Assembly (NCBI RefSeq): GCF_000214355.1
Contig: NC_015577.1
Span: forward strand, 62,001-126,000
From: Leadbettera azotonutricia ZAS-9
Lineage (GTDB): Bacteria > Spirochaetota > Spirochaetia > Treponematales > Breznakiellaceae
Direction: 5' to 3'
DNA length: 64,000 nt
The translations under genes and the position numbers were made by a program. The notes under the pieces were generated by a model. That model did no database searches. It had not been told where the DNA came from and was given only the letters and a program-made list of their open reading frames with translations. Shown piece by piece: positions 1-64,000 of this stretch (within the stretch, counting starts at the first letter, position 1; every line of letters begins with the position of its first letter).

Positions 1-819
1 AAGGCCATAGTCCAGGCTGAAGTTGACAACCTCAAAAAGATGGGCGTAAAAATCGAGACCAACTTTCTGACAGGCCGCACCAGGACCCTGGAACAGCTTG
101 TAAACGAAGACGGCTTTGGGGCTGTCTTTGTCGGCGTGGGAGCAGGGCTGCCCAAGTTCATGGGCTGCCCAGGAGAAAACCTCGTGGGTGTTTTCAGCGC
201 CAATGAATACCTTACCCGCTCCAATTTGATGAAAGCCTACGACAGCGATAATGCCGCCACCCCGGTATTCCGCCCAAAGGTTGCAGCAGTGATAGGCGGC
301 GGCAATGTGGCTATGGATGCAGCCCGCATGGCCCTGCGTCTTGGGGCGGACTCTGTCCATGTCGTCTACCGCCGCACCCAGGAAGAGATGCCGGCCCGCG
401 CCGAGGAAGTGGCCCATGCCATGGAGGAGGGCATAGTTTTCGAGTTCCTCCGCAACCCCTCCCGTATTCTGGGAAGCGATAAAGGCTGGGTTACGGGCAT
501 GGAACTCCAAAAGTTTGAGCTTGGCGAGGCCGACGCTTCGGGCAGGAGGAGTCCTGTGCCCATCCCCGGTTCCGAATATACCTTTGACTGCGATACCGTG
601 ATTGTGGCCCTGGGGAATGAATCGAACCCCCTGCTGGTGCAAACCACCCCCAATCTCAAAGCCGACAGGAAAGGCCGTATCCTGGTGGACGAAAATCAAA
701 AAACCTCCCTTGATAAGGTATTTGCAGGAGGCGATATTGTCCTTGGGGCTGCCACCGTCATACTCGCCATGGGCGATGGCCGCAGGGCTGCAGTTGCCAT
801 GAATGAACTGTTAAAATAG
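1..819 (+). CDS. GltD-like NAD(P)H oxidoreductase, C-terminal part
   Basis: This is the 3' part of a flavoprotein of the glutamate synthase small-subunit family (GltD, NfnB/SudA relatives). These proteins move electrons between NAD(P)H, FAD and iron-sulphur partners. The frame is open from base 1, so the gene begins outside the window. The NAD(P)-binding Rossmann motif GGGNVAMDAARMALRLGA is clear near the middle, followed by VVYRRTQEEMPA. The C-terminal FAD motif reads VFAGGDIVLGAATVILAMGDG. Only about 273 residues are visible, so the ferredoxin-like N terminus that would separate GltD from NfnB/SudA cannot be judged. The next gene starts 15 bases downstream and is probably co-transcribed. 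The family assignment is firm; the exact electron partner is not. Confidence 0.85.
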   Translation, partial: KAIVQAEVDNLKKMGVKIETNFLTGRTRTLEQLVNEDGFGAVFVGVGAGLPKFMGCPGENLVGVFSANEYLTRSNLMKAYDSDNAATPVFRPKVAAVIGGGNVAMDAARMALRLGADSVHVVYRRTQEEMPARAEEVAHAMEEGIVFEFLRNPSRILGSDKGWVTGMELQKFELGEADASGRRSPVPIPGSEYTFDCDTVIVALGNESNPLLVQTTPNLKADRKGRILVDENQKTSLDKVFAGGDIVLGAATVILAMGDGRRAAVAMNELLK

Positions 820-834
820 ATCCTGGAGGAAAGA

Positions 835-2094
835 ATGGTTTTCAAGAACGGGAAAAACGTCAAGGTCGGCATTGTGGGCCTGGGCGGCAGGGGCAGGAGC
901 CAAATGTCGGTGCTTCTCGATATGGAAGATGTTGAGGTCGCCGCTGTCTGCGATGTGTACGAAGACCGGGCCGAAGCAGGCAAAAAGCTGGTACAGGAAA
1001 AGCGGGGCAAGGCCCCCTTTAAAACCACTGATTTCAAAGAGCTTCTAAAGCAGGACCTTGAATCAGTGGTCATTACCTGTTCCTGGGAAAACCACATCAC
1101 TGTTGCAATCGCCGCCATGGAAGCGGGCAAACAGGTTGCCATGGAAGTAGGAGGCGCCTCTTCCCTGAATGAATGCTGGTCCTTGGTCCGCACTGCCGAA
1201 AAAACGGGAAAAACCTGCATGCTCCTTGAAAACTGCTGTTACGGCAAAGAGGAGATGCAGATCCTCAACATGGTAAAGAAAGGCCTTTTCGGCGAAGTCA
1301 TCCATTGTCAGGGCGGCTATCACCATGATCTCCGGGAAGAAGTGGGATGGGGCGACAGGGATCGCCATTACAGGCAGAACCATTTTCATCACCGCAACGG
1401 CGAGCTCTACCCCACCCACGAACTCGGGCCTATTGCAAAAGTCCTGGATATAAACAGGGGCAACCGTATGGTGTACCTCACCGCCATGGCCAGCAAAGCC
1501 CGGGGCATGAAGCTGTGGGCCGAGAAAAACCGCCCCGGAGACCCTGTCGGCACATTTGACTGGAACGAAGGCGACATTGTCACTACCAGCATACGCTGCG
1601 CCAACGGCGAAACCATAATCCTGAGCCACGACTGCACATTGCCCAGGCCCTATTCCCGGGGCGGCTATGTGCATGGCACAAAAGGTATATGGATGGAAGA
1701 CAACGCCTCGGTGTTCCTTGAGGGCCTAAGCCCCGAAAACGAAAACTACTGGACTCACGCTATCTGGGAACCCTTCCAAAAATACGAGGATCAATACGGC
1801 CATCCCCTCTGGAAAGCCTACGAAAATTACGGCGTCCGGGGAGGGCATGACGGCATGGATTTCCTGGTGCTCCGGGCTTTTGTGGAAAGCGTGCAAAACA
1901 GGACTCCCGCGCCTATCGATGTGTACGATGCCGCAAGCTGGATGGCCATAACCTGCCTGAGCGAAATGTCCATTTCCCGGGGCAGCATGCCTGTGGATAT
2001 ACCCGATTTTACCGATGGACGCTGGATCAACCGCGAAAAGCCGGCTGCCCACTGCTATTCGCTCGATGGGGTTTGGGATACATGTTTCGCATAA
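835..2094 (+). CDS. Gfo/Idh/MocA oxidoreductase, GH109-like glycosidase
   Basis: The 419-residue protein starts with a Rossmann fold (VGIVGLGGRGRSQM, about residues 11-24). It then has the Gfo/Idh/MocA C-terminal domain. The GRGRSQMS stretch, LENCCYGKEEM and the YPTHELGPIAK segment with its conserved His resemble family GH109, NAD-dependent alpha-N-acetylgalactosaminidases that hydrolyse the bond through transient oxidation at C3. No signal peptide is visible, so it should act in the cytoplasm. A good ribosome site (GGAGG, 5 bases upstream) fixes the ATG. It follows the GltD-like gene by 15 bases and overlaps the next gene slightly. A plain sugar dehydrogenase is the alternative; the glycosidase reading rests on motif resemblance only. 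Confidence 0.8.
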   Translation: MVFKNGKNVKVGIVGLGGRGRSQMSVLLDMEDVEVAAVCDVYEDRAEAGKKLVQEKRGKAPFKTTDFKELLKQDLESVVITCSWENHITVAIAAMEAGKQVAMEVGGASSLNECWSLVRTAEKTGKTCMLLENCCYGKEEMQILNMVKKGLFGEVIHCQGGYHHDLREEVGWGDRDRHYRQNHFHHRNGELYPTHELGPIAKVLDINRGNRMVYLTAMASKARGMKLWAEKNRPGDPVGTFDWNEGDIVTTSIRCANGETIILSHDCTLPRPYSRGGYVHGTKGIWMEDNASVFLEGLSPENENYWTHAIWEPFQKYEDQYGHPLWKAYENYGVRGGHDGMDFLVLRAFVESVQNRTPAPIDVYDAASWMAITCLSEMSISRGSMPVDIPDFTDGRWINREKPAAHCYSLDGVWDTCFA

Positions 2095-2750
2095 TTTTAA
2101 TTCTCCTAGTTTTTCCCCTGTTTGAAGTTTTTGCCCAGACAGGCGGAACAACCGGGCTTGACGCCCTGCAGAATTACCGCAGGGGCCGGGACCTCGAGGC
2201 CATGAACAGGCTGCAGGAGTCAGAAACCTATTACAACGAAGCGGTGCGGCTCTGCACTGATGAAATTTCCCGCAACAATGCCACCAGGGATTCCTATACC
2301 GTGCTCACCTGGACCCTCCAGCGTCAGAAAAAATATGCCGATGTCATCGTCTGGGGCGAGCGGGGCCTGCGCCTTTATTCGGACGAATTCCGCATTGTCG
2401 AAACCATGGGCGAAGCTTACTTTTATGCAGATGATTATGCTGCTTCCCAGAGGTTCATGCAGCGCTATATTAACAGCAACCCCCAGGGGGACAGGGTCTC
2501 GGTGGCTTATTTCTTCCTGGGCGAGATTTTCAGGCTCGAGGGGAAATTCCGCCACGCCGACATGGCTTATACAACGGCGGTTCTGCTGGAGCCTTCGCTT
2601 TCGCTCTGGTGGTACAGGCTTGGCTCAGTGAGGGAAGCGGCCGGCGATTTCAGACCAGCCGCCGAAGCCTACGAGCAGGCCGTGAGGATCAACCCCAACT
2701 ACCGCGAAGCCTCTGACGGCCTCGCCCGTTCCCGCAGGCAGGCAGGCTAA
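2082..2750 (+). CDS. Exported TPR-repeat protein
   Basis: A 222-residue protein with an N-terminal signal peptide (MFRIILILLVFPLFEVFAQ) followed by tetratricopeptide-type helical repeats. The repeats are easiest to see in the C-terminal half (AYFFLGEIFRLEGKFRHADM, then WYRLGSVREAAGDFRPAAEA). I chose the ATG at 2082 because it gives a clean signal peptide; an in-frame TTG nine bases earlier is also possible. The gene overlaps the end of the upstream gene by 13 bases, which suggests translational coupling. TPR proteins act as scaffolds; no partner can be named from the sequence. It ends just before a convergent CdaR-type regulator. Confidence 0.75.
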   Translation: MFRIILILLVFPLFEVFAQTGGTTGLDALQNYRRGRDLEAMNRLQESETYYNEAVRLCTDEISRNNATRDSYTVLTWTLQRQKKYADVIVWGERGLRLYSDEFRIVETMGEAYFYADDYAASQRFMQRYINSNPQGDRVSVAYFFLGEIFRLEGKFRHADMAYTTAVLLEPSLSLWWYRLGSVREAAGDFRPAAEAYEQAVRINPNYREASDGLARSRRQAG

Positions 2751-2776
2751 GCGCGGCTACAGCTTCTGTGCCGTTG

Positions 2777-3955
2777 TTACTTATTCTGCCGGATATAGGT
2801 TGCCAGCATTTTAATGATAAAGGCGTCCCGAAAGCTGTGCGCCGGATCAAGGCCCGTCAAAGAAGTTAACTTGGCGAGCCGGGAGTTGATGGTATTCCGG
2901 TGGAGCATCGTATTCTGTGCGGTCCGGGAAAAACTCATGCAGTTATCGACAAAGGCTTCGGCGCAGGAAATCAAATCCTGCTGGATGCTGCCGTCCTTTT
3001 TGGTCAGTTTGGAAATGGCAGGTTCAATGAGTTTGTTGACGATCTGGGGGTAAAGGTAATGGCAGATATTATCGAAAAGAATATGTTCCAGGATAAAGAG
3101 CTGTTCCTTGGGCTGCGTCCGCTGCCCTATGCTGATAATCTCCATGGCTTCCTGGAGACTCTTCTTAAGCTCATTGATGCCGTAGGAAACATTCCCATAT
3201 GAAATGCCGAATGAGAAGGCGCTGAATTCCGAAAGGGTCCTGGCAACATCCTGGCAGATTTTATCAAGGGACAGATAGATACGGGAATAATCGCTTACCG
3301 GGATGAATGATTTAATAATGACGATGGTATTGCCGTCGTAGACATACACAATGTCCTGGGAATTGAGATAACGGTTTGCCTTGATCCGCTTGACCGCTTC
3401 GGCTCTGATCCGCTCTATGCCGGCCTGGTAGCCCAGGTTGAGATTGATGTTGAAGTAGCTGGTCTGATGGAATTTAAGGGATATGCAGAGTACCGAACGG
3501 AGCAGCATGTTATCCAGCTCATGTTTATTCATCAGGGGGACGAGCCTTTCGGCGTCTATTTTATCGCTGAGAAGCATGAGCGCAATAGAGGCCGTTCCGT
3601 CCTCGTTCTGCTCCCTGTTCCGCATATAGTATTCATATTCCAGGGCGCTTTCTATGGAAACCCGTATCAGCTCGCCCTGCCGGGGAGCGGAATCCGCAGG
3701 GCCGCGTATCACCACGCAGCCGGAAAGTTCCTTGTTAAAGTAGATTGGCGTACCATAGGCCACGAATTCAGCGCTTTTGATGGCCGCCGGGCGCAAAACC
3801 TGTATGATATACTGGGCGGTGCTGCTTTTGGTCCCCATGCGTTTGGACTCTGTCGAAGCGAGTATTCTCCCTTCTTCGTTGGTAACATGGATGACTGAAT
3901 TTCCTACCATGTGTTTCAGGATAAGAAATTCAAGAAATTCAGAATTCAACAGCAT
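2777..3955 (-). CDS. cdaR: CdaR-type sugar-diacid/PucR-family transcription regulator
   Basis: A 392-residue regulator. Residues 1-130 match the putative sugar diacid recognition domain that begins CdaR proteins (EFLEFLILKHMVGNSVIHVT). The C terminus carries the PucR-type helix-turn-helix (MLHRNTINSRLAKLTSLTG). In E. coli CdaR activates genes for glycerate and glucarate/galactarate use. Here the gene diverges from a GntP-family permease, so it most likely controls that permease and the two methyltransferase-like genes behind it. GGGAGG 10 bases before the ATG supports the start. The inducer is unknown; hydroxy-acids such as glycerate or gluconate are the obvious guess from the permease family. 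Confidence 0.85.
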   Translation of the reverse strand: MLLNSEFLEFLILKHMVGNSVIHVTNEEGRILASTESKRMGTKSSTAQYIIQVLRPAAIKSAEFVAYGTPIYFNKELSGCVVIRGPADSAPRQGELIRVSIESALEYEYYMRNREQNEDGTASIALMLLSDKIDAERLVPLMNKHELDNMLLRSVLCISLKFHQTSYFNINLNLGYQAGIERIRAEAVKRIKANRYLNSQDIVYVYDGNTIVIIKSFIPVSDYSRIYLSLDKICQDVARTLSEFSAFSFGISYGNVSYGINELKKSLQEAMEIISIGQRTQPKEQLFILEHILFDNICHYLYPQIVNKLIEPAISKLTKKDGSIQQDLISCAEAFVDNCMSFSRTAQNTMLHRNTINSRLAKLTSLTGLDPAHSFRDAFIIKMLATYIRQNK

Positions 3956-4067
3956 AATTCACAAACCTCCCGGTAAATTTAGGGCATTATGAAGCTATCA
4001 TGTGCATTATGCATATAAATTCAAATAAATCAAGTAATGATTATGTAAATTTTACCGAATATTTTTG

Positions 4068-4097
4068 TTGACCTAGCAAAATTTTGCTATTTATAAT
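4068..4097 (+). promoter_or_regulatory. gntP promoter with central palindrome
   Basis: TTGACC (4068-4073) and TATAAT (4092-4097), 18 bases apart, look like a sigma-70 promoter reading into the GntP permease. Between the two boxes lies a perfect 14-base palindrome, AGCAAAATTTTGCT (4075-4088). This is a good candidate for the operator of the divergently encoded CdaR-type regulator; that link is inference. Confidence 0.6.
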
Positions 4098-4129
4098 TAA
4101 CAATTCGAACCTATTATTCAGGAGGATCT

Positions 4130-5464
4130 ATGTATCAAGTCGTTCTTCTTATTCTAAGCGTGGTTTTGCTTCTGGTGCTTATCTCTAAACTGCGGCTTCA
4201 CGCATTCCTTGCGCTGCTGCTCGTTTCCCTGCTTTTGGGAATCGCCGCGGGCATGCCGCTTACCGAGGTCGCTACCCAGGTAGCCGCCGGTTTCGGCGGT
4301 ACCATGCAAAACATCGGGATAGTAATTATCTGCGGTGTCATCATCGGGCAGATTCTGGAAAACACCGGGGGCGCGCAGAAAATCGCCGCGTCAATCCTCA
4401 AACTCGTGGGCATGAAAAAGGCAACCCTTGCTACGGCAATATCCGGCGGCGTCGTTTCCATTCCGACTTTCTGTGATGCAGGCTTTGTCATCCTCAATCC
4501 TGTTATCCGGGCTCTCTCGCGCAGCGGGAACATCCCCTACATGTGCCTCGTAACCGCTTTAATGACCGGGCTGCTCACCACCCACTCCCTCGTGCCGCCC
4601 ACTCCGGGGCCCATCGCTGCGGCAGGCATACTCGGGGCCGATGTCGGCATCGTCATGATCTACGGCCTTATCATTTCCATTCCGGTTATCGGGGGAACCT
4701 ACCTTTGGTGCAATTCCAAATTCTTAAAGAAAAAGTATCCCGAACTTGCCCCCATCGATGCGGTCAATGAGGAACAGAATGAGAAGTTTAAGGAAATTGT
4801 GGCCCATGCCCCCTCAACCTTCATGTCCTATATGCCCATCGTTGTTCCTATCATCCTTATCGTGATCCGCTCTTTTGTCATGCAGTATGCGCAAAAGGGG
4901 CCCTTCTGGTACGACCTTGTTGTTTTCATCGGGACTCCTTACATTGCTCTCCTCATCGGCGCCTTTGCGGCGTTCCTGCTGCCCACCAAGATCACCGAAG
5001 ATGTAAGCGACGGCTGGATATCCAAAGCCATATCCGGCGCGGCGGAAATTCTCCTTATCACCGGTATCGCGGGCTGCTTCGGCCGCATACTCCAGACCAT
5101 AGGCGTAGGCACAATCATGGCGGATGCGATTGCCGGTCTCAGTCTGCCTTCTATCGTACTGCCCTTCGCAATTTCGGCCATCGTGCTTATAGCCCAGGGT
5201 TCCGCAACTGTAGCCCTGACCACGACTGCCGCAATTATACTTCCGCTTTTGGGTTCCCTTAACATATCACCGGAACTTGCCGTTATCGCCATAGCCGGCG
5301 GCTCCTTCTGCGGCGTGTTCCCCCAGGGTTCCTATTTCTGGTGCGTAACCAAATTGGCGGGCTATGATATCAAGAAAGGATATGTAGCAGTAACGGCCAC
5401 AACCTTTATAATGGGCGCTATAGCTTTTGTTTCTATTTTGATTTTGTCTTTCATTGTACATTAA
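4130..5464 (+). CDS. GntP-family hydroxy-acid permease
   Basis: A 444-residue, very hydrophobic protein with about twelve membrane segments. It has the family signature GGVVSIPTFCDAGFVIL and the TTHSLVPPTPGPIAAAGILG loop typical of GntP/GarP/DsdX permeases, which import gluconate, glycerate or similar hydroxy-acids with protons. A strong ribosome site (AGGAGG) sits six bases before the ATG. It is divergent from a CdaR-type regulator and is followed 28 bases later by the first of two MtaA-like genes, which suggests one transcript. The substrate cannot be read from sequence. If the operon is functional, the substrate may be a methylated or methoxylated acid handled by the following enzymes, but that is speculation. 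Confidence 0.9.
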   Translation: MYQVVLLILSVVLLLVLISKLRLHAFLALLLVSLLLGIAAGMPLTEVATQVAAGFGGTMQNIGIVIICGVIIGQILENTGGAQKIAASILKLVGMKKATLATAISGGVVSIPTFCDAGFVILNPVIRALSRSGNIPYMCLVTALMTGLLTTHSLVPPTPGPIAAAGILGADVGIVMIYGLIISIPVIGGTYLWCNSKFLKKKYPELAPIDAVNEEQNEKFKEIVAHAPSTFMSYMPIVVPIILIVIRSFVMQYAQKGPFWYDLVVFIGTPYIALLIGAFAAFLLPTKITEDVSDGWISKAISGAAEILLITGIAGCFGRILQTIGVGTIMADAIAGLSLPSIVLPFAISAIVLIAQGSATVALTTTAAIILPLLGSLNISPELAVIAIAGGSFCGVFPQGSYFWCVTKLAGYDIKKGYVAVTATTFIMGAIAFVSILILSFIVH

Positions 5465-5492
5465 CAAACCCAATTCCGGGCAGGAGAGCAGT

Positions 5493-6533
5493 ATGCATGA
5501 TAAAATGAGTCCAAAAGAAAGGGTCATGGCGATCTTTAAACGCCAGGAAACAGACAAGGCGGCAGTCATTAATCCTACTTCCATACTAACAATGGATACG
5601 TTGAAAAAGATTGGCCTTAAAAATCCTGATGTTCATATTGACGCCGAAAAAATGGCTGCCGCTGCCGGAGCCTGCCAGGAATTGTGCGGTTTTGATTCCG
5701 TTATGCCGAAGTTCAGTGTCGTCCATTCCGCCGCTGCCCTTGGCGCAACCGTCGATTGGCAGTCGGACGATTTGATGCCTGTCATCAGGCAGCACCCGAT
5801 CACAGAGCCTGAGCAATTTAAAATGCCTGGGGATTTTCTTGATAAACCGGAAATCAAGGTTATACTTGATGCGCTGCGTCTGTTAAAGAAACGCTATGGC
5901 GATACCATCGCCATCATTGGAAAGGTATTTGGCCCATGGACGACCGCATACAACCTGTGCGGCACCCAGGAATTCCTGATTGAAACTGCCCTTGATCCCG
6001 AAAAAGCCGCCAGGTATCTTGAGGTATTTACGCCGCCCCCTGTAATTTTTGCAGAAGCCCAATTCGATGCGGGCGCGGATATTGTCCTGTGGTGCGACCA
6101 TGTAAGCGGCGATCTCTGTTCGCCTAAAGCCTATGCGGATCTGCTCCTGCCGGTTCACCAGAAGATAACCGGCGGCCTTTTGAAAAAGAAGGGTCCCCTT
6201 ATTCACCATGCCTGCGGAAAAACAACAGACCGGATAAAATATTTTGCCGAATCAGGTTTTGACGCATTCCATTTTGATTCACGCAACAATACCAAAGACG
6301 CCCTGCGCGAAGCGGGCGGGAAAATTCTTCTTACCGGCGCGGTCTGCAATAATGGGGTTTTGTTTGGCGGAACCCCTGATGATGTGCGTACCCAGGTGCG
6401 GCAGCTTCTTGATGATGGCATCAGGCTGATATCCCCCGAATGCGCCATACCCTTAAAAACACCCAACGAAAACCTTCGGGCAATCCGCAGGGCGGTCGAT
6501 GAGTATTATAGCCAGGCGGAAACTGTAGTATAA
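5493..6533 (+). CDS. MtaA/CmuA-type corrinoid methyltransferase-like protein 1
   Basis: A 346-residue protein of the uroporphyrinogen-decarboxylase fold, subgroup MtaA/MtbA/CmuA, zinc enzymes that move methyl groups between a corrinoid protein and a thiol. The zinc site appears intact: His-x-Cys in LIHHACGK near residue 238 and the distal Cys in ISPECAIP near 317. To my recollection this is the spacing of methanogen MtaA. The ATG at 5493 has CAGGAG upstream; a longer in-frame start would overlap gntP. It lies between gntP and a paralogue, with 7 bases before the latter. There is no MtaB- or MtaC-like gene nearby, so the methyl donor and corrinoid carrier must be encoded elsewhere. Confidence 0.85.
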   Translation: MHDKMSPKERVMAIFKRQETDKAAVINPTSILTMDTLKKIGLKNPDVHIDAEKMAAAAGACQELCGFDSVMPKFSVVHSAAALGATVDWQSDDLMPVIRQHPITEPEQFKMPGDFLDKPEIKVILDALRLLKKRYGDTIAIIGKVFGPWTTAYNLCGTQEFLIETALDPEKAARYLEVFTPPPVIFAEAQFDAGADIVLWCDHVSGDLCSPKAYADLLLPVHQKITGGLLKKKGPLIHHACGKTTDRIKYFAESGFDAFHFDSRNNTKDALREAGGKILLTGAVCNNGVLFGGTPDDVRTQVRQLLDDGIRLISPECAIPLKTPNENLRAIRRAVDEYYSQAETVV

Positions 6534-6540
6534 TCATCTA

Positions 6541-7590
6541 ATGGGAAAAATGACGATGACGCCGATGGAACGGGTCATGGCGGCTATTAATGGCCGGGAT
6601 TTTGATGTATTCCCGGCCATTAACCCCACCTCGGTGGCTATTGCAAAGTCCATGGAGGTGTCGGGGGTTTATTTTCCGTCAGCCCATCTCAATGTCATTG
6701 AAATGGCTGAACTTGCCGCCGTAGGCCATGACTATTTCGGTTTTGATTCGGCGGCTCCCTATTTTTCGGTTCACCTGGAGGCCGCCGCCCTCGGGGCCCA
6801 GGTGGACTGGAACGACGCAGCCAATACGCCGGTGGTCACAAAAAAACCGATGAGGCGGGTTGACGACTTCAGTCTTCCCCCGTCGTTTCTCCACCGCAGC
6901 GAATTTCAAAAGCTGCTTAAAGCTATCGGGATACTTAAAAACAAATACAAGGGCAAGGTTCCGGTAATCGGCAAAGTCGTGGGGCCCTGGACCCTGGCGT
7001 ATAACCTGTACGGTGTCGAGAACCTCGTGCTTGATACGATTCTGGAACCTGAAAAAACCAAGGAGCTGATACGGGAACTTTCGCTTGTACCCCTCGAATT
7101 TGCCAAGGCCCAGTTTGACGCCGGCGCCGATATGATCACCTGGGCCGACCATGTAACCTCGGACCTGGTAAGCGCCAGTATCTACGAGGAATTTCTGCTG
7201 CCCATTCATATCAAGGCGGCCCAGACCCTGCAAAGCCGCGGCCCGGTGATCCTGCATATTTGCGGCAATGTAATGGACCGGCTCGACTGCATCGCTCGTA
7301 CCGGTTTCAGCCTCTTTCACATGGATTCCCGGAACAATATAAGCGCCGCCGTAAAGCAGCTGTCAGCTTCCATTACCCTTACCGGCTGCATCAACAACCC
7401 TGTTACCCTTGCCCAAGGCACCCCGGCTACGGTACGGGAAGAAGTGGAAGCCAACCTGAAAAGCGGCATACGCCTTATCTCGCCCGAATGCGCCCTTCCC
7501 TCATCGGTACCTGGCGAAAACCTCAAGCAGCTTGTTGAAACAGTGCACCGCTTCAGCCCCGGCAAGACACCGGGAAGTCTTTTAAGCTGA
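6541..7590 (+). CDS. MtaA/CmuA-type corrinoid methyltransferase-like protein 2
   Basis: A 349-residue paralogue of the preceding gene with the same fold and zinc ligands (ILHICGNV with His-x-Cys, and LISPECALP with the distal Cys). The two share the N-terminal layout (TPMERVMAAINGRDFD against SPKERVMAIFKRQETD) but have diverged clearly, so they may form a heterodimer or act on different carriers. No strong ribosome site precedes it, consistent with coupling to the upstream gene. The gene ends 14 bases before a convergent ATPase gene. A methylcobamide:thiol or methylcobamide:tetrahydrofolate transferase role is plausible in an anaerobe with corrinoid salvage; the substrate is unknown. Confidence 0.85.
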   Translation: MGKMTMTPMERVMAAINGRDFDVFPAINPTSVAIAKSMEVSGVYFPSAHLNVIEMAELAAVGHDYFGFDSAAPYFSVHLEAAALGAQVDWNDAANTPVVTKKPMRRVDDFSLPPSFLHRSEFQKLLKAIGILKNKYKGKVPVIGKVVGPWTLAYNLYGVENLVLDTILEPEKTKELIRELSLVPLEFAKAQFDAGADMITWADHVTSDLVSASIYEEFLLPIHIKAAQTLQSRGPVILHICGNVMDRLDCIARTGFSLFHMDSRNNISAAVKQLSASITLTGCINNPVTLAQGTPATVREEVEANLKSGIRLISPECALPSSVPGENLKQLVETVHRFSPGKTPGSLLS

Positions 7591-7604
7591 TGTGCCCTTA
7601 TGGA

Positions 7605-8786
7605 TTATTTGAAAAGCCCTGTCTTACCCGAGAGAAAATCCTCAAGTCCAAAATTGGCGCTTCCAATGGTGAATAACAGGGCTTGAGGATATTTTTTCTT
7701 GAATTCGATACTGCCCCCGGTTTTCTTGACCCTTCCGCTTTTAACTTCTATGGCAGTTAATTTTTGATTTTTTTGCAGAACAAAATCCACTTCATCATCG
7801 CGTTCCCGCCACCAGTATACTTCAAAGCCTTCTTCCTTTGACCTCGCCAGGAGGTATGCCCCGACCGCGCTTTCTACAAGATGGCCCTTTTTTATAGGGT
7901 CGCTTAAAAGCCTTTTACGGGAGCTTCCTTCCGAGTAGGTCATAAGGGAAGTGTCAAAAACCATAAGCCTGGGGGAGCTTTTTCTTTCCTGAATTTTTTG
8001 GGGAGAATACTTGTGCAGGCCGCAAAGCATATTTGCTTTTTCCAGCAGGTCCAGATAATGCGCCAGGGTAACGGTGTTTCCTGCGTCTATAAGCTGCCCC
8101 ATTATTTTCGTATATGACAATTCCTGGGCCGAATAGGCTGCGCCAAGATTGAAAAGGGAACGCAGCAGCGCCGGTTTGCGTACTTCTTCCATAAAAAGGA
8201 TATCATTGGCTATAGTCGGTTCTACGATAGAAGCGCCGATATATCGTGCCCACCTGTTTTCGTCATTCCTTAATACGGCAGCCCCCGGATAGCCTCCAAA
8301 AAACAAAAAATCTTCCAGGGTATACCCAAAGGCATTCCGGCACTCGGAATAACTCCAATGGGGACTATAGAGTATTTCAAAGCGTCCCTGGAGGGATTCA
8401 GTGAGGCCCTTTTGAATTAATAGACTGGATGATCCGGTCAGGATAAGCTTTATGGGTATTTTTTTCCGGCTGTCCTCGTCCCATAGTTTTTTGACTATTG
8501 ATGACCACTGTTTGACCTTTTGGATTTCATCGACAGCCAAAATGGTATCTTTGCCTGTTTTCTTTTGCATCAAACGGGCTTGCTCCCATTCATTGCCAAG
8601 CCATTCGGGAGAAGAAGCTATAGGATCGTCGGCACTGATATAATGATAAGGGCTTTTTATGGAATCCAGGGCTTGGGTCACAGCAGTAGTCTTTCCCGAC
8701 TGGCGGGGTCCGGTTATGATTTGAATAAATCGCCGGTTTTCACGCATTCTGCTTATTAGCTGTTTTACCAGCTGCCGCTCGTACAT
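7605..8786 (-). CDS. AAA ATPase with DUF4143 domain
   Basis: A 393-residue ATPase of the large bacterial AAA_14/DUF4143 family. The Walker A motif is GPRQSGKTT near residue 26 and the Walker B motif is ILAVDEIQ. The sensor region reads LILTGSSS. The C-terminal DUF4143 part has a PD-(D/E)xK-like core (DEVDFVLQ followed by IEVKSG). Such genes are often mobile, multicopy and of unknown role. The start is fixed by AGGAGG before the ATG. The upstream region carries three copies of an AT-rich 11-mer that looks like an operator. It stands alone between convergent metabolic genes and slyD. Confidence 0.85.
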   Translation of the reverse strand: MYERQLVKQLISRMRENRRFIQIITGPRQSGKTTAVTQALDSIKSPYHYISADDPIASSPEWLGNEWEQARLMQKKTGKDTILAVDEIQKVKQWSSIVKKLWDEDSRKKIPIKLILTGSSSLLIQKGLTESLQGRFEILYSPHWSYSECRNAFGYTLEDFLFFGGYPGAAVLRNDENRWARYIGASIVEPTIANDILFMEEVRKPALLRSLFNLGAAYSAQELSYTKIMGQLIDAGNTVTLAHYLDLLEKANMLCGLHKYSPQKIQERKSSPRLMVFDTSLMTYSEGSSRKRLLSDPIKKGHLVESAVGAYLLARSKEEGFEVYWWRERDDEVDFVLQKNQKLTAIEVKSGRVKKTGGSIEFKKKYPQALLFTIGSANFGLEDFLSGKTGLFK

Positions 8787-8801
8787 AAAAACCTCCTGTT
8801 A

Positions 8802-8850
8802 CAATATACTCACTATATTGAGTATATTGCTCATTATACTGAGTATATTG
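8802..8850 (-). promoter_or_regulatory. Three-copy operator-like 11-mer upstream of the ATPase gene
   Basis: CAATATACTCA at 8802-8812 is followed by its exact reverse complement TGAGTATATTG at 8819-8829 and again at 8840-8850. The first two form a perfect inverted repeat with a 6-base spacer. The last two are direct copies spaced 21 bases apart, two turns of the helix. The position just upstream of the ATPase ribosome site suggests a repressor site, perhaps for the ATPase itself. Confidence 0.55.
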
Positions 8851-8890
8851 TAAATATCAAGAGCGCAGAACAAGCAGCTTGTGCTGCGGC

Positions 8891-9430
8891 TTAGTGGCTG
8901 TGCCCGCAGCCTCCGCAGCTGTCGCAGTCTTCGCCATCGTGGTGATGATCGTGGGCATGGTGAGGGTGGCCATGGGCTATCTCTTCCTCGCTGGCTTCCC
9001 GAATATCCTTGACCGCTACATCAAAGTTGAGATCCACCCCAGCCAGGGGATGGTTGCCGTCTATGGTAACCTGATCCCCCGCAACCCCGGTCACGGTCAC
9101 CACACGGTAGCCGTCCGGGGTCTGGGCCTGGAACTCCATGCCCTCTTCCACAGTTTCGCCTTCGAAGCGATCCTTGGGAATACTGGTGATGAGCTGTTCG
9201 TCCCTTTCGCCGTAAGCGCTGGCAGCAGGCACGTGTACCTTAAAGCTATCCCCTGTGCCGTGCCCTTCCATGGCTTCTTCAAGGCCGGGAATGATGTTCC
9301 CATACCCATGGAGGTAAACCAGGGGCTCGCCCTCTGAGGAGGAATCAAGAATTTGATTGCTATCGTCCGTAAGGGTATAGTCAAAGCTGACTATCGTGTT
9401 TTTCGCAATATTCATATTGATTTTTAACAC
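8891..9430 (-). CDS. slyD: SlyD-type FKBP peptidyl-prolyl isomerase
   Basis: A 179-residue SlyD-family prolyl isomerase and metallochaperone. The FKBP half begins NTIVSFDYTLTDD and has the LVYLHGYGNIIPGLEEAM segment; the inserted flap (chaperone) domain follows. The C-terminal tail is rich in His and Cys (HGHPHHAHDHHHDGEDCDSC), the metal-binding tail that in E. coli delivers nickel for hydrogenase maturation. The start is the GTG at 9430, because GGAGGG lies 8 bases upstream; the in-frame ATG at 9415 lacks any ribosome site. A nickel or iron handling role fits an anaerobe, but no hydrogenase maturation genes are adjacent. Confidence 0.9.
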   Translation of the reverse strand: MLKINMNIAKNTIVSFDYTLTDDSNQILDSSSEGEPLVYLHGYGNIIPGLEEAMEGHGTGDSFKVHVPAASAYGERDEQLITSIPKDRFEGETVEEGMEFQAQTPDGYRVVTVTGVAGDQVTIDGNHPLAGVDLNFDVAVKDIREASEEEIAHGHPHHAHDHHHDGEDCDSCGGCGHSH

Positions 9431-9533
9431 ATTTTTTTCCCTCCGTAAAGGCCGTTGTAACCATTAAAAGGGTGGTATGTTATTGTTGATAGATACTGAG
9501 TAAAATTTTCCTTATGATTAATTCCCGTTCAGT

Positions 9534-9571
9534 CCGTAACCGGTACTCCTCCTCCCGGTTACGGCTTTTTT
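9534..9571 (+). terminator. Plus-strand intrinsic terminator with no upstream gene
   Basis: A perfect 10-base stem (CCGTAACCGG, 9534-9543, with CCGGTTACGG, 9555-9564) and an 11-base loop are followed by CTTTTTT on the plus strand. The T run is absent on the minus strand, so it cannot serve slyD or ygiQ, which both read leftwards. It may end an unseen short plus-strand RNA or antisense transcription. Confidence 0.6.
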
Positions 9572-9590
9572 ATAGCCCATGCGTCGATTT

Positions 9591-11369
9591 TCACTTCAGA
9601 AGAGCCCCTGCGAGGTCTTCATGCCCTGCTTCCCGCAGGGCTTCAAGCGCCAGGAGGCGGTTTTCGGCTTTATTGAACTGAAGCAAGGCGCGCTGGAGGC
9701 GTTTTTCGCGTTCGCCGGGGACATGGATGGGCGCCATGGTACGGGGATCGAGGCCAGTATGGTACATGACTGTAGACAATGTGCCTGGGGTAGGGTAAAA
9801 ATCCTGAACCTGATCGGGGACAAAATGGCCTTTTTTGAGGAAAATAGCCAATTCTACCGCATCTTTGAGGGTGCATCCAGGATGCCCTGAGATAAAATAG
9901 GGGATAAGGTACTGTTTTAGCCCCAATTCCTTGTTCACCCTGGCAAACTTCCGGCTGAAACCTTCATAATCGTGATTTTTCCCCATTGCATTCAGGGTTT
10001 GCGGGGCAATATGCTCCGGCGCAACCTTGAGTTGGCCGGAAATATGGTACTTGCAAAGGGTTTCGAGGAATTCTTCCCCCCTCTTTTTGTCAAGATCGAT
10101 ATAATCGAAGCGAATTCCCGAACGGACAAAGGCTTTTTTAACGCCTTTTACCCCGCGAATCTGCTGCAGGGTTTCGAGGTAAGGGCCGTGATCCTGTTTG
10201 AGATTTGGGCAGGGCTCGGGGAAAAGACATTCCCTGTCGGCGCAAAAGCCGCCTTTTTGCTGTTTTTTACAGGCCGGGGCATAGAAATTGGCCGTAGGGC
10301 CGCCCACATCGTGGATATACCCCTTAAAATCCGGTGATTTGGCCAGGGCCGCAGCCTCCCTGACGAGGCTCTCGCTGCTGCGGGGTTGGACAGCCCTGCC
10401 CTGGTGAAAGGTGATGGCGCAGAATGAGCAGCCCCCGAAGCAGCCCCTGCTTGAGATTAGGGAGAATTCAACCTCTTTTAAGGCCGGTATGCCCCCCGCA
10501 TATACGGGATGGGCTTTTCGGGCAAAGGGTAGGCTATAGACGCGGTCAAGCTCTTTTTGCCCCAGGGGGAAAGCCGGGGGATTCTGGATCACCCAGCGTT
10601 CCCCGTCGCTCTTTTCGGCCAAAACCCCGGCGCTCAGCGGGTCGGCGTTGAGTTTCTGGATCATGAAGTGCCCGGCATACGCCCTGAGGGACTCGGGATC
10701 ATCCCCCTTCACCTTTTCATAGCCAGGGAGCTCGATGCTGCCCTCAGGCGGGGTCCGGCCCCTCACGCAGGTTCCCCGAATATCGCCTATTGCGTTGATT
10801 TCTTCGCCCCCCTTAAGCCGCCGGGCTATCTCCCTGATGGCGGATTCGCCCATGCCGTAGACCAGAATGTCGGCCTTGGAGTCCAGGAGCAGCGAACGCC
10901 GCACGGTGTTCGACCAGTAATCGTAATGGGCAAAGCGGCGGAGGCCCGCCTCTATCCCTCCGATAATGACGGGGATATTCTTGTATGCCGAGCGTATCCC
11001 TTCGACATATTTGAGCAAGGCGCGATCAGGCCGCAGACCGGCCTTGCCGCCTGGGGAATAGGCGTCATCGCTGCGGATTTTTTTGGCTGCCGTGTAGTGG
11101 GCCACCATGGAGTCCATATTGCCCGACCCTGCGAGAAAAGCGAGGCGGGGTCGTCCAAGAACGGTGTATGATTGGGGGTTTTTCCAGTCTGGCTGGGGTA
11201 TAATGCCGACCCTGAAACCATCGGCTTCGAGAACCCGGCAAATCAGGGACGCCGCAAACGAAGGGTGATCGACGTAGGCATCCCCGGAAACGAAGACAAA
11301 GTCGCAGGCTTCCCAGCCCCGGGCCTCCAAATCGGCCCGGGACAGAGGAAGAAAGCCGTTATCGGCCAA
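9591..11369 (-). CDS. YgiQ-family radical SAM protein
   Basis: A 592-residue member of the YgiQ family. It has an N-terminal domain (SGDAYVDHPSFAA) and a radical SAM core whose cluster motif C-x3-C-x2-C appears in SSRGCFGGCSFC near residue 310. A further Cys-rich segment (CKKQQKGGFCADRECLFPEPC) follows, as usual for this family. The function of YgiQ proteins is not settled. No ATG is available at the N terminus; the frame begins with TTG at 11369, six bases after the stop of the Nfu gene, so the two are likely one operon. The pairing of an iron-sulphur carrier with a multi-cluster radical SAM enzyme is sensible. Confidence 0.9.
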   Translation of the reverse strand: MADNGFLPLSRADLEARGWEACDFVFVSGDAYVDHPSFAASLICRVLEADGFRVGIIPQPDWKNPQSYTVLGRPRLAFLAGSGNMDSMVAHYTAAKKIRSDDAYSPGGKAGLRPDRALLKYVEGIRSAYKNIPVIIGGIEAGLRRFAHYDYWSNTVRRSLLLDSKADILVYGMGESAIREIARRLKGGEEINAIGDIRGTCVRGRTPPEGSIELPGYEKVKGDDPESLRAYAGHFMIQKLNADPLSAGVLAEKSDGERWVIQNPPAFPLGQKELDRVYSLPFARKAHPVYAGGIPALKEVEFSLISSRGCFGGCSFCAITFHQGRAVQPRSSESLVREAAALAKSPDFKGYIHDVGGPTANFYAPACKKQQKGGFCADRECLFPEPCPNLKQDHGPYLETLQQIRGVKGVKKAFVRSGIRFDYIDLDKKRGEEFLETLCKYHISGQLKVAPEHIAPQTLNAMGKNHDYEGFSRKFARVNKELGLKQYLIPYFISGHPGCTLKDAVELAIFLKKGHFVPDQVQDFYPTPGTLSTVMYHTGLDPRTMAPIHVPGEREKRLQRALLQFNKAENRLLALEALREAGHEDLAGALLK

Positions 11370-11375
11370 ATTTCA

Positions 11376-11600
11376 TCAAACCCCGACCACGGAGCTGACT
11401 TCGGGAATTTCTTTTTTGAGATAGCTTTCGATGCCCATTTTGAGGGTCATCTGGGCCATGGGGCAGCCACCGCAGGCGCCTGTGAGCTTGAGGGAAACAA
11501 TGCCCTCTTCATCCACTCCTACAAATTCAACGTCCCCGCCATCAGCCTGGAGCGAGGGGCGTACATTATCCAACGCGCTTTTGATCTGTTCTTCCAACAT
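11376..11600 (-). CDS. NifU-like C-terminal (Nfu) Fe-S carrier
   Basis: A 74-residue stand-alone Nfu domain. It contains RPSLQADGGDVEFVGV and the cluster-binding CxxC in LTGACGGCPMAQ. Such proteins hold and pass on a [4Fe-4S] cluster between two subunits. The length equals a single Nfu domain, without the N-terminal scaffold domain of full NifU. AGGAG lies upstream of the ATG. It precedes the YgiQ radical SAM gene by six bases and may supply its clusters. Confidence 0.9.
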   Translation of the reverse strand: MLEEQIKSALDNVRPSLQADGGDVEFVGVDEEGIVSLKLTGACGGCPMAQMTLKMGIESYLKKEIPEVSSVVGV

Positions 11601-11744
11601 ATTCTTCTCCTTTTAGTAATATACTCTTTTTTGAATATTGGGGCAAGACGGATGTGTTGAGGGATAAGAGTCCGTCTGCACCATAGGCATAACCGTTTTT
11701 TCTATAATTCCCCAAATTTCTTATGACTTTGAGAAAAATTCATT

Positions 11745-11792
11745 AAAAAAATGAAGCGCCACGCATCCTGACGCCATATAAGGTGTGGAGGC
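11745..11792 (+). repeat. Interspersed repeat copy 1 carrying a ribosome site
   Basis: This 48-base unit begins with seven A, continues as TGAAGCGCCACGCATCC, and ends in GGTGTGGAGGC. It matches the copy at 32405-32452 at all but one base. The GGAG near its end is the ribosome binding site of the Rpn gene starting at 11797. Confidence 0.85.
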
Positions 11793-11796
11793 TTTT

Positions 11797-12606
11797 ATGC
11801 ACAAAGAACAGCTATCTCCCCTGTATGACTATGCCGTAAAGATCATCTTCGGCGACCAGAAGAACATCGAGAACCTGGCAGGACTTCTCAAGCCGATTTT
11901 AGACCTGCCACCGGAGGATTATGACAAGCTCACCATTGTCGATCCTTTCATGAAGCGGCTCTTCCGCAAGGACAAGCTGGGAATTTTGGATGCAAAGGTG
12001 ACGACCAAAACAGGCCGTATCATCAATGTGGAGATCCAGGTAAAGCCCTTTTCCACTTTGAGGCAGCGTATCATTTACTACTTGGCAAAACTGCTGGTTG
12101 AACAGCTTAAAAGTGGCTTTGATTACGGAAAACTCGTGGAGACCGTATGCGTGGTGATATGCGATCATGTGCTTATACCAGAGGAGGAGGGTTTCCTCAA
12201 TATCTATGGTCTCAGGAACGCCAAATCAGAAAACCTGTTTACGAAATTGCTAAAACTCTATATAATAGAGTTACCGAAGCTGCCCAAGGATGACGATGGC
12301 TCTCCTATGTGGGCCTGGCTTCAGTTTTTCAAGTGCAGGAAAGAGGAGGAATTCGACATGCTCGCAGAAAAACACCCCGAAGTTCGCCCTATTGTTGCGG
12401 AATACAAAAAACTCACCTGGAGCGAACGGCGGCGCATGATCGCTGACCTCAAGGAAAAATACCGCCGTGATGACGCGGCTGTTCTGGCAGATGCGCTTAT
12501 GGATAATAGCCGGGAAATAGCACGGGCATTGAAAACCCAGGGTTATTCTATAGATAAAATCGCGGCCGCCACCCGGCTTTCGCAGGAAGAAATCGAAACT
12601 TTGTGA
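11797..12606 (+). CDS. Rpn-family recombination-promoting nuclease
   Basis: A 269-residue protein of the Rpn / 'PD-(D/E)xK transposase' family. The nuclease core is visible as GILDAKV followed by INVEIQV (Asp ... Glu-x-Gln). The C terminus ends in a predicted helix-turn-helix-like segment (GYSIDKIAAATRLSQEEIETL is the last part). E. coli RpnA proteins cut DNA and promote recA-independent recombination. The ATG at 11797 is chosen because the repeat just upstream supplies GGAGG; a GTG twelve bases earlier lies inside the repeat. The gene is multicopy and mobile-looking in many spirochaetes and opens the eroded island here. Confidence 0.8.
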   Translation: MHKEQLSPLYDYAVKIIFGDQKNIENLAGLLKPILDLPPEDYDKLTIVDPFMKRLFRKDKLGILDAKVTTKTGRIINVEIQVKPFSTLRQRIIYYLAKLLVEQLKSGFDYGKLVETVCVVICDHVLIPEEEGFLNIYGLRNAKSENLFTKLLKLYIIELPKLPKDDDGSPMWAWLQFFKCRKEEEFDMLAEKHPEVRPIVAEYKKLTWSERRRMIADLKEKYRRDDAAVLADALMDNSREIARALKTQGYSIDKIAAATRLSQEEIETL

Positions 12607-12627
12607 TGCAAGGCGCCTATCCGGATC

Positions 12628-12858
12628 TTAAGTCCCTGCGGCGGCGATGCGTTCCCGGACCATCTCGCCAATGATTTGGGCGGGAGTTTGATGGGCAGTT
12701 TCGGCAATGGTCAGAATATAATTTGCTGCGACCGGATCAAGGGAATCCAACAAATTGCGCTGTTGGGCAAACACTCCAGGAATATTGGTCAGTTTCGGGG
12801 TGGTTTTGGTTAAAAGCTCATCCAAGGCGTCTGCTTCTTCGTCGGTCATTCTTGCCAT
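12628..12858 (-). CDS. Small antitoxin-like protein
   Basis: A 76-residue acidic-to-neutral protein (starts MARMTDEEADALDELLTK) with predicted helices and a C terminus ending IIGEMVRERIAAAG. It lies 11 bases downstream of an 83-residue protein that resembles a toxin, so the pair may be a type II toxin-antitoxin module in toxin-first order. I do not recognise a named family with certainty. A ribosome site (GGAGG) precedes the ATG. The assignment as antitoxin is by position and size only. Confidence 0.5.
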   Translation of the reverse strand: MARMTDEEADALDELLTKTTPKLTNIPGVFAQQRNLLDSLDPVAANYILTIAETAHQTPAQIIGEMVRERIAAAGT

Positions 12859-12869
12859 ATCGTTCCCTC

Positions 12870-13121
12870 CTATATTCCTAAACCATCAAGAAATTGTTGT
12901 CTGGCTTTCATCGCATGAAACACATTAACAGATTTCTCATCAATACGATTGTACATAACCTCAATAATATTCCCTGCCTGGTCAAACCCTATAACAAGGT
13001 ATTTGTTATCGAATCCTTCCATCAGCACATCCCGAAGCTGGGTCTTAAATGCCCACTGAATATCCGCTTCTGTGTAACCATGCTTAAATGCTGCCGGGTT
13101 AAACTCAATCTGCGGTTCCAT
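12870..13121 (-). CDS. Small toxin-like protein (BrnT/DUF4258-like)
   Basis: An 83-residue protein. It starts MEPQIEFNPAAFKHGYTEADI, has a beta-rich middle (YLVIGFDQAGNIIEVMYN) and ends with VFHAMKARQQFLDGLGI. The KHG motif near the start, the GFD/GP.DxxGN middle and HAMxAR near the end resemble small proteins often annotated as toxins beside RHH-type partners. It is followed by the 76-residue partner in the same direction. Activity is unknown; an RNase fold is the usual expectation for BrnT-like proteins. Confidence 0.55.
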   Translation of the reverse strand: MEPQIEFNPAAFKHGYTEADIQWAFKTQLRDVLMEGFDNKYLVIGFDQAGNIIEVMYNRIDEKSVNVFHAMKARQQFLDGLGI

Positions 13122-13154
13122 ATTTTATCTTATGACAAAACAGTGGAAAAATCA

Positions 13155-13256
13155 ACGCGGTTAGATATGGGGTCGGAACGGGCTACCGTCAAAGACATCT
13201 ATGGCCATGCACCCTTTCAGGTAATATTAACTTTATATGGCATTCACGCATACTGA
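13155..13256 (+). pseudogene. C-terminal scar of a tyrosine recombinase
   Basis: The frame reads RATVKDIYGHAPFQVILTLY and ends three codons later. This fits the end of phage-type tyrosine integrases (TVSDILGHASIQITLDTYGH-like). It has the His of the GH motif and, ten residues on, the Tyr of the active site. No N-terminal part or other catalytic residue is visible upstream, so only the tail remains. It abuts the broken surface-protein gene. Confidence is moderate because only about 33 residues are involved. Confidence 0.4.
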
Positions 13257-14140
13257 AAGTATGGGAATTCTATTAGACGCCAGTGCAATAATGGGCGTTA
13301 TAACACAATAACCGTAACGGCAACAGTAGTAAGCCTTACCAAGGGTAAAACTATTGTCTTGCCACGTGTTGTGCCTTTTGAAATCGCATAGATGCAAGAT
13401 TCAATTATTGGACAATTGATGGGGTAGAAACACAGGGGGATCAATCACTCACAAACCAGCTTACCCTTGCCATGGACGCCCATAAAACCGTGCGGACCGT
13501 ATTCACGAGGAGAGTTGCGGTAAGCACTACCGACAATGAGGGCATGGGCAGCTTCCGTGAAGCCCTTGCCAATGCGCTGGAGGGGGACATTATCACCCTG
13601 CCCGCGAATGGAACCATCACCCTGACAAGCGTTCTGCCCGTTATTACCAGGAGCGTTACGATTATGGGGAACGGCGCGACCCTGACCCAGAGCGGCTTTA
13701 CGCCGGACAGCAGCACCCAGCTTCTGTACATCAACAGTACCAGCGCGACGGTGAAGATCAGCCAGCTGTACTTTAAGGGGGGCAGGGCAACGAGCAACGG
13801 CGGCGCGATTTACAAAAGCGGCGGAACCAATACCCTGACGGGGAATCTGTTCTTCGGGAATACCGCGCCTAACTACAATGTAGTTTACAGCACGGCAACA
13901 TCCGGGGGCTACAATGTCTCGGACAAAGCCGCCGGCACGGCCTCCGCTACCGGCAGCGGCTACGCGAGCGTCGTCGGGGACCTGTTTGATGTTACGGACA
14001 TCACCTTTGACGCAGCATCCAAGCCCGCTTCGGCGACCGACCTGAAAACGCTGACCACCCTGCCGCCGGACTTCCCGGAGGTGTACTTCGACGGTACGCT
14101 CCGCACCTTGCCGGCAACGGCGGGCGCGGCGGCGCAGTAG
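13257..14140 (+). pseudogene. Broken surface protein (beta-helix type) fragment
   Basis: This is the remnant of a larger cell-surface protein. One frame reads NGRYNTITVTATVVSLTKGK up to a stop at 13389. Coding sense then resumes in another frame from about 13382 with FNYWTIDGVETQGDQS and MDAHKTVRTVF, then a CSLREAL-like segment (NEGMGSFREALANALEGD) and a beta-helix stretch (GGRATSNGGAIYKSGG). It ends QTAGAAAQ-like at 14140. The first part and any signal peptide are missing and a frameshift separates the two segments. The style matches the polymorphic-repeat lipoprotein at 31-32 kb, so it may be a decayed relative brought in with the neighbouring integrase scar. Confidence 0.6.
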
Positions 14141-14149
14141 GCAAATCGA

Positions 14150-14203
14150 AACTGCGCCCATCTCTGCAATTTTTAATCAAAAAAAGCAGAGATGGGTGCA
14201 GTT
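14150..14203. repeat. Long inverted repeat (18-base arms)
   Basis: The arms 14150-14167 and 14186-14203 pair at 17 of 18 bases (AACTGCGCCCATCTCTGC against its near reverse complement), with an AT-rich 18-base loop. It lies ten bases after the end of the broken surface gene. No T run follows, so it may be a terminator remnant or the end of a small mobile element. Confidence 0.6.
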
Positions 14204-14241
14204 ATATTATCTGCGGTTAATACTCTTGCGGGACAACAATT

Positions 14242-14281
14242 TTAATTCGTGGCGAGGGGGTTAAGGTATACGCAAGAGCGC
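14242..14281 (+). repeat. Direct repeat A flanking the orphan antitoxin
   Basis: The unit ATTCGTGGCGAGGGGGTTAA is followed shortly by CGCAAGAGCGC. It recurs at 14704-14740 with small gaps. An inverted copy of CGCAAGAG (CTCTTGCG) lies just upstream at 14223-14230. Confidence 0.6.
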
Positions 14282-14336
14282 ATGACGCCGAATTATTTGG
14301 GGTAGCTATGGGCAAACATCATTTTCTGAAAAAATC

Positions 14337-14609
14337 TTACGCATTTTCCAGTGCTTCCAATTCATCCATAGTCTTTTCTACCACTTTCCCAGCGGCAAAT
14401 TCTGCTATGGATTGTTTTAGCCGTTCTATGTTTTTTTCATTGTAATAAGGATCGGAAATTTCAAAAGGAATTTTGCCCTGCCGCAGCGACTGGCGTATAA
14501 ATATATTGATCGCTGTGGACAGGTTCATCCCGAAGCCGTTAAACATGGTTTCAGCTTGTTCCTTAATATCACGATCCAGCCTGACGGTTACATTGATAGT
14601 TTCTGCCAT
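14337..14609 (-). CDS. Orphan RelB/DinJ-family antitoxin
   Basis: A 90-residue protein starting MAETINVTVRLDRDIKEQAE, then MNLSTAINIFIRQSLRQGKIPFEI split over two segments. This is the ribbon-helix-helix signature of DinJ/RelB antitoxins. The start at 14609 has AAGGTGG nine bases upstream; the frame runs further upstream but without a ribosome site. The toxin (YafQ/RelE) that normally follows is missing: the 130 bases downstream hold no suitable frame. Near-identical direct repeats flank the gene, suggesting it arrived or was left by a cassette-like event. Confidence 0.8.
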   Translation of the reverse strand: MAETINVTVRLDRDIKEQAETMFNGFGMNLSTAINIFIRQSLRQGKIPFEISDPYYNEKNIERLKQSIAEFAAGKVVEKTMDELEALENA

Positions 14610-14984
14610 AATGACCACCTTAATAATAAATATATCCGATATTTTCGTGCATTTCAAGTCATTTGCACGTGCTTTTTTGACTTCTTTTACTTTACGGTTA
14701 AAATTATTCGTGGCGAGGGGGGTTAATACCCAAGAGCCCGCTTGCACAGGAGGGAAAGGGGGGAGTAGTCCTCTAATCTTTTCATCTTATCTGATGAATT
14801 CAAAAATTACTGTTTTTTTGAAGGACACAGTCGAATTGTTTTTTAAGTCCCTCATCTATCCTTATACTCAACATGGAAATTGCAGACGAAAAAGCCGCCC
14901 GGCTGTCGGGCTTTTGCACTGGGCCGTTGACGAGGGGTAACGCGTTTACTTGACTATTTTGCGATTTATCAGCATCTTTAAGCT
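14610..14984. other. Intergenic stretch between antitoxin and small hypothetical
   Basis: No coding sense is visible. It contains direct repeat B (14704-14740), a purine-rich run near 14750 and a short hairpin (AAAAGCC at 14890-14896 with GGCTTTT at 14909-14915) that could stop transcription in either direction. A third weak match to the repeat core (GACGAGGGGTAAC) occurs near 14930. Confidence 0.5.
14704..14740 (+). repeat. Direct repeat B flanking the orphan antitoxin
   Basis: ATTCGTGGCGAGGGGGGTTA followed by CCCAAGAGCCCGC, matching repeat A at 14242-14281 apart from small gaps. The two copies start about 460 bases apart and bracket the antitoxin gene. Confidence 0.6.
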
Positions 14985-15557
14985 ATGCTTAGCTGTGCTG
15001 CATGTGCGAATAGAGCCATTCCCGATGAATACCGTACCACGGCGGAAGGGCTCTTTCCGGCTTCGAACTTTACAGAGGGGAACGGGCCGACCCAGGATTC
15101 GGCCAGGATCTTTGCGGAGACTTTAGGCATCGGAAAAGAATATAATTCCAGGCTGGGCAGCCGCAATGCCCTGGGGGAATTTCTTGATTCCTTCAGGAAC
15201 AACCTGGAACTGTTGATCCAAAAAACTTGGGTGGAAAAAGCAGAAGAGCAGCGCAAGGAGGACCTCCTGGATCGGCTGCCGGATTTGATTGCCGGCATCG
15301 AACAGGGGGAATATCAGCGGGCGCTGCAGGAATTCGGCAGCATCCTTGAAGAGCTGGCCTATCTCCTTTTTGGCGCCCAGAGCCACAAGGAAGATTTTAC
15401 CGAGTACACCTTTAGAATCGATTCCCAGATGGGGCTTTTCTGGTGGTACGGCAGCAGGCTCGGCAGCCCCGAAGTCCGGCAATGGGCAGGCAGGGCCGGC
15501 AAGGATCTTCTTTTGGCAGTGCTGCTCATAGGGATTTGCTTCCTGGCGGATTTTTAA
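14985..15557 (+). CDS. Hypothetical protein with C-terminal membrane anchor
   Basis: A 190-residue protein that I do not recognise. The body is helical and charged (ELLIQKTWVEKAEEQRKEDL). The last 20 residues are hydrophobic (LLLAVLLIGICFLADF), so it is probably a tail-anchored inner-membrane protein facing the cytoplasm. It begins MLSCAACANRA without an evident ribosome site; a stop codon immediately upstream rules out extension. It lies 57 bases before glnS and may share its transcript. Possibly a lineage-specific spirochaete gene. Confidence 0.55.
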   Translation: MLSCAACANRAIPDEYRTTAEGLFPASNFTEGNGPTQDSARIFAETLGIGKEYNSRLGSRNALGEFLDSFRNNLELLIQKTWVEKAEEQRKEDLLDRLPDLIAGIEQGEYQRALQEFGSILEELAYLLFGAQSHKEDFTEYTFRIDSQMGLFWWYGSRLGSPEVRQWAGRAGKDLLLAVLLIGICFLADF

Positions 15558-15614
15558 TTTCAATTATAATGAATATAAATTGAATATCTTTTTTCCATTA
15601 AAGAGGGTGTAAAT

Positions 15615-17369
15615 ATGGAAACTGCGGAACATAGCGAGATCCCGGCGGAGTTGCCCGGGGGAAGCGGTTCGGATTTTATCAGCGAATTTATCAAAGAGGA
15701 CCTCAAAAGCGGCCGTTTCGGCTATGTGCATACCCGTTTCCCGCCCGAGCCAAACGGCTGGCTCCACATAGGCCACTGCAAAGCTTTCTACATTGATTTC
15801 TCCATGGCCGAGCGTTTCGGCGGCAAGTGCAACCTGCGCTTCGACGATACCAATCCTGAAAAAGAAGATATTTCCTATGTCGAAGCCATCAAGCGGGATG
15901 TTAAATGGATGGGTTACGATTGGGAAGACCGTGAGTATTACGCTTCGGATTACTACGAGTACCTTTACGATTTAGCAGTAAAGATAATAAAAAAAGGCAA
16001 CGCCTATGTGGACGATCTTAGCGACGATGAAATAAGCGAATATCGGGGCACTGCGGTCCCTGACAAGAACAACATTACCATGACCCCTCCGGGGCGCAAC
16101 AGCCCCTACCGGGATCGCAGCGTTGAAGAGAACCTCGATCTTTTTGCCCGCATGAGGACGGGCGAGTTCGCCGACGGCGCCAAAACCCTGCGGGCCAAAA
16201 TCGACATGGCCCATCCCAACCTCCTCCTCCGGGACCCGGTGATGTACCGCATACGCCGGGAGCATCATTACCGCACCAAGGACAAATGGTGCATCTACCC
16301 CATGTACGATTTTCAGCACCCCCTGTCCGACGCCAAGGAGGGGATCACCCATTCACTCTGTTCCCTTGAATACGAGATACACCGGCCCCTTTATGACTGG
16401 TTCATCAAGGAAGCGGAAGTTTTCCCCAGCCGCCAGATTGAATTTGCCCGCCTCAACATGACCCATACGGTGATGAGCAAGCGCTGGCTTCTCCGGCTGG
16501 TGCAGGAAAAGTACGTCTCGGGCTGGGACGATCCCCGCATGCCCACCATCGCGGGCCTGCGCCGCCGGGGCTATACACCCCAGGCCATTCGGAGCTTTGT
16601 GTCCCAGGTGGGCATTGCCAAAACCGATTCCATGGTAGACATCGCCTTCCTCGAATACTGCCTCCGGGAAGATCTCAACAAGACAAGCAGGCGGGTGATG
16701 GCAGTGCTTAAGCCCCTGAAGCTCATTATTGATAACTGGCCTGCGGGCAAAGTTGAGGAACTGGACGCAGTGAACAACCCCGAAGATGAATCTGCCGGAA
16801 CCAGGAAGATTCCCTTTTCGGGCGAACTCTGGATAGAGCGCGAGGATTTTGAAGAAGTCCCGCCGCCCAAATATTTCCGCCTTTATCCGGGCAATTCGGA
16901 ACGTCCCGGAAACAGTGTGCGCCTCCGCTACGGCTACATCGTTACCTGTGTGGGCTGCGACAAGGATGCCTCCGGCAGCATTACCGCGGTTCATTGCGCC
17001 TACGATCCTGATACCAGGGGCGGAAATGCCCCCGACAACAAAAAGGTGAAGAGCACGATACACTGGGTTTCCGCTGCCCACGCCGCTGCCCTGGAGGTCA
17101 GGGTTTACGATAACCTTTTTGCGCCTGAACGGCCCATGGATGTGGAGCCGGGTAAAACCTTTACCGATAACCTTGCGCCCAATTCGCTTGAGGTGATTCC
17201 CTCAGCTTACGGTGAACCCTGTCTGGCCCAGGCCAAAGAAGGAGACCGCTTCCAGTTTGAACGCCTTGGCTACTTTGTGCGCGATCCCGAAACAGGGGAA
17301 GGCGGCAAGCCTGTCTTTAACAAGACCGTTGGCCTCAGGGATACCTGGGCGAAGATTTCCAAAAAGTAA
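15615..17369 (+). CDS. glnS: Glutamine--tRNA ligase
   Basis: A 584-residue class I synthetase that charges tRNA-Gln. The HIGH motif appears in [20 protein letters not shown] near residue 50 and the KMSKS-equivalent is VMSKRWL. The GlnRS-specific DDTNPEKE and the anticodon-binding beta-barrels at the C terminus (from about residue 360) are present, and the length matches bacterial GlnRS. GAGGG before the ATG supports the start. Having GlnRS implies the cell does not rely only on the GatCAB transamidation route for Gln-tRNA. A DUF362 gene follows 37 bases later with its own ribosome site. Confidence 0.95.
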
Positions 17370-17406
17370 AATCAAATTTTAAATATTTTTAATAAGGAGT
17401 TAAAGA

Positions 17407-18537
17407 ATGAGTGCATCAAAGGTCTACTTTACAGACATGCGCTGCAAGGTAGGAGAGAGCCTTTTAGTCAAGCTTGACAGGCTTATCTCCAAAGCGGGAA
17501 TCGGAAAAATCGATTTTAACCAGAAGTATGTGGCGATCAAGATCCACTTCGGCGAGCCCGGAAACCTGGCTTTCTTAAGGCCCAATTTTGCGAGGGTAGT
17601 GGCGGATCATATCAAGAGCCTCGGGGGCAAGCCCTTCCTCACGGACTGCAATACCCTCTATGTAGGGCGGCGCAACAACGCCCTTGTCCACATGGACGCG
17701 GCTTTTGAAAATGGATATTCCCCCCTTGCTACGGGTGTTCAGAACATTATCGCCGACGGCCTCAAAGGCACGGACGATGTTGATGTTCCGATAAAAGGCG
17801 GTGTTTATCTTACAGTGGCCCACATAGGCCGGGCCATTATGGACGCCGACATCGTAATATCCCTGAACCACTTCAAGGGACATGAGGGCACCGGCTTTGG
17901 CGGGGCCGTTAAAAACCTGGGCATGGGTTCAGGCAGCCGCGCCGGCAAAATGGCAATGCACAACGACGGCAAGCCCCAGGTAGATCAGAAAGTGTGTACC
18001 GGCTGCAAAGGCTGCGCCAAGTATTGCAATGAAAATGCCATTGTCTTTGGCGAGAATAAAAAAGCCAAAATCGATCACAAAAAGTGCGTAGGCTGCGGAC
18101 GCTGTATCGGAGGCTGTAATTTCCACGCCATTTCCAACGAAAGCGGAAGCAGCAATGACGCCCTCAACTGCAAGATGGCCGAATACGCCAAGGCCGTGCT
18201 TGACGGCAGGCCCAGTTTCCATATCAATGTGGTGAACCAGGTTTCCCCCTATTGCGATTGCCATGGCGAAAGCGATGCTCCGGTTGTCGCCGATATCGGC
18301 ATTTTCGCCAGCTTCGATCCCATAGCCCTGGATAAGGCCTGCATCGACGCAGTGAACGCAGCCCCCGGTATCCAGACCAGTATCCTGGGCGACCGCGAGC
18401 ACAAACACAAAGATTCCCACGGCCACTCCGACCACTTTAAAGACATCCACCCCACTACCGACTGGCGCAGTCAGATTGAGCACGCCGAAAAAATCGGCCT
18501 CGGTTCGGGGACTTATGAATTGGTCACCGTGAAGTAA
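17407..18537 (+). CDS. DUF362 protein with two [4Fe-4S] ferredoxin motifs
   Basis: A 376-residue protein of the DUF362 family, common in anaerobes. The DUF362 core contains IKIHFGEPGNLAFLRP and LNHFKGHEGTGFGGAVKNLG. A bacterial ferredoxin insert (about residues 195-240) has two clusters: CTGCKGCAKYC and CVGCGRCIGGC. The C terminus is His-rich (HKHKDSHGHSDHFKD) and may bind metal. AAGGAG precedes the ATG. The role of the family is not known; electron transfer or Fe-S handling is likely. A bidirectional terminator follows and separates it from the convergent cobamide operon. Confidence 0.85.
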   Translation: MSASKVYFTDMRCKVGESLLVKLDRLISKAGIGKIDFNQKYVAIKIHFGEPGNLAFLRPNFARVVADHIKSLGGKPFLTDCNTLYVGRRNNALVHMDAAFENGYSPLATGVQNIIADGLKGTDDVDVPIKGGVYLTVAHIGRAIMDADIVISLNHFKGHEGTGFGGAVKNLGMGSGSRAGKMAMHNDGKPQVDQKVCTGCKGCAKYCNENAIVFGENKKAKIDHKKCVGCGRCIGGCNFHAISNESGSSNDALNCKMAEYAKAVLDGRPSFHINVVNQVSPYCDCHGESDAPVVADIGIFASFDPIALDKACIDAVNAAPGIQTSILGDREHKHKDSHGHSDHFKDIHPTTDWRSQIEHAEKIGLGSGTYELVTVK

Positions 18538-18550
18538 AATTGGATAAATA

Positions 18551-18584
18551 CAACCCCGCTGCAAGCATGCAAGCAGCGGGGTTG
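18551..18584 (+). terminator. Terminator hairpin between convergent operons
   Basis: A 12-base perfect stem (CAACCCCGCTGC, 18551-18562, with GCAGCGGGGTTG, 18573-18584) and a 10-base loop. It is followed by TTGTTT on the plus strand and TATTTAT on the minus strand, so it can serve both the DUF362 gene and the cobS end of the corrinoid operon. Confidence 0.75.
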
Positions 18585-18626
18585 TTGTTTGGCAGAACTA
18601 TTTTGAATTGCGGCCTTAGATTCAGA

Positions 18627-19439
18627 TCATCTGATATTTAAAAAAACAAACGCCGCCGCAAGATAAAGTATTTCCCCTGTTTCAATAGCCGCTCCCAGGG
18701 CATCCCCCGTGTATCCTCCGATGCCGCGTTTATAAAGCCTTGCATAGAAAAACGCCGTCACCGGTGCAATGATAACAAGGGAAAGCATAATGACCGCTAT
18801 CCGGAGAATTGATAAGCCGGGGACTAAATTCATCAGCGTACAAAAACCAAGGGCAATAAATCCCAAAAGCATGAGCGAGACAAAGGCCCCGAGGACACAG
18901 CGGTATGCTTTGGATTCTTTGGCAAGGGCGCCCAAACCCTTGGAATTGGTAGGAGGCGCCATGCAGGGAATTAGGGCTGCGCTGAAACGGCCGATAATGG
19001 GATAGAAAAAAATAAGCGCGGCGCTGCCGGGAATAAAACCAAAAAGAGAAATGAGAAGGGCTGCCTTTAATGCCAATGCGGCAAAACCTGCAAAAAAACC
19101 GTAAACCCCTATACGGGAATCTTTTAATATAAGCAGGCGCTTTTCTTTATCCACTGTACCGAGAAATGCATCGGCAGTGTCCATAAGGCCGTCGAGGTGA
19201 AATAAATTAAAACAGAAATATTGCATGATCATAATGGTGATAACCGCCAATGCAATATTTGCTTTAATATAATTCATCAAAAATAAAAACAATCCGGATA
19301 AAATCAATCCCAATAAAGCCGGAAATATTCCAATAATGGGCAAATAAAAATCCATCCGGGAAGGATCAAAATTGAATTTGACCTTCACCGGAATACGGGA
19401 AACAAGGGAAAAGACAGACAAGAAGCGGTCGAACATCAA
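18627..19439 (-). CDS. cobS: Adenosylcobinamide-GDP ribazoletransferase (cobamide synthase)
   Basis: A 270-residue membrane enzyme that joins adenosylcobinamide-GDP to alpha-ribazole (phosphate), the last assembly step of the cobamide lower ligand. The family motif HLDGLMDTADAFLG near residue 82 and IPCMAPPTNSKGLGALA near 160 are present, with six or more membrane segments. It overlaps cobT by four bases, so the two are translationally coupled. It is the last gene of the riboswitch-led operon. Together with CobU, CobT and CbiR it lets the cell rebuild imported corrinoids with its own lower base. Confidence 0.95.
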   Translation of the reverse strand: MMFDRFLSVFSLVSRIPVKVKFNFDPSRMDFYLPIIGIFPALLGLILSGLFLFLMNYIKANIALAVITIMIMQYFCFNLFHLDGLMDTADAFLGTVDKEKRLLILKDSRIGVYGFFAGFAALALKAALLISLFGFIPGSAALIFFYPIIGRFSAALIPCMAPPTNSKGLGALAKESKAYRCVLGAFVSLMLLGFIALGFCTLMNLVPGLSILRIAVIMLSLVIIAPVTAFFYARLYKRGIGGYTGDALGAAIETGEILYLAAAFVFLNIR

Positions 19440-20482
19440 TACTTTTCCTCTTGCTTTTCACTGTCCGTAATATGGGCCTCTGAAAAAGAAGCCATATTCC
19501 GCGCAGCCAGCACGCCCAATTCAATGATGTGGCCGCCGATTACCGCTCCTGTTCCTTCGCCAAGGCGCATATCAAGACTCACGATGGGTTCAAGCCCCAT
19601 GCGCTCCAGCGCCGGTTTGTGGCCTGCAACTTTTGAAAGGTGCCCAGCAAAAAGCCAATTTGAAACTTTTGGATTGATCATCCAGGCTATATAGGCGGCG
19701 GAAGTTACCGGGAAACCATCAAGCACACAGCCGATTTTTAAATTTTCAAGTCCCAGGATGAAACCTGTCATCATGGCTAAATCGGAGGAGCCGAGGTTTT
19801 CCAATATGCTCTCGCCTGTTTTTGCAGGATTTCGCCGCTTTACCGAGTCGATAATAATGTGCTTTTTATGATCCAGCATGGGCGCGTCGATGCCTGTCCC
19901 CCTGTCCACCATATCGTTAGGATCGAAACCCGCAGCCACCAGCATGGCGGCTGCGGTACTGGTATTGCCTATTCCGAGATCGCCTATGGCGGTTAGGCCG
20001 TAATTTTTGGCAGCTGCATCGCGGGCAAGGCGTTTCCCCTGCTCTAGGGATTTCTGCAATTCCTCTTTTGTGAGGGCCGACTCTTTATAAAAATTACGGC
20101 TCCCTTTTGTTTCACGGGCCCGAATAAAATTACACAGAGGCTTTAATTCGGAGTCCGGGGGAAATTCATCACCCAGTACACCGGCATCAACGAGATTTAT
20201 TTCCCAATTAGTACCTGTTGCGAGGGCATTAATTCCCGCGCCGCCCCTCAGTATATTTAAAACCATTTGGCGGGTGACCTCCTGGGGGTAAAGTGAAACC
20301 CCTTCGGCTGCAATTCCGTGATCTCCGGCAAATACATAGATACCCTTGTTTTTTATTTCCGGCGGTACTTTACCCTGAATGTCTGCAAGTTTGATGCAGT
20401 AGCCTTCCAATTTTCCAAGGCTGCCCCTGGGCTTGGTAAGATTGTCCAGATGTTTTTCCATTGCCACTTTGATATTTTCCAT
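19436..20482 (-). CDS. cobT: Nicotinate-nucleotide-dimethylbenzimidazole phosphoribosyltransferase
   Basis: A 348-residue CobT that activates the lower-ligand base to alpha-ribazole phosphate using nicotinate mononucleotide. Diagnostic stretches are LTKPRGSLGKLEGYCIKLAD at the N terminus, VFAGDHGIAAEGVSLYPQEV, and GDLGIGNTSTAAAML. The C-terminal LDMRLGEGTGAVIG holds the catalytic Glu. The length is normal. One base separates it from the upstream CbiR-like gene and it overlaps cobS by four. Which base it prefers (dimethylbenzimidazole, adenine or a phenol) cannot be read from the sequence. Confidence 0.95.
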   Translation of the reverse strand: MENIKVAMEKHLDNLTKPRGSLGKLEGYCIKLADIQGKVPPEIKNKGIYVFAGDHGIAAEGVSLYPQEVTRQMVLNILRGGAGINALATGTNWEINLVDAGVLGDEFPPDSELKPLCNFIRARETKGSRNFYKESALTKEELQKSLEQGKRLARDAAAKNYGLTAIGDLGIGNTSTAAAMLVAAGFDPNDMVDRGTGIDAPMLDHKKHIIIDSVKRRNPAKTGESILENLGSSDLAMMTGFILGLENLKIGCVLDGFPVTSAAYIAWMINPKVSNWLFAGHLSKVAGHKPALERMGLEPIVSLDMRLGEGTGAVIGGHIIELGVLAARNMASFSEAHITDSEKQEEKY

Positions 20483-20483
20483 T

Positions 20484-21230
20484 TTATTTCTCCTTCCTTT
20501 CCAATAATAATTTAATTACCCTGAGACTTTCTTCAACTTCTTCCCATGAGAATACTTCGAGGTTTACAAGACCCTGGAATTTTTTTAATAATGGAAATAG
20601 TTCTTTAATCGGGATAGAATCCTCATTTATGGGCCGGTGATCGGGAAGGCGCTTGTCAATCATAGCCTTTTCCCTATCGAGGCCGTGGAGATGAATTTCT
20701 CCAATTTTATTTTGAAATTGATTTAAATAAGCAGAGGGATTTTTTTCTTCAATAAGAAGATGGCCGAAGTCCATGCAGAGGCCTATGTTTGTATTTAAAT
20801 TAGGAAGCAGGGCTTCGAGCAGGCCGGGGTTGGTATTTTCTGCAAGGAACCGGTATTTGCTGGATACATTTTTATATTTTTCCGCCCATGAATTGATAAG
20901 TCCGGCCTGGGCTCTAGCACCGCCTTCCTTGCCGGGGTGAACAATAAAATGCTGAACCAAAGGGGATAATTTTTTTACAAGTTCCTCATGCTCGGGATTT
21001 AATACATCGGGCAGATGTGCGGTAAATATAAAACGATCTTTAAATTTACATATATCTTCAAACTCATCGGTAATATTCTTTTTAATTTCATCGTCATATA
21101 TGAAAAAAAGAAGTTCCACACCGGTTATTTCTTTTTTATCATCAAGAAATCGGAGATTTTCAAGATAAGTACCGGGAATTACCCATGAGGGGACTATTAT
21201 TTTGGGGAAATTGTTTAATAAATATTCCAT
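20484..21230 (-). CDS. cbiR: CbiR-like cobamide-remodelling phosphodiesterase
   Basis: A 248-residue TIM-barrel protein of the AP-endonuclease-2 / xylose isomerase-like superfamily. Metal-ligand segments are visible: FTAHLPD, HFIVHPGKEG, LAENTNPG, MDFGHLL and EIHLHG. A protein of this fold inside a cobU-cobT-cobS operon is what is described for CbiR of Akkermansia, which removes the nucleotide loop of imported cobamides so that a new lower ligand can be fitted. The gene overlaps cobU by one base and precedes cobT by one. A general sugar-phosphate isomerase is the alternative; the operon and the riboswitch favour CbiR. Confidence 0.75.
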   Translation of the reverse strand: MEYLLNNFPKIIVPSWVIPGTYLENLRFLDDKKEITGVELLFFIYDDEIKKNITDEFEDICKFKDRFIFTAHLPDVLNPEHEELVKKLSPLVQHFIVHPGKEGGARAQAGLINSWAEKYKNVSSKYRFLAENTNPGLLEALLPNLNTNIGLCMDFGHLLIEEKNPSAYLNQFQNKIGEIHLHGLDREKAMIDKRLPDHRPINEDSIPIKELFPLLKKFQGLVNLEVFSWEEVEESLRVIKLLLERKEK

Positions 21231-21748
21231 TATTTAACCTTCATGGGGATACCGGAAACCATAAATAAAACACTGTCAGCCGCCATTGCTATTTTCCGGT
21301 TTGCTTCAGCCAAAAGGAGATTGTAATGGCGCGTCATTTCGTCAAAAGGAATATTTCCGAGCCCTGTTTCATTGGTTACAATAATGCAGTCTTTTATTCC
21401 TTTGATAAATGCATCAAGGATGGTGCGGAAATCATCTTCCCGTTTGTAATATATGAGGTTATTTATCCACATAGGTATACAATCGACCACAGCTCTCTGC
21501 CCTGCGGCAATAATCGCCTTATCCAGTTCAATTGTTTCCTCCCTGGTGATAAAAGAACCCGCTCCCGCAAGCCTTGTACGTTCCTCCTGATGTTTTGCAA
21601 TACGCAATTTCATTTCGTTATCCAAAGCTTCGGCTGTGGCAATAAAGGATATGGGTTTATTTGGAGAAGGTTTCCATTCTTTGATCGCAAGATCCAAAGC
21701 ATGGGTCGATTTTCCGGATTTTACACCACCTGTAATTAATATAATCAT
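21230..21748 (-). CDS. cobU: Adenosylcobinamide kinase / guanylyltransferase
   Basis: A 172-residue CobU. The P-loop is TGGVKSGKSTHALDLA near residue 7, then HQEERTR, the DCIPMWINNL stretch and TNETGLGNIPFDEMTRHY. CobU phosphorylates adenosylcobinamide and adds GMP, giving the substrate of CobS. It sits eight bases after the NifK-like gene and is coupled to cbiR, linking the nitrogenase-like genes to the salvage pathway in one transcript. It is close to the usual length for the family (about 180). Confidence 0.95.
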   Translation of the reverse strand: MIILITGGVKSGKSTHALDLAIKEWKPSPNKPISFIATAEALDNEMKLRIAKHQEERTRLAGAGSFITREETIELDKAIIAAGQRAVVDCIPMWINNLIYYKREDDFRTILDAFIKGIKDCIIVTNETGLGNIPFDEMTRHYNLLLAEANRKIAMAADSVLFMVSGIPMKVK

Positions 21749-21756
21749 ATATTCCC

Positions 21757-23088
21757 CTATAAAACGTAACGAAGGCCATTAAGGATCTGTTCCAACAGGA
21801 ACAAAGCGCCCTGATCCCCAAATAAGGTCTTTTCTGTTATGTCCAAATAACCCAATGCGGGCAAGGCTATTTCGATACCGCAGAATTTTTGGCCTTTGTT
21901 TTTTAATTCCAATATGGTATTGCCGTCGCCCAGCAGAATATGGGTTGGCGTTTCAATAACGGAATTGTTAAGCGCCTCAGGGTAATTAATAGTATCCAGA
22001 AATGTTTTGAGCTTTTCTGCAAAAATGGAATCAATCTCATTATTCATCGAAATAGCGGCCGGAATCATTCCCAAATAAGTACAGAGCCATTTAGTTAATG
22101 CGTAAGAAGTAGAAGATTCAGCTTTTATGGAAAAAAAAGCGCCTTTTGGCAGCCCTAAAAGAGAAGAAAAACGCGAGAGAAACATAAAGGCCCTTGCCCG
22201 GGATTGTTCTATACATTCAATGGCCTTATTTGGATCGGCATTGAGAGCCCGGCATATCTGGAGAATAAAGGCTTTTATACTGTCAAATCCAATAGGCGGA
22301 CCTTCATCAAGGCAAATATAGGAGATTCCGAATTGAGTTTCAAGATATAATGCAATTTCTCTTGCATATTCAGGATAAATTATTACATCCAAGGCCGCCT
22401 CTGGTATTTTGCTTAGAATTGTTGTAGTGTCCCCTGCGCCAGGCGCCGCAATTACTTCTATACCGCATAATTCAAGGAGTTTTTTGATTGTTTTGTAATT
22501 CTGCCGATAATATTTTTGATAAATAGTAAGTCCCAATAAATTTACCGTTTTAGGCTTTGCATTCCGCTCATTCATAGGCAGGGTTTCTAAAATTTTAATC
22601 ATGGCCTTTTGAAAACCCACGCCGAAACTGTCAGAAAATCCGGTATTCTCAAGGGAAAAACAGGGGATGCCCCTTAATTTTTCTTCTGCGGGTTTGCGTA
22701 TTGTGCTGTCCAAAAACTGTTCGATGTCGTCACCAATTAAAGCAGCGCCGGGTGAATTAATTACCCCAATTAAGCGGTATTTCTTTTTTGCAGCCGATTC
22801 CAATGTGGATTTAAAAATCCGGGAAAGCTTTTCACCGCTGCCAAAAATATAATCCTGACTATCAAGGTATGTACAAGGTATGCGGGGTTGACCGAAATGA
22901 TTTATTTCCAAATGTTCCAACGGATCGTAGCCCGGATTACGGAGTATCTGGCTGTCCGATATTGCGCTATGATAAAATTTACATCCCGTAGGCCCATTCA
23001 GAATAGTACATGCGTCTCCAATGCCTTCAACTGCAAAAAGAGCGCCTGTAAGGCTGTCAGGAGTAATATTTTCGAAAGAGTTGTTCAT
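21757..23088 (-). CDS. NifK/BchB-like nitrogenase-superfamily subunit
   Basis: A 443-residue component-1 subunit of the nitrogenase superfamily. The start at 23088 has CTGGAGGAAAG upstream and overlaps the fusion gene by 32 bases. Near the N terminus it has DACTILNGPTGCKFY; Cys36 aligns with the middle P-cluster ligand of NifK. The other two NifK cysteine positions are lost: the third segment reads INSPGAALIGDD, with Pro where the ligand Cys would be. The Rossmann-like domains typical of the fold follow. With the three-Cys NifD-like partner this gives a 3+1 ligand pattern, as in dark-operative protochlorophyllide reductase (three from BchN, one from BchB). Substrate unknown. Confidence 0.85.
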   Translation of the reverse strand: MNNSFENITPDSLTGALFAVEGIGDACTILNGPTGCKFYHSAISDSQILRNPGYDPLEHLEINHFGQPRIPCTYLDSQDYIFGSGEKLSRIFKSTLESAAKKKYRLIGVINSPGAALIGDDIEQFLDSTIRKPAEEKLRGIPCFSLENTGFSDSFGVGFQKAMIKILETLPMNERNAKPKTVNLLGLTIYQKYYRQNYKTIKKLLELCGIEVIAAPGAGDTTTILSKIPEAALDVIIYPEYAREIALYLETQFGISYICLDEGPPIGFDSIKAFILQICRALNADPNKAIECIEQSRARAFMFLSRFSSLLGLPKGAFFSIKAESSTSYALTKWLCTYLGMIPAAISMNNEIDSIFAEKLKTFLDTINYPEALNNSVIETPTHILLGDGNTILELKNKGQKFCGIEIALPALGYLDITEKTLFGDQGALFLLEQILNGLRYVL

Positions 23089-25252
23089 CTTTCCTCCAGC
23101 CTTCATTTAAATTCATTTTGAAAAGTTCAGCCCAGCGACGGGCAAATACCAGGCCGCTCATAAACCCGGCAGTAGGACAATAAGGTATGGAATCCATTAT
23201 AACACTTTCATCCTGTTCATTGGAACCGTAATTTGCAAGGAGGAGATCAGGTTTAATCCGATTCAGGTCATTCTGCCTGTTAATATTATTATAATCAAGG
23301 TGAAGTTCATTGATTTTTGAATCAAAAACGGTTTTAAAGCTATTATCCTGTGAATAACTGAGTATTCCTATAAAGGCGATCTCCATTTCAAGATCAATCA
23401 GGGTGCGCAATATCCAGTCAATGTTCTGGTTAAAATTAATGAGCATCACTCTTTTGTTTTTAAGGAGAGGCTTTATACGATCGAGTTCTTCATAATATTT
23501 TTGGCGCTGCTTTTCAAGTATTCCGTTAATTATCTGCTTGTCTTTGTGGAAATATTCTCCCAAGCGTTGCACAAAAATTTCACTTTCTGCAAAACCAACC
23601 GGGAAGGGAAGATCAAAAAACTCTGCATTAAATTCAGAAACAAGAAAATCGCGTATGGTTCTTCCCATATAATCGCCAAACGCGAGGATATTGAGTTTCC
23701 CCTTTTTAAAATTGCGTATTTCTCCGACGGAGCTTTCGCAGATAAAATGGCTGTTAATTGTTATCCCGAGTTCCTCTGTTATTTCTTTTATAAAAACAAA
23801 ACTTTCGGCCCGGGCATTGGTCTCTGATTTTTCAGCCACAATATTGATGGTATTATCCCGGGGACTCACATTTTTATCGATAAGGGAGCGTGCAATCTCC
23901 ATATAGGCGATAATTATTCCCTGTAAATAATCTCCCTGCAGGTTCCCGTCGGTTAATATGGGAATTATACGCGTATTGATATCTTCAAGATCCTTTACGA
24001 ATCCCATATCATCGCCGATAATGCCCGAGGGACAGGTAGTAAGGACAAAAATAATATTCGGCCCCTGCTGCAGAGTGGTTTTGCTTGCCTTTACTTCAAG
24101 TATCTTTTGACGCAGTTCTTCAATACCGCCATAGATCATTACCTTTTCGTTCATTCCCGAAGTTACAACAGGTGGCGCGGAAATATAAGGCAGCACTATG
24201 CCCCGTTCAAGAAGAATACGACGGGAAAAACTTGTAAGGCTTTGAAAGGTAATGTGGGCGCAGCTCTGCGGACCGTGAGCTATGGAGACAGAGTCAGCTA
24301 CCTGGGTTGAAATACTCATGGCCCCTGAAAATGCACAGCCGTGCAAAGGTTCACGGGATACAAGGCTTTTTGAAAAGAAATTCTGTTTGGGCGATGATTT
24401 TTCCGGAACCGCAATTACCGCTTTCGGCGCCGGATGAGAGGCGGGCTTTTTATCCAGTATACGCTCCTCAAGTTCTTCGTCAGAAAGAGGAGAGGCGGGA
24501 TAAAGTTTTTGTCCGCTATAAACCGTATCCGCAAGGGCTGAAAATTGTTCAGCCAGTTCGGAATCCGGGAATTTCTCCATAAGGCAAAGGCCTTCTCTTT
24601 CGCAGTCCGAAAAAAGTTCGCTTCTGGGAAAGCGTGCGACCAGGGGAAGCTTCACCGCGTCGCAGAAACGGTGGACCCGAATATCTTCATCGTCAAGACC
24701 TCGTGAATTGAGGATGATGCCGCCGGCCCTGCCCGCATCCCTGTCGTAATTTTTTAATCCCCGCAGTATGTTATTTGCCGCATAGAGGGACATAAATTCG
24801 CCGGAGCTCACGATGTACACTTTTTCCGCGTATTCCCGCCGTATGGGAACCGCAAACCCTCCGCAGACCACATCGCCCAGCACATCGTAAATCACCGCAT
24901 CGTACTTGTAATCCCTGACACCCAGACGTTCCAAAAATTCAAAACTGGTGAGTATGCCCCGACCCGCGCATCCTACTCCGGGTTCGGGCCCGCCGGATTC
25001 AACACAGTGGACGCCGAAAGATCCTTCGTGGAGAATATCTTCAAGTCTGCATTGATCGGGGCTTTTTTCTTTGAGATAATCCAGCACGGTTGTTATTCTG
25101 CTCCCCCTTAATAAGAGGCGCGTGGAATCGTGCTTTGGATCGCAGCCTACCTGAAGCACTTTAAGGCCTTTTTTCCCCAGGGCGGCGGAGATATTGGCGG
25201 AGATGGTGGATTTACCTATACCGCCTTTTCCGTAAATAGCAAGTTCAGGCAT
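23057..25252 (-). CDS. NifH-NifD-like fusion, nitrogenase-superfamily reductase
   Basis: A 731-residue fusion of an Fe protein and a component-1 subunit. Residues 1-265 are NifH/BchL-like: P-loop GKGGIGKST (8-16), GVGCAGRG with Cys95, and DVLGDVVCGGFA with Cys130, the two ligands of the bridging [4Fe-4S] cluster. A Pro/Lys/Ser-rich linker (about 268-295) follows. Residues from 300 on are NifD/BchN-like: Cys306 (HGCAFSGA), Cys331 (GPQSCAH) and Cys407 (TTCPSGIIGDD) match the three P-cluster-type ligands. The stretches that align with the FeMo-co ligands of NifD carry no Cys or His, so nitrogen fixation is unlikely. It overlaps the ABC ATPase gene by eight bases and its partner by 32. A corrinoid or other tetrapyrrole is the likely class of substrate, by operon context. 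Confidence 0.9.
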   Translation of the reverse strand: MPELAIYGKGGIGKSTISANISAALGKKGLKVLQVGCDPKHDSTRLLLRGSRITTVLDYLKEKSPDQCRLEDILHEGSFGVHCVESGGPEPGVGCAGRGILTSFEFLERLGVRDYKYDAVIYDVLGDVVCGGFAVPIRREYAEKVYIVSSGEFMSLYAANNILRGLKNYDRDAGRAGGIILNSRGLDDEDIRVHRFCDAVKLPLVARFPRSELFSDCEREGLCLMEKFPDSELAEQFSALADTVYSGQKLYPASPLSDEELEERILDKKPASHPAPKAVIAVPEKSSPKQNFFSKSLVSREPLHGCAFSGAMSISTQVADSVSIAHGPQSCAHITFQSLTSFSRRILLERGIVLPYISAPPVVTSGMNEKVMIYGGIEELRQKILEVKASKTTLQQGPNIIFVLTTCPSGIIGDDMGFVKDLEDINTRIIPILTDGNLQGDYLQGIIIAYMEIARSLIDKNVSPRDNTINIVAEKSETNARAESFVFIKEITEELGITINSHFICESSVGEIRNFKKGKLNILAFGDYMGRTIRDFLVSEFNAEFFDLPFPVGFAESEIFVQRLGEYFHKDKQIINGILEKQRQKYYEELDRIKPLLKNKRVMLINFNQNIDWILRTLIDLEMEIAFIGILSYSQDNSFKTVFDSKINELHLDYNNINRQNDLNRIKPDLLLANYGSNEQDESVIMDSIPYCPTAGFMSGLVFARRWAELFKMNLNEGWRKDEQLFRKYYS

Positions 25253-26012
25253 TCCCAGCCTGCCATTTTTTGAGGGATTCGAGCATAAAAGCTTTTACAT
25301 CAATGCCGTATATCTCTTTAAGCGTTTCTCCGTTTAATACCGTTTCAGGTTCACCGCTGGCAATTAATTTCCCATCGTACATAAGGGCCGCTGTATCGCC
25401 GAAACGGCGGGCAAGGTTCAGATCGTGAAGCACCGCAGTAACAGTCTTGTCGTTTTCTTTTACCCATTTTGAAAGATAGTCTAAAAGTTCAACCTGATGT
25501 TTTAAGTCGAGATGATTTGTCGGTTCATCAAGAAGTATGAGATCGGGATTCTGGGCCAGAGTGCGGGCAAGAAAAACCCGCTGGAGCTGACCCCCCGAAA
25601 GTTCAGTGATCATTCGATTTCTCACTTCCCTTAATTCAAGCTGCCCCAATATACGCTCAATTATATCTTCATCATCTTTTGAAAGGCTTTTAAGAAAACC
25701 ATCCGAATACGGATAACGTCCCAAAGCAACCGTATCATAAACACTGTAGGGAAAGTAAATCTGCGAACTTTGCCCCATGAGGGCAATTTTTTTTGCAAGA
25801 TTTTTTCGTGAAAAATCCTTAAGTTCATGGCCTTCAAGGGTGATTGTACCCCTGTAGGGGAGGAGGCGGGCCACTGCTTTGAGAAGTGTTGTCTTGCCGC
25901 ATCCATTGGGCCCAACGATGGTGAGCACCTTGCCCCTTTCGGCTTTGAGGCTCAGATTATGGACTACATCAACACAGTCATATCCGGTGTAAAGGTTTTT
26001 TATTTCCAGCAT
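25245..26012 (-). CDS. btuD: Corrinoid/siderophore-type ABC transporter ATPase
   Basis: A 255-residue ATPase of the FecE/BtuD class. Walker A is GPNGCGKTT near residue 34, the signature is LSGGQLQRVFLARTL, Walker B is LILLDEPTNHLD, and the H-loop His lies in AVLHDLNLA. It powers the permease encoded next to it (one-base gap). Its end overlaps the start of the nitrogenase-like fusion. Sequence alone cannot separate haem, siderophore and B12 importers, but the cobalamin riboswitch upstream makes a corrinoid importer most likely. Confidence 0.9.
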   Translation of the reverse strand: MLEIKNLYTGYDCVDVVHNLSLKAERGKVLTIVGPNGCGKTTLLKAVARLLPYRGTITLEGHELKDFSRKNLAKKIALMGQSSQIYFPYSVYDTVALGRYPYSDGFLKSLSKDDEDIIERILGQLELREVRNRMITELSGGQLQRVFLARTLAQNPDLILLDEPTNHLDLKHQVELLDYLSKWVKENDKTVTAVLHDLNLARRFGDTAALMYDGKLIASGEPETVLNGETLKEIYGIDVKAFMLESLKKWQAGNA

Positions 26013-27026
26013 CTAGCGCTTCCTGAAGTACACCCACGCGAAGAAGGGCGCTCCGATAATGGCCGTAACTGCACCTACTGGCAGTTCCGAAGGTGTGACT
26101 ACAGTGCGTGCAATAAGGTCGGTCACCACGAGGAGAGAACCTCCCGTAAGAAAAGCCATGGGCAAAGAGTGACGATGGCTTGAACCTACGATCTTCCGCG
26201 CAAGGTGGGGGGCGATGAGATCCACAAAACCAATGGCCCCGCTCAATGCAACCGCAGCCCCTGTAAGAACCGCCGAAAAGGTCAGCAGTCTTTTCCGTAT
26301 GCCTCCGGCGTCCACACCCATGGTCCGGGCCTCGTCTTCCCCGAAGGTAAGTATATCCATCTCTCTTGTGTAGCGTATTATCCCCGCTGTTCCCAATATA
26401 AGAAAGGGGAACATGAGTCCCACATAAGACCAGCCCTTCATGGAAAAGCTTCCCATTTGCCAGTGGAGGAGGTTTTTCAATTCCTCCCGATACATGGCGG
26501 TGAGGGTTGTGAGCAGGGCATTTACAAAAAGCGAAAAGACCATACCGAAGAGTATCACCGTATTATTGGACATAGCCTTGTCCAGTTTGGAAGCAAAGCC
26601 TATCACTAAAAATACCGTTGCCAATCCAAAAACAAATCCTGCCGCCGGCAAGGTAAAAGCTCCAATCACCGGAATAACCAGCCCCGAGAGCATTATGAGT
26701 CCTGCGCCCAGGGAGGCGCCCGATGAAACGCCCAGTATGTAAGGTGAAGCGAGCTGGTTTTTTAAGACTGACTGGAATACAGTTCCGCTTATGGAAAGGG
26801 CGCCTCCAACCATAAAGGCAAGAAGAGCCCTTGGAAAACGCAGATTCCAGATAATGGAGATATTTCTGGGTTCAACTTCGGCTATAAGGGGAAGGCGCAG
26901 CAGTTTATTAAGCAGCACCCTGAGGGTATCTCCAAAACTTATACCCGAACTCCCCAAAGAAGTCCCGGCGCAGAGGATAGCCAGGGCAACAATAGCTCCG
27001 ATAAGTATTTTTTTAGTCGGCCTCAT
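26013..27026 (-). CDS. btuC: Corrinoid/siderophore-type ABC transporter permease
   Basis: A 337-residue FecCD/BtuC-family permease with about ten membrane helices. Typical segments are NLRFPRALLAFMVGGALSIS, QSVLKNQLASPYILGVSSGA and GAIGFVDLIAPHLARKIVGS. It overlaps the binding-protein gene by 14 bases and is adjacent to the ATPase gene. It forms the inner-membrane channel of the importer served by the TonB-dependent receptor and the binding lipoprotein. Confidence 0.9.
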   Translation of the reverse strand: MRPTKKILIGAIVALAILCAGTSLGSSGISFGDTLRVLLNKLLRLPLIAEVEPRNISIIWNLRFPRALLAFMVGGALSISGTVFQSVLKNQLASPYILGVSSGASLGAGLIMLSGLVIPVIGAFTLPAAGFVFGLATVFLVIGFASKLDKAMSNNTVILFGMVFSLFVNALLTTLTAMYREELKNLLHWQMGSFSMKGWSYVGLMFPFLILGTAGIIRYTREMDILTFGEDEARTMGVDAGGIRKRLLTFSAVLTGAAVALSGAIGFVDLIAPHLARKIVGSSHRHSLPMAFLTGGSLLVVTDLIARTVVTPSELPVGAVTAIIGAPFFAWVYFRKR

Positions 27027-27915
27027 AAATTTCCGGGTACACCGCCAAAGCCATCTGTTTTAAGGCAAGTATGATATTTTGGGAAGGCCGGCCTGACGAA
27101 TTACCGTCAATGCCATAAATGCGGTTTTCCTTGATCGCATTAATTGACTCAAAACTCTGACGAGTCCGCAATTTAGCGGCAGAATCAACGCCAAAAGTTG
27201 TCATTTCCATGGTGAAGATAACATCAGGATTCCGCTTAATGATCTCCTCCGCGTTTGGAGAAAACCATCCGTGCTGATCGGCAAAAATATTTACCCCTCC
27301 AATAATTTCTATCATTTCGTTCAGATAAGTTCCTGAACCAAAGGTTACCATTTGAGGGGCCGGAGATATTTCATAGTACACTTTTTTTTTATCGGTAACG
27401 GTTTTTCCAATTTCGGCGATTTTATTCACTTCGGCACGGAGGTCTGTGGTCAGCACCTCACCCCGATCCTTTACCCCCAGGACTTCGGCAATGGTAACAA
27501 TATCACCGTATATTCCCGCAAGATTTGTACTGGTAGGGATCTGGACAACTTTAATGTCTATATCCATCAGGGGTCTGAAAGGTGAATCAGTAGCCCCGAA
27601 GTTGTTTATTTCATTGGCGATGATGATCTCCGGCTCAAGGCCGATAATGGCCTCAGCGTCGGGATAGAAAAAATCCACCTCAGGCAAATCCTGCCGTACT
27701 CCCGGTATGTCCTTTGAGTAGGGATCGACAGCGATGAGTCTGTCCGCCAGACCAAGGCCGACGATGATTTCCGTGTTGGAAGGGGCGGCGGAAATGATCC
27801 GCCCGGGTATAGAAACCGAAGCGGCTGTTCCTGCAATACCCGCGCTGCCTTGTTTTGTACAACCAATAACTAATGCCAAAAATATCAGCGCCGTTACAAT
27901 TAATTGCTTTTTCAT
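27013..27915 (-). CDS. btuF: BtuF-like substrate-binding lipoprotein
   Basis: A 300-residue periplasmic-binding protein with a lipoprotein signal (MKKQLIVTALIFLALVIGC, Cys19). The fold is the two-lobed, helix-backbone class III of BtuF/FhuD: RIISAAPSNTEIIVGLGLAD, then IIIANEINNFG in the middle and GGVNIFADQHGWFSPNAEEI. It hands ligand from the outer-membrane receptor to the permease. ATG with a purine-rich site; eight bases after the receptor gene. Corrinoid is the likely ligand because of the riboswitch. Confidence 0.85.
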   Translation of the reverse strand: MKKQLIVTALIFLALVIGCTKQGSAGIAGTAASVSIPGRIISAAPSNTEIIVGLGLADRLIAVDPYSKDIPGVRQDLPEVDFFYPDAEAIIGLEPEIIIANEINNFGATDSPFRPLMDIDIKVVQIPTSTNLAGIYGDIVTIAEVLGVKDRGEVLTTDLRAEVNKIAEIGKTVTDKKKVYYEISPAPQMVTFGSGTYLNEMIEIIGGVNIFADQHGWFSPNAEEIIKRNPDVIFTMEMTTFGVDSAAKLRTRQSFESINAIKENRIYGIDGNSSGRPSQNIILALKQMALAVYPEIYEAD

Positions 27916-27923
27916 TTCTGCTC

Positions 27924-29933
27924 CTATTGTATATCCATTCGTAGTCCCAATGTAACCGTCATGCCGGGCATGAAGTACCCGCTGAAGGATTCGTAGGGTT
28001 TGTTGAGCAGATTCCGTCCAACGACGAAAACAGTAAAGTATTCACCGGTTTTCTGGTTTAGTGTAAGATCAAAAATAAACGGATACATGAGTTTTGTGAT
28101 ATTGGATGTGTTGGTGTAACGGACACTTTCCCATCGTCCCTGCAGTATCAGAGAACCTGAAGCGGCGGTATTGGCACTGTTCCAGGGGAGATCCAGGGCA
28201 GCCCCAGCAGTGTGTACCGGCATATAGGGGATGCGTTTACCGCTGGACCAGGTATAGCCGTAACTCAAAAGATAACTTAAAAGATACTGATACGAAAGGG
28301 AAAGTTTTATTTTGTCCAGAAATGCAAAACCGGGAAAGTTTAAGCCGAGCTTTGTATCAAAGCCGAAATAGGCCGCTTCCCCCACATTGGACGGATGCCA
28401 CGTGCCTCCCGAGTCGATGGCCCAGTGTATTGAATCCTTAGTCCACTGTACAAAGAAGGTACTTTCGATATTCACCGATTTGCCGAAACGGTAAGCTGCC
28501 TGAAGATCCGCCCCCCACCCATCTTCCGGTTTGAGGTCGGGGTTTCCTCCTACCTGGCGCTGCGGCGACCAGTAGAGATCTTCAAAATTGGGCAGTTTAA
28601 AGCTGCGGAAATAATTGTTTTTTATAGAGAGGTCTTCTATGGGTGTCCAGAGAAGTCCGAGCTTGGGAACCGGTACTGCCGTGTCAGGGGCAAAAATCCC
28701 CTTTACCGAAGATATGAGGAGAAGGCTTTCGATAATCTGATATTCAGCCGTAAGGTAGAGGCCGCCGTCGTGGCGATCTCTAAGGCCCAAATCGGTGGAA
28801 TCTATCCATGCGTAGCGGTAGTCGCCGCCTAAACGGAAAACAAAATAGTTATTCGGATACCAGTTCCAGCGGTTGATAAAGTTAAGGGTATTTTGATTAT
28901 GAAGGGACTCGGCCCCCAAAGGCGGCGCATAGCTCAACTGATGCCAGTTATGCCCCAAAGAAACCTCCATGGCCAGTTCATCACGAAAGGCCCTGGGCAT
29001 ATCAAAAAGAACGCTCTCCCCGGCAGCCAGATCCGTCTGCTTCCCTGCAAGGCGTGAAAATCCCGATGTAGGAATATTTTTGTCCCCGTAATACAGATTC
29101 CCCGAAACAATGAGCCTAGAAAGGTTATCAAAATTTTTAGTAAACGAAGCGTTTGCTCCGCCGTCGTACACTTCGTTATTATCCTTGCGGCGCACCAGAT
29201 TGAAAATTGGCTCCTTAAAGATAAAGTGATTTGCGGCTCGGTTTGCAAAAAGTCCCGCAGTCCAGGAGAATTTTTCCGCTCCCCAGCCCAGAGAAAATTC
29301 GGCCTTTTGAGCATCGGCCAGATCTTCCCATTCAGGGCCGGCCTTTGTTCCATCCCTGTCATAATAATGCCCCGGCAAAGAGGCGGTGTTGGAAAGACTC
29401 GCGCCGATTTTAAGCCCCGGCTTTGGTTTCCCCGCAGTAACGATGTTAATGACGCCCCCCAGCGCCCCGGACACATTGAATTTAGTGTCTGAGCCGCCGT
29501 GAATCACTTCGATGTGATCAATACTATTGAGATCGATGGTATTAAAGTCAAAACCGCCGTCCATGGCGGAGTTAACCGGCACACCATTCACCAGGAGGGC
29601 AATACGGGAAGAATCAAAACCCCGGAGGTTTATGTCCGCCTGATTCCCGTAAGGCCCATAGCGGGTAAAACCCAGCCCCAGGGTTTCCTGAAGAAGAACC
29701 GCCAAATCCGGCGCATGAGCCTGTTCAATTTCCTCGCGGCTTACCACATCCATCTGCTGGGTGGTCTCGGGACTGGCGGCTATGGTAAGACCTTCTCCCT
29801 CCATGAGGAGAAGGTCTTCGTCGGGAAAATCGTCTTCTTCACCCGGTACTTGGGCAGAAAGGGGGGAACAAAGAATGAAAAACATCACCAATGCCGGAAA
29901 TAACCCACCGGCATTGAAGAATGATTTAATCAT
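27924..29933 (-). CDS. TonB-dependent outer-membrane receptor, BtuB-like
   Basis: A 669-residue TonB-dependent receptor. A signal peptide ends near LCSPLSAQ. The region after it (EGEGLTIAASPETTQQMDVV) may include the TonB box. The plug domain has DLAVLLQETLGLGF, INLRGFDSSRIALLVNGVPV and IEVIHGGSDTKFNVSGALGG. About 22 beta strands follow, ending with an aromatic-rich C terminus (GMTVTLGLRMDIQ). The size and plug resemble BtuB. It overlaps the lipoprotein gene by four bases and precedes the BtuFCD-type genes, giving a complete corrinoid uptake path across both membranes. Confidence 0.9.
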   Translation of the reverse strand: MIKSFFNAGGLFPALVMFFILCSPLSAQVPGEEDDFPDEDLLLMEGEGLTIAASPETTQQMDVVSREEIEQAHAPDLAVLLQETLGLGFTRYGPYGNQADINLRGFDSSRIALLVNGVPVNSAMDGGFDFNTIDLNSIDHIEVIHGGSDTKFNVSGALGGVINIVTAGKPKPGLKIGASLSNTASLPGHYYDRDGTKAGPEWEDLADAQKAEFSLGWGAEKFSWTAGLFANRAANHFIFKEPIFNLVRRKDNNEVYDGGANASFTKNFDNLSRLIVSGNLYYGDKNIPTSGFSRLAGKQTDLAAGESVLFDMPRAFRDELAMEVSLGHNWHQLSYAPPLGAESLHNQNTLNFINRWNWYPNNYFVFRLGGDYRYAWIDSTDLGLRDRHDGGLYLTAEYQIIESLLLISSVKGIFAPDTAVPVPKLGLLWTPIEDLSIKNNYFRSFKLPNFEDLYWSPQRQVGGNPDLKPEDGWGADLQAAYRFGKSVNIESTFFVQWTKDSIHWAIDSGGTWHPSNVGEAAYFGFDTKLGLNFPGFAFLDKIKLSLSYQYLLSYLLSYGYTWSSGKRIPYMPVHTAGAALDLPWNSANTAASGSLILQGRWESVRYTNTSNITKLMYPFIFDLTLNQKTGEYFTVFVVGRNLLNKPYESFSGYFMPGMTVTLGLRMDIQ

Positions 29934-30526
29934 AGCGAGGAATTAATTTTTTCCAATGGATCGCCGCCTTGGCCTGTACCGCCGCCGTAAAGGTCAGCAT
30001 TGGCAGGTTTAAATTTTTCTTTAGCTTCGTTAAGACTTCCCGCTTCCACTTGCTGAGTATAATCCGCATAAACATAAGCAGCGCCTAAATATGCGGCGGA
30101 TTCTGTTAGTGCGCTGAAATATACTGCACTAAAATTTCCTGTTGGCTCATGCGGATTATCCGAGTTTATATACGTGCCATCATCATTATAATGATGATCA
30201 AAGTATGTTGGTTTCTCTACATATTCAATAATTATCACTCCGGCATTTTCACTGAAATTATAAGTATAAACTATTTTACTGGTAAAATTATTAACATGTT
30301 CTAATGTCGTGGCAGTAATTTTATAAGTATCAGTCCAGCCTTGTCCCGACGCTTCCCAAGTCCCAATCAATCCCGGATTCAGTTCAAAAGGATCCTCGTA
30401 AGGATCGTCATCATCCAAATCGCATGCGCTTAATAAGAGGCCGAATACAACTGCCGATATAAAAAACACCGGCAGAACCCGCTTTACCCCGGGGAACTTC
30501 CCCTTCTGTGAAGAAAACTTAAACAT
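29930..30526 (-). CDS. Small lipoprotein opening the corrinoid operon
   Basis: A 198-residue protein with a signal peptide and lipobox ending LLLSAC (Cys about residue 34), followed by an acidic linker (DLDDDDPYEDPFE). The body is beta-rich (GTWEASGQGWTDTYKITATT), a lipocalin-like pattern. I do not recognise a family. It is the first gene behind the cobalamin riboswitch and overlaps the TonB receptor by four bases, so it may be a surface or periplasmic corrinoid-binding accessory protein, in the manner of BtuG/BtuH in Bacteroides. That role is inferred from position only. Its ribosome site is enclosed in the leader hairpin described separately. Confidence 0.7.
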   Translation of the reverse strand: MFKFSSQKGKFPGVKRVLPVFFISAVVFGLLLSACDLDDDDPYEDPFELNPGLIGTWEASGQGWTDTYKITATTLEHVNNFTSKIVYTYNFSENAGVIIIEYVEKPTYFDHHYNDDGTYINSDNPHEPTGNFSAVYFSALTESAAYLGAAYVYADYTQQVEAGSLNEAKEKFKPANADLYGGGTGQGGDPLEKINSSL

Positions 30527-30529
30527 GGC

Positions 30530-30556
30530 TTACTCCTTTCCGAAGAAAAGGAGCCC
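30530..30556 (-). promoter_or_regulatory. Ribosome-site-sequestering hairpin at the end of the riboswitch
   Basis: On the minus strand CTCCTTT (30553-30547) pairs with AAAGGAG (30539-30533), the ribosome site of the lipoprotein gene that starts at 30526. The stem is extended by flanking GGCT/AAGCC. No T run follows, so control is probably translational, through hiding the ribosome site when ligand is bound. Confidence 0.65.
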
Positions 30557-30785
30557 GGAAACGCTAAGCTATCCTATTCGGGATGGCGCGGTTCCATTGG
30601 GAAAAACACCGATATTTTGGATACGGTTTTTTCTCAAGGCTCAGTCCTCGAAGCCTGCTGAAATTCAGAAATCCCAAGATGGGGTTCCGGCATACTCAAA
30701 GTTCCTGGCTTATGGTTTTGCCATAAAGCAAAGCCTTTCACAGTTACGGGTTAGCGGGGGATTTTCACCCCACTTCCTTTGATGT
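30557..30785 (-). promoter_or_regulatory. Cobalamin riboswitch
   Basis: Read on the minus strand the leader shows the core of the cobalamin aptamer. It starts with GGAAGTGGGGTGAAAATCCC, followed by CGCTAACCCGTAACTGTGA. After a hairpin (GCTTTATGGC with its partner) comes the B12-box-like AAGCCAGGAACTTT, and GTATGCCGGAA. These match the conserved GGUGNAAAUCC, CCCGCNACUGU and AGYCAGGANACC elements. The aptamer occupies about 30670-30785, with peripheral hairpins and the regulatory stem down to 30530. It places the twelve genes from 30526 to 18627 under corrinoid control. Confidence 0.9.
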
Positions 30786-31017
30786 ATACAAATTAAGACT
30801 ACAATACTTTTTTTGTTTTGTCCAGTATCCAAGTTTTTGTTGCTTCATACAGTCAAAAAAGGACCGGAAGCCGCTTGGACCCCTGTATATTGCTGCAATT
30901 TATCAAGCGTATAGCGGACTTTTACCGCCTGGTTACTGTCCGTTGCCAGGCGCACAAAAAAGCGGCCCAACATTAGTCAGGCCGCCTATGGTTGTTATTT
31001 AATGCAGATGACAGATG
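30786..31017. other. Region between riboswitch and polymorphic lipoprotein gene
   Basis: About 230 bases without a convincing gene. On the minus strand a start-less frame of about 58 codons runs from near 30950 to 30780 (RLATDSNQAVKVRYTLDKLQ near its beginning); I do not recognise it and it may be chance or an old gene remnant. The operon promoter should lie in the part near 30790-30850, which is AT-rich, but no box pair is convincing. Confidence 0.35.
30955..30985 (-). terminator. Intrinsic terminator of the polymorphic lipoprotein gene
   Basis: On the minus strand GCGGCC (30985-30980) pairs with GGCCGC (30967-30962) across a 12-base loop and is followed by six T. It lies 32 bases after the stop of the lipoprotein gene. 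Confidence 0.75.
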
Positions 31018-32169
31018 TTATGGGGCAAGCGCATTACGTTCAATCTGGGCAAATGTCAGGTCAGCAAAAGCCGTGTTTCCGGTTATAAGAACATCGGTTT
31101 TGTCATTATCAGTGTATTCGGGAAAGGAAGTTCCACCGCCAGCAGCATTATAGAACCGTCCGAGTACCACATCGTTGCCTAAACCAGCGGTGGCAGTATT
31201 CCCCGAAAAGGTGTTTCCATTCAGGTAGGCAGGCACCTTGGTTACTACAGACGATGCCCCGTTACGTCCCCTGGTAAGGGCGTTGCCATGATTAACCAGG
31301 ATGGCGCCGGCGGTTTTCGACGCAGCATTGGTGTTGAATGTGCTATTGGTGATGTTTAGTTTACTGGTCCCAACCGCCGAAATGGCAGCTCCGTGGCCGG
31401 CTTTGTTACCCGTAAAGGTACTGTTTGTTACCTGTATATCCGCGTTAACACCATAAATCGCACCTCCTGCGTTTCCATCGGTGGCTTCATTATTGATAAA
31501 TGTACTGTTCGATGCAATCAAAGTCGGCGGAGTGGCCGGTGATCCATGCGGGTTAAGGTAGATAGCGCCGCCGCCATTGGCGCTTTCGGCATTGCTTTTT
31601 GCCTTGTTGCCATCGAAGGTGACATTTTCAAGATAGAGGGTAGATGCCCCTTCTACAAACACAACGCCGCCGAGTTTGGCGGTATAACCACCATTTTTAA
31701 CCGTGATGTTTTTGATGGTGGCTATGGTATTATCAATATCAAAAACCGGATAACCTTTGCCGTCAATAGTGTGCCCATTGCCATCGATGATGACGTTGTT
31801 CCTAACCACCACCGTGGCTCCGGTAACCACATCAGTTGTGAGACCGCCGAAACTGCTTGCTGCCTCAAGGTCGGCTGTCAGTTTGATGGTACTGCCATCA
31901 GCCGCGTTGCCCTGGATAATGTTGGTTTCAGCATCTGTTCCATCGAAGAAGAACCCCAATGCCCGCTGAAGTTCCGCGTAGGTTGAAACCGTGATGGCAT
32001 CCTCGGATTCAAATACCGCCGGATCAGTAGATTGCTCGCATGACAGGCATGCCAGAAGCAATACCAGACTTAAGGCCATGAGGCCTGGCAGAAGGCGGAA
32101 AGAAGCTTTTTTCTTTCCTTGGACCTTTGCCATAACCGGCAATGCCCATTTTAGATACTTTGAACTCAT
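31018..32169 (-). CDS. Lipoprotein with polymorphic (POMP-like) beta-helix repeats
   Basis: A 383-residue exported protein. The signal region ends LVLLLACLSC, which fits a lipobox. A right-handed beta-helix follows, with repeats of the chlamydial polymorphic-membrane-protein type: GGAIY or GAAIS followed by NSTFxxN (NSTFINNEA, NSTFTGNKA, NSTFNTNAA). It should be on the cell surface or in the periplasm. The start at 32169 is set by AAGGAGG eight bases upstream. Strong promoter boxes with overlapping GTTAG repeats lie upstream. A broken relative occurs at 13.3-14.1 kb. Adhesion or fibre attachment are possible roles. Confidence 0.75.
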   Translation of the reverse strand: MSSKYLKWALPVMAKVQGKKKASFRLLPGLMALSLVLLLACLSCEQSTDPAVFESEDAITVSTYAELQRALGFFFDGTDAETNIIQGNAADGSTIKLTADLEAASSFGGLTTDVVTGATVVVRNNVIIDGNGHTIDGKGYPVFDIDNTIATIKNITVKNGGYTAKLGGVVFVEGASTLYLENVTFDGNKAKSNAESANGGGAIYLNPHGSPATPPTLIASNSTFINNEATDGNAGGAIYGVNADIQVTNSTFTGNKAGHGAAISAVGTSKLNITNSTFNTNAASKTAGAILVNHGNALTRGRNGASSVVTKVPAYLNGNTFSGNTATAGLGNDVVLGRFYNAAGGGTSFPEYTDNDKTDVLITGNTAFADLTFAQIERNALAP

Positions 32170-32202
32170 AAATACCTCCTTCAAGGTTGAGTCGATATAT
32201 TT

Positions 32203-32265
32203 AGTTAGTATAGGCTAACTATGTTAGCAACATATAACTTTAAAAAGTTTATGTCAACTAACAAA
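32203..32265 (-). promoter_or_regulatory. Strong promoter with GTTAG repeat array
   Basis: On the minus strand TTGACA (32257-32252) and TATGTT (32234-32229) are 17 bases apart. Around and downstream of the -10 lie several GTTAG/CTAAC units, including the perfect inverted repeat AGTTAG-TATAGG-CTAACT (32203-32220), GTTAGC at 32223-32228 and AACTAAC overlapping the -35. The pattern suggests a repressor site for the lipoprotein gene. Confidence 0.6.
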
Positions 32266-32404
32266 AAGCATATTTTTTCAGCTGCACCTATGGTACCGGC
32301 GATACTAAGCAAATGGGGAATGCAACTACCGGAATTTGCTATTTATTTGTATAGGTAAACCAGCTGCTTTTGCAAAAAATTTTAAAAATCGGAAAAAAAC
32401 AGCC

Positions 32405-32452
32405 AAAAAAATGAAGCGCCACGCATCCTGATGCCATATAAGGTGTGGAGGC
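32405..32452 (+). repeat. Interspersed repeat copy 2 carrying a ribosome site
   Basis: This copy differs from copy 1 (11745-11792) at one base in 48 (CCTGATGCC for CCTGACGCC). As there, the GGAGG in its end lies just before the ATG of the following gene (32457), with the same spacing. Confidence 0.85.
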
Positions 32453-32456
32453 TATC

Positions 32457-33482
32457 ATGAAACTTTATCGTGTTCTTTTCAGATGTCTGCTGCCTGCGGC
32501 CCTGGTCTTTTCGGCCTGCGCCTGCTCTACCGAGGCAGCCATTCAAAGGATCCTCGGGGACAGTGCCGAAGCCCCGGTCTTCCTGGATTGCAAGCCCGTT
32601 TCGGATACGGAGATATGCTTCAGCTTCTCCCGGCCTGTAAAGGTGGTATCCCTCCTCTTTGACCCTGCTACGGAGTTTGAGTCCGTCGGGGAGGGCGAAG
32701 AGGTGCTGGTGAGCCTTAAAAGCCCTTTCAAGTCCGGGGAGAGGATCACCGCCGACATTCTGGTGGAAGACGGGAGCCGGAATACCCTCAATGTACTTGT
32801 GCCTTTCAGGACCAGGAACGACCGGATGCCGGCTTTGCTCATCAATGAGCTGCGGACAGAGTATTCCAAGCCCAAGGTGGAATTTGTGGAACTCAAAGCC
32901 CAGAGCGACGGGAATTTAGGGGCTGTGCGGCTTTTCATTGCCAGCAATTCCCTTGCCAAGCCGGTCTATGAATTCCCCCCGGCAGAGGTCAAAGCCGGGG
33001 ATTACATAGTCCTCCATCTACGGACAATTGAAACAGGCTGGGCCGATGAGACCGGGGACGATCTTGCCCTGTCCGGCGGGACTGACGCCCTGGCAACAGC
33101 CCGGGATTTTTGGGTGAATGGGACTTCCAAGCTTTTAAGGAAGACTGATGCAGTGTATCTCATGGATCAGGATAATTCGATCATTGATGGCATATTGATG
33201 AGCGAGAACCCCGACCCCTGGTGGATCAAAGGCGAATTTGCTTCTGCCGCAGAGCTTCTTTCCACAGGGGGCGCATGGCGCCCGGCTTCAGGCGATTTCA
33301 TTGAAAGTTCCGGCATAGCCAGCCCTTCCGAGGCGGTGCTCACCAAAAATGTGGGGACTGCGGCAACCCGGAGCATCTCTAGGGACGAAGCCGTTCCGGA
33401 CAGCAATACCGCTGACGACTGGTATGTGACTGCCACGAGCAACGCAACGCCGGGGAAGGCCAACAGCACGAAGCGGTTCTAG
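32457..33482 (+). CDS. Lipoprotein with lamin-tail-like domain
   Basis: A 341-residue exported protein with signal and lipobox MKLYRVLFRCLLPAALVFSA followed by Cys. The middle (ALLINELRTEYSKPKVEFVE, then GAVRLFIASN and VKAGDYIVLHL) resembles the lamin-tail (LTD) fold found in bacterial surface and nuclease-associated proteins. A C-terminal stretch (DDWYVTATSNATPGKAN) ends with the usual LTD phrase. The ATG at 32457 follows a GGAGG carried by the interspersed repeat. It is monocistronic between divergent and convergent genes. Function unknown; the fold call is moderate. Confidence 0.7.
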   Translation: MKLYRVLFRCLLPAALVFSACACSTEAAIQRILGDSAEAPVFLDCKPVSDTEICFSFSRPVKVVSLLFDPATEFESVGEGEEVLVSLKSPFKSGERITADILVEDGSRNTLNVLVPFRTRNDRMPALLINELRTEYSKPKVEFVELKAQSDGNLGAVRLFIASNSLAKPVYEFPPAEVKAGDYIVLHLRTIETGWADETGDDLALSGGTDALATARDFWVNGTSKLLRKTDAVYLMDQDNSIIDGILMSENPDPWWIKGEFASAAELLSTGGAWRPASGDFIESSGIASPSEAVLTKNVGTAATRSISRDEAVPDSNTADDWYVTATSNATPGKANSTKRF

Positions 33483-33485
33483 CCG

Positions 33486-33815
33486 TTAAGCTTGGACAAA
33501 GTCCTTGAAAAGATTCTCAATGTCCGGCTTGGGCAGGGCGCCTGCCTGTTGCACCATGATCTTGCCGCCCTGGTAAATCGCCAGGGTAGGTATGGACACT
33601 ATGCCGTGTTTGGACGCAAGGTCCGCTTCTTCGTCCACATTGACCTTGCCCACCTTGAGGCGGCCGTCGTACTCCTGGGCAAGCTGCTCGATGGATGGGG
33701 CTATCATCCTGCAGGGGCCGCACCAGGAGGCCCAGAAATCCAGAAGAACCGGAATAGGCGACTTGAGCACCTCGGAATCGAAATTAGCGTTTGTTATGGT
33801 AACATGTTCAGCCAT
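33486..33815 (-). CDS. trxA: Thioredoxin
   Basis: A 109-residue thioredoxin with the active site FWASWCGPCRMIAPSIEQLA near residue 32, the cis-Pro loop SIPTLAIYQGG and the usual length. It reduces protein disulphides in the cytoplasm. GGAGAG precedes the ATG. It converges with the lamin-tail lipoprotein gene (three-base gap). No thioredoxin reductase is adjacent. Confidence 0.95.
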   Translation of the reverse strand: MAEHVTITNANFDSEVLKSPIPVLLDFWASWCGPCRMIAPSIEQLAQEYDGRLKVGKVNVDEEADLASKHGIVSIPTLAIYQGGKIMVQQAGALPKPDIENLFKDFVQA

Positions 33816-33901
33816 GATATTCTCTCCTTGAACCTTCGGCAGGGGTTCCCAAAATAAAGTCTGTATTAAATATAATCGAAAATTCTACTTTTGACAAATG
33901 C

Positions 33902-34300
33902 CTAAAAACAATACTTTATGCTCAGTTTTTCACAAATTTTTGCCAAATCCCCGTCATTGGTTATCAATATGCCGTCGTTCCTGCGGGCCAGTACCGCATA
34001 AAGCATATCGTAAACCGGGTGTTTGTTTTTCACGGCCTCTCCAAAGGCTTCCTTCCAAAGCTCTTTTGAATCGGTAAAACTGTCGATATAGCCCAGGCCG
34101 TCTTCAACAAAGCGCAAACATTCCGCCTCTGAATATATTTTTTTGGTACAAAACTTCCATAAAGTATTTGATAGTTCTGATACATAGAGATCGGGCGATA
34201 AGATCAATTTGGCTTTCCGCAGGGCTGTTTCAAATTTTTCCTTTTTTGGAGTTTGAAGCAGTATTTGAGCGGCGCTGCTTACATCAATAACCGCAATCAT
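33902..34300 (-). CDS. vapC: PIN-domain toxin (VapC-like)
   Basis: A 132-residue PIN-domain protein starting MIAVIDVSSAAQILLQT, with the first acidic residue Asp6. A Glu lies in YVSELSNTLW, and two Asp residues lie in the C-terminal segment HPVYDMLYAVLARRNDGILI. This arrangement is expected of a VapC-type RNase. The start at 34300 overlaps the antitoxin stop (ATGA), a typical coupled toxin-antitoxin layout. An earlier in-frame start would overlap further and lacks a ribosome site. Confidence 0.85.
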   Translation of the reverse strand: MIAVIDVSSAAQILLQTPKKEKFETALRKAKLILSPDLYVSELSNTLWKFCTKKIYSEAECLRFVEDGLGYIDSFTDSKELWKEAFGEAVKNKHPVYDMLYAVLARRNDGILITNDGDLAKICEKLSIKYCF

Positions 34301-34542
34301 CTTTCCCTGTCCTCGCGAATCCATTTTGTAACGTCAATCGCTTTTACTTCATCGGGAATGATTCTTGCGGCGCATCTTTCCAGAATTTTTCTTCGCCGCT
34401 CCTGATTGGATTCTTCCTGGCCCAGGCTCTTTTCCAGCAGGACTATGGTTTGCTGGGCAATGGTTCTGTGTTCTTTTTCCGCCGCCATGCCGATGAGCCG
34501 GTATAGATCTTCCGGAAAATTCCGTACCTGTAATAATGGCAT
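34297..34542 (-). CDS. vapB: RHH antitoxin (FitA/VapB-like)
   Basis: An 81-residue antitoxin. The N terminus MPLLQVRNFPEDLYRLIGMA is a ribbon-helix-helix of the FitA type; the rest (IIPDEVKAIDVTKWIREDRER) is the toxin-binding tail. The ATG at 34542 is chosen because AGGAG lies nine bases upstream; the ATG at 34551 directly abuts that site. It overlaps the PIN toxin by four bases. The pair probably represses its own promoter. Confidence 0.8.
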   Translation of the reverse strand: MPLLQVRNFPEDLYRLIGMAAEKEHRTIAQQTIVLLEKSLGQEESNQERRRKILERCAARIIPDEVKAIDVTKWIREDRER

Positions 34543-34651
34543 ATCACTCATCTCCTATGCATACAATTTACATATATCCTCATATTTTGTCAAGCCACGT
34601 GGTGCCAGGCACGTAGCGCCAGGGCATATATCGCTATTCCTTTGCCCTTGC

Positions 34652-34677
34652 CCCCCCTTCTTATAACCTTTATACTG
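34652..34677 (+). promoter_or_regulatory. Promoter giving a near-leaderless marC transcript
   Basis: A TTGCCC and TATACT pair about 17 bases apart precedes marC, with the TATACT ending only about seven bases before the ATG at 34684. No ribosome site is visible, so the message may have almost no leader. Upstream, a small palindrome (GTGCC-A-GGCAC, near 34598-34608) is present. Confidence 0.35.
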
Positions 34678-34683
34678 AAATGT

Positions 34684-35334
34684 ATGCTTTCCGCCTTTCT
34701 GCCTGTTTTTTTGGCCATGTTCATTGTGATAGATCCTATAGGACTCGTGCCCCTCTACATAGGATTGACTTCCCATATACCCGAGATCCAGCGGAAGACG
34801 ATAATCCGCAAGGCCATCATTATATCCTTTGGAGTGCTGGCGGTTTTTATCCTCCTTGGGAAATGGCTGCTTGCGCTCCTGGGCGTCGATCCCGGGGCAT
34901 TTTACATTGCCGGCGGTGTCATGCTTTTCATAATCTCCCTGGATATGCTTTTTGGCAGGCCCTCGAAATCCAAGGTCTCCGAGCGCGAGTCAGGCCCTGA
35001 AAGCGCCGACGAGGGGGTTTCTATCGCCGTGTTCCCTCTGGCGATCCCCATGCTGGCAGGCCCTGGTTCCATTACTACGATTATCCTCTATACCGGCAGC
35101 AAAGACAGCGTCCCGCCATTTTTGATGATGGCCATGCTCTTTGTCTCGCTTGTCGTGATTTTTTGCATAGTTTGGCTTATCCTCAGGGCCTCCGATTATA
35201 TACACCGCCTTTTGGGCGAAACAGGAATTTCAGTGGTTGAACGCATCATGGGCCTCCTCCTTTCGGGCATGTCGGTCCAGTTTGTGTATGACGGCATAGT
35301 GAAGCTCGGCTTCCTTCGGGGGATTGCAGGATGA
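34684..35334 (+). CDS. MarC-family membrane protein
   Basis: A 216-residue inner-membrane protein of the MarC/YhgN (NAAT) family with six membrane segments. Markers are MFIVIDPIGLVPLYIGLTSH near the N terminus, AGGVMLFIISLDMLFG and FPLAIPMLAGPGSITTIILY. The function of the family is not settled; some members were proposed to carry amino acids. The start at 34684 gives the usual N terminus; in-frame TTG codons upstream are unlikely. It overlaps the U32 peptidase gene by four bases (ATGA). Confidence 0.85.
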   Translation: MLSAFLPVFLAMFIVIDPIGLVPLYIGLTSHIPEIQRKTIIRKAIIISFGVLAVFILLGKWLLALLGVDPGAFYIAGGVMLFIISLDMLFGRPSKSKVSERESGPESADEGVSIAVFPLAIPMLAGPGSITTIILYTGSKDSVPPFLMMAMLFVSLVVIFCIVWLILRASDYIHRLLGETGISVVERIMGLLLSGMSVQFVYDGIVKLGFLRGIAG

Positions 35335-37586
35335 TGGCTCAAAACAACGATACAATGAAAGCAGAACTCCTGGCTCCCGCAGGCAGCCCCGAAGCCCTGG
35401 ACGCTGCCATTGGCGAAGGCGCCGACGCGGTCTACCTGGGGCTCAAGAATTTCAATGCCCGCCTGAGGAGCGCCAATTTCGCGTACTCCCAGTTCGAAGG
35501 CTGCCTTAAAGCCCTGCACCGCATGGGCCGCAAGATCTACGTTACGGTGAACACGGTCTTTGAACAGCGCGAAGCCGACAGGCTCTACCAGCTGTTGAAA
35601 TACCTTAACAGCCTGGGGCCCGACGGAATTTTGGTGCAGGACTTTGGGGTTATTGCCATGGTAAGGGATAATTTCCCCGCGCTAAAACTGCATGCCTCGA
35701 CCCAGATGAACATAGCCTCCGCCCGTGGGGTGAACCTCCTCTCTCGCTACGGTTTTTCCCGGGCTGTGCTTGCCCGTGAACTTAGCCTCGACGAGATACG
35801 GGGTATACGCAGCAATACCAACATGGAGCTTGAGATCTTTGTCCACGGCGCCCTCTGCATGAGCGTTTCGGGCCTCTGCCTCTTTTCAAGCTACCTGGGG
35901 GGCAAGTCGGCCAACCGGGGCATGTGCACCCAGGCGTGCCGCCGTTTTTACCGCAAAGACGGCGAAAATGGCCAGGCGTCGAGCGGCGGTCCCGGTTCAG
36001 AGGGCTATTTTTTCAGCCCTGCCGATCTTGAACTTATAGGGCATATCCCCTCCCTTGTTGATGCCGGGGTCAATTCCTTCAAGATAGAAGGCCGCATGAA
36101 AAGCGCCGAATATGTGGGCGCTGTGGTTTCAGCCTACCGTCTGGTTCTGGACAGCATTGGCTCGGGCAGGGAAGAGGAAGCCATAAAAGAAGCCCGTGGC
36201 ATACTCCAGAATGATTTTGCCCGAGCAAAGACCGCGTACCTTATTGGCGGACTTGAGAATCGCAGTAATGGTACTGATTCTGACAGTATTGCTGCTAATT
36301 TCTTCGACTGGCTCAACCCTGATCAGAGCGGCGGCACCGGCATACCTTTGGGCAGGCTTCTTAAAACAAAGGGCGAGGGCGAAACAAATTGGGGCCTCAT
36401 TGCCGCAGGCCCTCTGCTCCCCCAGGCGGGCGATTCGGTGAGGCTCCATAAAGCCGACGATTCGGGCAGGGCGTCGCATAAAGTGCAGGATGTTGAAAGC
36501 GAGGGGGCCGAGGGCTGCTGGATTACCATTCCCGAAGGTTTCGGAGCAGGCGATTCGGTGTACCTCATACAGACCAAGGCCATGAACAGGCGTTATACCC
36601 CGGTGATACCCCACAATCTGGATAATTTTAAGCGCAGCCCCGGCAGGGACACCGCGCCGCTTCCGCAGCTAAGGCCCTTTAAAAACCCCGGCAGGGCAAA
36701 CAGGGGCAAGGCAAGGCCGGACTTCCCCGAGGGGCTTTACGTGCAGGTGTCCAGGCTTGAGGATCTTTACATCGTCCAGGCAAACAGGCCGGTCAAGGCA
36801 ATGGTGAATTACCATCACCGGCTGCTCTCCCGTTTATTGGGGAATCAGAAGCAGCCCCTTCCCTTTGTGCCGAAGGACATCATCATCGTCCTTGATCCCT
36901 TCTTCCCCCAGGCCAAAGAGGCGGAACTTGCCGAAGACGTGGCAGCCCTTATGAACAAGGGCTATTGTTGCTTTGTGGCAAACAATCCGGGGCATTTTTC
37001 GCTGTTCCGGGAATCCGGAGCGGCCCTCATATCCGGCCCCTGGCTTTACGTGTTTAACCAGTGGGCTTATGGGTTTATCAATTCCAACGGCGCAGACTAT
37101 TTTATCTCCCCCCTGGAGAACAACCGCCAGAACCTTGAGCGCACTTTCCCCAGGGAAGGTTCATCGCCCGGCAGGCGGGCTTTGGCTTTTATCACGGTTT
37201 ACTCAAAGCCCAGCCTTTTCCGCATCAGGGCCGATTTGGGAAGCGCTTACAAATCGGGTAAATCCTGGGGTAAATCCCTTGGAAAATTCTCGGGCGGCCA
37301 GGACGAATCCTTTGTGCTCGATACCCAGCCCGAAGGCTCCCTTGTTTTCCCGCAAAAGCCTTTCTATATTGCCGATAAAATTCCTTTCCTCAGGGAAGCG
37401 GGCTTTAGCCGTTTTATTTTGGATCTTGGCGGTGGGATTTCCTCAAATTCGCTTAAAAAGAATGAATACAAGGATCTTGTTAACACGGTTGCCAATGCTG
37501 TCCCTTTAAAAGGTTCGGGGCGCTTCAACTGGAAGGATGGGTTTTTCAGGGTGGAGGAAAGCCCCAGGACCGGCGGCAATTCGTAA
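35331..37586 (+). CDS. U32-family peptidase-like protein (RlhA/TrhP type)
   Basis: A 751-residue U32 family protein. The N-terminal TIM-barrel-like part starts ELLAPAGSPEALDAAIGEGA, then ADAVYLGLKNFNARL, KLHASTQMNIASARG and the Cys-containing IFVHGALCMSVSGLC and RGMCTQACRRFYR. The cysteines likely bind an Fe-S cluster. A C-terminal DUF3656-like region makes it longer than the plain 400-residue members. In E. coli such proteins (RlhA, TrhP) hydroxylate rRNA or tRNA pyrimidines with prephenate; others were called collagenases. It is coupled to marC. Confidence 0.85.
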   Translation: MMAQNNDTMKAELLAPAGSPEALDAAIGEGADAVYLGLKNFNARLRSANFAYSQFEGCLKALHRMGRKIYVTVNTVFEQREADRLYQLLKYLNSLGPDGILVQDFGVIAMVRDNFPALKLHASTQMNIASARGVNLLSRYGFSRAVLARELSLDEIRGIRSNTNMELEIFVHGALCMSVSGLCLFSSYLGGKSANRGMCTQACRRFYRKDGENGQASSGGPGSEGYFFSPADLELIGHIPSLVDAGVNSFKIEGRMKSAEYVGAVVSAYRLVLDSIGSGREEEAIKEARGILQNDFARAKTAYLIGGLENRSNGTDSDSIAANFFDWLNPDQSGGTGIPLGRLLKTKGEGETNWGLIAAGPLLPQAGDSVRLHKADDSGRASHKVQDVESEGAEGCWITIPEGFGAGDSVYLIQTKAMNRRYTPVIPHNLDNFKRSPGRDTAPLPQLRPFKNPGRANRGKARPDFPEGLYVQVSRLEDLYIVQANRPVKAMVNYHHRLLSRLLGNQKQPLPFVPKDIIIVLDPFFPQAKEAELAEDVAALMNKGYCCFVANNPGHFSLFRESGAALISGPWLYVFNQWAYGFINSNGADYFISPLENNRQNLERTFPREGSSPGRRALAFITVYSKPSLFRIRADLGSAYKSGKSWGKSLGKFSGGQDESFVLDTQPEGSLVFPQKPFYIADKIPFLREAGFSRFILDLGGGISSNSLKKNEYKDLVNTVANAVPLKGSGRFNWKDGFFRVEESPRTGGNS

Positions 37587-37603
37587 GGTTACGCAGAACT
37601 TGT

Positions 37604-37738
37604 TTATATCTCCGCCAATATCGTCTTGATAGCTCTGCTGATAAATTCTGAACGGTTTCTGGTAACCATATCAACCCGGGCCAATAAACCTTCATTTATG
37701 ATGATGTTTACCCGTTTTGATTTGGTTACTGCTCCTTC
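37604..37738 (-). pseudogene. Start-less RHH antitoxin-like remnant
   Basis: On the minus strand a clear frame reads TKSKRVNIIINEGLLARVDM and VTRNRSEFISRAIKTILAEI before a stop at 37604. This is the pattern of a CopG/HicB-type ribbon-helix-helix antitoxin. AAGGAG is present upstream, but there is no ATG, GTG or TTG in frame between it and the ssb terminator; a GTA stands where the start would be. It is therefore probably a dead gene, or one using a non-standard start. Confidence 0.5.
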
Positions 37739-37743
37739 TAAAC

Positions 37744-37769
37744 CCCCGGCAGTTCTCAGGCTGCCGGGG
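37744..37769 (-). terminator. Hairpin after ssb
   Basis: A nine-base stem (CCCCGGCAG with CTGCCGGGG) and eight-base loop lie 19 bases after the ssb stop. Only TTTAG follows on the minus strand, so it is a weak intrinsic terminator. Confidence 0.55.
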
Positions 37770-37787
37770 TAGAGGGACCGTTCTTAA

Positions 37788-38249
37788 TCAAAAGGCAACT
37801 GCCTCGAATTCTTCGACAGGGGCGGTTTCTTCTTCGGCTTCATCGTTTTCGGCAATGGAGCTTGAGGGCATTTCTGCCAGGGCTTCGTCGGTCATGGAAT
37901 CCCCGGGGACGGCGTCCTTCTTGAATTCGGGGCGGAATTCCACGTGCTCAGCCACGATGGAAACTTTGGAATGGTACTGACCGTCGGCGCTGGTCCAGTG
38001 GTCCTGCTTGAGGCGGCCGACCACGCGGACGCCGCGGCCCTTTTTGCCCAGGTTGTAGCTGTGCTCGGCAGTCTTGGCCCAGGTTTCCACGTCGAAAAAT
38101 CCCACTTCCTTTTCCGTTCCAGTGTCCTGCTTGAAGTAGCGGTTGGACGCTACAGTGAAGGTGCAAAGGGCTGTGCCCTTGGCAGTGGTGCGGTACAGGG
38201 GATCCCGTACCAGGTTGCCTTCGATCAGGATGGAGTTAAGGTTATTCAT
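37788..38249 (-). CDS. ssb: Single-stranded DNA-binding protein
   Basis: A 153-residue Ssb. The OB fold starts MNNLNSILIEGNLVRDPLYR, with CTFTVASNRYF and VRVVGRLKQDHW. The acidic C-terminal tail (ENDEAEEETAPVEEFEAVAF) is where partner proteins normally bind; it lacks the exact DDDIPF ending but keeps a terminal Phe. The start at 38249 has GGAGG seven bases upstream; the frame continues further upstream without a ribosome site. A hairpin directly abuts that ribosome site, and copy 3 of the interspersed repeat lies about 100 bases upstream. Confidence 0.9.
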   Translation of the reverse strand: MNNLNSILIEGNLVRDPLYRTTAKGTALCTFTVASNRYFKQDTGTEKEVGFFDVETWAKTAEHSYNLGKKGRGVRVVGRLKQDHWTSADGQYHSKVSIVAEHVEFRPEFKKDAVPGDSMTDEALAEMPSSSIAENDEAEEETAPVEEFEAVAF

Positions 38250-38258
38250 AGAGCCTCC

Positions 38259-38276
38259 TTCGGGTTTTGGCCCGAA
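38259..38276 (-). promoter_or_regulatory. Hairpin abutting the ssb ribosome site
   Basis: On the minus strand TTCGGG (38276-38271) pairs with CCCGAA (38264-38259), and the ribosome site GGAGG follows with no gap. A T run precedes the stem. The arrangement could tune translation of ssb. Confidence 0.45.
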
Positions 38277-38345
38277 AAAAATAAGTGTTCCGGCAGGCAG
38301 GCCGCCGGTCATGGGCTCTGCAAAAATGGCAATGCCTATGATAAC

Positions 38346-38383
38346 CTATATATGGTGCTGGGATGCGTGGCGCTTCATTTTTT
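38346..38383 (-). repeat. Interspersed repeat copy 3, diverged end
   Basis: On the minus strand the unit reads A6 TGAAGCGCCACGCATCC and then CAGCACCATATATAGG. It matches copies 1 and 2 over the first half and the CCATATA motif but has lost the GGTGTGGAGGC end. It points towards ssb. Confidence 0.75.
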
Positions 38384-38415
38384 GCTGCGATTTTTTTAGA
38401 ATTCCTGAAAATTCG

Positions 38416-40326
38416 TCAAAATTTGACCGTTTCGAGGAGTTTTACGAGGTAGAGCTCAATATACGTCCTGAGGGAATCCTTGCCGCTCAGAGTCTGCAGC
38501 GAAGGGGTCCGGCTTACAATGTTCGAAGCCAGGGTGGCAAGGTTTTCGCGGGTGATCTTGTAGTGTCTGTGCACCCTGAGGGTGCGCCTCAAATTATCCC
38601 TTACCAGGGAGTTCACGTCTTCCACGAGGTTATCCCTGGCCTGTTTGCTGATTAGCCTGCTCCAGCGGGTTTTCAGTTCGTCCAGATAGCTGTCTATGCT
38701 CTGCCCCGAGGGGACCATGGTGAATTCGATTTCCCTGGCGGCGTTGAGGATTTCCCGGCTGCCCTCCCTGCTGTGGACGCCTTCATCCTCTTCATCGTCT
38801 GCATCAATGTTCTGCTGGGCTTCCTGCTTCTGCTGCCGCTTTTTGAAGAGGTTCTTGAAGAAGGCGATGATAGCCGCGAGTATGGGCGTGGAGTACCAGA
38901 AGGGGAGGAGGAGTTTTGCGTCCTCCAAAATATCCTTGCGCTTCAAAATAAAAAGCGAAGAATAGGGGAGCATCTCGCCCCGGTTAAAGATGCGGGCCGC
39001 AATGGGGATTTCGCCCTCAGCCTGTTCAAGCTCGTCATAGATCAGCTGGAGTTTGGGATCGTCAAGCAGGGCAGTTAAGGTTGGATTGATCTTTGCGGTG
39101 TACTTAACCAGGAGCTTGTCAAAATCCTTGTCGTTCTCCATGGCGGGCTCTTTGCGGTATTCCATGATGATCCTGACCCAGCGTTTGGAAACGGCGCTTT
39201 TCACCTTTTCCCTCGCTTCTGAAAGGAGCTTCGCGCAGAGAAGGGGGATTTTGTTCTTGGCGATAAAGAAGCGTTCCTGATCTTCCCCGTTTATAATGAG
39301 GAGCTTGGGCAGCTTGTCGTCCTGGGTTTCGGTGGTTTCCTTTTTGAGCCATTTCTCAAGTTCGTCCTTGGAGTATTGGCTTAAGAGCAGCACCCCTTTG
39401 GAGCTGGTGAATTTGATGATCTGATCCAGGGTGTAGAAATAAGGGGGCTTAAGGAGATGCTGCTCAAGATCTTTTAGGGCAAGCTCCCTCTCCCGCTTTT
39501 TTACCGCCAGGCTTTTGTAGTAAATGTTCAGGGCTTCGATGATATGCACAGCCTGTATGGCTGCTATGTCGTCGCTTAATAGATCCTTTTTCTTTTTGAT
39601 ATCCCCTTTCACTAAAAGCGAAAAGTGGGCCCAGAAGAGGTAAGAAAATTCCCCACCCTCCTCGATTGATCCTGCGCAGTCCATGGGGCGGGTAAGGATT
39701 TGGTTTAAATAATCCCTTAGGTAGCCTTCCTTGCCCATGAGCTGGGGGGTGAGCTTTCGCAGGGCAAACTCTTTGTTGCCGTGATTGCGGAGGTAATTGC
39801 GTATCTTGAGCATGGATGACTCAATGAGGCGCTTGGGTATCATGGAGGCCAGGATGAGGGCAGAGCCGTAATTATCCGGAAAACCTATGCGTATCATGGG
39901 GAGGTCGCCTTCCTGGGGTTCTTCAAGGTAAAAAGGAAGATCCGACTCCGCCCCAAGAGGCCGAATTTGGCTTCCGGGTATTTCTATGTTGAGGCTCTCC
40001 TCGCTGGGGAAGGGCATGTCCGCGTTAGAGTCCATATTGCCGTAGTACTGCTGGAGCAGTTCCATGTAGAAATGGGGCATGTAAATACGGCCTTCGTTGG
40101 TATCGTTGAGGAGCTCGCACTTGCCCTCTTCAGCAAGGGCAGCCAGCTCGGAGTAAAATTTGACCGCCGCATCCTGGGTCCATTTAAGCCACTCGGGCTG
40201 CTCTTCCACCATGCGTTTGGCATATTTATCCAAAAATGAGAGGAAGGGCTCTATAGCGATATAGGGAGAATTGTTCTTATTCGCGTAGGATATTAAAATC
40301 GAGTAAAGGTCGGTTCTTTGCGCCAT
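38416..40326 (-). CDS. Large conserved-looking spirochaete protein of unknown function
   Basis: A protein of about 636 residues that I do not recognise. It begins MAQRTDLYSILISYANKNNS. It is mostly helical and highly charged, with one hydrophobic stretch near residue 505 (FWYSTPILAAIIAFFKNLF) and a basic-acidic linker after it (KKRQQKQEAQQNIDADDEED). The C terminus (LRVHRHYKITRENLATLASN) is again helical. It may be an inner-membrane-associated cytoplasmic protein. An in-frame ATG at 40368 is an alternative start; neither has a ribosome site. The gene lies between ssb and a CDF exporter, all on the minus strand. Confidence 0.65.
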   Translation of the reverse strand: MAQRTDLYSILISYANKNNSPYIAIEPFLSFLDKYAKRMVEEQPEWLKWTQDAAVKFYSELAALAEEGKCELLNDTNEGRIYMPHFYMELLQQYYGNMDSNADMPFPSEESLNIEIPGSQIRPLGAESDLPFYLEEPQEGDLPMIRIGFPDNYGSALILASMIPKRLIESSMLKIRNYLRNHGNKEFALRKLTPQLMGKEGYLRDYLNQILTRPMDCAGSIEEGGEFSYLFWAHFSLLVKGDIKKKKDLLSDDIAAIQAVHIIEALNIYYKSLAVKKRERELALKDLEQHLLKPPYFYTLDQIIKFTSSKGVLLLSQYSKDELEKWLKKETTETQDDKLPKLLIINGEDQERFFIAKNKIPLLCAKLLSEAREKVKSAVSKRWVRIIMEYRKEPAMENDKDFDKLLVKYTAKINPTLTALLDDPKLQLIYDELEQAEGEIPIAARIFNRGEMLPYSSLFILKRKDILEDAKLLLPFWYSTPILAAIIAFFKNLFKKRQQKQEAQQNIDADDEEDEGVHSREGSREILNAAREIEFTMVPSGQSIDSYLDELKTRWSRLISKQARDNLVEDVNSLVRDNLRRTLRVHRHYKITRENLATLASNIVSRTPSLQTLSGKDSLRTYIELYLVKLLETVKF

Positions 40327-40388
40327 GGTTTTCGTTACTATAATAGTCGGAATTCTATGGTTTGTCATGAGGAAAACTGAAAACTAAA

Positions 40389-41333
40389 CTATTTGCCCTC
40401 CTCGGCTTCGCTGTTTTCCGTAAGGCCGTATCCTTCGTCTTCCAGGTTGCCCGCCGGTTCTATGTGCACCATAATGTCGTAGACCCCTTCGACCCGTTCC
40501 TTGATGGCTTCTTCCACCCGGTGGGCTATCCAGTGGGCCTCCAGGACGGTCATGTTGGGCTTTACTTCAATATCCAGGTCGATGTCCCAAAGGCCGGCAA
40601 TGCGCCGCATCCGGGCGCGGTGGGGGTTTCCGGCGCCTTCCACTGAGCGGACTGCGTCAAAGACTGCCTGATAGGAGCCGGTCCCTGTGGCACCGTCCAT
40701 GAGTTCGACATTGACTTCCATGAAGATGCCCACTGCGGACTTGATTACCCAAAGCCCTACGAGTATTGCCATGATGGAGTCGGCGGATTCAAGGTTCAGC
40801 AGGAGGGAAAGGCCCAGGCCGACAAGGACGCCGCCCGAGAGTATCACATCGGAAGCCATGTTCTTGGCATTGGCTTTGAGCATGGGGGAATCGGCTCTTT
40901 TCCCGAAGAGGTGCTGGCTCCAGGCGAGGAGGGTTTTGCCTGCAATGGAAATCAGGGTCGCAATCAGGGCAAGGGCAGAGGGGACTTTGAGTTCCGTGCC
41001 CTGGAAAAGGTTCATAGCCGAATTGAGGACGAGCTGGGCGCCTGCAAAGAAGAGGAGGCCCCCAAGGACCGCGGTTGCCAGGGTCTCCGCTCTGCCGTGG
41101 CCCCAGGGGTGATCTTCATCCGCAGGGCGGGAAATCACCCGGGCGACCACGAGGGTCATGATGGCGATGAGCACGTCCACTGACGAGTCGATGCCGTCGC
41201 CCACTACCGCAAAGCTTCCCGACTTAAAGCCCAGGAAGATTTTGACGGCTGCCAGGAATGCATTGCCCACAAGGGCGGTAATGGAGGCAGCCTGAATAAT
41301 GCGGGCCTTGCGGTTGATATTCCCCGAATCCAT
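40389..41333 (-). CDS. Cation diffusion facilitator (CDF) metal exporter
   Basis: A 314-residue CDF protein with six membrane segments. The metal-site helices show VVGDGIDSSVDVLIAIMTLV (Asp pair) and ENPEDHPWGH-like DEDHPWGHGRAETLATAVLG (His/Asp). A cytoplasmic C-terminal domain with HRVEEAIKERVEGVYDIMVH follows. Such proteins export Zn, Fe, Co or Mn against protons. The start at 41333 gives the usual N terminus; no ribosome site is visible. It is divergent from coaE, 38 bases apart. The metal is not determined by the sequence. Confidence 0.9.
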   Translation of the reverse strand: MDSGNINRKARIIQAASITALVGNAFLAAVKIFLGFKSGSFAVVGDGIDSSVDVLIAIMTLVVARVISRPADEDHPWGHGRAETLATAVLGGLLFFAGAQLVLNSAMNLFQGTELKVPSALALIATLISIAGKTLLAWSQHLFGKRADSPMLKANAKNMASDVILSGGVLVGLGLSLLLNLESADSIMAILVGLWVIKSAVGIFMEVNVELMDGATGTGSYQAVFDAVRSVEGAGNPHRARMRRIAGLWDIDLDIEVKPNMTVLEAHWIAHRVEEAIKERVEGVYDIMVHIEPAGNLEDEGYGLTENSEAEEGK

Positions 41334-41371
41334 AATATAACTATAATGCAAACCAGGGAGGGATTATAGCC

Positions 41372-41986
41372 ATGATTTTAGGTCTTACCGGAACGTACTG
41401 CGCGGGCAAAAACTATGTCGCTTCTCTTCTTGAAAAGCGGGGCCTTCCTGTGCTGGACGTGGATAAGCTGGGGCACAAAGCCATCGAGGCCGAGGGGGAA
41501 GTCATACTCAATCGTTTCGGCAGGGAGATACTGGGCGAGGACGGGGCAATAGACCGGAGGCTTTTGGGGGCGCGGGTTTTTGGGAGGCCCACCGAGCTTG
41601 CCTCCCTCGAAGCCATAGTGCACCCTGCGGCTAACCGCATGACCCAGGAGTGGATTCAGGCCCAGGGCGGCAAGCCCTGCGTGATCAACGCCGCCCTGCT
41701 GCACCGCTCCGCAGCCTACAAGGATCTGGATCTGGTGATGCTTGTGGATGCCCCCTGGCTTACGCGGCTTTTTCGGGCAAAGAAGAGGGATCGTCTGCCT
41801 TTTAGGGTGCTTGCCGAACGTTTTAAGAGCCAAAAAGATTTCGCCTCTCAATATTTTTCCAAAAACTCCGATATATACAGAGTAGAGAACCGGGGATACT
41901 TCAGTTTTGGTTCCCAAGAAAGGGAGAGGAAGCTGGAACGCCGGATTGACGAAATTCTTTCCCCTTTGGGGCTAAGCAGGTGTTAA
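41372..41986 (+). CDS. coaE: Dephospho-CoA kinase
   Basis: A 204-residue CoaE, last step of coenzyme A synthesis. The P-loop reads GLTGTYCAGKNYVASLL, with Asn in place of the usual Ser/Thr after GK. The dephospho-CoA site (DVDKLGHKAI), VHPAANRMTQEWI and the lid (RDRLPFRVLAERFKSQKDF) are present. GGGAGG lies upstream of the ATG. The SPOR-domain gene follows after one base. The GKN variant is unusual for the family at large but the rest is ordinary. Confidence 0.85.
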   Translation: MILGLTGTYCAGKNYVASLLEKRGLPVLDVDKLGHKAIEAEGEVILNRFGREILGEDGAIDRRLLGARVFGRPTELASLEAIVHPAANRMTQEWIQAQGGKPCVINAALLHRSAAYKDLDLVMLVDAPWLTRLFRAKKRDRLPFRVLAERFKSQKDFASQYFSKNSDIYRVENRGYFSFGSQERERKLERRIDEILSPLGLSRC

Positions 41987-41987
41987 C

Positions 41988-42716
41988 ATGGAACGGAAAA
42001 AATTATTGCTCATTGCCATTTCGGTAGGTGTTTTCTTCGTAATCGCCATAGGGGCAGCCATCATAGCCTTTGGCCCCAAAACGTCCGGTCCTGCTGTTGC
42101 GGCTGCCCCCATCCCCGCAGGCGTCCAGGGGATATATCAGCCGCCTGTCGGTTCCATACAGCCCGCTTCGGTTGATCCTTCAGGCTTGGTCCGCGATGGC
42201 ATCCAGGGCATCCAGACCCCTCCGGAGGGCACAACTGCCCAGGGGTCCGACTATTACATCAACGGCACTGCCCCCAAGGTGGAGATCACTGTCGAGCCGA
42301 AATCTGCTGCCGGCGTCCCCGACACAGCGCCTTCCGGCAGGGCCGCTACCCCTGTCCGCAGTTCTCCGCCCAAGCCTGCGGCAGCCGCTCCCAAGCCGGC
42401 AGCATCCAAGCCTGCTGCGCCCAAAGCAGCAGCCCCCGCTGCAAGGCCCGTTGCCCAAACCAGGACTTACGATGATTACTGGGTGCAGGCAGGTTCATTC
42501 ACTGCCAAGGGCCATGCCGAAGGGGTTAAAGAGACTCTCGCAGCAAAAGGCATAACTTCCATTATTGAAAACCGCGATGTGAGCGGCACTACCTATTTCC
42601 GCGTGAGGGTTGGGCCTTATACTTCCCAAAGCGAGGCTGATTATTGGCTTTCCCTTATCAAGTCCATCGACGGGTTTGAGTCAAGCCAGGTTTGGCAGAG
42701 CCAGTCGAAGCGTTAA
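41988..42716 (+). CDS. SPOR-domain cell-envelope protein
   Basis: A 242-residue protein with one N-terminal membrane segment (LLLIAISVGVFFVIAIGAAI). A long Pro/Ala-rich linker follows, with repeated KPAA units (about residues 120-158). The C-terminal SPOR domain (YWVQAGSFTAKGHAEGVKET ... FRVRVGPYTSQSEADYW) binds denuded peptidoglycan, so the protein probably acts at the septum or along the cell wall. It is coupled to coaE (one base) and converges with the hydrogen-sensor kinase gene. Confidence 0.85.
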   Translation: MERKKLLLIAISVGVFFVIAIGAAIIAFGPKTSGPAVAAAPIPAGVQGIYQPPVGSIQPASVDPSGLVRDGIQGIQTPPEGTTAQGSDYYINGTAPKVEITVEPKSAAGVPDTAPSGRAATPVRSSPPKPAAAAPKPAASKPAAPKAAAPAARPVAQTRTYDDYWVQAGSFTAKGHAEGVKETLAAKGITSIIENRDVSGTTYFRVRVGPYTSQSEADYWLSLIKSIDGFESSQVWQSQSKR

Positions 42717-42734
42717 TCGTAAATTTGCGCGGGG

Positions 42735-45692
42735 TTAAGGATTCTTGGCCCCGCAATATTTTCCTATCTTTTCTATCACCGCGTTGAGATCAATCGGCTT
42801 CATGAGATGATCGTTCATCCCCGCAGCCAGGCACTGTTCCACATCTTCTTTGAACGCATTGGCTGTCATTGCAACAATGGGTATTTGAGTCCCTGATTCC
42901 CGTATCGCCCTGGTCGCTTCGAGCCCGTTCATTTCGGGCATCTGCAAATCCATTATAATGATATTGTATTTATCAGGGTCATGCTTAAATTTATTAAGCG
43001 CGATTCTGCCATTTTCCGCAGTATCTATGGCAATGCCCGTGGGCTCAAGGAGGGAAATAAAAATTTCCCGGTTAATTTCAATATCTTCCGCAAGGAGGAG
43101 TTTGAAATTCGAGAAGTCGGGTATCTCGTTTGAGCTTATACTCGCTGTAGCAGATTCCGCCGAGGCTGCATCGTCCCTTTGAAGCTCCACATTGAAAATA
43201 AAATTTGAGCCTTTGCCCATTTCAGATTCGACCCATATTTTGCCATTCATTTTTTCTACCACGCTCTTTGAGATGGTAAGGCCCAGGCCCGTGCCGCCGA
43301 AACGCTGGGTGATATTTTTGTCAGCCTGCTCAAAGGCGGTAAAGAGGCGGGAGATTTGTTCGGCGGTCAGGCCGATGCCCGTGTCGCTGACACTAAAGCG
43401 GAGGACCGAAACACCATCCTTCCTTCCGATTTCATGGGCTTCCACATTTATGGTTCCGCCATCGGGGGTGAATTTCACGGCGTTCGATAGCAGATTGGTG
43501 ATAACCTGGGAAAGGCGGAGTTCATCGCCTATGAACCTTACAGGTATGCCTTTTGCCAAATCAAGGCCCAGTTTTATGCTTTTTTGGCCTGCTTTCTCAC
43601 CGATAAAGCTGAATATTTTTGCAATCATCCTTTCCAAATTAAAGGGGGCACTGTCAAGTTCCAGTTTTCCTGCCTCGATTTTTGACATATCCAGTATATC
43701 GTTGATAAGGCCCAGAAGGTGGTTGGACGAGGACTGTATGATAGAAAGGCAGTAACGCAATTTTTCCATATCGTTCGAAGCTTCCGCGATTTTGGTCATG
43801 CCGATAATGGCGTTCATGGGGGTACGGATTTCGTGGCTCATGCGGGAGAGGAAGTCGCTCTTTGCGCGGGTGCCAGCCAGGGCGGCTTCCCTGGCTAATA
43901 TCAATTTTTCTGTCACATCCCTTTCGATGACGCTGGACACGATAAGTATGCCGCAGGCAGTGAGGACCGAAACATCTTCCTCCGAAAAGCCCCGCTCCGT
44001 GTCGGAATTAAGGGAAATGAAGCCCCAGTACTCGCCCCGTATGGAAAGGGGGGCGGACATGATGGAATTTATGCTGTCTTTGCCATAATACTCAGTTTCC
44101 GCCTGGTTCATTTCAGAAATTTTGCGCGTCACATTCTTGCCCGCTTTTAGCAAGGATGCCCAGCTCAGTATGGACTCGGGCACTATTTCTTTTAAATTGC
44201 CCTCGGGCCAGCTGTAAAGCCTCTGAAAATAACCTTTGCCATCCTGCTCAAAGTATTTCCAGAGCCGTACTCCCCGGCTATTAAGCGTAATACTGAGATC
44301 CTGCAATACGTCCAAAACTGTATCCTGGAATTCGTCCTGATTGACAGAAATCAAATATTCGCCGATGCGGTGAACCAGTTCCAAATAAATTACATTGCGT
44401 TTATAGAGATCCAGGTTCTTCTGATGCTCCCTTTCCATATTGTCCCGGGAATTGACAATGCAATTAACAGGTATGTTGATATGCAGCGCGATTTTCCGCG
44501 CCATTTCCCTGCACGAATTGGAACCGCAGGCGCCGCAGTTAAAATTCTGCTTTTCCCAGGTATCCTTGTCCAGAAGGGCAAAAGCCAGCCGTATTTCTCT
44601 TTCCGAAATTTCAGGCACATACGCCTGGGGCCGAGTATATTTTCTCTTGAATTTTTGGAGATCGAAAACCTTGTCGTAGTGATCAAAAAGATTTTTTACA
44701 AAATCGGAGTTTGGCTTTTCCAGGGCCAGCTGGCGTGCCTTGTTCATGTCGCTCTGTATATGGAAAATGTTTTTGTTTTTGACACAGCCCGATCCTATAT
44801 TGCAGCCTTCCATGCAGTTGAGCACATCGAAAATGCGGGGCCTGTATTCTTCCGGCGTTTCAGCATAGCTGTCCAAATCCTGATACACCGTTGAGCCCTC
44901 GGACTTATCAACCCTGACGCTCTTGCCCAGGAAGAGTTCGAGGTTTTCTTTAAGCCCCCCCGGCGCGGGGAACACTGCTCCAAGCCCGCTCTCGTGATGA
45001 TCAAAGCCGCTTTCTTCCGTCGGCATACTGATCCGGAAATATTCAAAATATTCCTCAAGCTTGGCATAGGTGATGTTGTAATCGATGATGCCTATGTCTT
45101 CAAACTCATTGGCCTTGGAAATGCAGGGCGAGATGGCAGCTATCTTCCCCTCGATTTTTTCATATTCCTTGAGGTAAACCGCAAGGCAGCCCATGGGGCT
45201 ATGGAGAGGCGCCAGGTTTTTCAGGAGCGAAGGCCGGTGTATCTCGCAGTAAGAAACTATGGCAGGACAGGGCTGGGTGATGAGGGGGCCGGGGTTTTCC
45301 CTTTCGATATAGCGCAGCAGCGCCCAAACGCAGATGTCCGCACCCATGGAGACATCGTATATCTTCTTAACCCCTTTGGATCTGAAATAAGCCAGCACCT
45401 GGGGCCAGGCAGGAAAGTTCGTTTTGATGGACGGAGCCGCAATAAGGGTGATGGGAACGCCCGCTTCGAGGTCATTGAAGAATGCCTCGGTGTCATCCTC
45501 ATAATGGCGGGCATTGTGCTTGCAGACCGCGATGCAGGCCCCACAAGCTATGCAGTGGTTGTGATCGACCTTGACTTTTATATTGCCCTGCTCATCCTTG
45601 TAGGTGAGATTGGCCATTTCTATGGGACATTCACGTATGCATCTGTTGCATCCAACGCACAATTCCTGGTTGGAGCCTACGATCTTTCTCAT
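42735..45692 (-). CDS. [FeFe]-hydrogenase-like sensor hybrid histidine kinase (HydS type)
   Basis: A 985-residue sensor. Two [4Fe-4S] ferredoxin motifs (CVGCNRCIRECP, CIACGACIAVC) open it. An [FeFe]-hydrogenase catalytic-type domain follows (to about 330) with altered H-cluster motifs: TQPCPAIV, ISPCISKANE and CMEGCNIGSGC. Another Fe-S motif (NCGACGSNSC) lies near 395, then a GAF-like domain. The kinase part has the phospho-His in FLSRMSHEIRTPMNAI, a HATPase with GGTGLGLTISKSVVEKM, and a receiver with IIMDLQMPEMNG. Termite-gut treponemes are known to carry hydrogenase-derived H2 sensors; this matches. The output is unknown because the receiver is in the same chain and no regulator is adjacent. 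Confidence 0.9.
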   Translation of the reverse strand: MRKIVGSNQELCVGCNRCIRECPIEMANLTYKDEQGNIKVKVDHNHCIACGACIAVCKHNARHYEDDTEAFFNDLEAGVPITLIAAPSIKTNFPAWPQVLAYFRSKGVKKIYDVSMGADICVWALLRYIERENPGPLITQPCPAIVSYCEIHRPSLLKNLAPLHSPMGCLAVYLKEYEKIEGKIAAISPCISKANEFEDIGIIDYNITYAKLEEYFEYFRISMPTEESGFDHHESGLGAVFPAPGGLKENLELFLGKSVRVDKSEGSTVYQDLDSYAETPEEYRPRIFDVLNCMEGCNIGSGCVKNKNIFHIQSDMNKARQLALEKPNSDFVKNLFDHYDKVFDLQKFKRKYTRPQAYVPEISEREIRLAFALLDKDTWEKQNFNCGACGSNSCREMARKIALHINIPVNCIVNSRDNMEREHQKNLDLYKRNVIYLELVHRIGEYLISVNQDEFQDTVLDVLQDLSITLNSRGVRLWKYFEQDGKGYFQRLYSWPEGNLKEIVPESILSWASLLKAGKNVTRKISEMNQAETEYYGKDSINSIMSAPLSIRGEYWGFISLNSDTERGFSEEDVSVLTACGILIVSSVIERDVTEKLILAREAALAGTRAKSDFLSRMSHEIRTPMNAIIGMTKIAEASNDMEKLRYCLSIIQSSSNHLLGLINDILDMSKIEAGKLELDSAPFNLERMIAKIFSFIGEKAGQKSIKLGLDLAKGIPVRFIGDELRLSQVITNLLSNAVKFTPDGGTINVEAHEIGRKDGVSVLRFSVSDTGIGLTAEQISRLFTAFEQADKNITQRFGGTGLGLTISKSVVEKMNGKIWVESEMGKGSNFIFNVELQRDDAASAESATASISSNEIPDFSNFKLLLAEDIEINREIFISLLEPTGIAIDTAENGRIALNKFKHDPDKYNIIIMDLQMPEMNGLEATRAIRESGTQIPIVAMTANAFKEDVEQCLAAGMNDHLMKPIDLNAVIEKIGKYCGAKNP

Positions 45693-45751
45693 GTGTATTG
45701 AGGATAGTATACTATAGCTTTAGTTTCAAATGAAAGTGGCTGAACGCCTTG

Positions 45752-47368
45752 CTACACCGCAGCCGCAGTATCCTTCGTCCTTCTCAGCCGTACATTCTCC
45801 ACCACAGGCGTAAACAGTTCGCGCAGGTCGCTTAGGCCCAAAGCCATGAGGGCGATGCGGTCTATGCCGAGGCCCCAGGCCGCGACAGGTACGTCGATGC
45901 CCATGGAGGCGGTAACTTCGGGGCGGAAAATGCCTGAGCCGCCCATTTCGAACCAGCCCAGGACGGGGTGCTTGATGTGCACTTCTACCGATGGTTCGGT
46001 AAAGGGGAAGTAGCCGGGCACGTATTTGACTTCTTTGGCGCCTGCCACTTCTACTGCGAACATTTCGAGCATTCCCAAAAGGGTTTTGAGGTTTACGTCT
46101 TCGCCAAGGACTATGCCTTCGGTCTGGTAGAAATCCGCGCCGTGGGTGGCGTTGACCTGGTCGTAGCGGAAGCAGCGGACTATGCCAAAGTACTTGCCGG
46201 GGATTTTTGCCTTGGGCAATTGTTTTGCCGACAATACCGTGCCCTGGCTGCGGAGTATAAGGCGCTTGGTAAACTCGCGGTCGAACTTGTAGTTCCAGCC
46301 CCGGCTTCCGGTTTTGCCGCCGTTCTCGTGGGCGCTGGCAACATTGGAAAGCCAGGGTTCTTCTATTGCTTTGGCCTTGTCGGGTTCGGCAATGCGGTAA
46401 ACGTCGTGGATGTCACGGGCCGAATGGAACTGGGGCATGAAGAGGGCGTCGGAATTCCAGAATTCCGTCTCCACCAAAGGGCCGTCGAATTCTTCAAAGC
46501 CAAGGGTGGTGAGCTTATCTTTTACGTCTTCGATAAATTTAGCATAGGGGTTGGTGCGGCCGGGAATGAGCCGGGTGGGAGGAACCTGCACATTGTACGA
46601 GCGGAAAGTCTTGCCTTTCCAATCGCCGGATTCAAGCATTTCGGGGGTAAGGCTTCCTACTTCGTCGCCGGTTATGCCCGCGGCTTTTAGCGCGGCGGCT
46701 ACAGGCTCGGCGTCGGCGGTAAAGCCGAAAACCACGGTCTCCCGATCCTGCTGGCGGAAGGGGGCGTCTGCGGCGCCGCGTTTTTTGGCGATGCCGGACA
46801 TGGCGGTTTTTTCGGCTGCGGACAAGCCGGCTTCGGCCAGAGAACCGCCTTCTGCAGCGGCCGCTTTATCGAGGAGGCCGCGGATTACCGCGAAGTGTTC
46901 GGCGGCTTCGCCTTTGACTGGCCTGCCGTCCTTGAGCTGATCCGCAGGCAGAGCCAGGGTAACTTTTTTTTCGGCATCCATGGCAAGGACGCCCAATTTG
47001 GAAAGGCTGCCAAAGGCGCTGCCTATGTCTTTGTTTTCGAGTTTAAGGTTGGCGGCGATTTCGGGCATGCGCAGGCCGCTTTTTATGCGGACCAGTTCGA
47101 TGATGCGCTCCTCGGGGGAGCCCTTCTCTTTCCATTCCTTTCCCAAGTCGGTGAGTTCGTAAAAAACCGATGTTTCCCTGCGCAGCTCGCTGACCAGGCC
47201 CTTGCCGGCCAGCCATGAAAGAGCCTGGTTGCCGTTGCCGCCTTTAAAGCCCAGGTCCTTCTCAACCTTTTCGACGGTGAGCTCATCCCCTTTTTTATAG
47301 CTCAGAATAACCCGTACCTCCAGGGGATGGAGGTTTTTTACGGTGCTTTGAATATCGCTATTTGCCAT
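45752..47368 (-). CDS. pheS: Phenylalanine--tRNA ligase alpha subunit (archaeal/eukaryotic size)
   Basis: A 538-residue PheS, far longer than the bacterial 340-residue form. The N-terminal 200 residues carry winged-helix repeats (HPLEVRVILSYKKG, then IELVRIKSGLRMPEIAANL). The class II core has LGFEEFDGPLVETEFWNSDA, motif 2 RCFRYDQVNATHGADFYQTE and motif 3 AWGLGIDRIALMALG. Spirochaetes are known to have this archaeal-type PheRS by ancient transfer, so this supports the host assignment. The beta subunit (pheT) is not next to it. Confidence 0.93.
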   Translation of the reverse strand: MANSDIQSTVKNLHPLEVRVILSYKKGDELTVEKVEKDLGFKGGNGNQALSWLAGKGLVSELRRETSVFYELTDLGKEWKEKGSPEERIIELVRIKSGLRMPEIAANLKLENKDIGSAFGSLSKLGVLAMDAEKKVTLALPADQLKDGRPVKGEAAEHFAVIRGLLDKAAAAEGGSLAEAGLSAAEKTAMSGIAKKRGAADAPFRQQDRETVVFGFTADAEPVAAALKAAGITGDEVGSLTPEMLESGDWKGKTFRSYNVQVPPTRLIPGRTNPYAKFIEDVKDKLTTLGFEEFDGPLVETEFWNSDALFMPQFHSARDIHDVYRIAEPDKAKAIEEPWLSNVASAHENGGKTGSRGWNYKFDREFTKRLILRSQGTVLSAKQLPKAKIPGKYFGIVRCFRYDQVNATHGADFYQTEGIVLGEDVNLKTLLGMLEMFAVEVAGAKEVKYVPGYFPFTEPSVEVHIKHPVLGWFEMGGSGIFRPEVTASMGIDVPVAAWGLGIDRIALMALGLSDLRELFTPVVENVRLRRTKDTAAAV

Positions 47369-47438
47369 GATTGGATAAAGAATACCAATATCAGGACATT
47401 TTGGCTATGGCTTCCCGGACGCCCTGGCGTTACCCGCA

Positions 47439-48347
47439 TTAGGGTGTTTGTGCCGGAATGTTTATATCGTAACCCATTTCTGCAAGATTAATTGTCCACC
47501 CATCATATGCCGAAATATCCCCAAGTTGTGTTAAGAGGTCGTATGAAGGAATTCCGGTTGTGGTGATATCTATGAATGAATGATATTGGTAACGTAACAT
47601 TTCAATCATTTGAGTGGGTGTACCATCAATTTTGTAAGAGGTGTTGCCAATTGCATGCTCCATTTCCTCTATAGCTGCGATTTTTTGCTGAATCTCTTCC
47701 CATAAATTAGTTTTTTGACTACTTTCTATTGTTTGTTGTTCATAGGATTTCAATAGTGAATATAGGTAATTTGCATTAGTAATCACTGTTATAATAAGGA
47801 AACCATTGCTCAATATGGTCGTTTCATCAAGCATCATTTTACTATAAACTTTTATTAGACTCGCAACTCCATTTGTATCAATAGCCTTTGTGATGATTTT
47901 GGAAATATTTGTCTCATAGGTCTGTACCGTTTTTGCGACGTCAATTTTTTCCCCCAAATCCACCCCGCCTGGGGCTTCTTTTTCGCTTGGTGTCAATGCA
48001 TCGTATTTGATTTGTAACTCCGCTTCCCATTCGGCAAATTTGCCTTTCATGTATTCGGCTTGCTGTTTTAATTCCAATCTTTTCTGCACATTCATTGCGG
48101 TAACGTCACTTTGCGAAGTCACGTCTTTAACAACCGTTGGGAATACAATATTCGGGAAAGTAAGGACTGGGTTTTCATTACCCGGATTTTCGGTTTCCGG
48201 GTTCCCGTTGTTGTCCGGATTTTCATTGTCGGGGTTTTGGGGGCCGTCACAAGCGGTCATAATAAGCCCGGCGGCGCCAATCATCGCCGCCATGGCAAGG
48301 GCGCCAAATCCTTTCATGAGATTTTTCTTTGAATAGCCATTGTTCAT
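47439..48347 (-). CDS. Lipoprotein with Asn/Pro/Glu-rich linker
   Basis: A 302-residue exported protein. The signal peptide and lipobox end LIMTAC (Cys33). A linker of repeated N-P-D/E units (PDNENPDNNGNPETENPGNE) follows, then a helical body (LELKQQAEYMKGKFAEWEAE). I do not recognise a domain. AAGGAGG lies upstream of the ATG. The leader is unusual: a 16-base G tract near the promoter and a terminator hairpin before the start, so expression may be both phase-variable and attenuated. Confidence 0.65.
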   Translation of the reverse strand: MNNGYSKKNLMKGFGALAMAAMIGAAGLIMTACDGPQNPDNENPDNNGNPETENPGNENPVLTFPNIVFPTVVKDVTSQSDVTAMNVQKRLELKQQAEYMKGKFAEWEAELQIKYDALTPSEKEAPGGVDLGEKIDVAKTVQTYETNISKIITKAIDTNGVASLIKVYSKMMLDETTILSNGFLIITVITNANYLYSLLKSYEQQTIESSQKTNLWEEIQQKIAAIEEMEHAIGNTSYKIDGTPTQMIEMLRYQYHSFIDITTTGIPSYDLLTQLGDISAYDGWTINLAEMGYDINIPAQTP

Positions 48348-48403
48348 AACCTTTCCTCCTTAATATAAGCCGCATGAGCGGCAGGAACGGGAATAAATTA
48401 AAA

Positions 48404-48425
48404 AAGCCCCGAATGTATCGGGCTT
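48404..48425 (-). terminator. Terminator hairpin in the lipoprotein leader
   Basis: On the minus strand AAGCCCGA (48425-48418) pairs with TCGGGGCTT (48412-48404, one bulge), followed by six T. It lies about 57 bases upstream of the start of the lipoprotein gene it precedes. An upstream AGCCCCGA (48455-48448) could pair with the same arm. Confidence 0.6.
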
Positions 48426-48455
48426 TAAGTTTGAGGAATTAAAATTGTCGGGGCT

Positions 48456-48493
48456 GTTATATCCTGGTAAACCTATCGGGGGGGGGGGGGGGG
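48456..48493 (-). promoter_or_regulatory. Putative phase-variable promoter with 16-G tract
   Basis: A run of 16 G (48478-48493; C on the minus strand) lies 16 bases upstream of TATAAC (48461-48456) on the minus strand, exactly where the -35 element of the lipoprotein promoter should be. Slippage would change the spacing. Treponema pallidum tpr genes are known to use G tracts this way. Confidence 0.5.
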
Positions 48494-48609
48494 TAGATGG
48501 CTGTTCGTGTACTGTATTTGGCAGAGAACAGCGCAGAGAGCGTATCATGGTTTACCCCCTTTTAAAATTATATAAAAATAGCCGGTTTATAGATGATTGT
48601 CAATGGGTG

Positions 48610-48696
48610 TATGCAGATATGCGCCGGGGTTGATTTTCTAAAGAAAACACCTGGAATAATAATATCTCCCTCTGCTCCGGCGCGGCTTGAAGCATA
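48610..48696 (+). promoter_or_regulatory. Structured leader of the chemotaxis receptor gene
   Basis: Nested stems enclose the region: TATGC (48610-48614) with GCATA (48692-48696), and the nine-base GCGCCGGGG (48621-48629) with CTCCGGCGC (48675-48683, one G-U). Inside is a small hairpin TTTTC-TAAA-GAAAA. The ribosome site of the receptor gene follows about ten bases later. It does not match the riboswitch classes I can recall. Confidence 0.4.
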
Positions 48697-48717
48697 AACT
48701 GGATAAGAGGGTAAATC

Positions 48718-50874
48718 ATGAAATTAAAGTACCGTTTAACTGCAATTATCAGCGGAATGATGACAGTAATAATTGCCGCCATTTCGATTATACTGGTTGT
48801 CCGGGCCCGGAGCCTTCAGGAAGAGGCTGCCTACGAGATCATGGGAAACATGACCGGCAGATACGCCAGCGATGTAGGCGCCTATTATCAGCAGTTTATG
48901 GATCAGGCCGAAACTCTCGGCAATATCATGGGCGGTTATCGGGATATCCCGGAAGTGAACCGCCGCAATTTCTACCTGTCCATGATGCACAAGACACTGG
49001 AAACAACTAATGAGGCAATAGCTGTCTATGCAGTATGGAAGCCGAACGTCCTGGATACCTTGAACGAGCGCCACATCGGCGCCGACGGGACTGACGAGGC
49101 GGGCAATTTTATTCCCCGCTATCTTAAAGATTCAGGCAAAATCAGCCTGACTGCCCACACGGATTACCTGGCGGTGCTGGACGCTTTATCCCGGACTAAT
49201 ACAGTCGATGAACCAAAGCGCCGGGTCATCAACGGCATCGACTCATTTTCGGTGAGTTTCCGTTCGCCCATTGTGGATGAACTTTCAGGCGAACTGGTCG
49301 GCTGCGTGGGGGTAACCGTCGATATTGCCTTTTCAGCGGAAATTATAGACAAAATCGAACCCTACGGAAACGGCAGCGCGGCCCTCTATTCCTACGAGGG
49401 CATTGTAGTGGCCCATCAGGACCGGACCAGGGTAGGCTCCGATTACCGGGAGGGGGTCAGCGCTGTGGGGGAACAGGTCATTGGACAGGCCATCGCGGAC
49501 GGCAAAGAGCGTCATTATAGCGCCAATGGCATGATAGTGCAGATTTCGCCCTTTTACATCGGCGACAGCGAAACTGCCTGGATCATCGCATCAAGCGTGC
49601 CTCTGGAGACCGTGATGACCCAGGTCGATGCGATTACCAGGTTTACCGTTTTCCTGGCCATTGCGGTAATATTGTTTTCCGGAGTTATTATTTTTGCGAT
49701 CGTTACCAAGGTGTCCAGCCCCATCGTCAAAGTTTCCAGGACGCTTAAGGATATTGCCGAGGGCGAAGGAGACCTTACCAAGCAGATCTTCATCAATTCC
49801 AAAGACGAAATCGGAGATCTGGCCCACTTTTTTAACCAGACCCTGGAAAAAATACGCGCCCTCATAATCACCATTAAAAGCCAATCAGTGGCACTCTCGG
49901 ATATAGGGACGGAATTGTCCGCAAATATGACCGAAACCGCCGCAGCCGTCAATCAGATTACCGCCAATATACAAAGCATCAAGGGCAGGGTGATCAACCA
50001 GTCGGCGAGCGTAACAGAGACCAATGCAACGATGGAACAGATTACCGTCCACATCAACAGGCTTAACGGGGAGATAGATAACCAGAGGTCAAGTCTTTCC
50101 CGCTCTTCCTCGGCGGTGGAGCAGCTTTTGGCAAATATCCAGTCGGTGACCCAAACCCTGGGCAACAATTCCAAGAACGTCGATAGGCTTACGGATGCAT
50201 CGGAAGTCGGCCGTGACGGCCTCCGGGGCGTAGCCACGGATATTCAGGAGATATCCCGGGAATCGGCGGGGCTTATGGAGATCAACGCGGTAATGGAGAA
50301 TATCGCAAGCCAGACCAATCTGCTCTCCATGAACGCCGCCATAGAAGCGTCCCATGCGGGAGAGGCCGGCAAGGGCTTTGCGGTAGTGGCCGATGAGATA
50401 CGCAAGCTGGCGGAATCTTCGGGAATCCAGTCAAAGACTATTTCGGCGGTACTCAAAAAAATAAAGGAAGCAATCGACAAGATCACGGTCTCCATCGAAG
50501 AAGTGCAGAAAAAATTTGAAGCCATTGATGCGGAGGTAAAGACCGTATCGGATCAGGCGGAAAACATACGGGGCGCCATGGAAGAACAGAATACCGGAAG
50601 CCAGCAGATTCTTGAGGCTATGGGTCAGCTGAACAATATAACCCAGGCGGTTAAGGGCAGTTCCACAGAGATGCTTGAGGGGAGCAATGAAGTTATCCAG
50701 GAAAGCAAAAACCTGGAAGCGGTTACCCAGGAAATTACCAATGGCATGAACGAGATGGCCAACGGGGCGGACCAGATCAATATTGCAGTGAGCCGCGTCC
50801 ATGAGATAAGCGGGACAAACAAGGAGAGCATCGATGTCCTGGTGCGGGAAGTTGCCCGGTTCAAGGTTGAATAA
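48718..50874 (+). CDS. Methyl-accepting chemotaxis protein
   Basis: A 718-residue receptor. TM1 is near residues 7-28 ([20 protein letters not shown]). A periplasmic sensor of about 270 residues follows, of the dCache type ([20 protein letters not shown] and [19 protein letters not shown]). TM2 lies near 312-335, then HAMP and the cytoplasmic signalling helices, whose hairpin tip contains [20 protein letters not shown] and [11 protein letters not shown]. It relays ligand binding to CheA. GAGGG precedes the ATG. The ligand is unknown; a dCache sensor often binds amino acids or organic acids. A folded leader lies upstream. Confidence 0.92.
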
Positions 50875-50889
50875 TCCCCTGGAGGATAT

Positions 50890-51951
50890 TTAAACAGCCA
50901 GAATCTTATGCAGTTTTTCGCCCAAAGCAGCGGACTCTTCCGCTGTAGGGGTGGAAGTCTGAATAAAAAGCCCCTTCCTGCCGAAAAAATCCAGGATCTT
51001 TTGGGTGTATTCAGCCAGATCCACAGGGGATCCCTTGGGGTGATCCCAATAGCAGTGCCTGAGGAAAAGGGCGGTCTTGCCAGCCGCGGCGTCCCGGATG
51101 GCGGCCCAGTTTTCGGTCTGGGGGATGGTGAAGTCCAGGCCCTTGAGGCCGGGAATCTCCATCATCACCGCCGCCACATTTGCTACATCCCCGCAAGAAT
51201 GCACCACTATGCCGCCGAACTCTTTGGCGATCATGCCGTTGTACTTCACCCCGAATTCACGGTAGAGATCCGGCGAAAGGAGCGCGCCTGTATCGTCGCT
51301 CACCCTGACGCCCATTTCTCCGGGAAGGCCCCAGATTTCGTGGCCGACACTGTAGCGGTTTTTGATGCGTTTGAATTGCTCTTTGATAAAGAGGATAGTT
51401 GCCTGGGTCACTTTTTCCATGAGCACGTGAACTTCATCGGGGAACACCAGGAGGGCTTCGATAAAAGACGTATAGTCCCAGATAAGCGAAGCGGTCACCA
51501 GGGGAGAGGGAACGTTCAAAACACGGAAGGGTAAATCAGTATGAGCCTGGAGATAATCCAGGCGCTCCCATGCCCGCTTGAAATAAGGATTATTAACCGG
51601 ATCGGGAACCGCAAGTTTATGCACATCGCCGGCATTTTCTTCGCGTATAAGGCACGCCGCCCAGGGATCAGCCTCGTCGTTCACTCTGTATTCGCAGCCA
51701 AAAGCCGCAGCAACGATGTTAATCCCTGTATTGGGCTTTACATTGGGAAAAGCGTAATCGTAAATGTTTTCGCGATCCTTGTGGAACTTCAAATTCCAGT
51801 CAAGCTCGTTATGGTCGTTTTCGAAAAACTCTCTGGTGGCAAGATGCACAGGCCCCACTTCAACAACAAAGGGAACTTCATCCACAGCTTCAAGCCGGGC
51901 GTTGGCTTTAATGCGGGCTTTTTTGGTTTCGATGTCCGGTTTTGCGATCAT
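50890..51951 (-). CDS. UroD/MtaA-fold protein with altered zinc site
   Basis: A 353-residue protein of the uroporphyrinogen decarboxylase superfamily. It keeps His-x-Cys in IVVHSCGDVAN near residue 255, but the distal segment reads LFIQTSTPTAEES where MtaA-type enzymes have the third ligand Cys (SPECALP in the paralogues at 5.5-7.6 kb). It is not HemE-like in its N terminus. The start at 51951 has AAGGA seven bases upstream and lies 11 bases after the dctM stop; a longer start would overlap dctM. As the last gene of a TRAP operon it probably acts on the imported acid. Function unknown. Confidence 0.75.
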   Translation of the reverse strand: MIAKPDIETKKARIKANARLEAVDEVPFVVEVGPVHLATREFFENDHNELDWNLKFHKDRENIYDYAFPNVKPNTGINIVAAAFGCEYRVNDEADPWAACLIREENAGDVHKLAVPDPVNNPYFKRAWERLDYLQAHTDLPFRVLNVPSPLVTASLIWDYTSFIEALLVFPDEVHVLMEKVTQATILFIKEQFKRIKNRYSVGHEIWGLPGEMGVRVSDDTGALLSPDLYREFGVKYNGMIAKEFGGIVVHSCGDVANVAAVMMEIPGLKGLDFTIPQTENWAAIRDAAAGKTALFLRHCYWDHPKGSPVDLAEYTQKILDFFGRKGLFIQTSTPTAEESAALGEKLHKILAV

Positions 51952-51962
51952 ACCATTCCTTG

Positions 51963-53252
51963 TTAAGGGCCAAAAATCATATTGGGTATCCATAGCACCA
52001 CCTGGGGGAGGAATACCAATATTGCCAATTCCAATAGCACAGCTACCAAAAATGGCAAGCTGGCTTTGGTGTACTCCTCAGGAGGGCAGCCTATGATCCC
52101 GCAGACCGTATATAAAGCCGAACCAATCGGCGGCGTCATAACCCCCAAGGTTACTATGGTCGCCATAAGGACGCCAAAATGGACAGGATCCATTCCCACG
52201 CTGGTCACCATGGGGAGGAAAATCGGGGTAAGAAGCAGGAAATTTACATTGCTGTCCACGAACATTCCGGAGATAAAAAGGAAACCCAGCATAATCAGGG
52301 TAAGAAGCTGGGGATTGTCGGTGATGCCGAATATCATATTGCTCATGGCAATGGGCAGCCTGACCCAGGTGATAGCGTAGCTGAAGGGTCCGGACATGGC
52401 AATTATCAGCATGATGGCGCCGTTGTCTTTAAACGACATAACCAGGGCTTCTTTGAATTTTGCCCAGGTTAATTCCTTGTAAACAAATTTTCCGATTATA
52501 AGGGCATAAGCCACAGCAAAAGCCCCGGATTCCGAGGGGGTAAATACGCCGAAACGTATGCCGATTATCAGTATCACCGGGAAAAGAAGGGCCCAGATGG
52601 ATTCTTTGAGATTATCCAAAAGCTCTTTTACCGTGAGTTTTGGCGCGTCGGTTTTGGGAGGATCGTACCTTCTGATACGGCTTGTGATGGTCGTGGTAGT
52701 CATTAAAAAAAGCATCATCAATATACCGGGAATGATCCCGGCGGCAAAAAGGCGGCCGATTGAAACTTCGCCGATAAAACCAAAAATAATAAGCCCGAGG
52801 CTCGGCGGGATTGTGGCAGTGATAAGCGCAGTAATACAATTAACCGCGCAAATATAGCCCTTGCTGTACCCGAGGCGCATCATTTCAGGGCCGAGAATTC
52901 GGGTTTCCATGGCGGCATCGGCAGTTGCGGAACCGGAGACGCCCCCCATAAGGGTGCTCATCACTACGCTTATCTGCGCGGTTCCGCCGTACATGCGGCG
53001 GGTCACCAGCCGGGCAAGGCCCAAAAGCCGTTCGGTTATGCCCGACACATTCATCAGATTGCCCGCGAAAATAAAGAAGGGAACTGCCAAAAACGCAAAT
53101 GACTGGCTCTGTGAAACTATCTGCTGGACTACGATTTCAAAGGGCAGTATGGGCGTAGCGCCGAAATAGGCCATGCCTGCAATGCCAATGACAAAGGCAA
53201 TGGGCATGCCCAGTATGATAAAGACCACAAAACAAATAAGCAAAAAACTCAT
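51963..53252 (-). CDS. dctM: TRAP transporter large permease (DctM)
   Basis: A 429-residue membrane protein of the DctM family with about 12-14 segments. It starts MSFLLICFVVFIILGMPIAF. It contains FAFLAVPFFIFAGNLMNVSG, GVSGSATADAAMETRILGPE and the C-terminal MTPPIGSALYTVCGIIG. It is the large subunit of the sodium-driven importer made by this three-gene set. It is nine bases after dctQ. Organic acids are the usual TRAP substrates. Confidence 0.93.
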   Translation of the reverse strand: MSFLLICFVVFIILGMPIAFVIGIAGMAYFGATPILPFEIVVQQIVSQSQSFAFLAVPFFIFAGNLMNVSGITERLLGLARLVTRRMYGGTAQISVVMSTLMGGVSGSATADAAMETRILGPEMMRLGYSKGYICAVNCITALITATIPPSLGLIIFGFIGEVSIGRLFAAGIIPGILMMLFLMTTTTITSRIRRYDPPKTDAPKLTVKELLDNLKESIWALLFPVILIIGIRFGVFTPSESGAFAVAYALIIGKFVYKELTWAKFKEALVMSFKDNGAIMLIIAMSGPFSYAITWVRLPIAMSNMIFGITDNPQLLTLIMLGFLFISGMFVDSNVNFLLLTPIFLPMVTSVGMDPVHFGVLMATIVTLGVMTPPIGSALYTVCGIIGCPPEEYTKASLPFLVAVLLELAILVFLPQVVLWIPNMIFGP

Positions 53253-53261
53253 GGCTTCTCC

Positions 53262-53738
53262 TTATTTGTTGAACCCGGCGATACAGCGCCGTATCTTGAG
53301 TATTGTCGAAATGACCATAGAGGAGGCCGCAAAGGGCATACTCAAGGTTACTATTGAATAAGGTATTGGCATGGATTGGTATTTCCGTATCCACTCTGAC
53401 GAAGCCAGCCTGATTCCAAAAATGATTATTACTACCAGGGCAAACAGTATTACTGCAAAAACAAATATCTCTACAGACTTCCGGAGCTTTTCGGGCAGAT
53501 GACGCGTTACTAAATCAATGCCCACAAGCTGCCCGCTCCGATACGCGACATCAGCACCCAAAAAGGCTGTCCATGCCAATAGCAGCATGGCCATATCAAT
53601 GTTCCATGACATGGAGATCCTGAACATCCTCAATATGGCAGAAAGGAACACCAGGGTGATAAGCAGCACAAAACCCGCCCCGGTGATAACCATTTCTGCC
53701 TTGCAGAGAAATTTATATGCTGCACGCAGTTTGCCCAT
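53262..53738 (-). CDS. dctQ: TRAP transporter small permease (DctQ)
   Basis: A 158-residue protein with four membrane segments. It starts MGKLRAAYKFLCKAEMVITG and has the DctQ marker region MAMLLLAWTAFLGADVAYRSG (His-less variant common in anaerobes). It bridges the binding protein and DctM. It lies 12 bases downstream of dctP and 9 upstream of dctM. Confidence 0.9.
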   Translation of the reverse strand: MGKLRAAYKFLCKAEMVITGAGFVLLITLVFLSAILRMFRISMSWNIDMAMLLLAWTAFLGADVAYRSGQLVGIDLVTRHLPEKLRKSVEIFVFAVILFALVVIIIFGIRLASSEWIRKYQSMPIPYSIVTLSMPFAASSMVISTILKIRRCIAGFNK

Positions 53739-53750
53739 GGAATCCTCTTC

Positions 53751-54764
53751 CTAGAGTCCCAGTTCCCTGAAAAGCCTGTCTTTCAGACCGACAGTCAATT
53801 TAAGATCGTTATTGGTGTAGAGGGAATCAATGGCCCTTTGGAATTCAGGAATACTCACTTCGGTGACAGTCATACCCTTGGATTTAAAGCCGTCGTAATA
53901 CCCCTGTTCTTCCTGGGCGATGATAGCCGAATATTTGGCCGCGGCATCGTACACGGTTTTGACAAAGAGATCGCGGTCAGCCTGGGGCATACCGTCAAGC
54001 AGGGCTTTTCCACAGACGAAGCTGGACTGGAGCATGTAGTGCTTGGAGAGGGCCAGGTATTTGGTCACTTCATAGAGCCTGTAACTGTCGGCAGTGGAAG
54101 CCTGGATCTCGCAGCCATCGAGGGATTTGGCCTGGACGCCTGAATAAATATCAGTCGCGTTCACAGTGGTCTGGGCATAGCCAAGATATTTGGCAAGAGC
54201 CTGGCCGATTGCATTGCCAAAACCCCTGAGGCGGAGGCCCGAAAGGTCGGCAACCTTATTCACCGGGGTGGTTGTATAAAAACTGCGGAACCCGTTGAAC
54301 ATATCCGCGATGAGCACCACGCCCTGGGCTTCGAGGGCAGCTTGCCATTCTTTGTAGAGGGCGGTCTGGGGCAGTTTCTCCAAAACCTTGTAATCCGTAA
54401 GCACATAGGGGGCCATGAGGATATTGAGGTCCGGGATGTTGAACTGGCTTGCGAGGCGGCCGGGGTCAGAGGGCACCACGAGGTTGACGCCAAGGCGGGC
54501 CTGGGTTACGAGGTTGTCGGTATCGCCGGGAAGAGCGCCCGCGACGTACACTTTGACATCGAAACGGCCCGTGGCGTTAAGCGTATCCGCCACTTCCTGC
54601 ATCATGCGGCTCTGGCCGGCGGTTGCGCCCTCGGTGCCTGCAAAGGTAACGGCGATTTTGGCGCCCGGCGCCCCGGCGCCTGATTGGCTGCCGCCGGCAG
54701 CAAACACGCCGGCTGCCACGAGAAGGCCGAGGCTAATGATCAACAGACTCTTTTTGGTTTTCAT
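53751..54764 (-). CDS. dctP: TRAP transporter substrate-binding protein (DctP)
   Basis: A 337-residue periplasmic protein with signal peptide MKTKKSLLIISLGLLVAAGV ending near FAAGG. The fold is DctP/SSBP type: MMQEVADTLNATGRFDVKVY, then the ligand-contact segment DLSGLRLRGFGNAIGQALAK with the conserved Arg that clamps the carboxylate. The start at 54764 has GGAGAAG seven bases upstream; the ATG at 54776 has none. It binds an organic acid and feeds DctQM. An inverted repeat upstream may be the site of the adjacent GntR regulator. Confidence 0.92.
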   Translation of the reverse strand: MKTKKSLLIISLGLLVAAGVFAAGGSQSGAGAPGAKIAVTFAGTEGATAGQSRMMQEVADTLNATGRFDVKVYVAGALPGDTDNLVTQARLGVNLVVPSDPGRLASQFNIPDLNILMAPYVLTDYKVLEKLPQTALYKEWQAALEAQGVVLIADMFNGFRSFYTTTPVNKVADLSGLRLRGFGNAIGQALAKYLGYAQTTVNATDIYSGVQAKSLDGCEIQASTADSYRLYEVTKYLALSKHYMLQSSFVCGKALLDGMPQADRDLFVKTVYDAAAKYSAIIAQEEQGYYDGFKSKGMTVTEVSIPEFQRAIDSLYTNNDLKLTVGLKDRLFRELGL

Positions 54765-54795
54765 AATCTTCTCCATAAATATTCAAGATTCTTGT

Positions 54796-54837
54796 CAGAT
54801 AATATCTGATATCTGGCATATTACCATGCTTGTATAC
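54796..54837 (-). promoter_or_regulatory. Candidate operators in the dctP leader
   Basis: CAGATA-A-TATCTG (54796-54808) is a perfect inverted repeat with a one-base centre, followed by a further ATATCTG half site. GTATAC at 54832-54837 (in TTGTATACCAG) resembles the centre of the palindrome before the GntR gene. Either could bind that regulator. Confidence 0.4.
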
Positions 54838-54905
54838 CAGAGGTCAAATAAATTCGTAAAAATTTGCTTTTTTTGCTGTTTTTTTGCTTTCCCGAACCCC
54901 GTGGC

Positions 54906-55640
54906 TCAGGACATTTTGGGAAGGCCGCCAAAATCTACATTGTAGGAATTCTTTTCTTTTTCGGGAACAAAATAATCCGGGAATTTGCCCCGGATGAGGG
55001 CTTCTTCGGAATTCAAATTATGAAGATGCTCATACAGGGCTTTCCGGGCCTTTTCGAGGTCTTTTCTCTTCAGCGCTTTGAGTATGGTATGGTGCTGTTT
55101 TACCCTTTCGTCCGCGATACCCGAAATCCAGATGGTCAGCATGCGCACCCGGTGGTAATGTCCGCTCATGCTGCCAAGCAATTCCCAGCTTAAAGCCTGA
55201 TCCGCAGCCTCAAAAAAAATCTGGTGGAAGCGATCGTCATAATTGATAAAATCGATAAAGGAATGTTTTTTAAGCGCCCCGGCCTGAAGTTCCAGAAGAT
55301 CATTCAGCTCGGCAAAAGCGGCCCTGGATGCTTTGCCGATAAAAAGTCCCAGCACAGCTGTTTCAAGGCTTTCCCTAAGGAAGAATTCCTGGTCTACCCG
55401 CCCCAAATCGATGAGGGACACCCTGGTTTCCTTTTGGGGTATCACCTCCACCAGGCCTTCCTTGGAAAGATGGATAAAGGCCTCCCTTACGGGGGTACGG
55501 CTCACCTCAAAGCGCTGGGCAATTTCTTTTTCGCTGACAACCGTTCCCGGCGCAAGGTTCAGGTTGATGATGCTGTCCCGAAGGGCTGTATAAACGGAAT
55601 CCTGAACACTTGAATATCGAATTTTACCGGGAGTCTGCAT
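54906..55640 (-). CDS. GntR-family regulator, FadR subfamily
   Basis: A 244-residue repressor. The winged helix-turn-helix at residues 10-75 (VSEKEIAQRFEVSRTPVREA) is typical of GntR. The C-terminal FCD domain binds an organic acid and metal; expected ligands Asp/His appear in NYDDRFHQIFFEAA, with further His in GHYHRVRML and VKQHHTILKAL. It sits upstream of the TRAP operon in the same direction and very likely controls it, and itself through the palindrome at 55649-55662. Ligand unknown, presumably the TRAP substrate. Confidence 0.9.
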   Translation of the reverse strand: MQTPGKIRYSSVQDSVYTALRDSIINLNLAPGTVVSEKEIAQRFEVSRTPVREAFIHLSKEGLVEVIPQKETRVSLIDLGRVDQEFFLRESLETAVLGLFIGKASRAAFAELNDLLELQAGALKKHSFIDFINYDDRFHQIFFEAADQALSWELLGSMSGHYHRVRMLTIWISGIADERVKQHHTILKALKRKDLEKARKALYEHLHNLNSEEALIRGKFPDYFVPEKEKNSYNVDFGGLPKMS

Positions 55641-55648
55641 AATAAAAA

Positions 55649-55662
55649 ACTAGTATACTAGT
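55649..55662 (-). promoter_or_regulatory. Palindromic GntR operator candidate
   Basis: ACTAGTATACTAGT is a perfect 14-base palindrome eight bases upstream of the GntR start, so binding would block translation or transcription of the regulator. The GTATAC centre is shared with a site upstream of dctP. Confidence 0.6.
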
Positions 55663-55686
55663 ACCTTTTTGTCAAGTTTTTATTGT

Positions 55687-56376
55687 CTAATATGCCGAAA
55701 ACGGGACTATTTCTTTTATTTCTATCCTGAAGCGGGCTGAACAGGCCCATCGGCCTCCGTCCATAAAAAAGGCGGGGAAGGTTTGGAGGGAGATAAAGCC
55801 GTGGGCTTCCTTGGGCCGGTTCCTCTCGCTGCCCTGAAGCATGGCCCGTACCGCAGCGCGGGCAGAGTCCTCAAGGGCGGTTTTCCTGATGGCAAGCCAG
55901 TCGGACATTTCCACAGGCCCGCCGAGGGGGCCGTGGCCCACAGCCTGGGCATTGCGTATCATCCCGGTTTTCCAGGCATTGATGCGCCGCAGCTGGCTCT
56001 CCCCAGGGCGGTAATCCATCCATGCCCAAAACTTCATATCCCTGAATTCGGCGTGGGTAACCCGGAGCCGGGGGTCCCCCCAGGTTATGGCCCCCAGGGG
56101 GTTGAGCTCGAAATTTTCCGGGATTTTCCTGGCCCGTTCGCCTACATCGTAATCGAAAGACCAGCCGTAGATCTGGGCAGAAAAAAACAGGGCCGCTTCT
56201 TCCAGGGCGCGCTTGTAGGCATCTTCCTTTTCAAGGGGGTACTTTTCATCGACATAAGCCCCATACACCGGTTCAAGCTCTACCATCACTTCCCCCCTCA
56301 ACACTTCCTGGGCAGGAAGAACCATGGGAAAAAGAAATGAGCAGACCATCAGGATAAAGCAAAGGAACCGGGGCAT
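55687..56376 (-). CDS. Exported hypothetical protein
   Basis: A 229-residue protein with a signal peptide (MPRFLCFILMVCSFLFPMVL, cut near PAQ). The mature part (EVLRGEVMVELEPVYGAYVD) is unassigned. It has aromatic-rich segments such as AQIYGWSFDYDVGERARK and FWAWMDYRPGESQLRR. It is probably periplasmic. The start at 56376 gives a proper signal peptide; the frame runs on upstream through the rhomboid gene without a ribosome site. It is the last gene of the five-gene minus-strand operon, seven bases after the rhomboid gene. Lineage-specific function. Confidence 0.7.
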   Translation of the reverse strand: MPRFLCFILMVCSFLFPMVLPAQEVLRGEVMVELEPVYGAYVDEKYPLEKEDAYKRALEEAALFFSAQIYGWSFDYDVGERARKIPENFELNPLGAITWGDPRLRVTHAEFRDMKFWAWMDYRPGESQLRRINAWKTGMIRNAQAVGHGPLGGPVEMSDWLAIRKTALEDSARAAVRAMLQGSERNRPKEAHGFISLQTFPAFFMDGGRWACSARFRIEIKEIVPFSAY

Positions 56377-56383
56377 ATCTCCA

Positions 56384-57025
56384 TTATCGGCGCATGGCAC
56401 GCCAGGGGTTGATACCAAAACGCACAAGGAAATAAAGCCAGCCGAAGGCAAAGCCCGCAAGATGGGTAAAATGCGCCACATTGCCGCCAAGGCCGGTAAC
56501 CATGAAGAAAATCTCAAGGGCTGTAAAGCCCAGGACCATCACCGGGGCGCGCAGGGGAAGGATGCCCCAGAGGTACAGAATGTTACGGGGGAAAAGGACC
56601 GCATAGGCAAGCTGGACTGCAAAGATAGCCCCGGATGCCCCCATGAGGAAAACCCTGTAGGACCCGGTGAACCAGTACACTATAAAAGAAAAGACCCCTG
56701 CCAATACCCCGGTAAGCATATAGTAAAGGAGGAATTCCGTGCTCCCCATGTAGCGCTCTACCTGGGTCCCAAAGATGAAAAGGGCCAGCATATTAAAAAT
56801 TATATGGCTATAAGAAAAAGGATCGTGAACAAACATATAGGTCGCAAACTGCCACAGGTAGCCGTGAACCACCAGCACAGGATTCATGGCAAGGTAATCG
56901 GTTATATCCATAGCCCTGGGATTATAAAAAACCTTTTCCCCAAGGAAGACGAGGATATTCAGGCCTATAAGAATCAGCACCACATTGTACTGGCTATTCC
57001 TGAAAGGTTTCCTCAGAAAATTCAT
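56384..57025 (-). CDS. Rhomboid-family intramembrane serine protease
   Basis: A 213-residue rhomboid with six membrane segments. The catalytic Ser lies in MGASGAIFAVQLAYA (GxSG) and the catalytic His in HFTHLAGFAFGWLYFL. The N-terminal HDPFSYSHIIFNMLALFIFG segment is the usual loop 1 and helix 2. It cuts substrates within the membrane. It overlaps the isomerase gene by four bases. No substrate is obvious nearby, although the exported protein that follows could be one. Confidence 0.88.
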   Translation of the reverse strand: MNFLRKPFRNSQYNVVLILIGLNILVFLGEKVFYNPRAMDITDYLAMNPVLVVHGYLWQFATYMFVHDPFSYSHIIFNMLALFIFGTQVERYMGSTEFLLYYMLTGVLAGVFSFIVYWFTGSYRVFLMGASGAIFAVQLAYAVLFPRNILYLWGILPLRAPVMVLGFTALEIFFMVTGLGGNVAHFTHLAGFAFGWLYFLVRFGINPWRAMRR

Positions 57026-57774
57026 TTGTACCCCGCCAAAAATTTCTTAAGCCCTGCCGCAGGATCTTCCACCGGAAAATATTCAAGCCCGGCATACCCT
57101 TTATAGCCTGCATTTTCCAGCGCCTTAAAAACCCGGTTGTAATCGAGCTCGCCCCTGTCCAGTTCATTCCTGCCCGGATTTCCTGCCGCATGGATATGGG
57201 CAATTTTATTGATATTGGCGCAGGCCCGGCGTATCACGTCTCCCTCGGAAATTTGCTGATGGTAGGTGTCAAAAAGGAGCCTGGCATTTTCAGAACCCGC
57301 TTCATCGAGGATCTCAAAGCCTTCGTCGGAAGATTCAAGATACGTACCCTTATGATCCACTTTGCGGTTAAGGGGTTCAAGCAGAAGGGTGACCCCCGTG
57401 CCTTTGAGGATCGCATCGGCTTCCTTTAAGCCCTCGACAATAGCCTTGTGCTGAAAATCCCGCCTTGCCCCGGTATCCTCGCCGCTCTGGGTTATAAGGA
57501 ATTTGGCGCCCATTATTTTGGCAGCAGCCACCGATTCTTTAAGGCCCTCAAGGAATTCAACGCGCCTTGATGGATCATTCAGGAAGAAATTTTTTGTACA
57601 AAAGCCCGCGCAACTTAAGCCCAGGCTGGCAGCCTTTTTGGAAAGCGCCTCAAGATCCCGGCTCTGCCACATCCAAAATTCAAAGGCGGTATATCCGCAA
57701 GCTTTAACCTGGTCCAGGGCAGCGATGCTGTCCAGGCCTTTAAAAACCGAATCGATGCATACGGAAAATTTCAT
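57022..57774 (-). CDS. Hydroxypyruvate isomerase-like TIM barrel
   Basis: A 250-residue sugar isomerase/epimerase of the xylose-isomerase-like TIM-barrel family, closest in pattern to Hyi. It has YTAFEFWMWQSRDLEALSKK, the metal-ligand Glu in TLLLEPLNR, FDTYHQQISEGD, HIHAAGNPGRNELDRGELDY and GLEYFPVED. Hyi interconverts hydroxypyruvate and tartronate semialdehyde in glyoxylate metabolism; related enzymes act on other sugars. It overlaps the rhomboid gene by four bases and follows dusB by 14. A link to the GntP/CdaR hydroxy-acid genes is possible but not shown. Confidence 0.8.
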   Translation of the reverse strand: MKFSVCIDSVFKGLDSIAALDQVKACGYTAFEFWMWQSRDLEALSKKAASLGLSCAGFCTKNFFLNDPSRRVEFLEGLKESVAAAKIMGAKFLITQSGEDTGARRDFQHKAIVEGLKEADAILKGTGVTLLLEPLNRKVDHKGTYLESSDEGFEILDEAGSENARLLFDTYHQQISEGDVIRRACANINKIAHIHAAGNPGRNELDRGELDYNRVFKALENAGYKGYAGLEYFPVEDPAAGLKKFLAGYK

Positions 57775-57788
57775 GATTCCTCCATCAT

Positions 57789-58787
57789 TTATACGACCGA
57801 AAGTATATCCTTATAATCGGAAATTGTCTCGGCATGGACCAGCCTGTCCCTCAGTTTATTGCCGCCGCTCAGCCCCGATCCCCCGCCTATGCCCTTGGTA
57901 TAGGCGCAAAAGGCCCTGCGCATTTCCCTGCAAGCCGCAGCTTCGCCCAGGTCCGCAGTGAGCAAATCAAGCTGCCTAAAGGCCATGGCGAAACGTTCTT
58001 CGTAAGAGGGAGGCGTCCAGGCGCCATGTTCAAGATATTCCCTGGCAAGACGGAAGATAAACGGGTTGCCCTGGGCGCCCCGGGCAAACATCAGCGCAGC
58101 GCAGCCTGTTTCGCGGAGCATGCGTTCAGCATCCTCGGGAGAATAAAGATCACCCGAACCCGCGACCGGCATTTTTAAACGCGAAACTAAATCCGCCAGA
58201 TGTTCCCAATTGCTTTTGCCGCTGTAACCCTGGGATCTCGTCCGGGCATGAAGGCACACTAACGCTGCGCCTGCCTCGACGGCGGTACGGGCACATTCAT
58301 TGTAATTGATGGAAGAAGCATCCCAGCCGGAACGCATTTTTACTGTCACCGGAGCGCCGCCCAGCTTTTCGCGGGAAGCTTTTGCCACCCCCTCGACTAT
58401 CCTGCCTAATTTCGCAGGATCGCGCATAAGAGCCGAACCCGCCCCGGATTTTACCACCTTGGGGACAGGGCAGCCCGCGTTGATGTCTACCACTTCCGGA
58501 TGCAGGGGCTCAAGGAGCAGGGCAGCCGAATACATCACCTCCGGATCAGACCCGAAGAGCTGCACAGCATAACGGGTTTCGTTCTCGGCCCTGCGGAGCA
58601 AGGCAAAAGTCTTGGCGCCCCGGCGTATGAGGGCTTCGGAAGAAGCAAGCTCGGTATACGTCAAATCGGCCCCCAGTTCCACGCAGATCGATCTGAAAGG
58701 GCGATCCGTGTAGCCTGCGACAGGGGCGAGAAAAAGATTGCCCGAAAGGGAGAGGCTGCCTATTTTTAACGGACGGTAGAGATTCAC
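57789..58787 (-). CDS. dusB: tRNA-dihydrouridine synthase
   Basis: A 332-residue flavoprotein that reduces uridines in the tRNA D-loop. It starts with LFLAPVAGYTDRPFRSICVE. The catalytic Cys lies in DINAGCPVPKVVKSGAGSAL, and the FMN site includes VTVKMRSGWD and VAGSGDLYSPEDAERML. The length and the C-terminal helical tRNA domain fit DusB. The start directly follows the stop of tatD, so the two are coupled. DusB often neighbours regulators; here it is part of a TatD-DusB-Hyi-rhomboid group. Confidence 0.93.
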   Translation of the reverse strand: MNLYRPLKIGSLSLSGNLFLAPVAGYTDRPFRSICVELGADLTYTELASSEALIRRGAKTFALLRRAENETRYAVQLFGSDPEVMYSAALLLEPLHPEVVDINAGCPVPKVVKSGAGSALMRDPAKLGRIVEGVAKASREKLGGAPVTVKMRSGWDASSINYNECARTAVEAGAALVCLHARTRSQGYSGKSNWEHLADLVSRLKMPVAGSGDLYSPEDAERMLRETGCAALMFARGAQGNPFIFRLAREYLEHGAWTPPSYEERFAMAFRQLDLLTADLGEAAACREMRRAFCAYTKGIGGGSGLSGGNKLRDRLVHAETISDYKDILSVV

Positions 58788-59564
58788 TTACTCCCTTGGC
58801 AGGTTGAAGAAACGGCTGGAATTATCCCAAAGGGTATCCGCCATTTCTTCATCTCCCATTTCAAGCATATCTGCAAGGAAGTGGGCAGTAATGGGCAGGT
58901 ATTTTGGCATATTCCGCTTGCCCCGGTAATCCGCAGGCACCATAAAAGGACTCTCGGACTCGATGAGTATGCGGTCAAGAGGGAGCACACCAATGGTCTC
59001 GTGGAGATTTTTGGCATTCCTGTAGGTCAGATTCCCTGCAAAAGAGAAATAGAGGTTGAGATCCAGGGCGCGTCTGGCATATTCGGCATCTTCCGAATAG
59101 CAGTGGAGCACGCCGCCCCTGGGCGGCAGCCTGTCCTTGAGTATCTCAATCACATCCTTGCCCGCATCCCGGTTATGGATGATAACCGGCAGATCAAGCT
59201 TGGCGGCCAGATCGAGCTGGGTGATGAAAAGCTCAATCTGGCTTTTCTTGTCGCCGAATTTACGGTAATAATCCAGGCCGATCTCCCCTACCGCAACCAC
59301 CCGGGGAAGCTGGGCGCTCTGCTCTATGGTCTGAACCCAATCCTTGCCGGGGTTCTGCACCTCCGAGGGGGACACACCCACTGCATGGTACACATGGTTC
59401 GCGGACTTGAGGTTATCGTACACCTTCACAAAGTCATGAAGGCTATTGCAGATCGACACTATCCTGGTCACCTGGGCCTGGCGGGCTTCTTGTATTACTA
59501 TGAGCTGCTCAATGGGATCTTCACAAATGAGCCCAATGTGAGCATGAGTATCAAAATATTGCAT
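58788..59564 (-). CDS. tatD: TatD-family metal-dependent DNase
   Basis: A 258-residue TatD. Metal ligands are visible: FDTHAHIG at the N terminus, GEIGLDYYRKF, VIIHNRDA and GVLHCYSEDAEYA. The last motif reads ESESPF where the family normally has ETDSPY, so the usual Asp is a Glu here. It acts as a 3'-5' exonuclease in DNA repair. The start at 59564 gives the standard N terminus; a longer frame upstream would swallow the promoter. It is the first gene of the five-gene operon. Confidence 0.88.
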   Translation of the reverse strand: MQYFDTHAHIGLICEDPIEQLIVIQEARQAQVTRIVSICNSLHDFVKVYDNLKSANHVYHAVGVSPSEVQNPGKDWVQTIEQSAQLPRVVAVGEIGLDYYRKFGDKKSQIELFITQLDLAAKLDLPVIIHNRDAGKDVIEILKDRLPPRGGVLHCYSEDAEYARRALDLNLYFSFAGNLTYRNAKNLHETIGVLPLDRILIESESPFMVPADYRGKRNMPKYLPITAHFLADMLEMGDEEMADTLWDNSSRFFNLPRE

Positions 59565-59611
59565 GCTTTTTCCAAAAGATATGTTATAGACTTTCCAAAC
59601 TGGATATTTCG

Positions 59612-59640
59612 AGTATAGCACAGTTCCAGTGATCCGTCAA
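59612..59640 (-). promoter_or_regulatory. Promoter of the tatD-dusB operon
   Basis: On the minus strand TTGACG (59640-59635) and TATACT (59617-59612) are separated by 17 bases, a near-consensus sigma-70 promoter. Transcription should begin near 59605, about 40 bases before the tatD ATG. Confidence 0.7.
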
Positions 59641-59740
59641 GGAAGAATTTTTTAAAAAACGCAGAAAAACGCTTGCCTTCGGGGGAATTATTTCTTATAT
59701 TAGAATGCATCTCCATTATCTCCATCTTAGGCAGTTAAAC

Positions 59741-60424
59741 ATGATAAGTATCGTGGTTATTGATGATGAGATTCAGGATATAGAGAGGATAAAGTATCTG
59801 TTGCATTCTCAGGGAGATTTGGAGTTACGGGGATTTGGGAAGGACGGATATGACGCTATCAGGCTGGTGAGATCAATCAAGCCTGATATAGCGATCCTCA
59901 ATATAAGCCTGGCTCTATATTGTGGGGTGGAAATATCCCACCTTTTAAAACGTGATTCTCCCTCCACCGCCATTGTGGCAATGGGCTCGCAGCTGGATAT
60001 CAACCTGATAAAGCGGGTTGTGAACGAAGCCGTGGCAGCGTATATCCTGAAGGAGGATTTCAATCATTTGGCCGAGATACTCAGGAAGGTTCATGAAGGG
60101 GAATATTATTTTAACCCCCTTATATGCACCCAGGCTTTCCGCATTCTGGCCAGCCTGCTTCAGAAACCTGCTGCCGGGGACTACATACCCTCGGCCTGCA
60201 AGAAAGAAAGCGACTTCCCGGCAGGGCTCTCCAGGACTGAAATGAAGATCCTGGCTCTAATTGGCGAGGGCTATTCGGACAAGGAAATTGCAGGCAAGCT
60301 GAAGCTTAAAAACGGGACTGTCAGAAATTACATCTCCCGGATTATGCGCAAGGGATGCCTTAAAAGCCGCCCTCAGGCAATTGCGTATGCCATAAAAAAT
60401 GGCTTGTCAATTTCATCGCAATAG
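59741..60424 (+). CDS. LuxR/NarL-type response regulator with atypical receiver
   Basis: A 227-residue regulator. The receiver starts MISIVVIDDE with the acidic pair. The position of the phospho-acceptor reads PDIAILNISLALYCGVE: Asn replaces the Asp, and the usual MPxxxG turn is lost. It may therefore be a pseudo-receiver that works without phosphorylation. The C-terminal LuxR helix-turn-helix is clear (LSRTEMKILALIGEGYSDKE then IAGKLKLKNGTVRNYISRIM). No kinase is adjacent. The start at 59741 is the natural one; an earlier ATG at 59705 adds twelve residues outside the fold. Just upstream of xylB. Confidence 0.85.
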   Translation: MISIVVIDDEIQDIERIKYLLHSQGDLELRGFGKDGYDAIRLVRSIKPDIAILNISLALYCGVEISHLLKRDSPSTAIVAMGSQLDINLIKRVVNEAVAAYILKEDFNHLAEILRKVHEGEYYFNPLICTQAFRILASLLQKPAAGDYIPSACKKESDFPAGLSRTEMKILALIGEGYSDKEIAGKLKLKNGTVRNYISRIMRKGCLKSRPQAIAYAIKNGLSISSQ

Positions 60425-60460
60425 AATTAAGATGTATGAAACAGGATTAGCGGAGGCGAT

Positions 60461-61948
60461 ATGAAAACTGTATGCGGAATAGACCTGGGAACCCAGAGCT
60501 GCAAGATCATCATTTATGATTATGAGAAAAAGACCATAGTGGATTCCGCCAGCGCGGCTGTGGACATGATTGCCGAGAATGACGGCACCAGGGAGCAGAA
60601 GGCCGAATGGTACGAGGAAGCCCTCAAAAGCTGTTTCGGCAAACTCGACAATGCTGCGAAAAAAACTATAGCCGCTGTCGGCGTTTCAGGCCACCAGCAC
60701 AGCCTGGTCCCCCTGGATGCCAAGGGCAAGGCCCTCTACAATGTCAAACTCTGGTGCGACACTTCCACCCAGGCTGAGTGTGAAGAGCTGACAAAAGCCG
60801 CAGGCGGCGAGGCCAAGCTCATCAAAACCGCGGGCCTCCCCATGCGCCCTGGCTACACGGCCCCCAAGGTGCAATGGCTCAAAAATCACAAGCCCAAAGC
60901 CTTTGCGAAACTCAAGCACATCCTCCTCTCCCACGACTATATCAATTTCCTGCTGACCGGCACTTATACTGCGGAATTCGGCGATGCCTCAGGTTCCGCC
61001 CTCTTTGACGTGAGCAAGCGCCAATGGTCCAAAAAAGTCAGCGGCTACATTGACCCCTCGGTATTCGCAGCCCTCCCTCCCCTGGTTGAAGCAGGCGAAT
61101 TGGCAGGGACAGTTTCCGCCGCGGCCGCCGCGCTTTACGGCATCCCCGAAGGCGCCATAGTCTCCGCAGGGGGCGGCGACAACATGATGAGCGCCATAGG
61201 CACCGGTACCGTAAGCGACGGCTTTCTCACCATGAGCCTGGGTACCTCGGGCACCCTCTTCGGTTTTTCCAAAACCCCGGTCATAGACCCCTCGGGCGAC
61301 CTTGCGGCCTTCTGCTCCAGTTCCGGCGGATGGCTTCCCCTGCTCTGCACCATGAACTGCACCGTGGCCAGCGAAGAATTCCGCGCCCTTTTCGGCCTTG
61401 ATGTCAAAGCCTTTGACGCCGAAGCCGCCAAGTCGCCCATAGGCGCAGACGGCGTTGCGGTCCTCCCCTTCTTCAACGGCGAGCGCACCCCGAACCTGCC
61501 CCACGGCAGGGCCAGCATCAACGGCATCACCGCTTCCAACTTCAAGCGGGAGAACCTCGCCAGGGCCGCCCTCGAATCGGCCATCTTCGGCATGCGCATA
61601 GGCCTCGAAGGTTTCAAAAAATTGGGCTTCAAGGCCAAAGAGATACGCCTCACAGGCGGCGGTTCCAAGAGCCCTCTCTGGCAGTCCATAGCCGCCAACG
61701 TGATGAACCTGCCCGTGCGGGTTCCCAAAGGCGCTGAAGCCGCCGCGCTTGGCGGGGCCATCCAGGGCCTTTGGGCGCTCGAACGGCAAAAAACTCCCAA
61801 GCTGGCTATAGACGCCATCACCGAAGCCCATGTCGCCATGGAAGGGGGCGCCACCGTCAAACCCGACGCCAAGGCGGTCAAAGCCTATAACGAGGCTTAC
61901 GGAGTTTACTCGCGGTATTTAGGGGCTTTGAGTCCCCTTTATAAATAG
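60461..61948 (+). CDS. xylB: Xylulokinase
   Basis: A 495-residue FGGY-family kinase that phosphorylates D-xylulose. It starts CGIDLGTQSCKIIIYD (phosphate loop). The sugar-site GVSGHQHSLVPLDAKG is typical of XylB, as are VSAGGGDNMMSAIGTG and the adenosine site EIRLTGGGSKSPLWQSIAAN. The length is normal. GGAGG lies eight bases before the ATG. It would feed wood-derived xylose into the pentose phosphate path, which suits a termite-gut habitat. No xylose isomerase gene is adjacent. Confidence 0.92.
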   Translation: MKTVCGIDLGTQSCKIIIYDYEKKTIVDSASAAVDMIAENDGTREQKAEWYEEALKSCFGKLDNAAKKTIAAVGVSGHQHSLVPLDAKGKALYNVKLWCDTSTQAECEELTKAAGGEAKLIKTAGLPMRPGYTAPKVQWLKNHKPKAFAKLKHILLSHDYINFLLTGTYTAEFGDASGSALFDVSKRQWSKKVSGYIDPSVFAALPPLVEAGELAGTVSAAAAALYGIPEGAIVSAGGGDNMMSAIGTGTVSDGFLTMSLGTSGTLFGFSKTPVIDPSGDLAAFCSSSGGWLPLLCTMNCTVASEEFRALFGLDVKAFDAEAAKSPIGADGVAVLPFFNGERTPNLPHGRASINGITASNFKRENLARAALESAIFGMRIGLEGFKKLGFKAKEIRLTGGGSKSPLWQSIAANVMNLPVRVPKGAEAAALGGAIQGLWALERQKTPKLAIDAITEAHVAMEGGATVKPDAKAVKAYNEAYGVYSRYLGALSPLYK

Positions 61949-61952
61949 GGAA

Positions 61953-62431
61953 TTAATACCTAAAGGCCCTTGCGGTCATTTCCTGTTCCATCCTGGGGAT
62001 TCCGTATTTTGCTGCGGTCTGCCTCCAGGATGAAACGGATTTTTTTACTTTATTCAAAATTGATTGGGCTTTTTCCGGAGAAAGGCGAAAATGTGAAATC
62101 ACACTCATGGCTAAATCGAAATCAAGTGAATTATCGTCCTCTGATATATTGAGCGTAAGGCCTGTACCGGTTTCGTCAGCATTCTGCCCCAGCGGTCAGG
62201 CGACGAATCAAGAAACAGCCCGAAATTCCGTTTACCTTCCCCAAGATACTGAGGCCCTTCAAACTGCCCAATATTCGGGTCGAGCATACGAAATTCCTTA
62301 TGGGCAAGCCATGCCGTATTGCCGCTAAAGGAAAAAACTTCCCGCCCCCGAACCTGTTCGAACCTCAGCGTACCGATACATTCAGGCCCGGCGTTTCCCC
62401 AATCCATATAAACATAAATTTCTTCACTCAT
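61953..62431 (-). pseudogene. hipA: hipA with internal deletion
   Basis: The N-terminal part is intact from MSEEIYVYMDWGNAG to FLDSSPDRWGRMLTKP (the start overlaps hipB by eight bases). Near 62160 the frame breaks. In a second frame the typical HipA C terminus appears: LTLNISEDDNSLDFDLAMSV, then FRLSPEKAQSILNKVKKSV and QEMTARAFRY before a stop at 61953. The kinase core of about 250 residues, including the catalytic Asp and ATP site, is missing. The toxin is dead while its antitoxin remains. GAGGAAA precedes the start. Confidence 0.8.
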
Positions 62432-62750
62432 CAGGTTTCCTCGTTTTCGAAGCCCTCTTGCCCGGCAAGAGCTTGGCATCCTGAAGCTTCCGCCCAAGGA
62501 TATCGTCCTCTGCCACCTTCAAAAGGTCCCGGTCAAGGCCAAGGACAAAGAGAACCTTGAGGTAAGCCCCCATAGCCACCCCCGGATCACCTCTTTCGAT
62601 TTTGTAGAGAGTAACCCGGCTGATACCCGCCCTTTCGGCTGTCAACTCAGAGGAAAAATCCCGGCGCAAACGAGCAAATTTGATGTTTTCCCCAAGTGTA
62701 TTGAGTATCTTTTGCTGCCTGGGGAATAGAATACTTTTTGGCTTACCCAT
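62424..62750 (-). CDS. hipB: HipB-like XRE antitoxin
   Basis: A 108-residue protein with a Cro/CI-type helix-turn-helix (LGENIKFARLRRDFSSELTA then ERAGISRVTLYKIERGDPG). The basic C-terminal tail is KLQDAKLLPGKRASKTRK. It overlaps the broken hipA by eight bases, in the usual hipBA order. No ribosome site precedes the ATG; the -10 box ends 12 bases upstream, so the message may be nearly leaderless. A perfect inverted repeat flanking the promoter is its probable operator. Confidence 0.88.
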   Translation of the reverse strand: MGKPKSILFPRQQKILNTLGENIKFARLRRDFSSELTAERAGISRVTLYKIERGDPGVAMGAYLKVLFVLGLDRDLLKVAEDDILGRKLQDAKLLPGKRASKTRKPDE

Positions 62751-62804
62751 AATGTTTATATTAGTATACTATAATCCCATTTTTTGTCAATATATATAAA
62801 CATT
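62751..62804 (-). promoter_or_regulatory. hipB promoter flanked by operator arms
   Basis: On the minus strand TTGACA (62790-62785) and TATACT (62768-62763) are 16 bases apart. The promoter is enclosed by perfect 11-base arms AATGTTTATAT (62751-62761) and ATATAAACATT (62794-62804), a likely HipB operator pair. Confidence 0.7.
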
Positions 62805-62893
62805 ATATTTCAAACAGCGTCAGCTTCATTTGGGAATTGCCTCCCTTGTTTTTACTTTATCTTAGTAATAAGGTTAATCCAACAGGAGTTATA

Positions 62894-63730
62894 ATGACCA
62901 TTTTCGAAGCCTTGATCCTGGGTGTAGTTCAGGGGATAACTGAATTCCTGCCTGTGAGCAGTTCGGGGCATTTGGTTTTGCTTCAAAAAATATTCGGAAT
63001 TACCGAGTCGGCTCTGCTTTTTGACACCATGGTTCACGTTGGAACCCTTGTTGCGGTGTTCGCAGTGCTCTGGAAGGATATTTGGGCTATACTAAAGCGT
63101 ATTTTTCAGCCTTTGACCCTCTATTTGATTATCGCTACCCTTCCTGCAGTGGTTTTTGCCCTCCTGTTCAAGGATAAAATCGAAGGAGCCTTCGCTTCGG
63201 GGGGCTTTTTGGGTTTTGCCTTCCTTGCAACGTCGATCTTGCTGGTGGCTTCCGAGCTTCTTTTCCGCAGGGCCGGACCAAACAAGGCGGGAGAAGGCGG
63301 AAAACCCCGAACCCGCGAGTCCATGACCTGGCTTGACGCCCTGATCATAGGCCTACTCCAGGCTGTCGCCATTATCCCTGGTGTTTCCCGCTCCGGCTCC
63401 ACCCTTTCAGGTGCACTTTCCCGCAAGCTGGATCGCGATTTCGCCGCACGTTTTTCCTTCCTCCTTTCGATTCCGGCAATCCTTGGCGCCCTGGTGCTCC
63501 AGGTGAAGGATTTGGCGGGGGGCGCGCCTGCCGGGGCAAGCGCGGACGGGGGTATTGGCGTCGGCGCCATTGCAGCGGGAACCATAGCTGCCGCGATAGT
63601 GGGATTTTTCTCGGTACGGTTTATGCTCAAGATCGTGAAGGAACGTTCGCTGTTTGGGTTTGCGGCGTATACTGCGGCGCTGGGGGTTTTAGTACTGGTT
63701 GACCAGTTTGGGACCCATTTGTTTTTCTAG
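62894..63730 (+). CDS. uppP: Undecaprenyl-diphosphatase
   Basis: A 278-residue BacA/UppP. The catalytic region 1 is GITEFLPVSSSGHLVL and region 2 is PGVSRSGSTLSGALSR, with about eight membrane segments. It removes a phosphate from undecaprenyl diphosphate at the outer face of the inner membrane, recycling the carrier for peptidoglycan. CAGGAG lies seven bases before the ATG at 62894; the frame extends upstream without a ribosome site. A Gly/Ala-rich loop near residue 220 (GGAPAGASADGGIGVGA) is a mild oddity. Confidence 0.93.
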   Translation: MTIFEALILGVVQGITEFLPVSSSGHLVLLQKIFGITESALLFDTMVHVGTLVAVFAVLWKDIWAILKRIFQPLTLYLIIATLPAVVFALLFKDKIEGAFASGGFLGFAFLATSILLVASELLFRRAGPNKAGEGGKPRTRESMTWLDALIIGLLQAVAIIPGVSRSGSTLSGALSRKLDRDFAARFSFLLSIPAILGALVLQVKDLAGGAPAGASADGGIGVGAIAAGTIAAAIVGFFSVRFMLKIVKERSLFGFAAYTAALGVLVLVDQFGTHLFF

Positions 63731-63736
63731 AGCAGT

Positions 63737-64000
63737 TCATTTTCCCCCAGGTATCAATTCAAGAATTTCCTTTATCGGCATACAGAGTTTGTCTGCTTCA
63801 AGCGCCCGCTCGTTCTCCAGTATAGTCCGCGCCGCATTCATCATTGCCGGATAAGAAGCCCTGAGCATGTGGTTAGCATAAATAATAATTGACGCTCCCC
63901 ATTGGCAAAGTTCCTTTTCTAAAAACTGATTATAAGAAGTAGGAACAAGAACCAGCGGTACCTTTTCGTATTCGGCCCGGAACTTCAGGCAGAACTCGCG
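63737..64000 (-). CDS. Phosphoenolpyruvate mutase (PEP phosphomutase), C-terminal part
   Basis: The last 87 residues of a protein reading leftwards, open to the window edge. The sequence includes FRAEYEKVPLVLVPTSYNQF, WGASIIIYANHMLRASYPAM and CMPIKEILELIPGGK. This is the C terminus of PEP mutase (AepX/PepM) of the isocitrate-lyase superfamily, which converts PEP to phosphonopyruvate and opens phosphonate biosynthesis. The PEP-mutase loop and catalytic residues lie outside the window. It converges with uppP (six-base gap). Partner genes (decarboxylase, transaminase) should be found upstream, beyond base 64000. Confidence 0.8.
   Translation of the reverse strand, partial: REFCLKFRAEYEKVPLVLVPTSYNQFLEKELCQWGASIIIYANHMLRASYPAMMNAARTILENERALEADKLCMPIKEILELIPGGK

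Follow-up and report, generated by a model that had tools for sequence, protein, structure and literature searches.

A promoter-like element shared by ssDNA-recombination, Rpn nuclease and RAYT transposase genes in Leadbettera azotonutricia and its family

The repeat at 11745-11792 in the DNA of Leadbettera azotonutricia ZAS-9 is most probably (at about 0.7) the promoter of a competence-type regulon for the recombination of single-stranded DNA (ssDNA), with nuclease and transposase genes joined to it. In the family Breznakiellaceae, the element stands with fixed spacing before ssb, recA, comM, radC, comF, Rpn nuclease genes, RAYT transposase genes and the genes of several envelope proteins.

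Three copies lie in the window, i.e. the whole stretch of 64,000 nucleotides that was analysed (positions 62001-126000 of a 3,855,671-bp contig). The 48-bp units at 11745-11792 and 32405-32452, both on the plus strand, are identical at 47 of 48 positions, the sole difference being T vs. C in TGAYGCC. The third copy (38346-38383, minus strand) is diverged and shares an 18-base core exactly with the plus-strand copies. When up to three mismatches were allowed, this core gave 3 matches in the window vs. 0.05 expected from shuffles. Both plus-strand copies end in GGAGG and the ATG lies 5 bases further on. The sequence-only reading of this DNA had described the repeat, its diverged minus-strand form and the equal distance of GGAGG from the two start codons, all of which were borne out. 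The minus-strand copy has no GGAGG; the ssb ATG, at 38249, is about 100 bases further and has its own ribosome-binding site.

The 35-nt core of copy 1 (11751-11785, plus strand) scored 31.0 with the cross-genus position weight matrix (PWM). It contains a -35-like TGAAGC (11752-11757), a central CA (11764-11765), CC (11774-11775) and TATA (11777-11780). Outside this core, a GGAGG ribosome-binding site (11787-11791, plus strand) serves a gene of the Rpn/PD-(D/E)XK nuclease family, transposase-like (11797-12606, plus strand; PDDEXK_2, E 4e-41; TIGR01784). Copy 2 (32411-32445, plus strand; TGAAGC 32412-32417, TATA 32437-32440, PWM 30.1) is followed by a GGAGG ribosome-binding site (32447-32451, plus strand) and by the gene of a predicted lipoprotein (32457-33482, plus strand), a homologue of which in another genus (L176) is also placed behind the element. 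Copy 3 (38344-38378, minus strand; TATA 38352-38349, PWM 34.5) is upstream of ssb (37788-38249, minus strand; SSB, E 1.2e-25). The Rpn and ssb identities first read from the sequence were confirmed by these domain matches. For the gene at 32457, the lipoprotein prediction stood and the lamin-tail domain became a possible one, its match (LTD, E 0.0037) being under the Pfam cut-off.

Related genomes carry two ssb genes, the housekeeping one located between rpsF and rpsR. Judged by this operon context, the ssb of the window is of the other type, a paralogue outside the rpsF-ssb-rpsR operon. Its 5' leader (38250-38347, minus strand) and those of related loci (L182-L261) contain two directly abutting hairpins between the promoter and ssb (38341-38309 and 38308-38290 in the window), followed by the Shine-Dalgarno (SD) sequence. 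The first hairpin is long and its sequence is entirely different between genera. The second has the form CCGGCGG-loop-CTGCCGG, with compensatory changes in 4 of 8 pairs. The median folding z-score of the leaders was -2.4 (n=61) and no match to them was present in Rfam; the hairpins may form a regulatory RNA of SSB. The sole Rfam match across the window was a cobalamin riboswitch (30682-30811, minus strand; at the gathering threshold), away from the element.

The columns kept after refinement were AAGC followed by G/A, CA seven bases past the C, and CC, any base, TATA. The element therefore reads as nAAGC at -35, CC-n-TATA at -10 and CA between them, with A/T-rich tracts upstream. The spacing is rigid, with 17 bases lying between AAGC and the C that opens CnTATA. 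This arrangement, a pair of conserved blocks held at a fixed distance upstream of gene starts, is that of a -35/-10 promoter. The distance from the first base of CnTATA to the ATG is 12 nt in four of the genome's own sites and 13 nt in one. In six others, all with a GGAGG- or GGGGG-type SD, the ATG is 22-23 nt past CnTATA. In other genomes, the ATG was found exactly 12 nt past CnTATA at 12 of 52 sites, a clear mode; this class includes comF (several genera), a radC, a RAYT and an Rpn gene. Given a normal transcription start, the 12-13 nt class is predicted to yield leaderless mRNAs. Since this spacing leaves no room for the element within the mRNA, the element was taken to be a promoter upstream of the transcript and not part of an RNA. 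A scan of copy 1 found no plain sigma-70 promoter on that strand. A terminator-like match on the opposite strand was rejected, its stem not being kept in the copies and relatives. Visual inspection of copies 1 and 2 suggested a leader peptide (MKRHAS), which was also rejected: its stop is missing from copy 3 and its ATG from other copies.

A search of the genome with the core pattern gave 10 matches at ≤2 mismatches and 0 with the reversed control. More sites were recovered with a sequence-only profile (R1) built from 12 sites. The R2 profile (45 positions, built from 19 sites) found 20 strong copies at E < 1e-6, followed by a gap to E 0.02. R2 sites were aligned by anchoring on CCATATA, which accounts in part for the invariance of CCATATA within the genome; no such anchoring was used for the cross-genus profile. 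Each of the 20 copies points at the start of a gene or, in two cases, at an Rpn gene that has decayed. The repeat thus exists well beyond the three copies of the window and is not randomly placed relative to genes. The targets are ssb, recA, comM, radC and a RecQ-like helicase gene; ten Rpn/PD-(D/E)XK genes (assigned by PDDEXK_2, TIGR01784 or reading-frame similarity); an EEP-nuclease lipoprotein and three further lipoproteins, one with the weak lamin-tail match; and one long signal-peptide protein, outer-membrane-like in appearance. An AlphaFold model of this outer-membrane-like target (L056) was unusable (pLDDT 32). Two of the Rpn genes, L066 (G000:C1:2056571) and L062 (G000:C1:2769743), are apparently frameshifted or decayed and have kept the promoter.

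With R2, sets of several copies were also recovered from other genera of the family. The genes downstream of these sites were read from the sequence, with the addition of Pfam. The element precedes ssb in 7 other genomes, comF in 6, comM in 5 and radC in 4. Further targets in the relatives were Rpn genes, the EEP lipoprotein, the lamin-tail-like lipoprotein, FMN-binding lipoproteins and the outer-membrane-like family. In two other genera, RAYT-type Y1 transposase genes (L126, L147) were found behind the same promoter. A gene-centred test was performed on ssb loci (80 named) and comM loci picked by protein search, so that the motif played no part in their choice. The own-genome PWM scored >8 bits upstream of 38% of ssb (p 5.5e-24 vs. 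controls) and of 54% of comM (p 1.7e-6 vs. controls; 13 loci with the start placed by script, including the comM of this genome). The same threshold was passed by 0 of 285 control regions upstream of other ORFs and by 0 of 370 shuffles. With the iteratively refined PWM, matches were present upstream of ssb and comM in 90 of 103 regions, an optimistic figure as these sequences had also served to train the matrix. Within the family, scores upstream of ssb were mostly >15. No convincing match was found upstream of ssb in 15 genomes from four other families of the order (best score 7.1), a scan that included a 1.1-Mb T. pallidum-like genome. Two genomes of the family, G043 and G053, were weak at ssb; G053 has the element at comM. 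The best reading is that the regulon is confined to this spirochaete family.

The sequence-only reading had the repeat deliver a ribosome-binding site, as a mobile 5' leader, a small non-autonomous element or a conserved regulatory RNA. Delivery of the ribosome-binding site turned out to be secondary: GGAGG sits outside the conserved core, and a shared GGAGG block is absent from most copies, being restricted to the window pair and to L054, a close Rpn paralogue, which have it in common as a result of recent copying. Over the 48-nt block at 20 sites, the median pairwise identity was 32, and the window pair reached 46 in that register. The two window copies, whose genes are unrelated, are 94.5% identical over the 55 bp that run up to the ATG. 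One is thus probably a recent copy of the other, and the ribosome-binding site looks shared because it was copied along with them. Such copying, like the duplication of Rpn paralogues with the promoter as their left edge, would suit promoters spread by a small mobile (or non-autonomous) element or by a cassette associated with Rpn. This explanation is improbable, however, since the element precedes orthologous ssb and comM over dozens of genera, where the spaced positions are kept and not whole ends. Copies share about 55-75 bp, and the block common to unrelated genes ends at the promoter. Defined ends conserved in unrelated contexts, as in a MITE, were not found, and visual inspection of the aligned copies showed no evident terminal repeats. 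Of the mobile leader, the copying between unrelated genes stands, and the identity of the repeat is better given as a promoter. A cis-acting RNA leader controlling translation, favoured by the two copies that abut an SD and by the structured ssb leader (which is downstream of the element), is very improbable. No pairs were predicted by RNAalifold on the core alignment, the proposed covariation found no support there or in Rfam, and the many ATGs 12 nt past CnTATA are too near for an element within the mRNA. What was kept of the regulatory RNA is a conserved regulatory element at gene starts.

The main rival is a regulon for DNA damage or ssDNA stress (SOS-like), whose promoter would answer damage and serve repair. 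The targets recA, ssb, radC and the RecQ-like helicase gene are repair genes, and Rpn overexpression sets off SOS in Escherichia coli (PMC10327210). We consider this rival unlikely, though less so than the mobile element or the RNA leader: no lexA, uvr, recN, ruv or polymerase gene is among the 20 targets, comM and comF are targeted in several genera, and the conserved columns hold no palindromic operator of the LexA-box kind.

The promoter of a competence-type ssDNA regulon would be read by RNA polymerase with a dedicated sigma factor, or with the housekeeping sigma factor and an activator. Transcription would start on the ATG or no more than a few bases from it in the leaderless class and about 10 nt upstream of it in the SD class. 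The programme may ready the cell to receive and recombine incoming ssDNA, like late competence genes elsewhere, and the nuclease and transposase genes would have joined this programme. By analogy with those genes, the regulon may serve transformation. ComEC is present in T. azotonutricium (PMC6299819). The two dprA loci of the genome (L364, G000:C1:1561222; L365, G000:C1:2404133) had no PWM match >10. Among the strong matches of the genome-wide profile search, none was at comEC, comEA or pilus genes.

The genome encodes RpoD, FliA, four other group-2-like sigma factors and ECF sigma factors. In a sigma factor tree with six related genomes, the clades of L263 and L264 had members in f2 and in the four sampled genomes of f1. 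They were not resolved in the two f3 genomes, save for a long-branch f3 sequence beside L264. L265 was more widespread. L267 was found in this genome only and was rejected as a family-wide regulator. In the helix that recognizes the -35, L264 (SPETVRQIE) diverges from RpoD (TRERIRQIE), for which reason L264 is the first candidate for the regulator. We tentatively propose, as a possibility well short of even odds, that the competence-type ssDNA regulon of the Breznakiellaceae is under a dedicated sigma factor, for which the L264 clade is the best candidate, and that Rpn and RAYT genes captured the promoter so as to be expressed exactly at the entry of foreign ssDNA, much of this from leaderless mRNAs.

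No description of this element, or of a competence or natural-transformation regulon in spirochaetes, was found in the open-access literature. The element predicts a coordinated programme of DNA uptake or recombination in termite-gut spirochaetes. For a species that can be cultivated, it yields a testable gene list together with a predicted binding site and predicted starts of transcription. The function of Rpn and RAYT is debated (DNA mobilization or phage defence). Both gain a regulatory context here, in the form of a promoter common to ssb, recA, comM and radC.

The element was compared with three known systems. The heat-shock (RpoH) promoter, CTTGAA/CCCCATnT, resembles it in that C-rich bases immediately precede the AT run of the -10 and that the -35 contains GAA. 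It differs from the element, which has nAAGC at -35 and a longer spacing and does not serve chaperone genes. The CIN box of SigX (ComX) is TACGAATA, a different site sequence. The late competence regulon of streptococci that SigX controls is likewise promoter-type, and shares recA, radC, a comF-type gene and a second SSB (ssbB) with the regulon described here; its core holds comFC, radC, ssbB and recA (PMC5069739). Here, by contrast, dprA is without a site and no comEC or pilus site is among the strong matches. No relative of SigX was identified. The CRP-S (Sxy/CRP) sites of the Pasteurellaceae precede ssb, comM, radC and comF, like the present element; in H. parasuis they stand before radC, comF, comM and ssb (PMC5809987). 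A CRP-S site is a 22-bp palindrome-like operator (TTTTTCGATC...GTCGAAAAA), whereas the element is an asymmetric promoter pattern; the palindrome was absent from the refined consensus when this was set beside the PMC5809987 sites. The two systems also differ in that dprA has no element here and that Rpn/RAYT genes are included. Of the marks of late competence, the shared site before comM, ssb, radC, comF and recA is present and that before dprA is lacking. Because the site is unlike those of CRP-S and SigX and the dprA hallmark has no copy, the regulon was called competence-type and was not filed as a member of either system. Streptococci, too, have a second SSB under a late-competence promoter (SsbB; PMC5069739).
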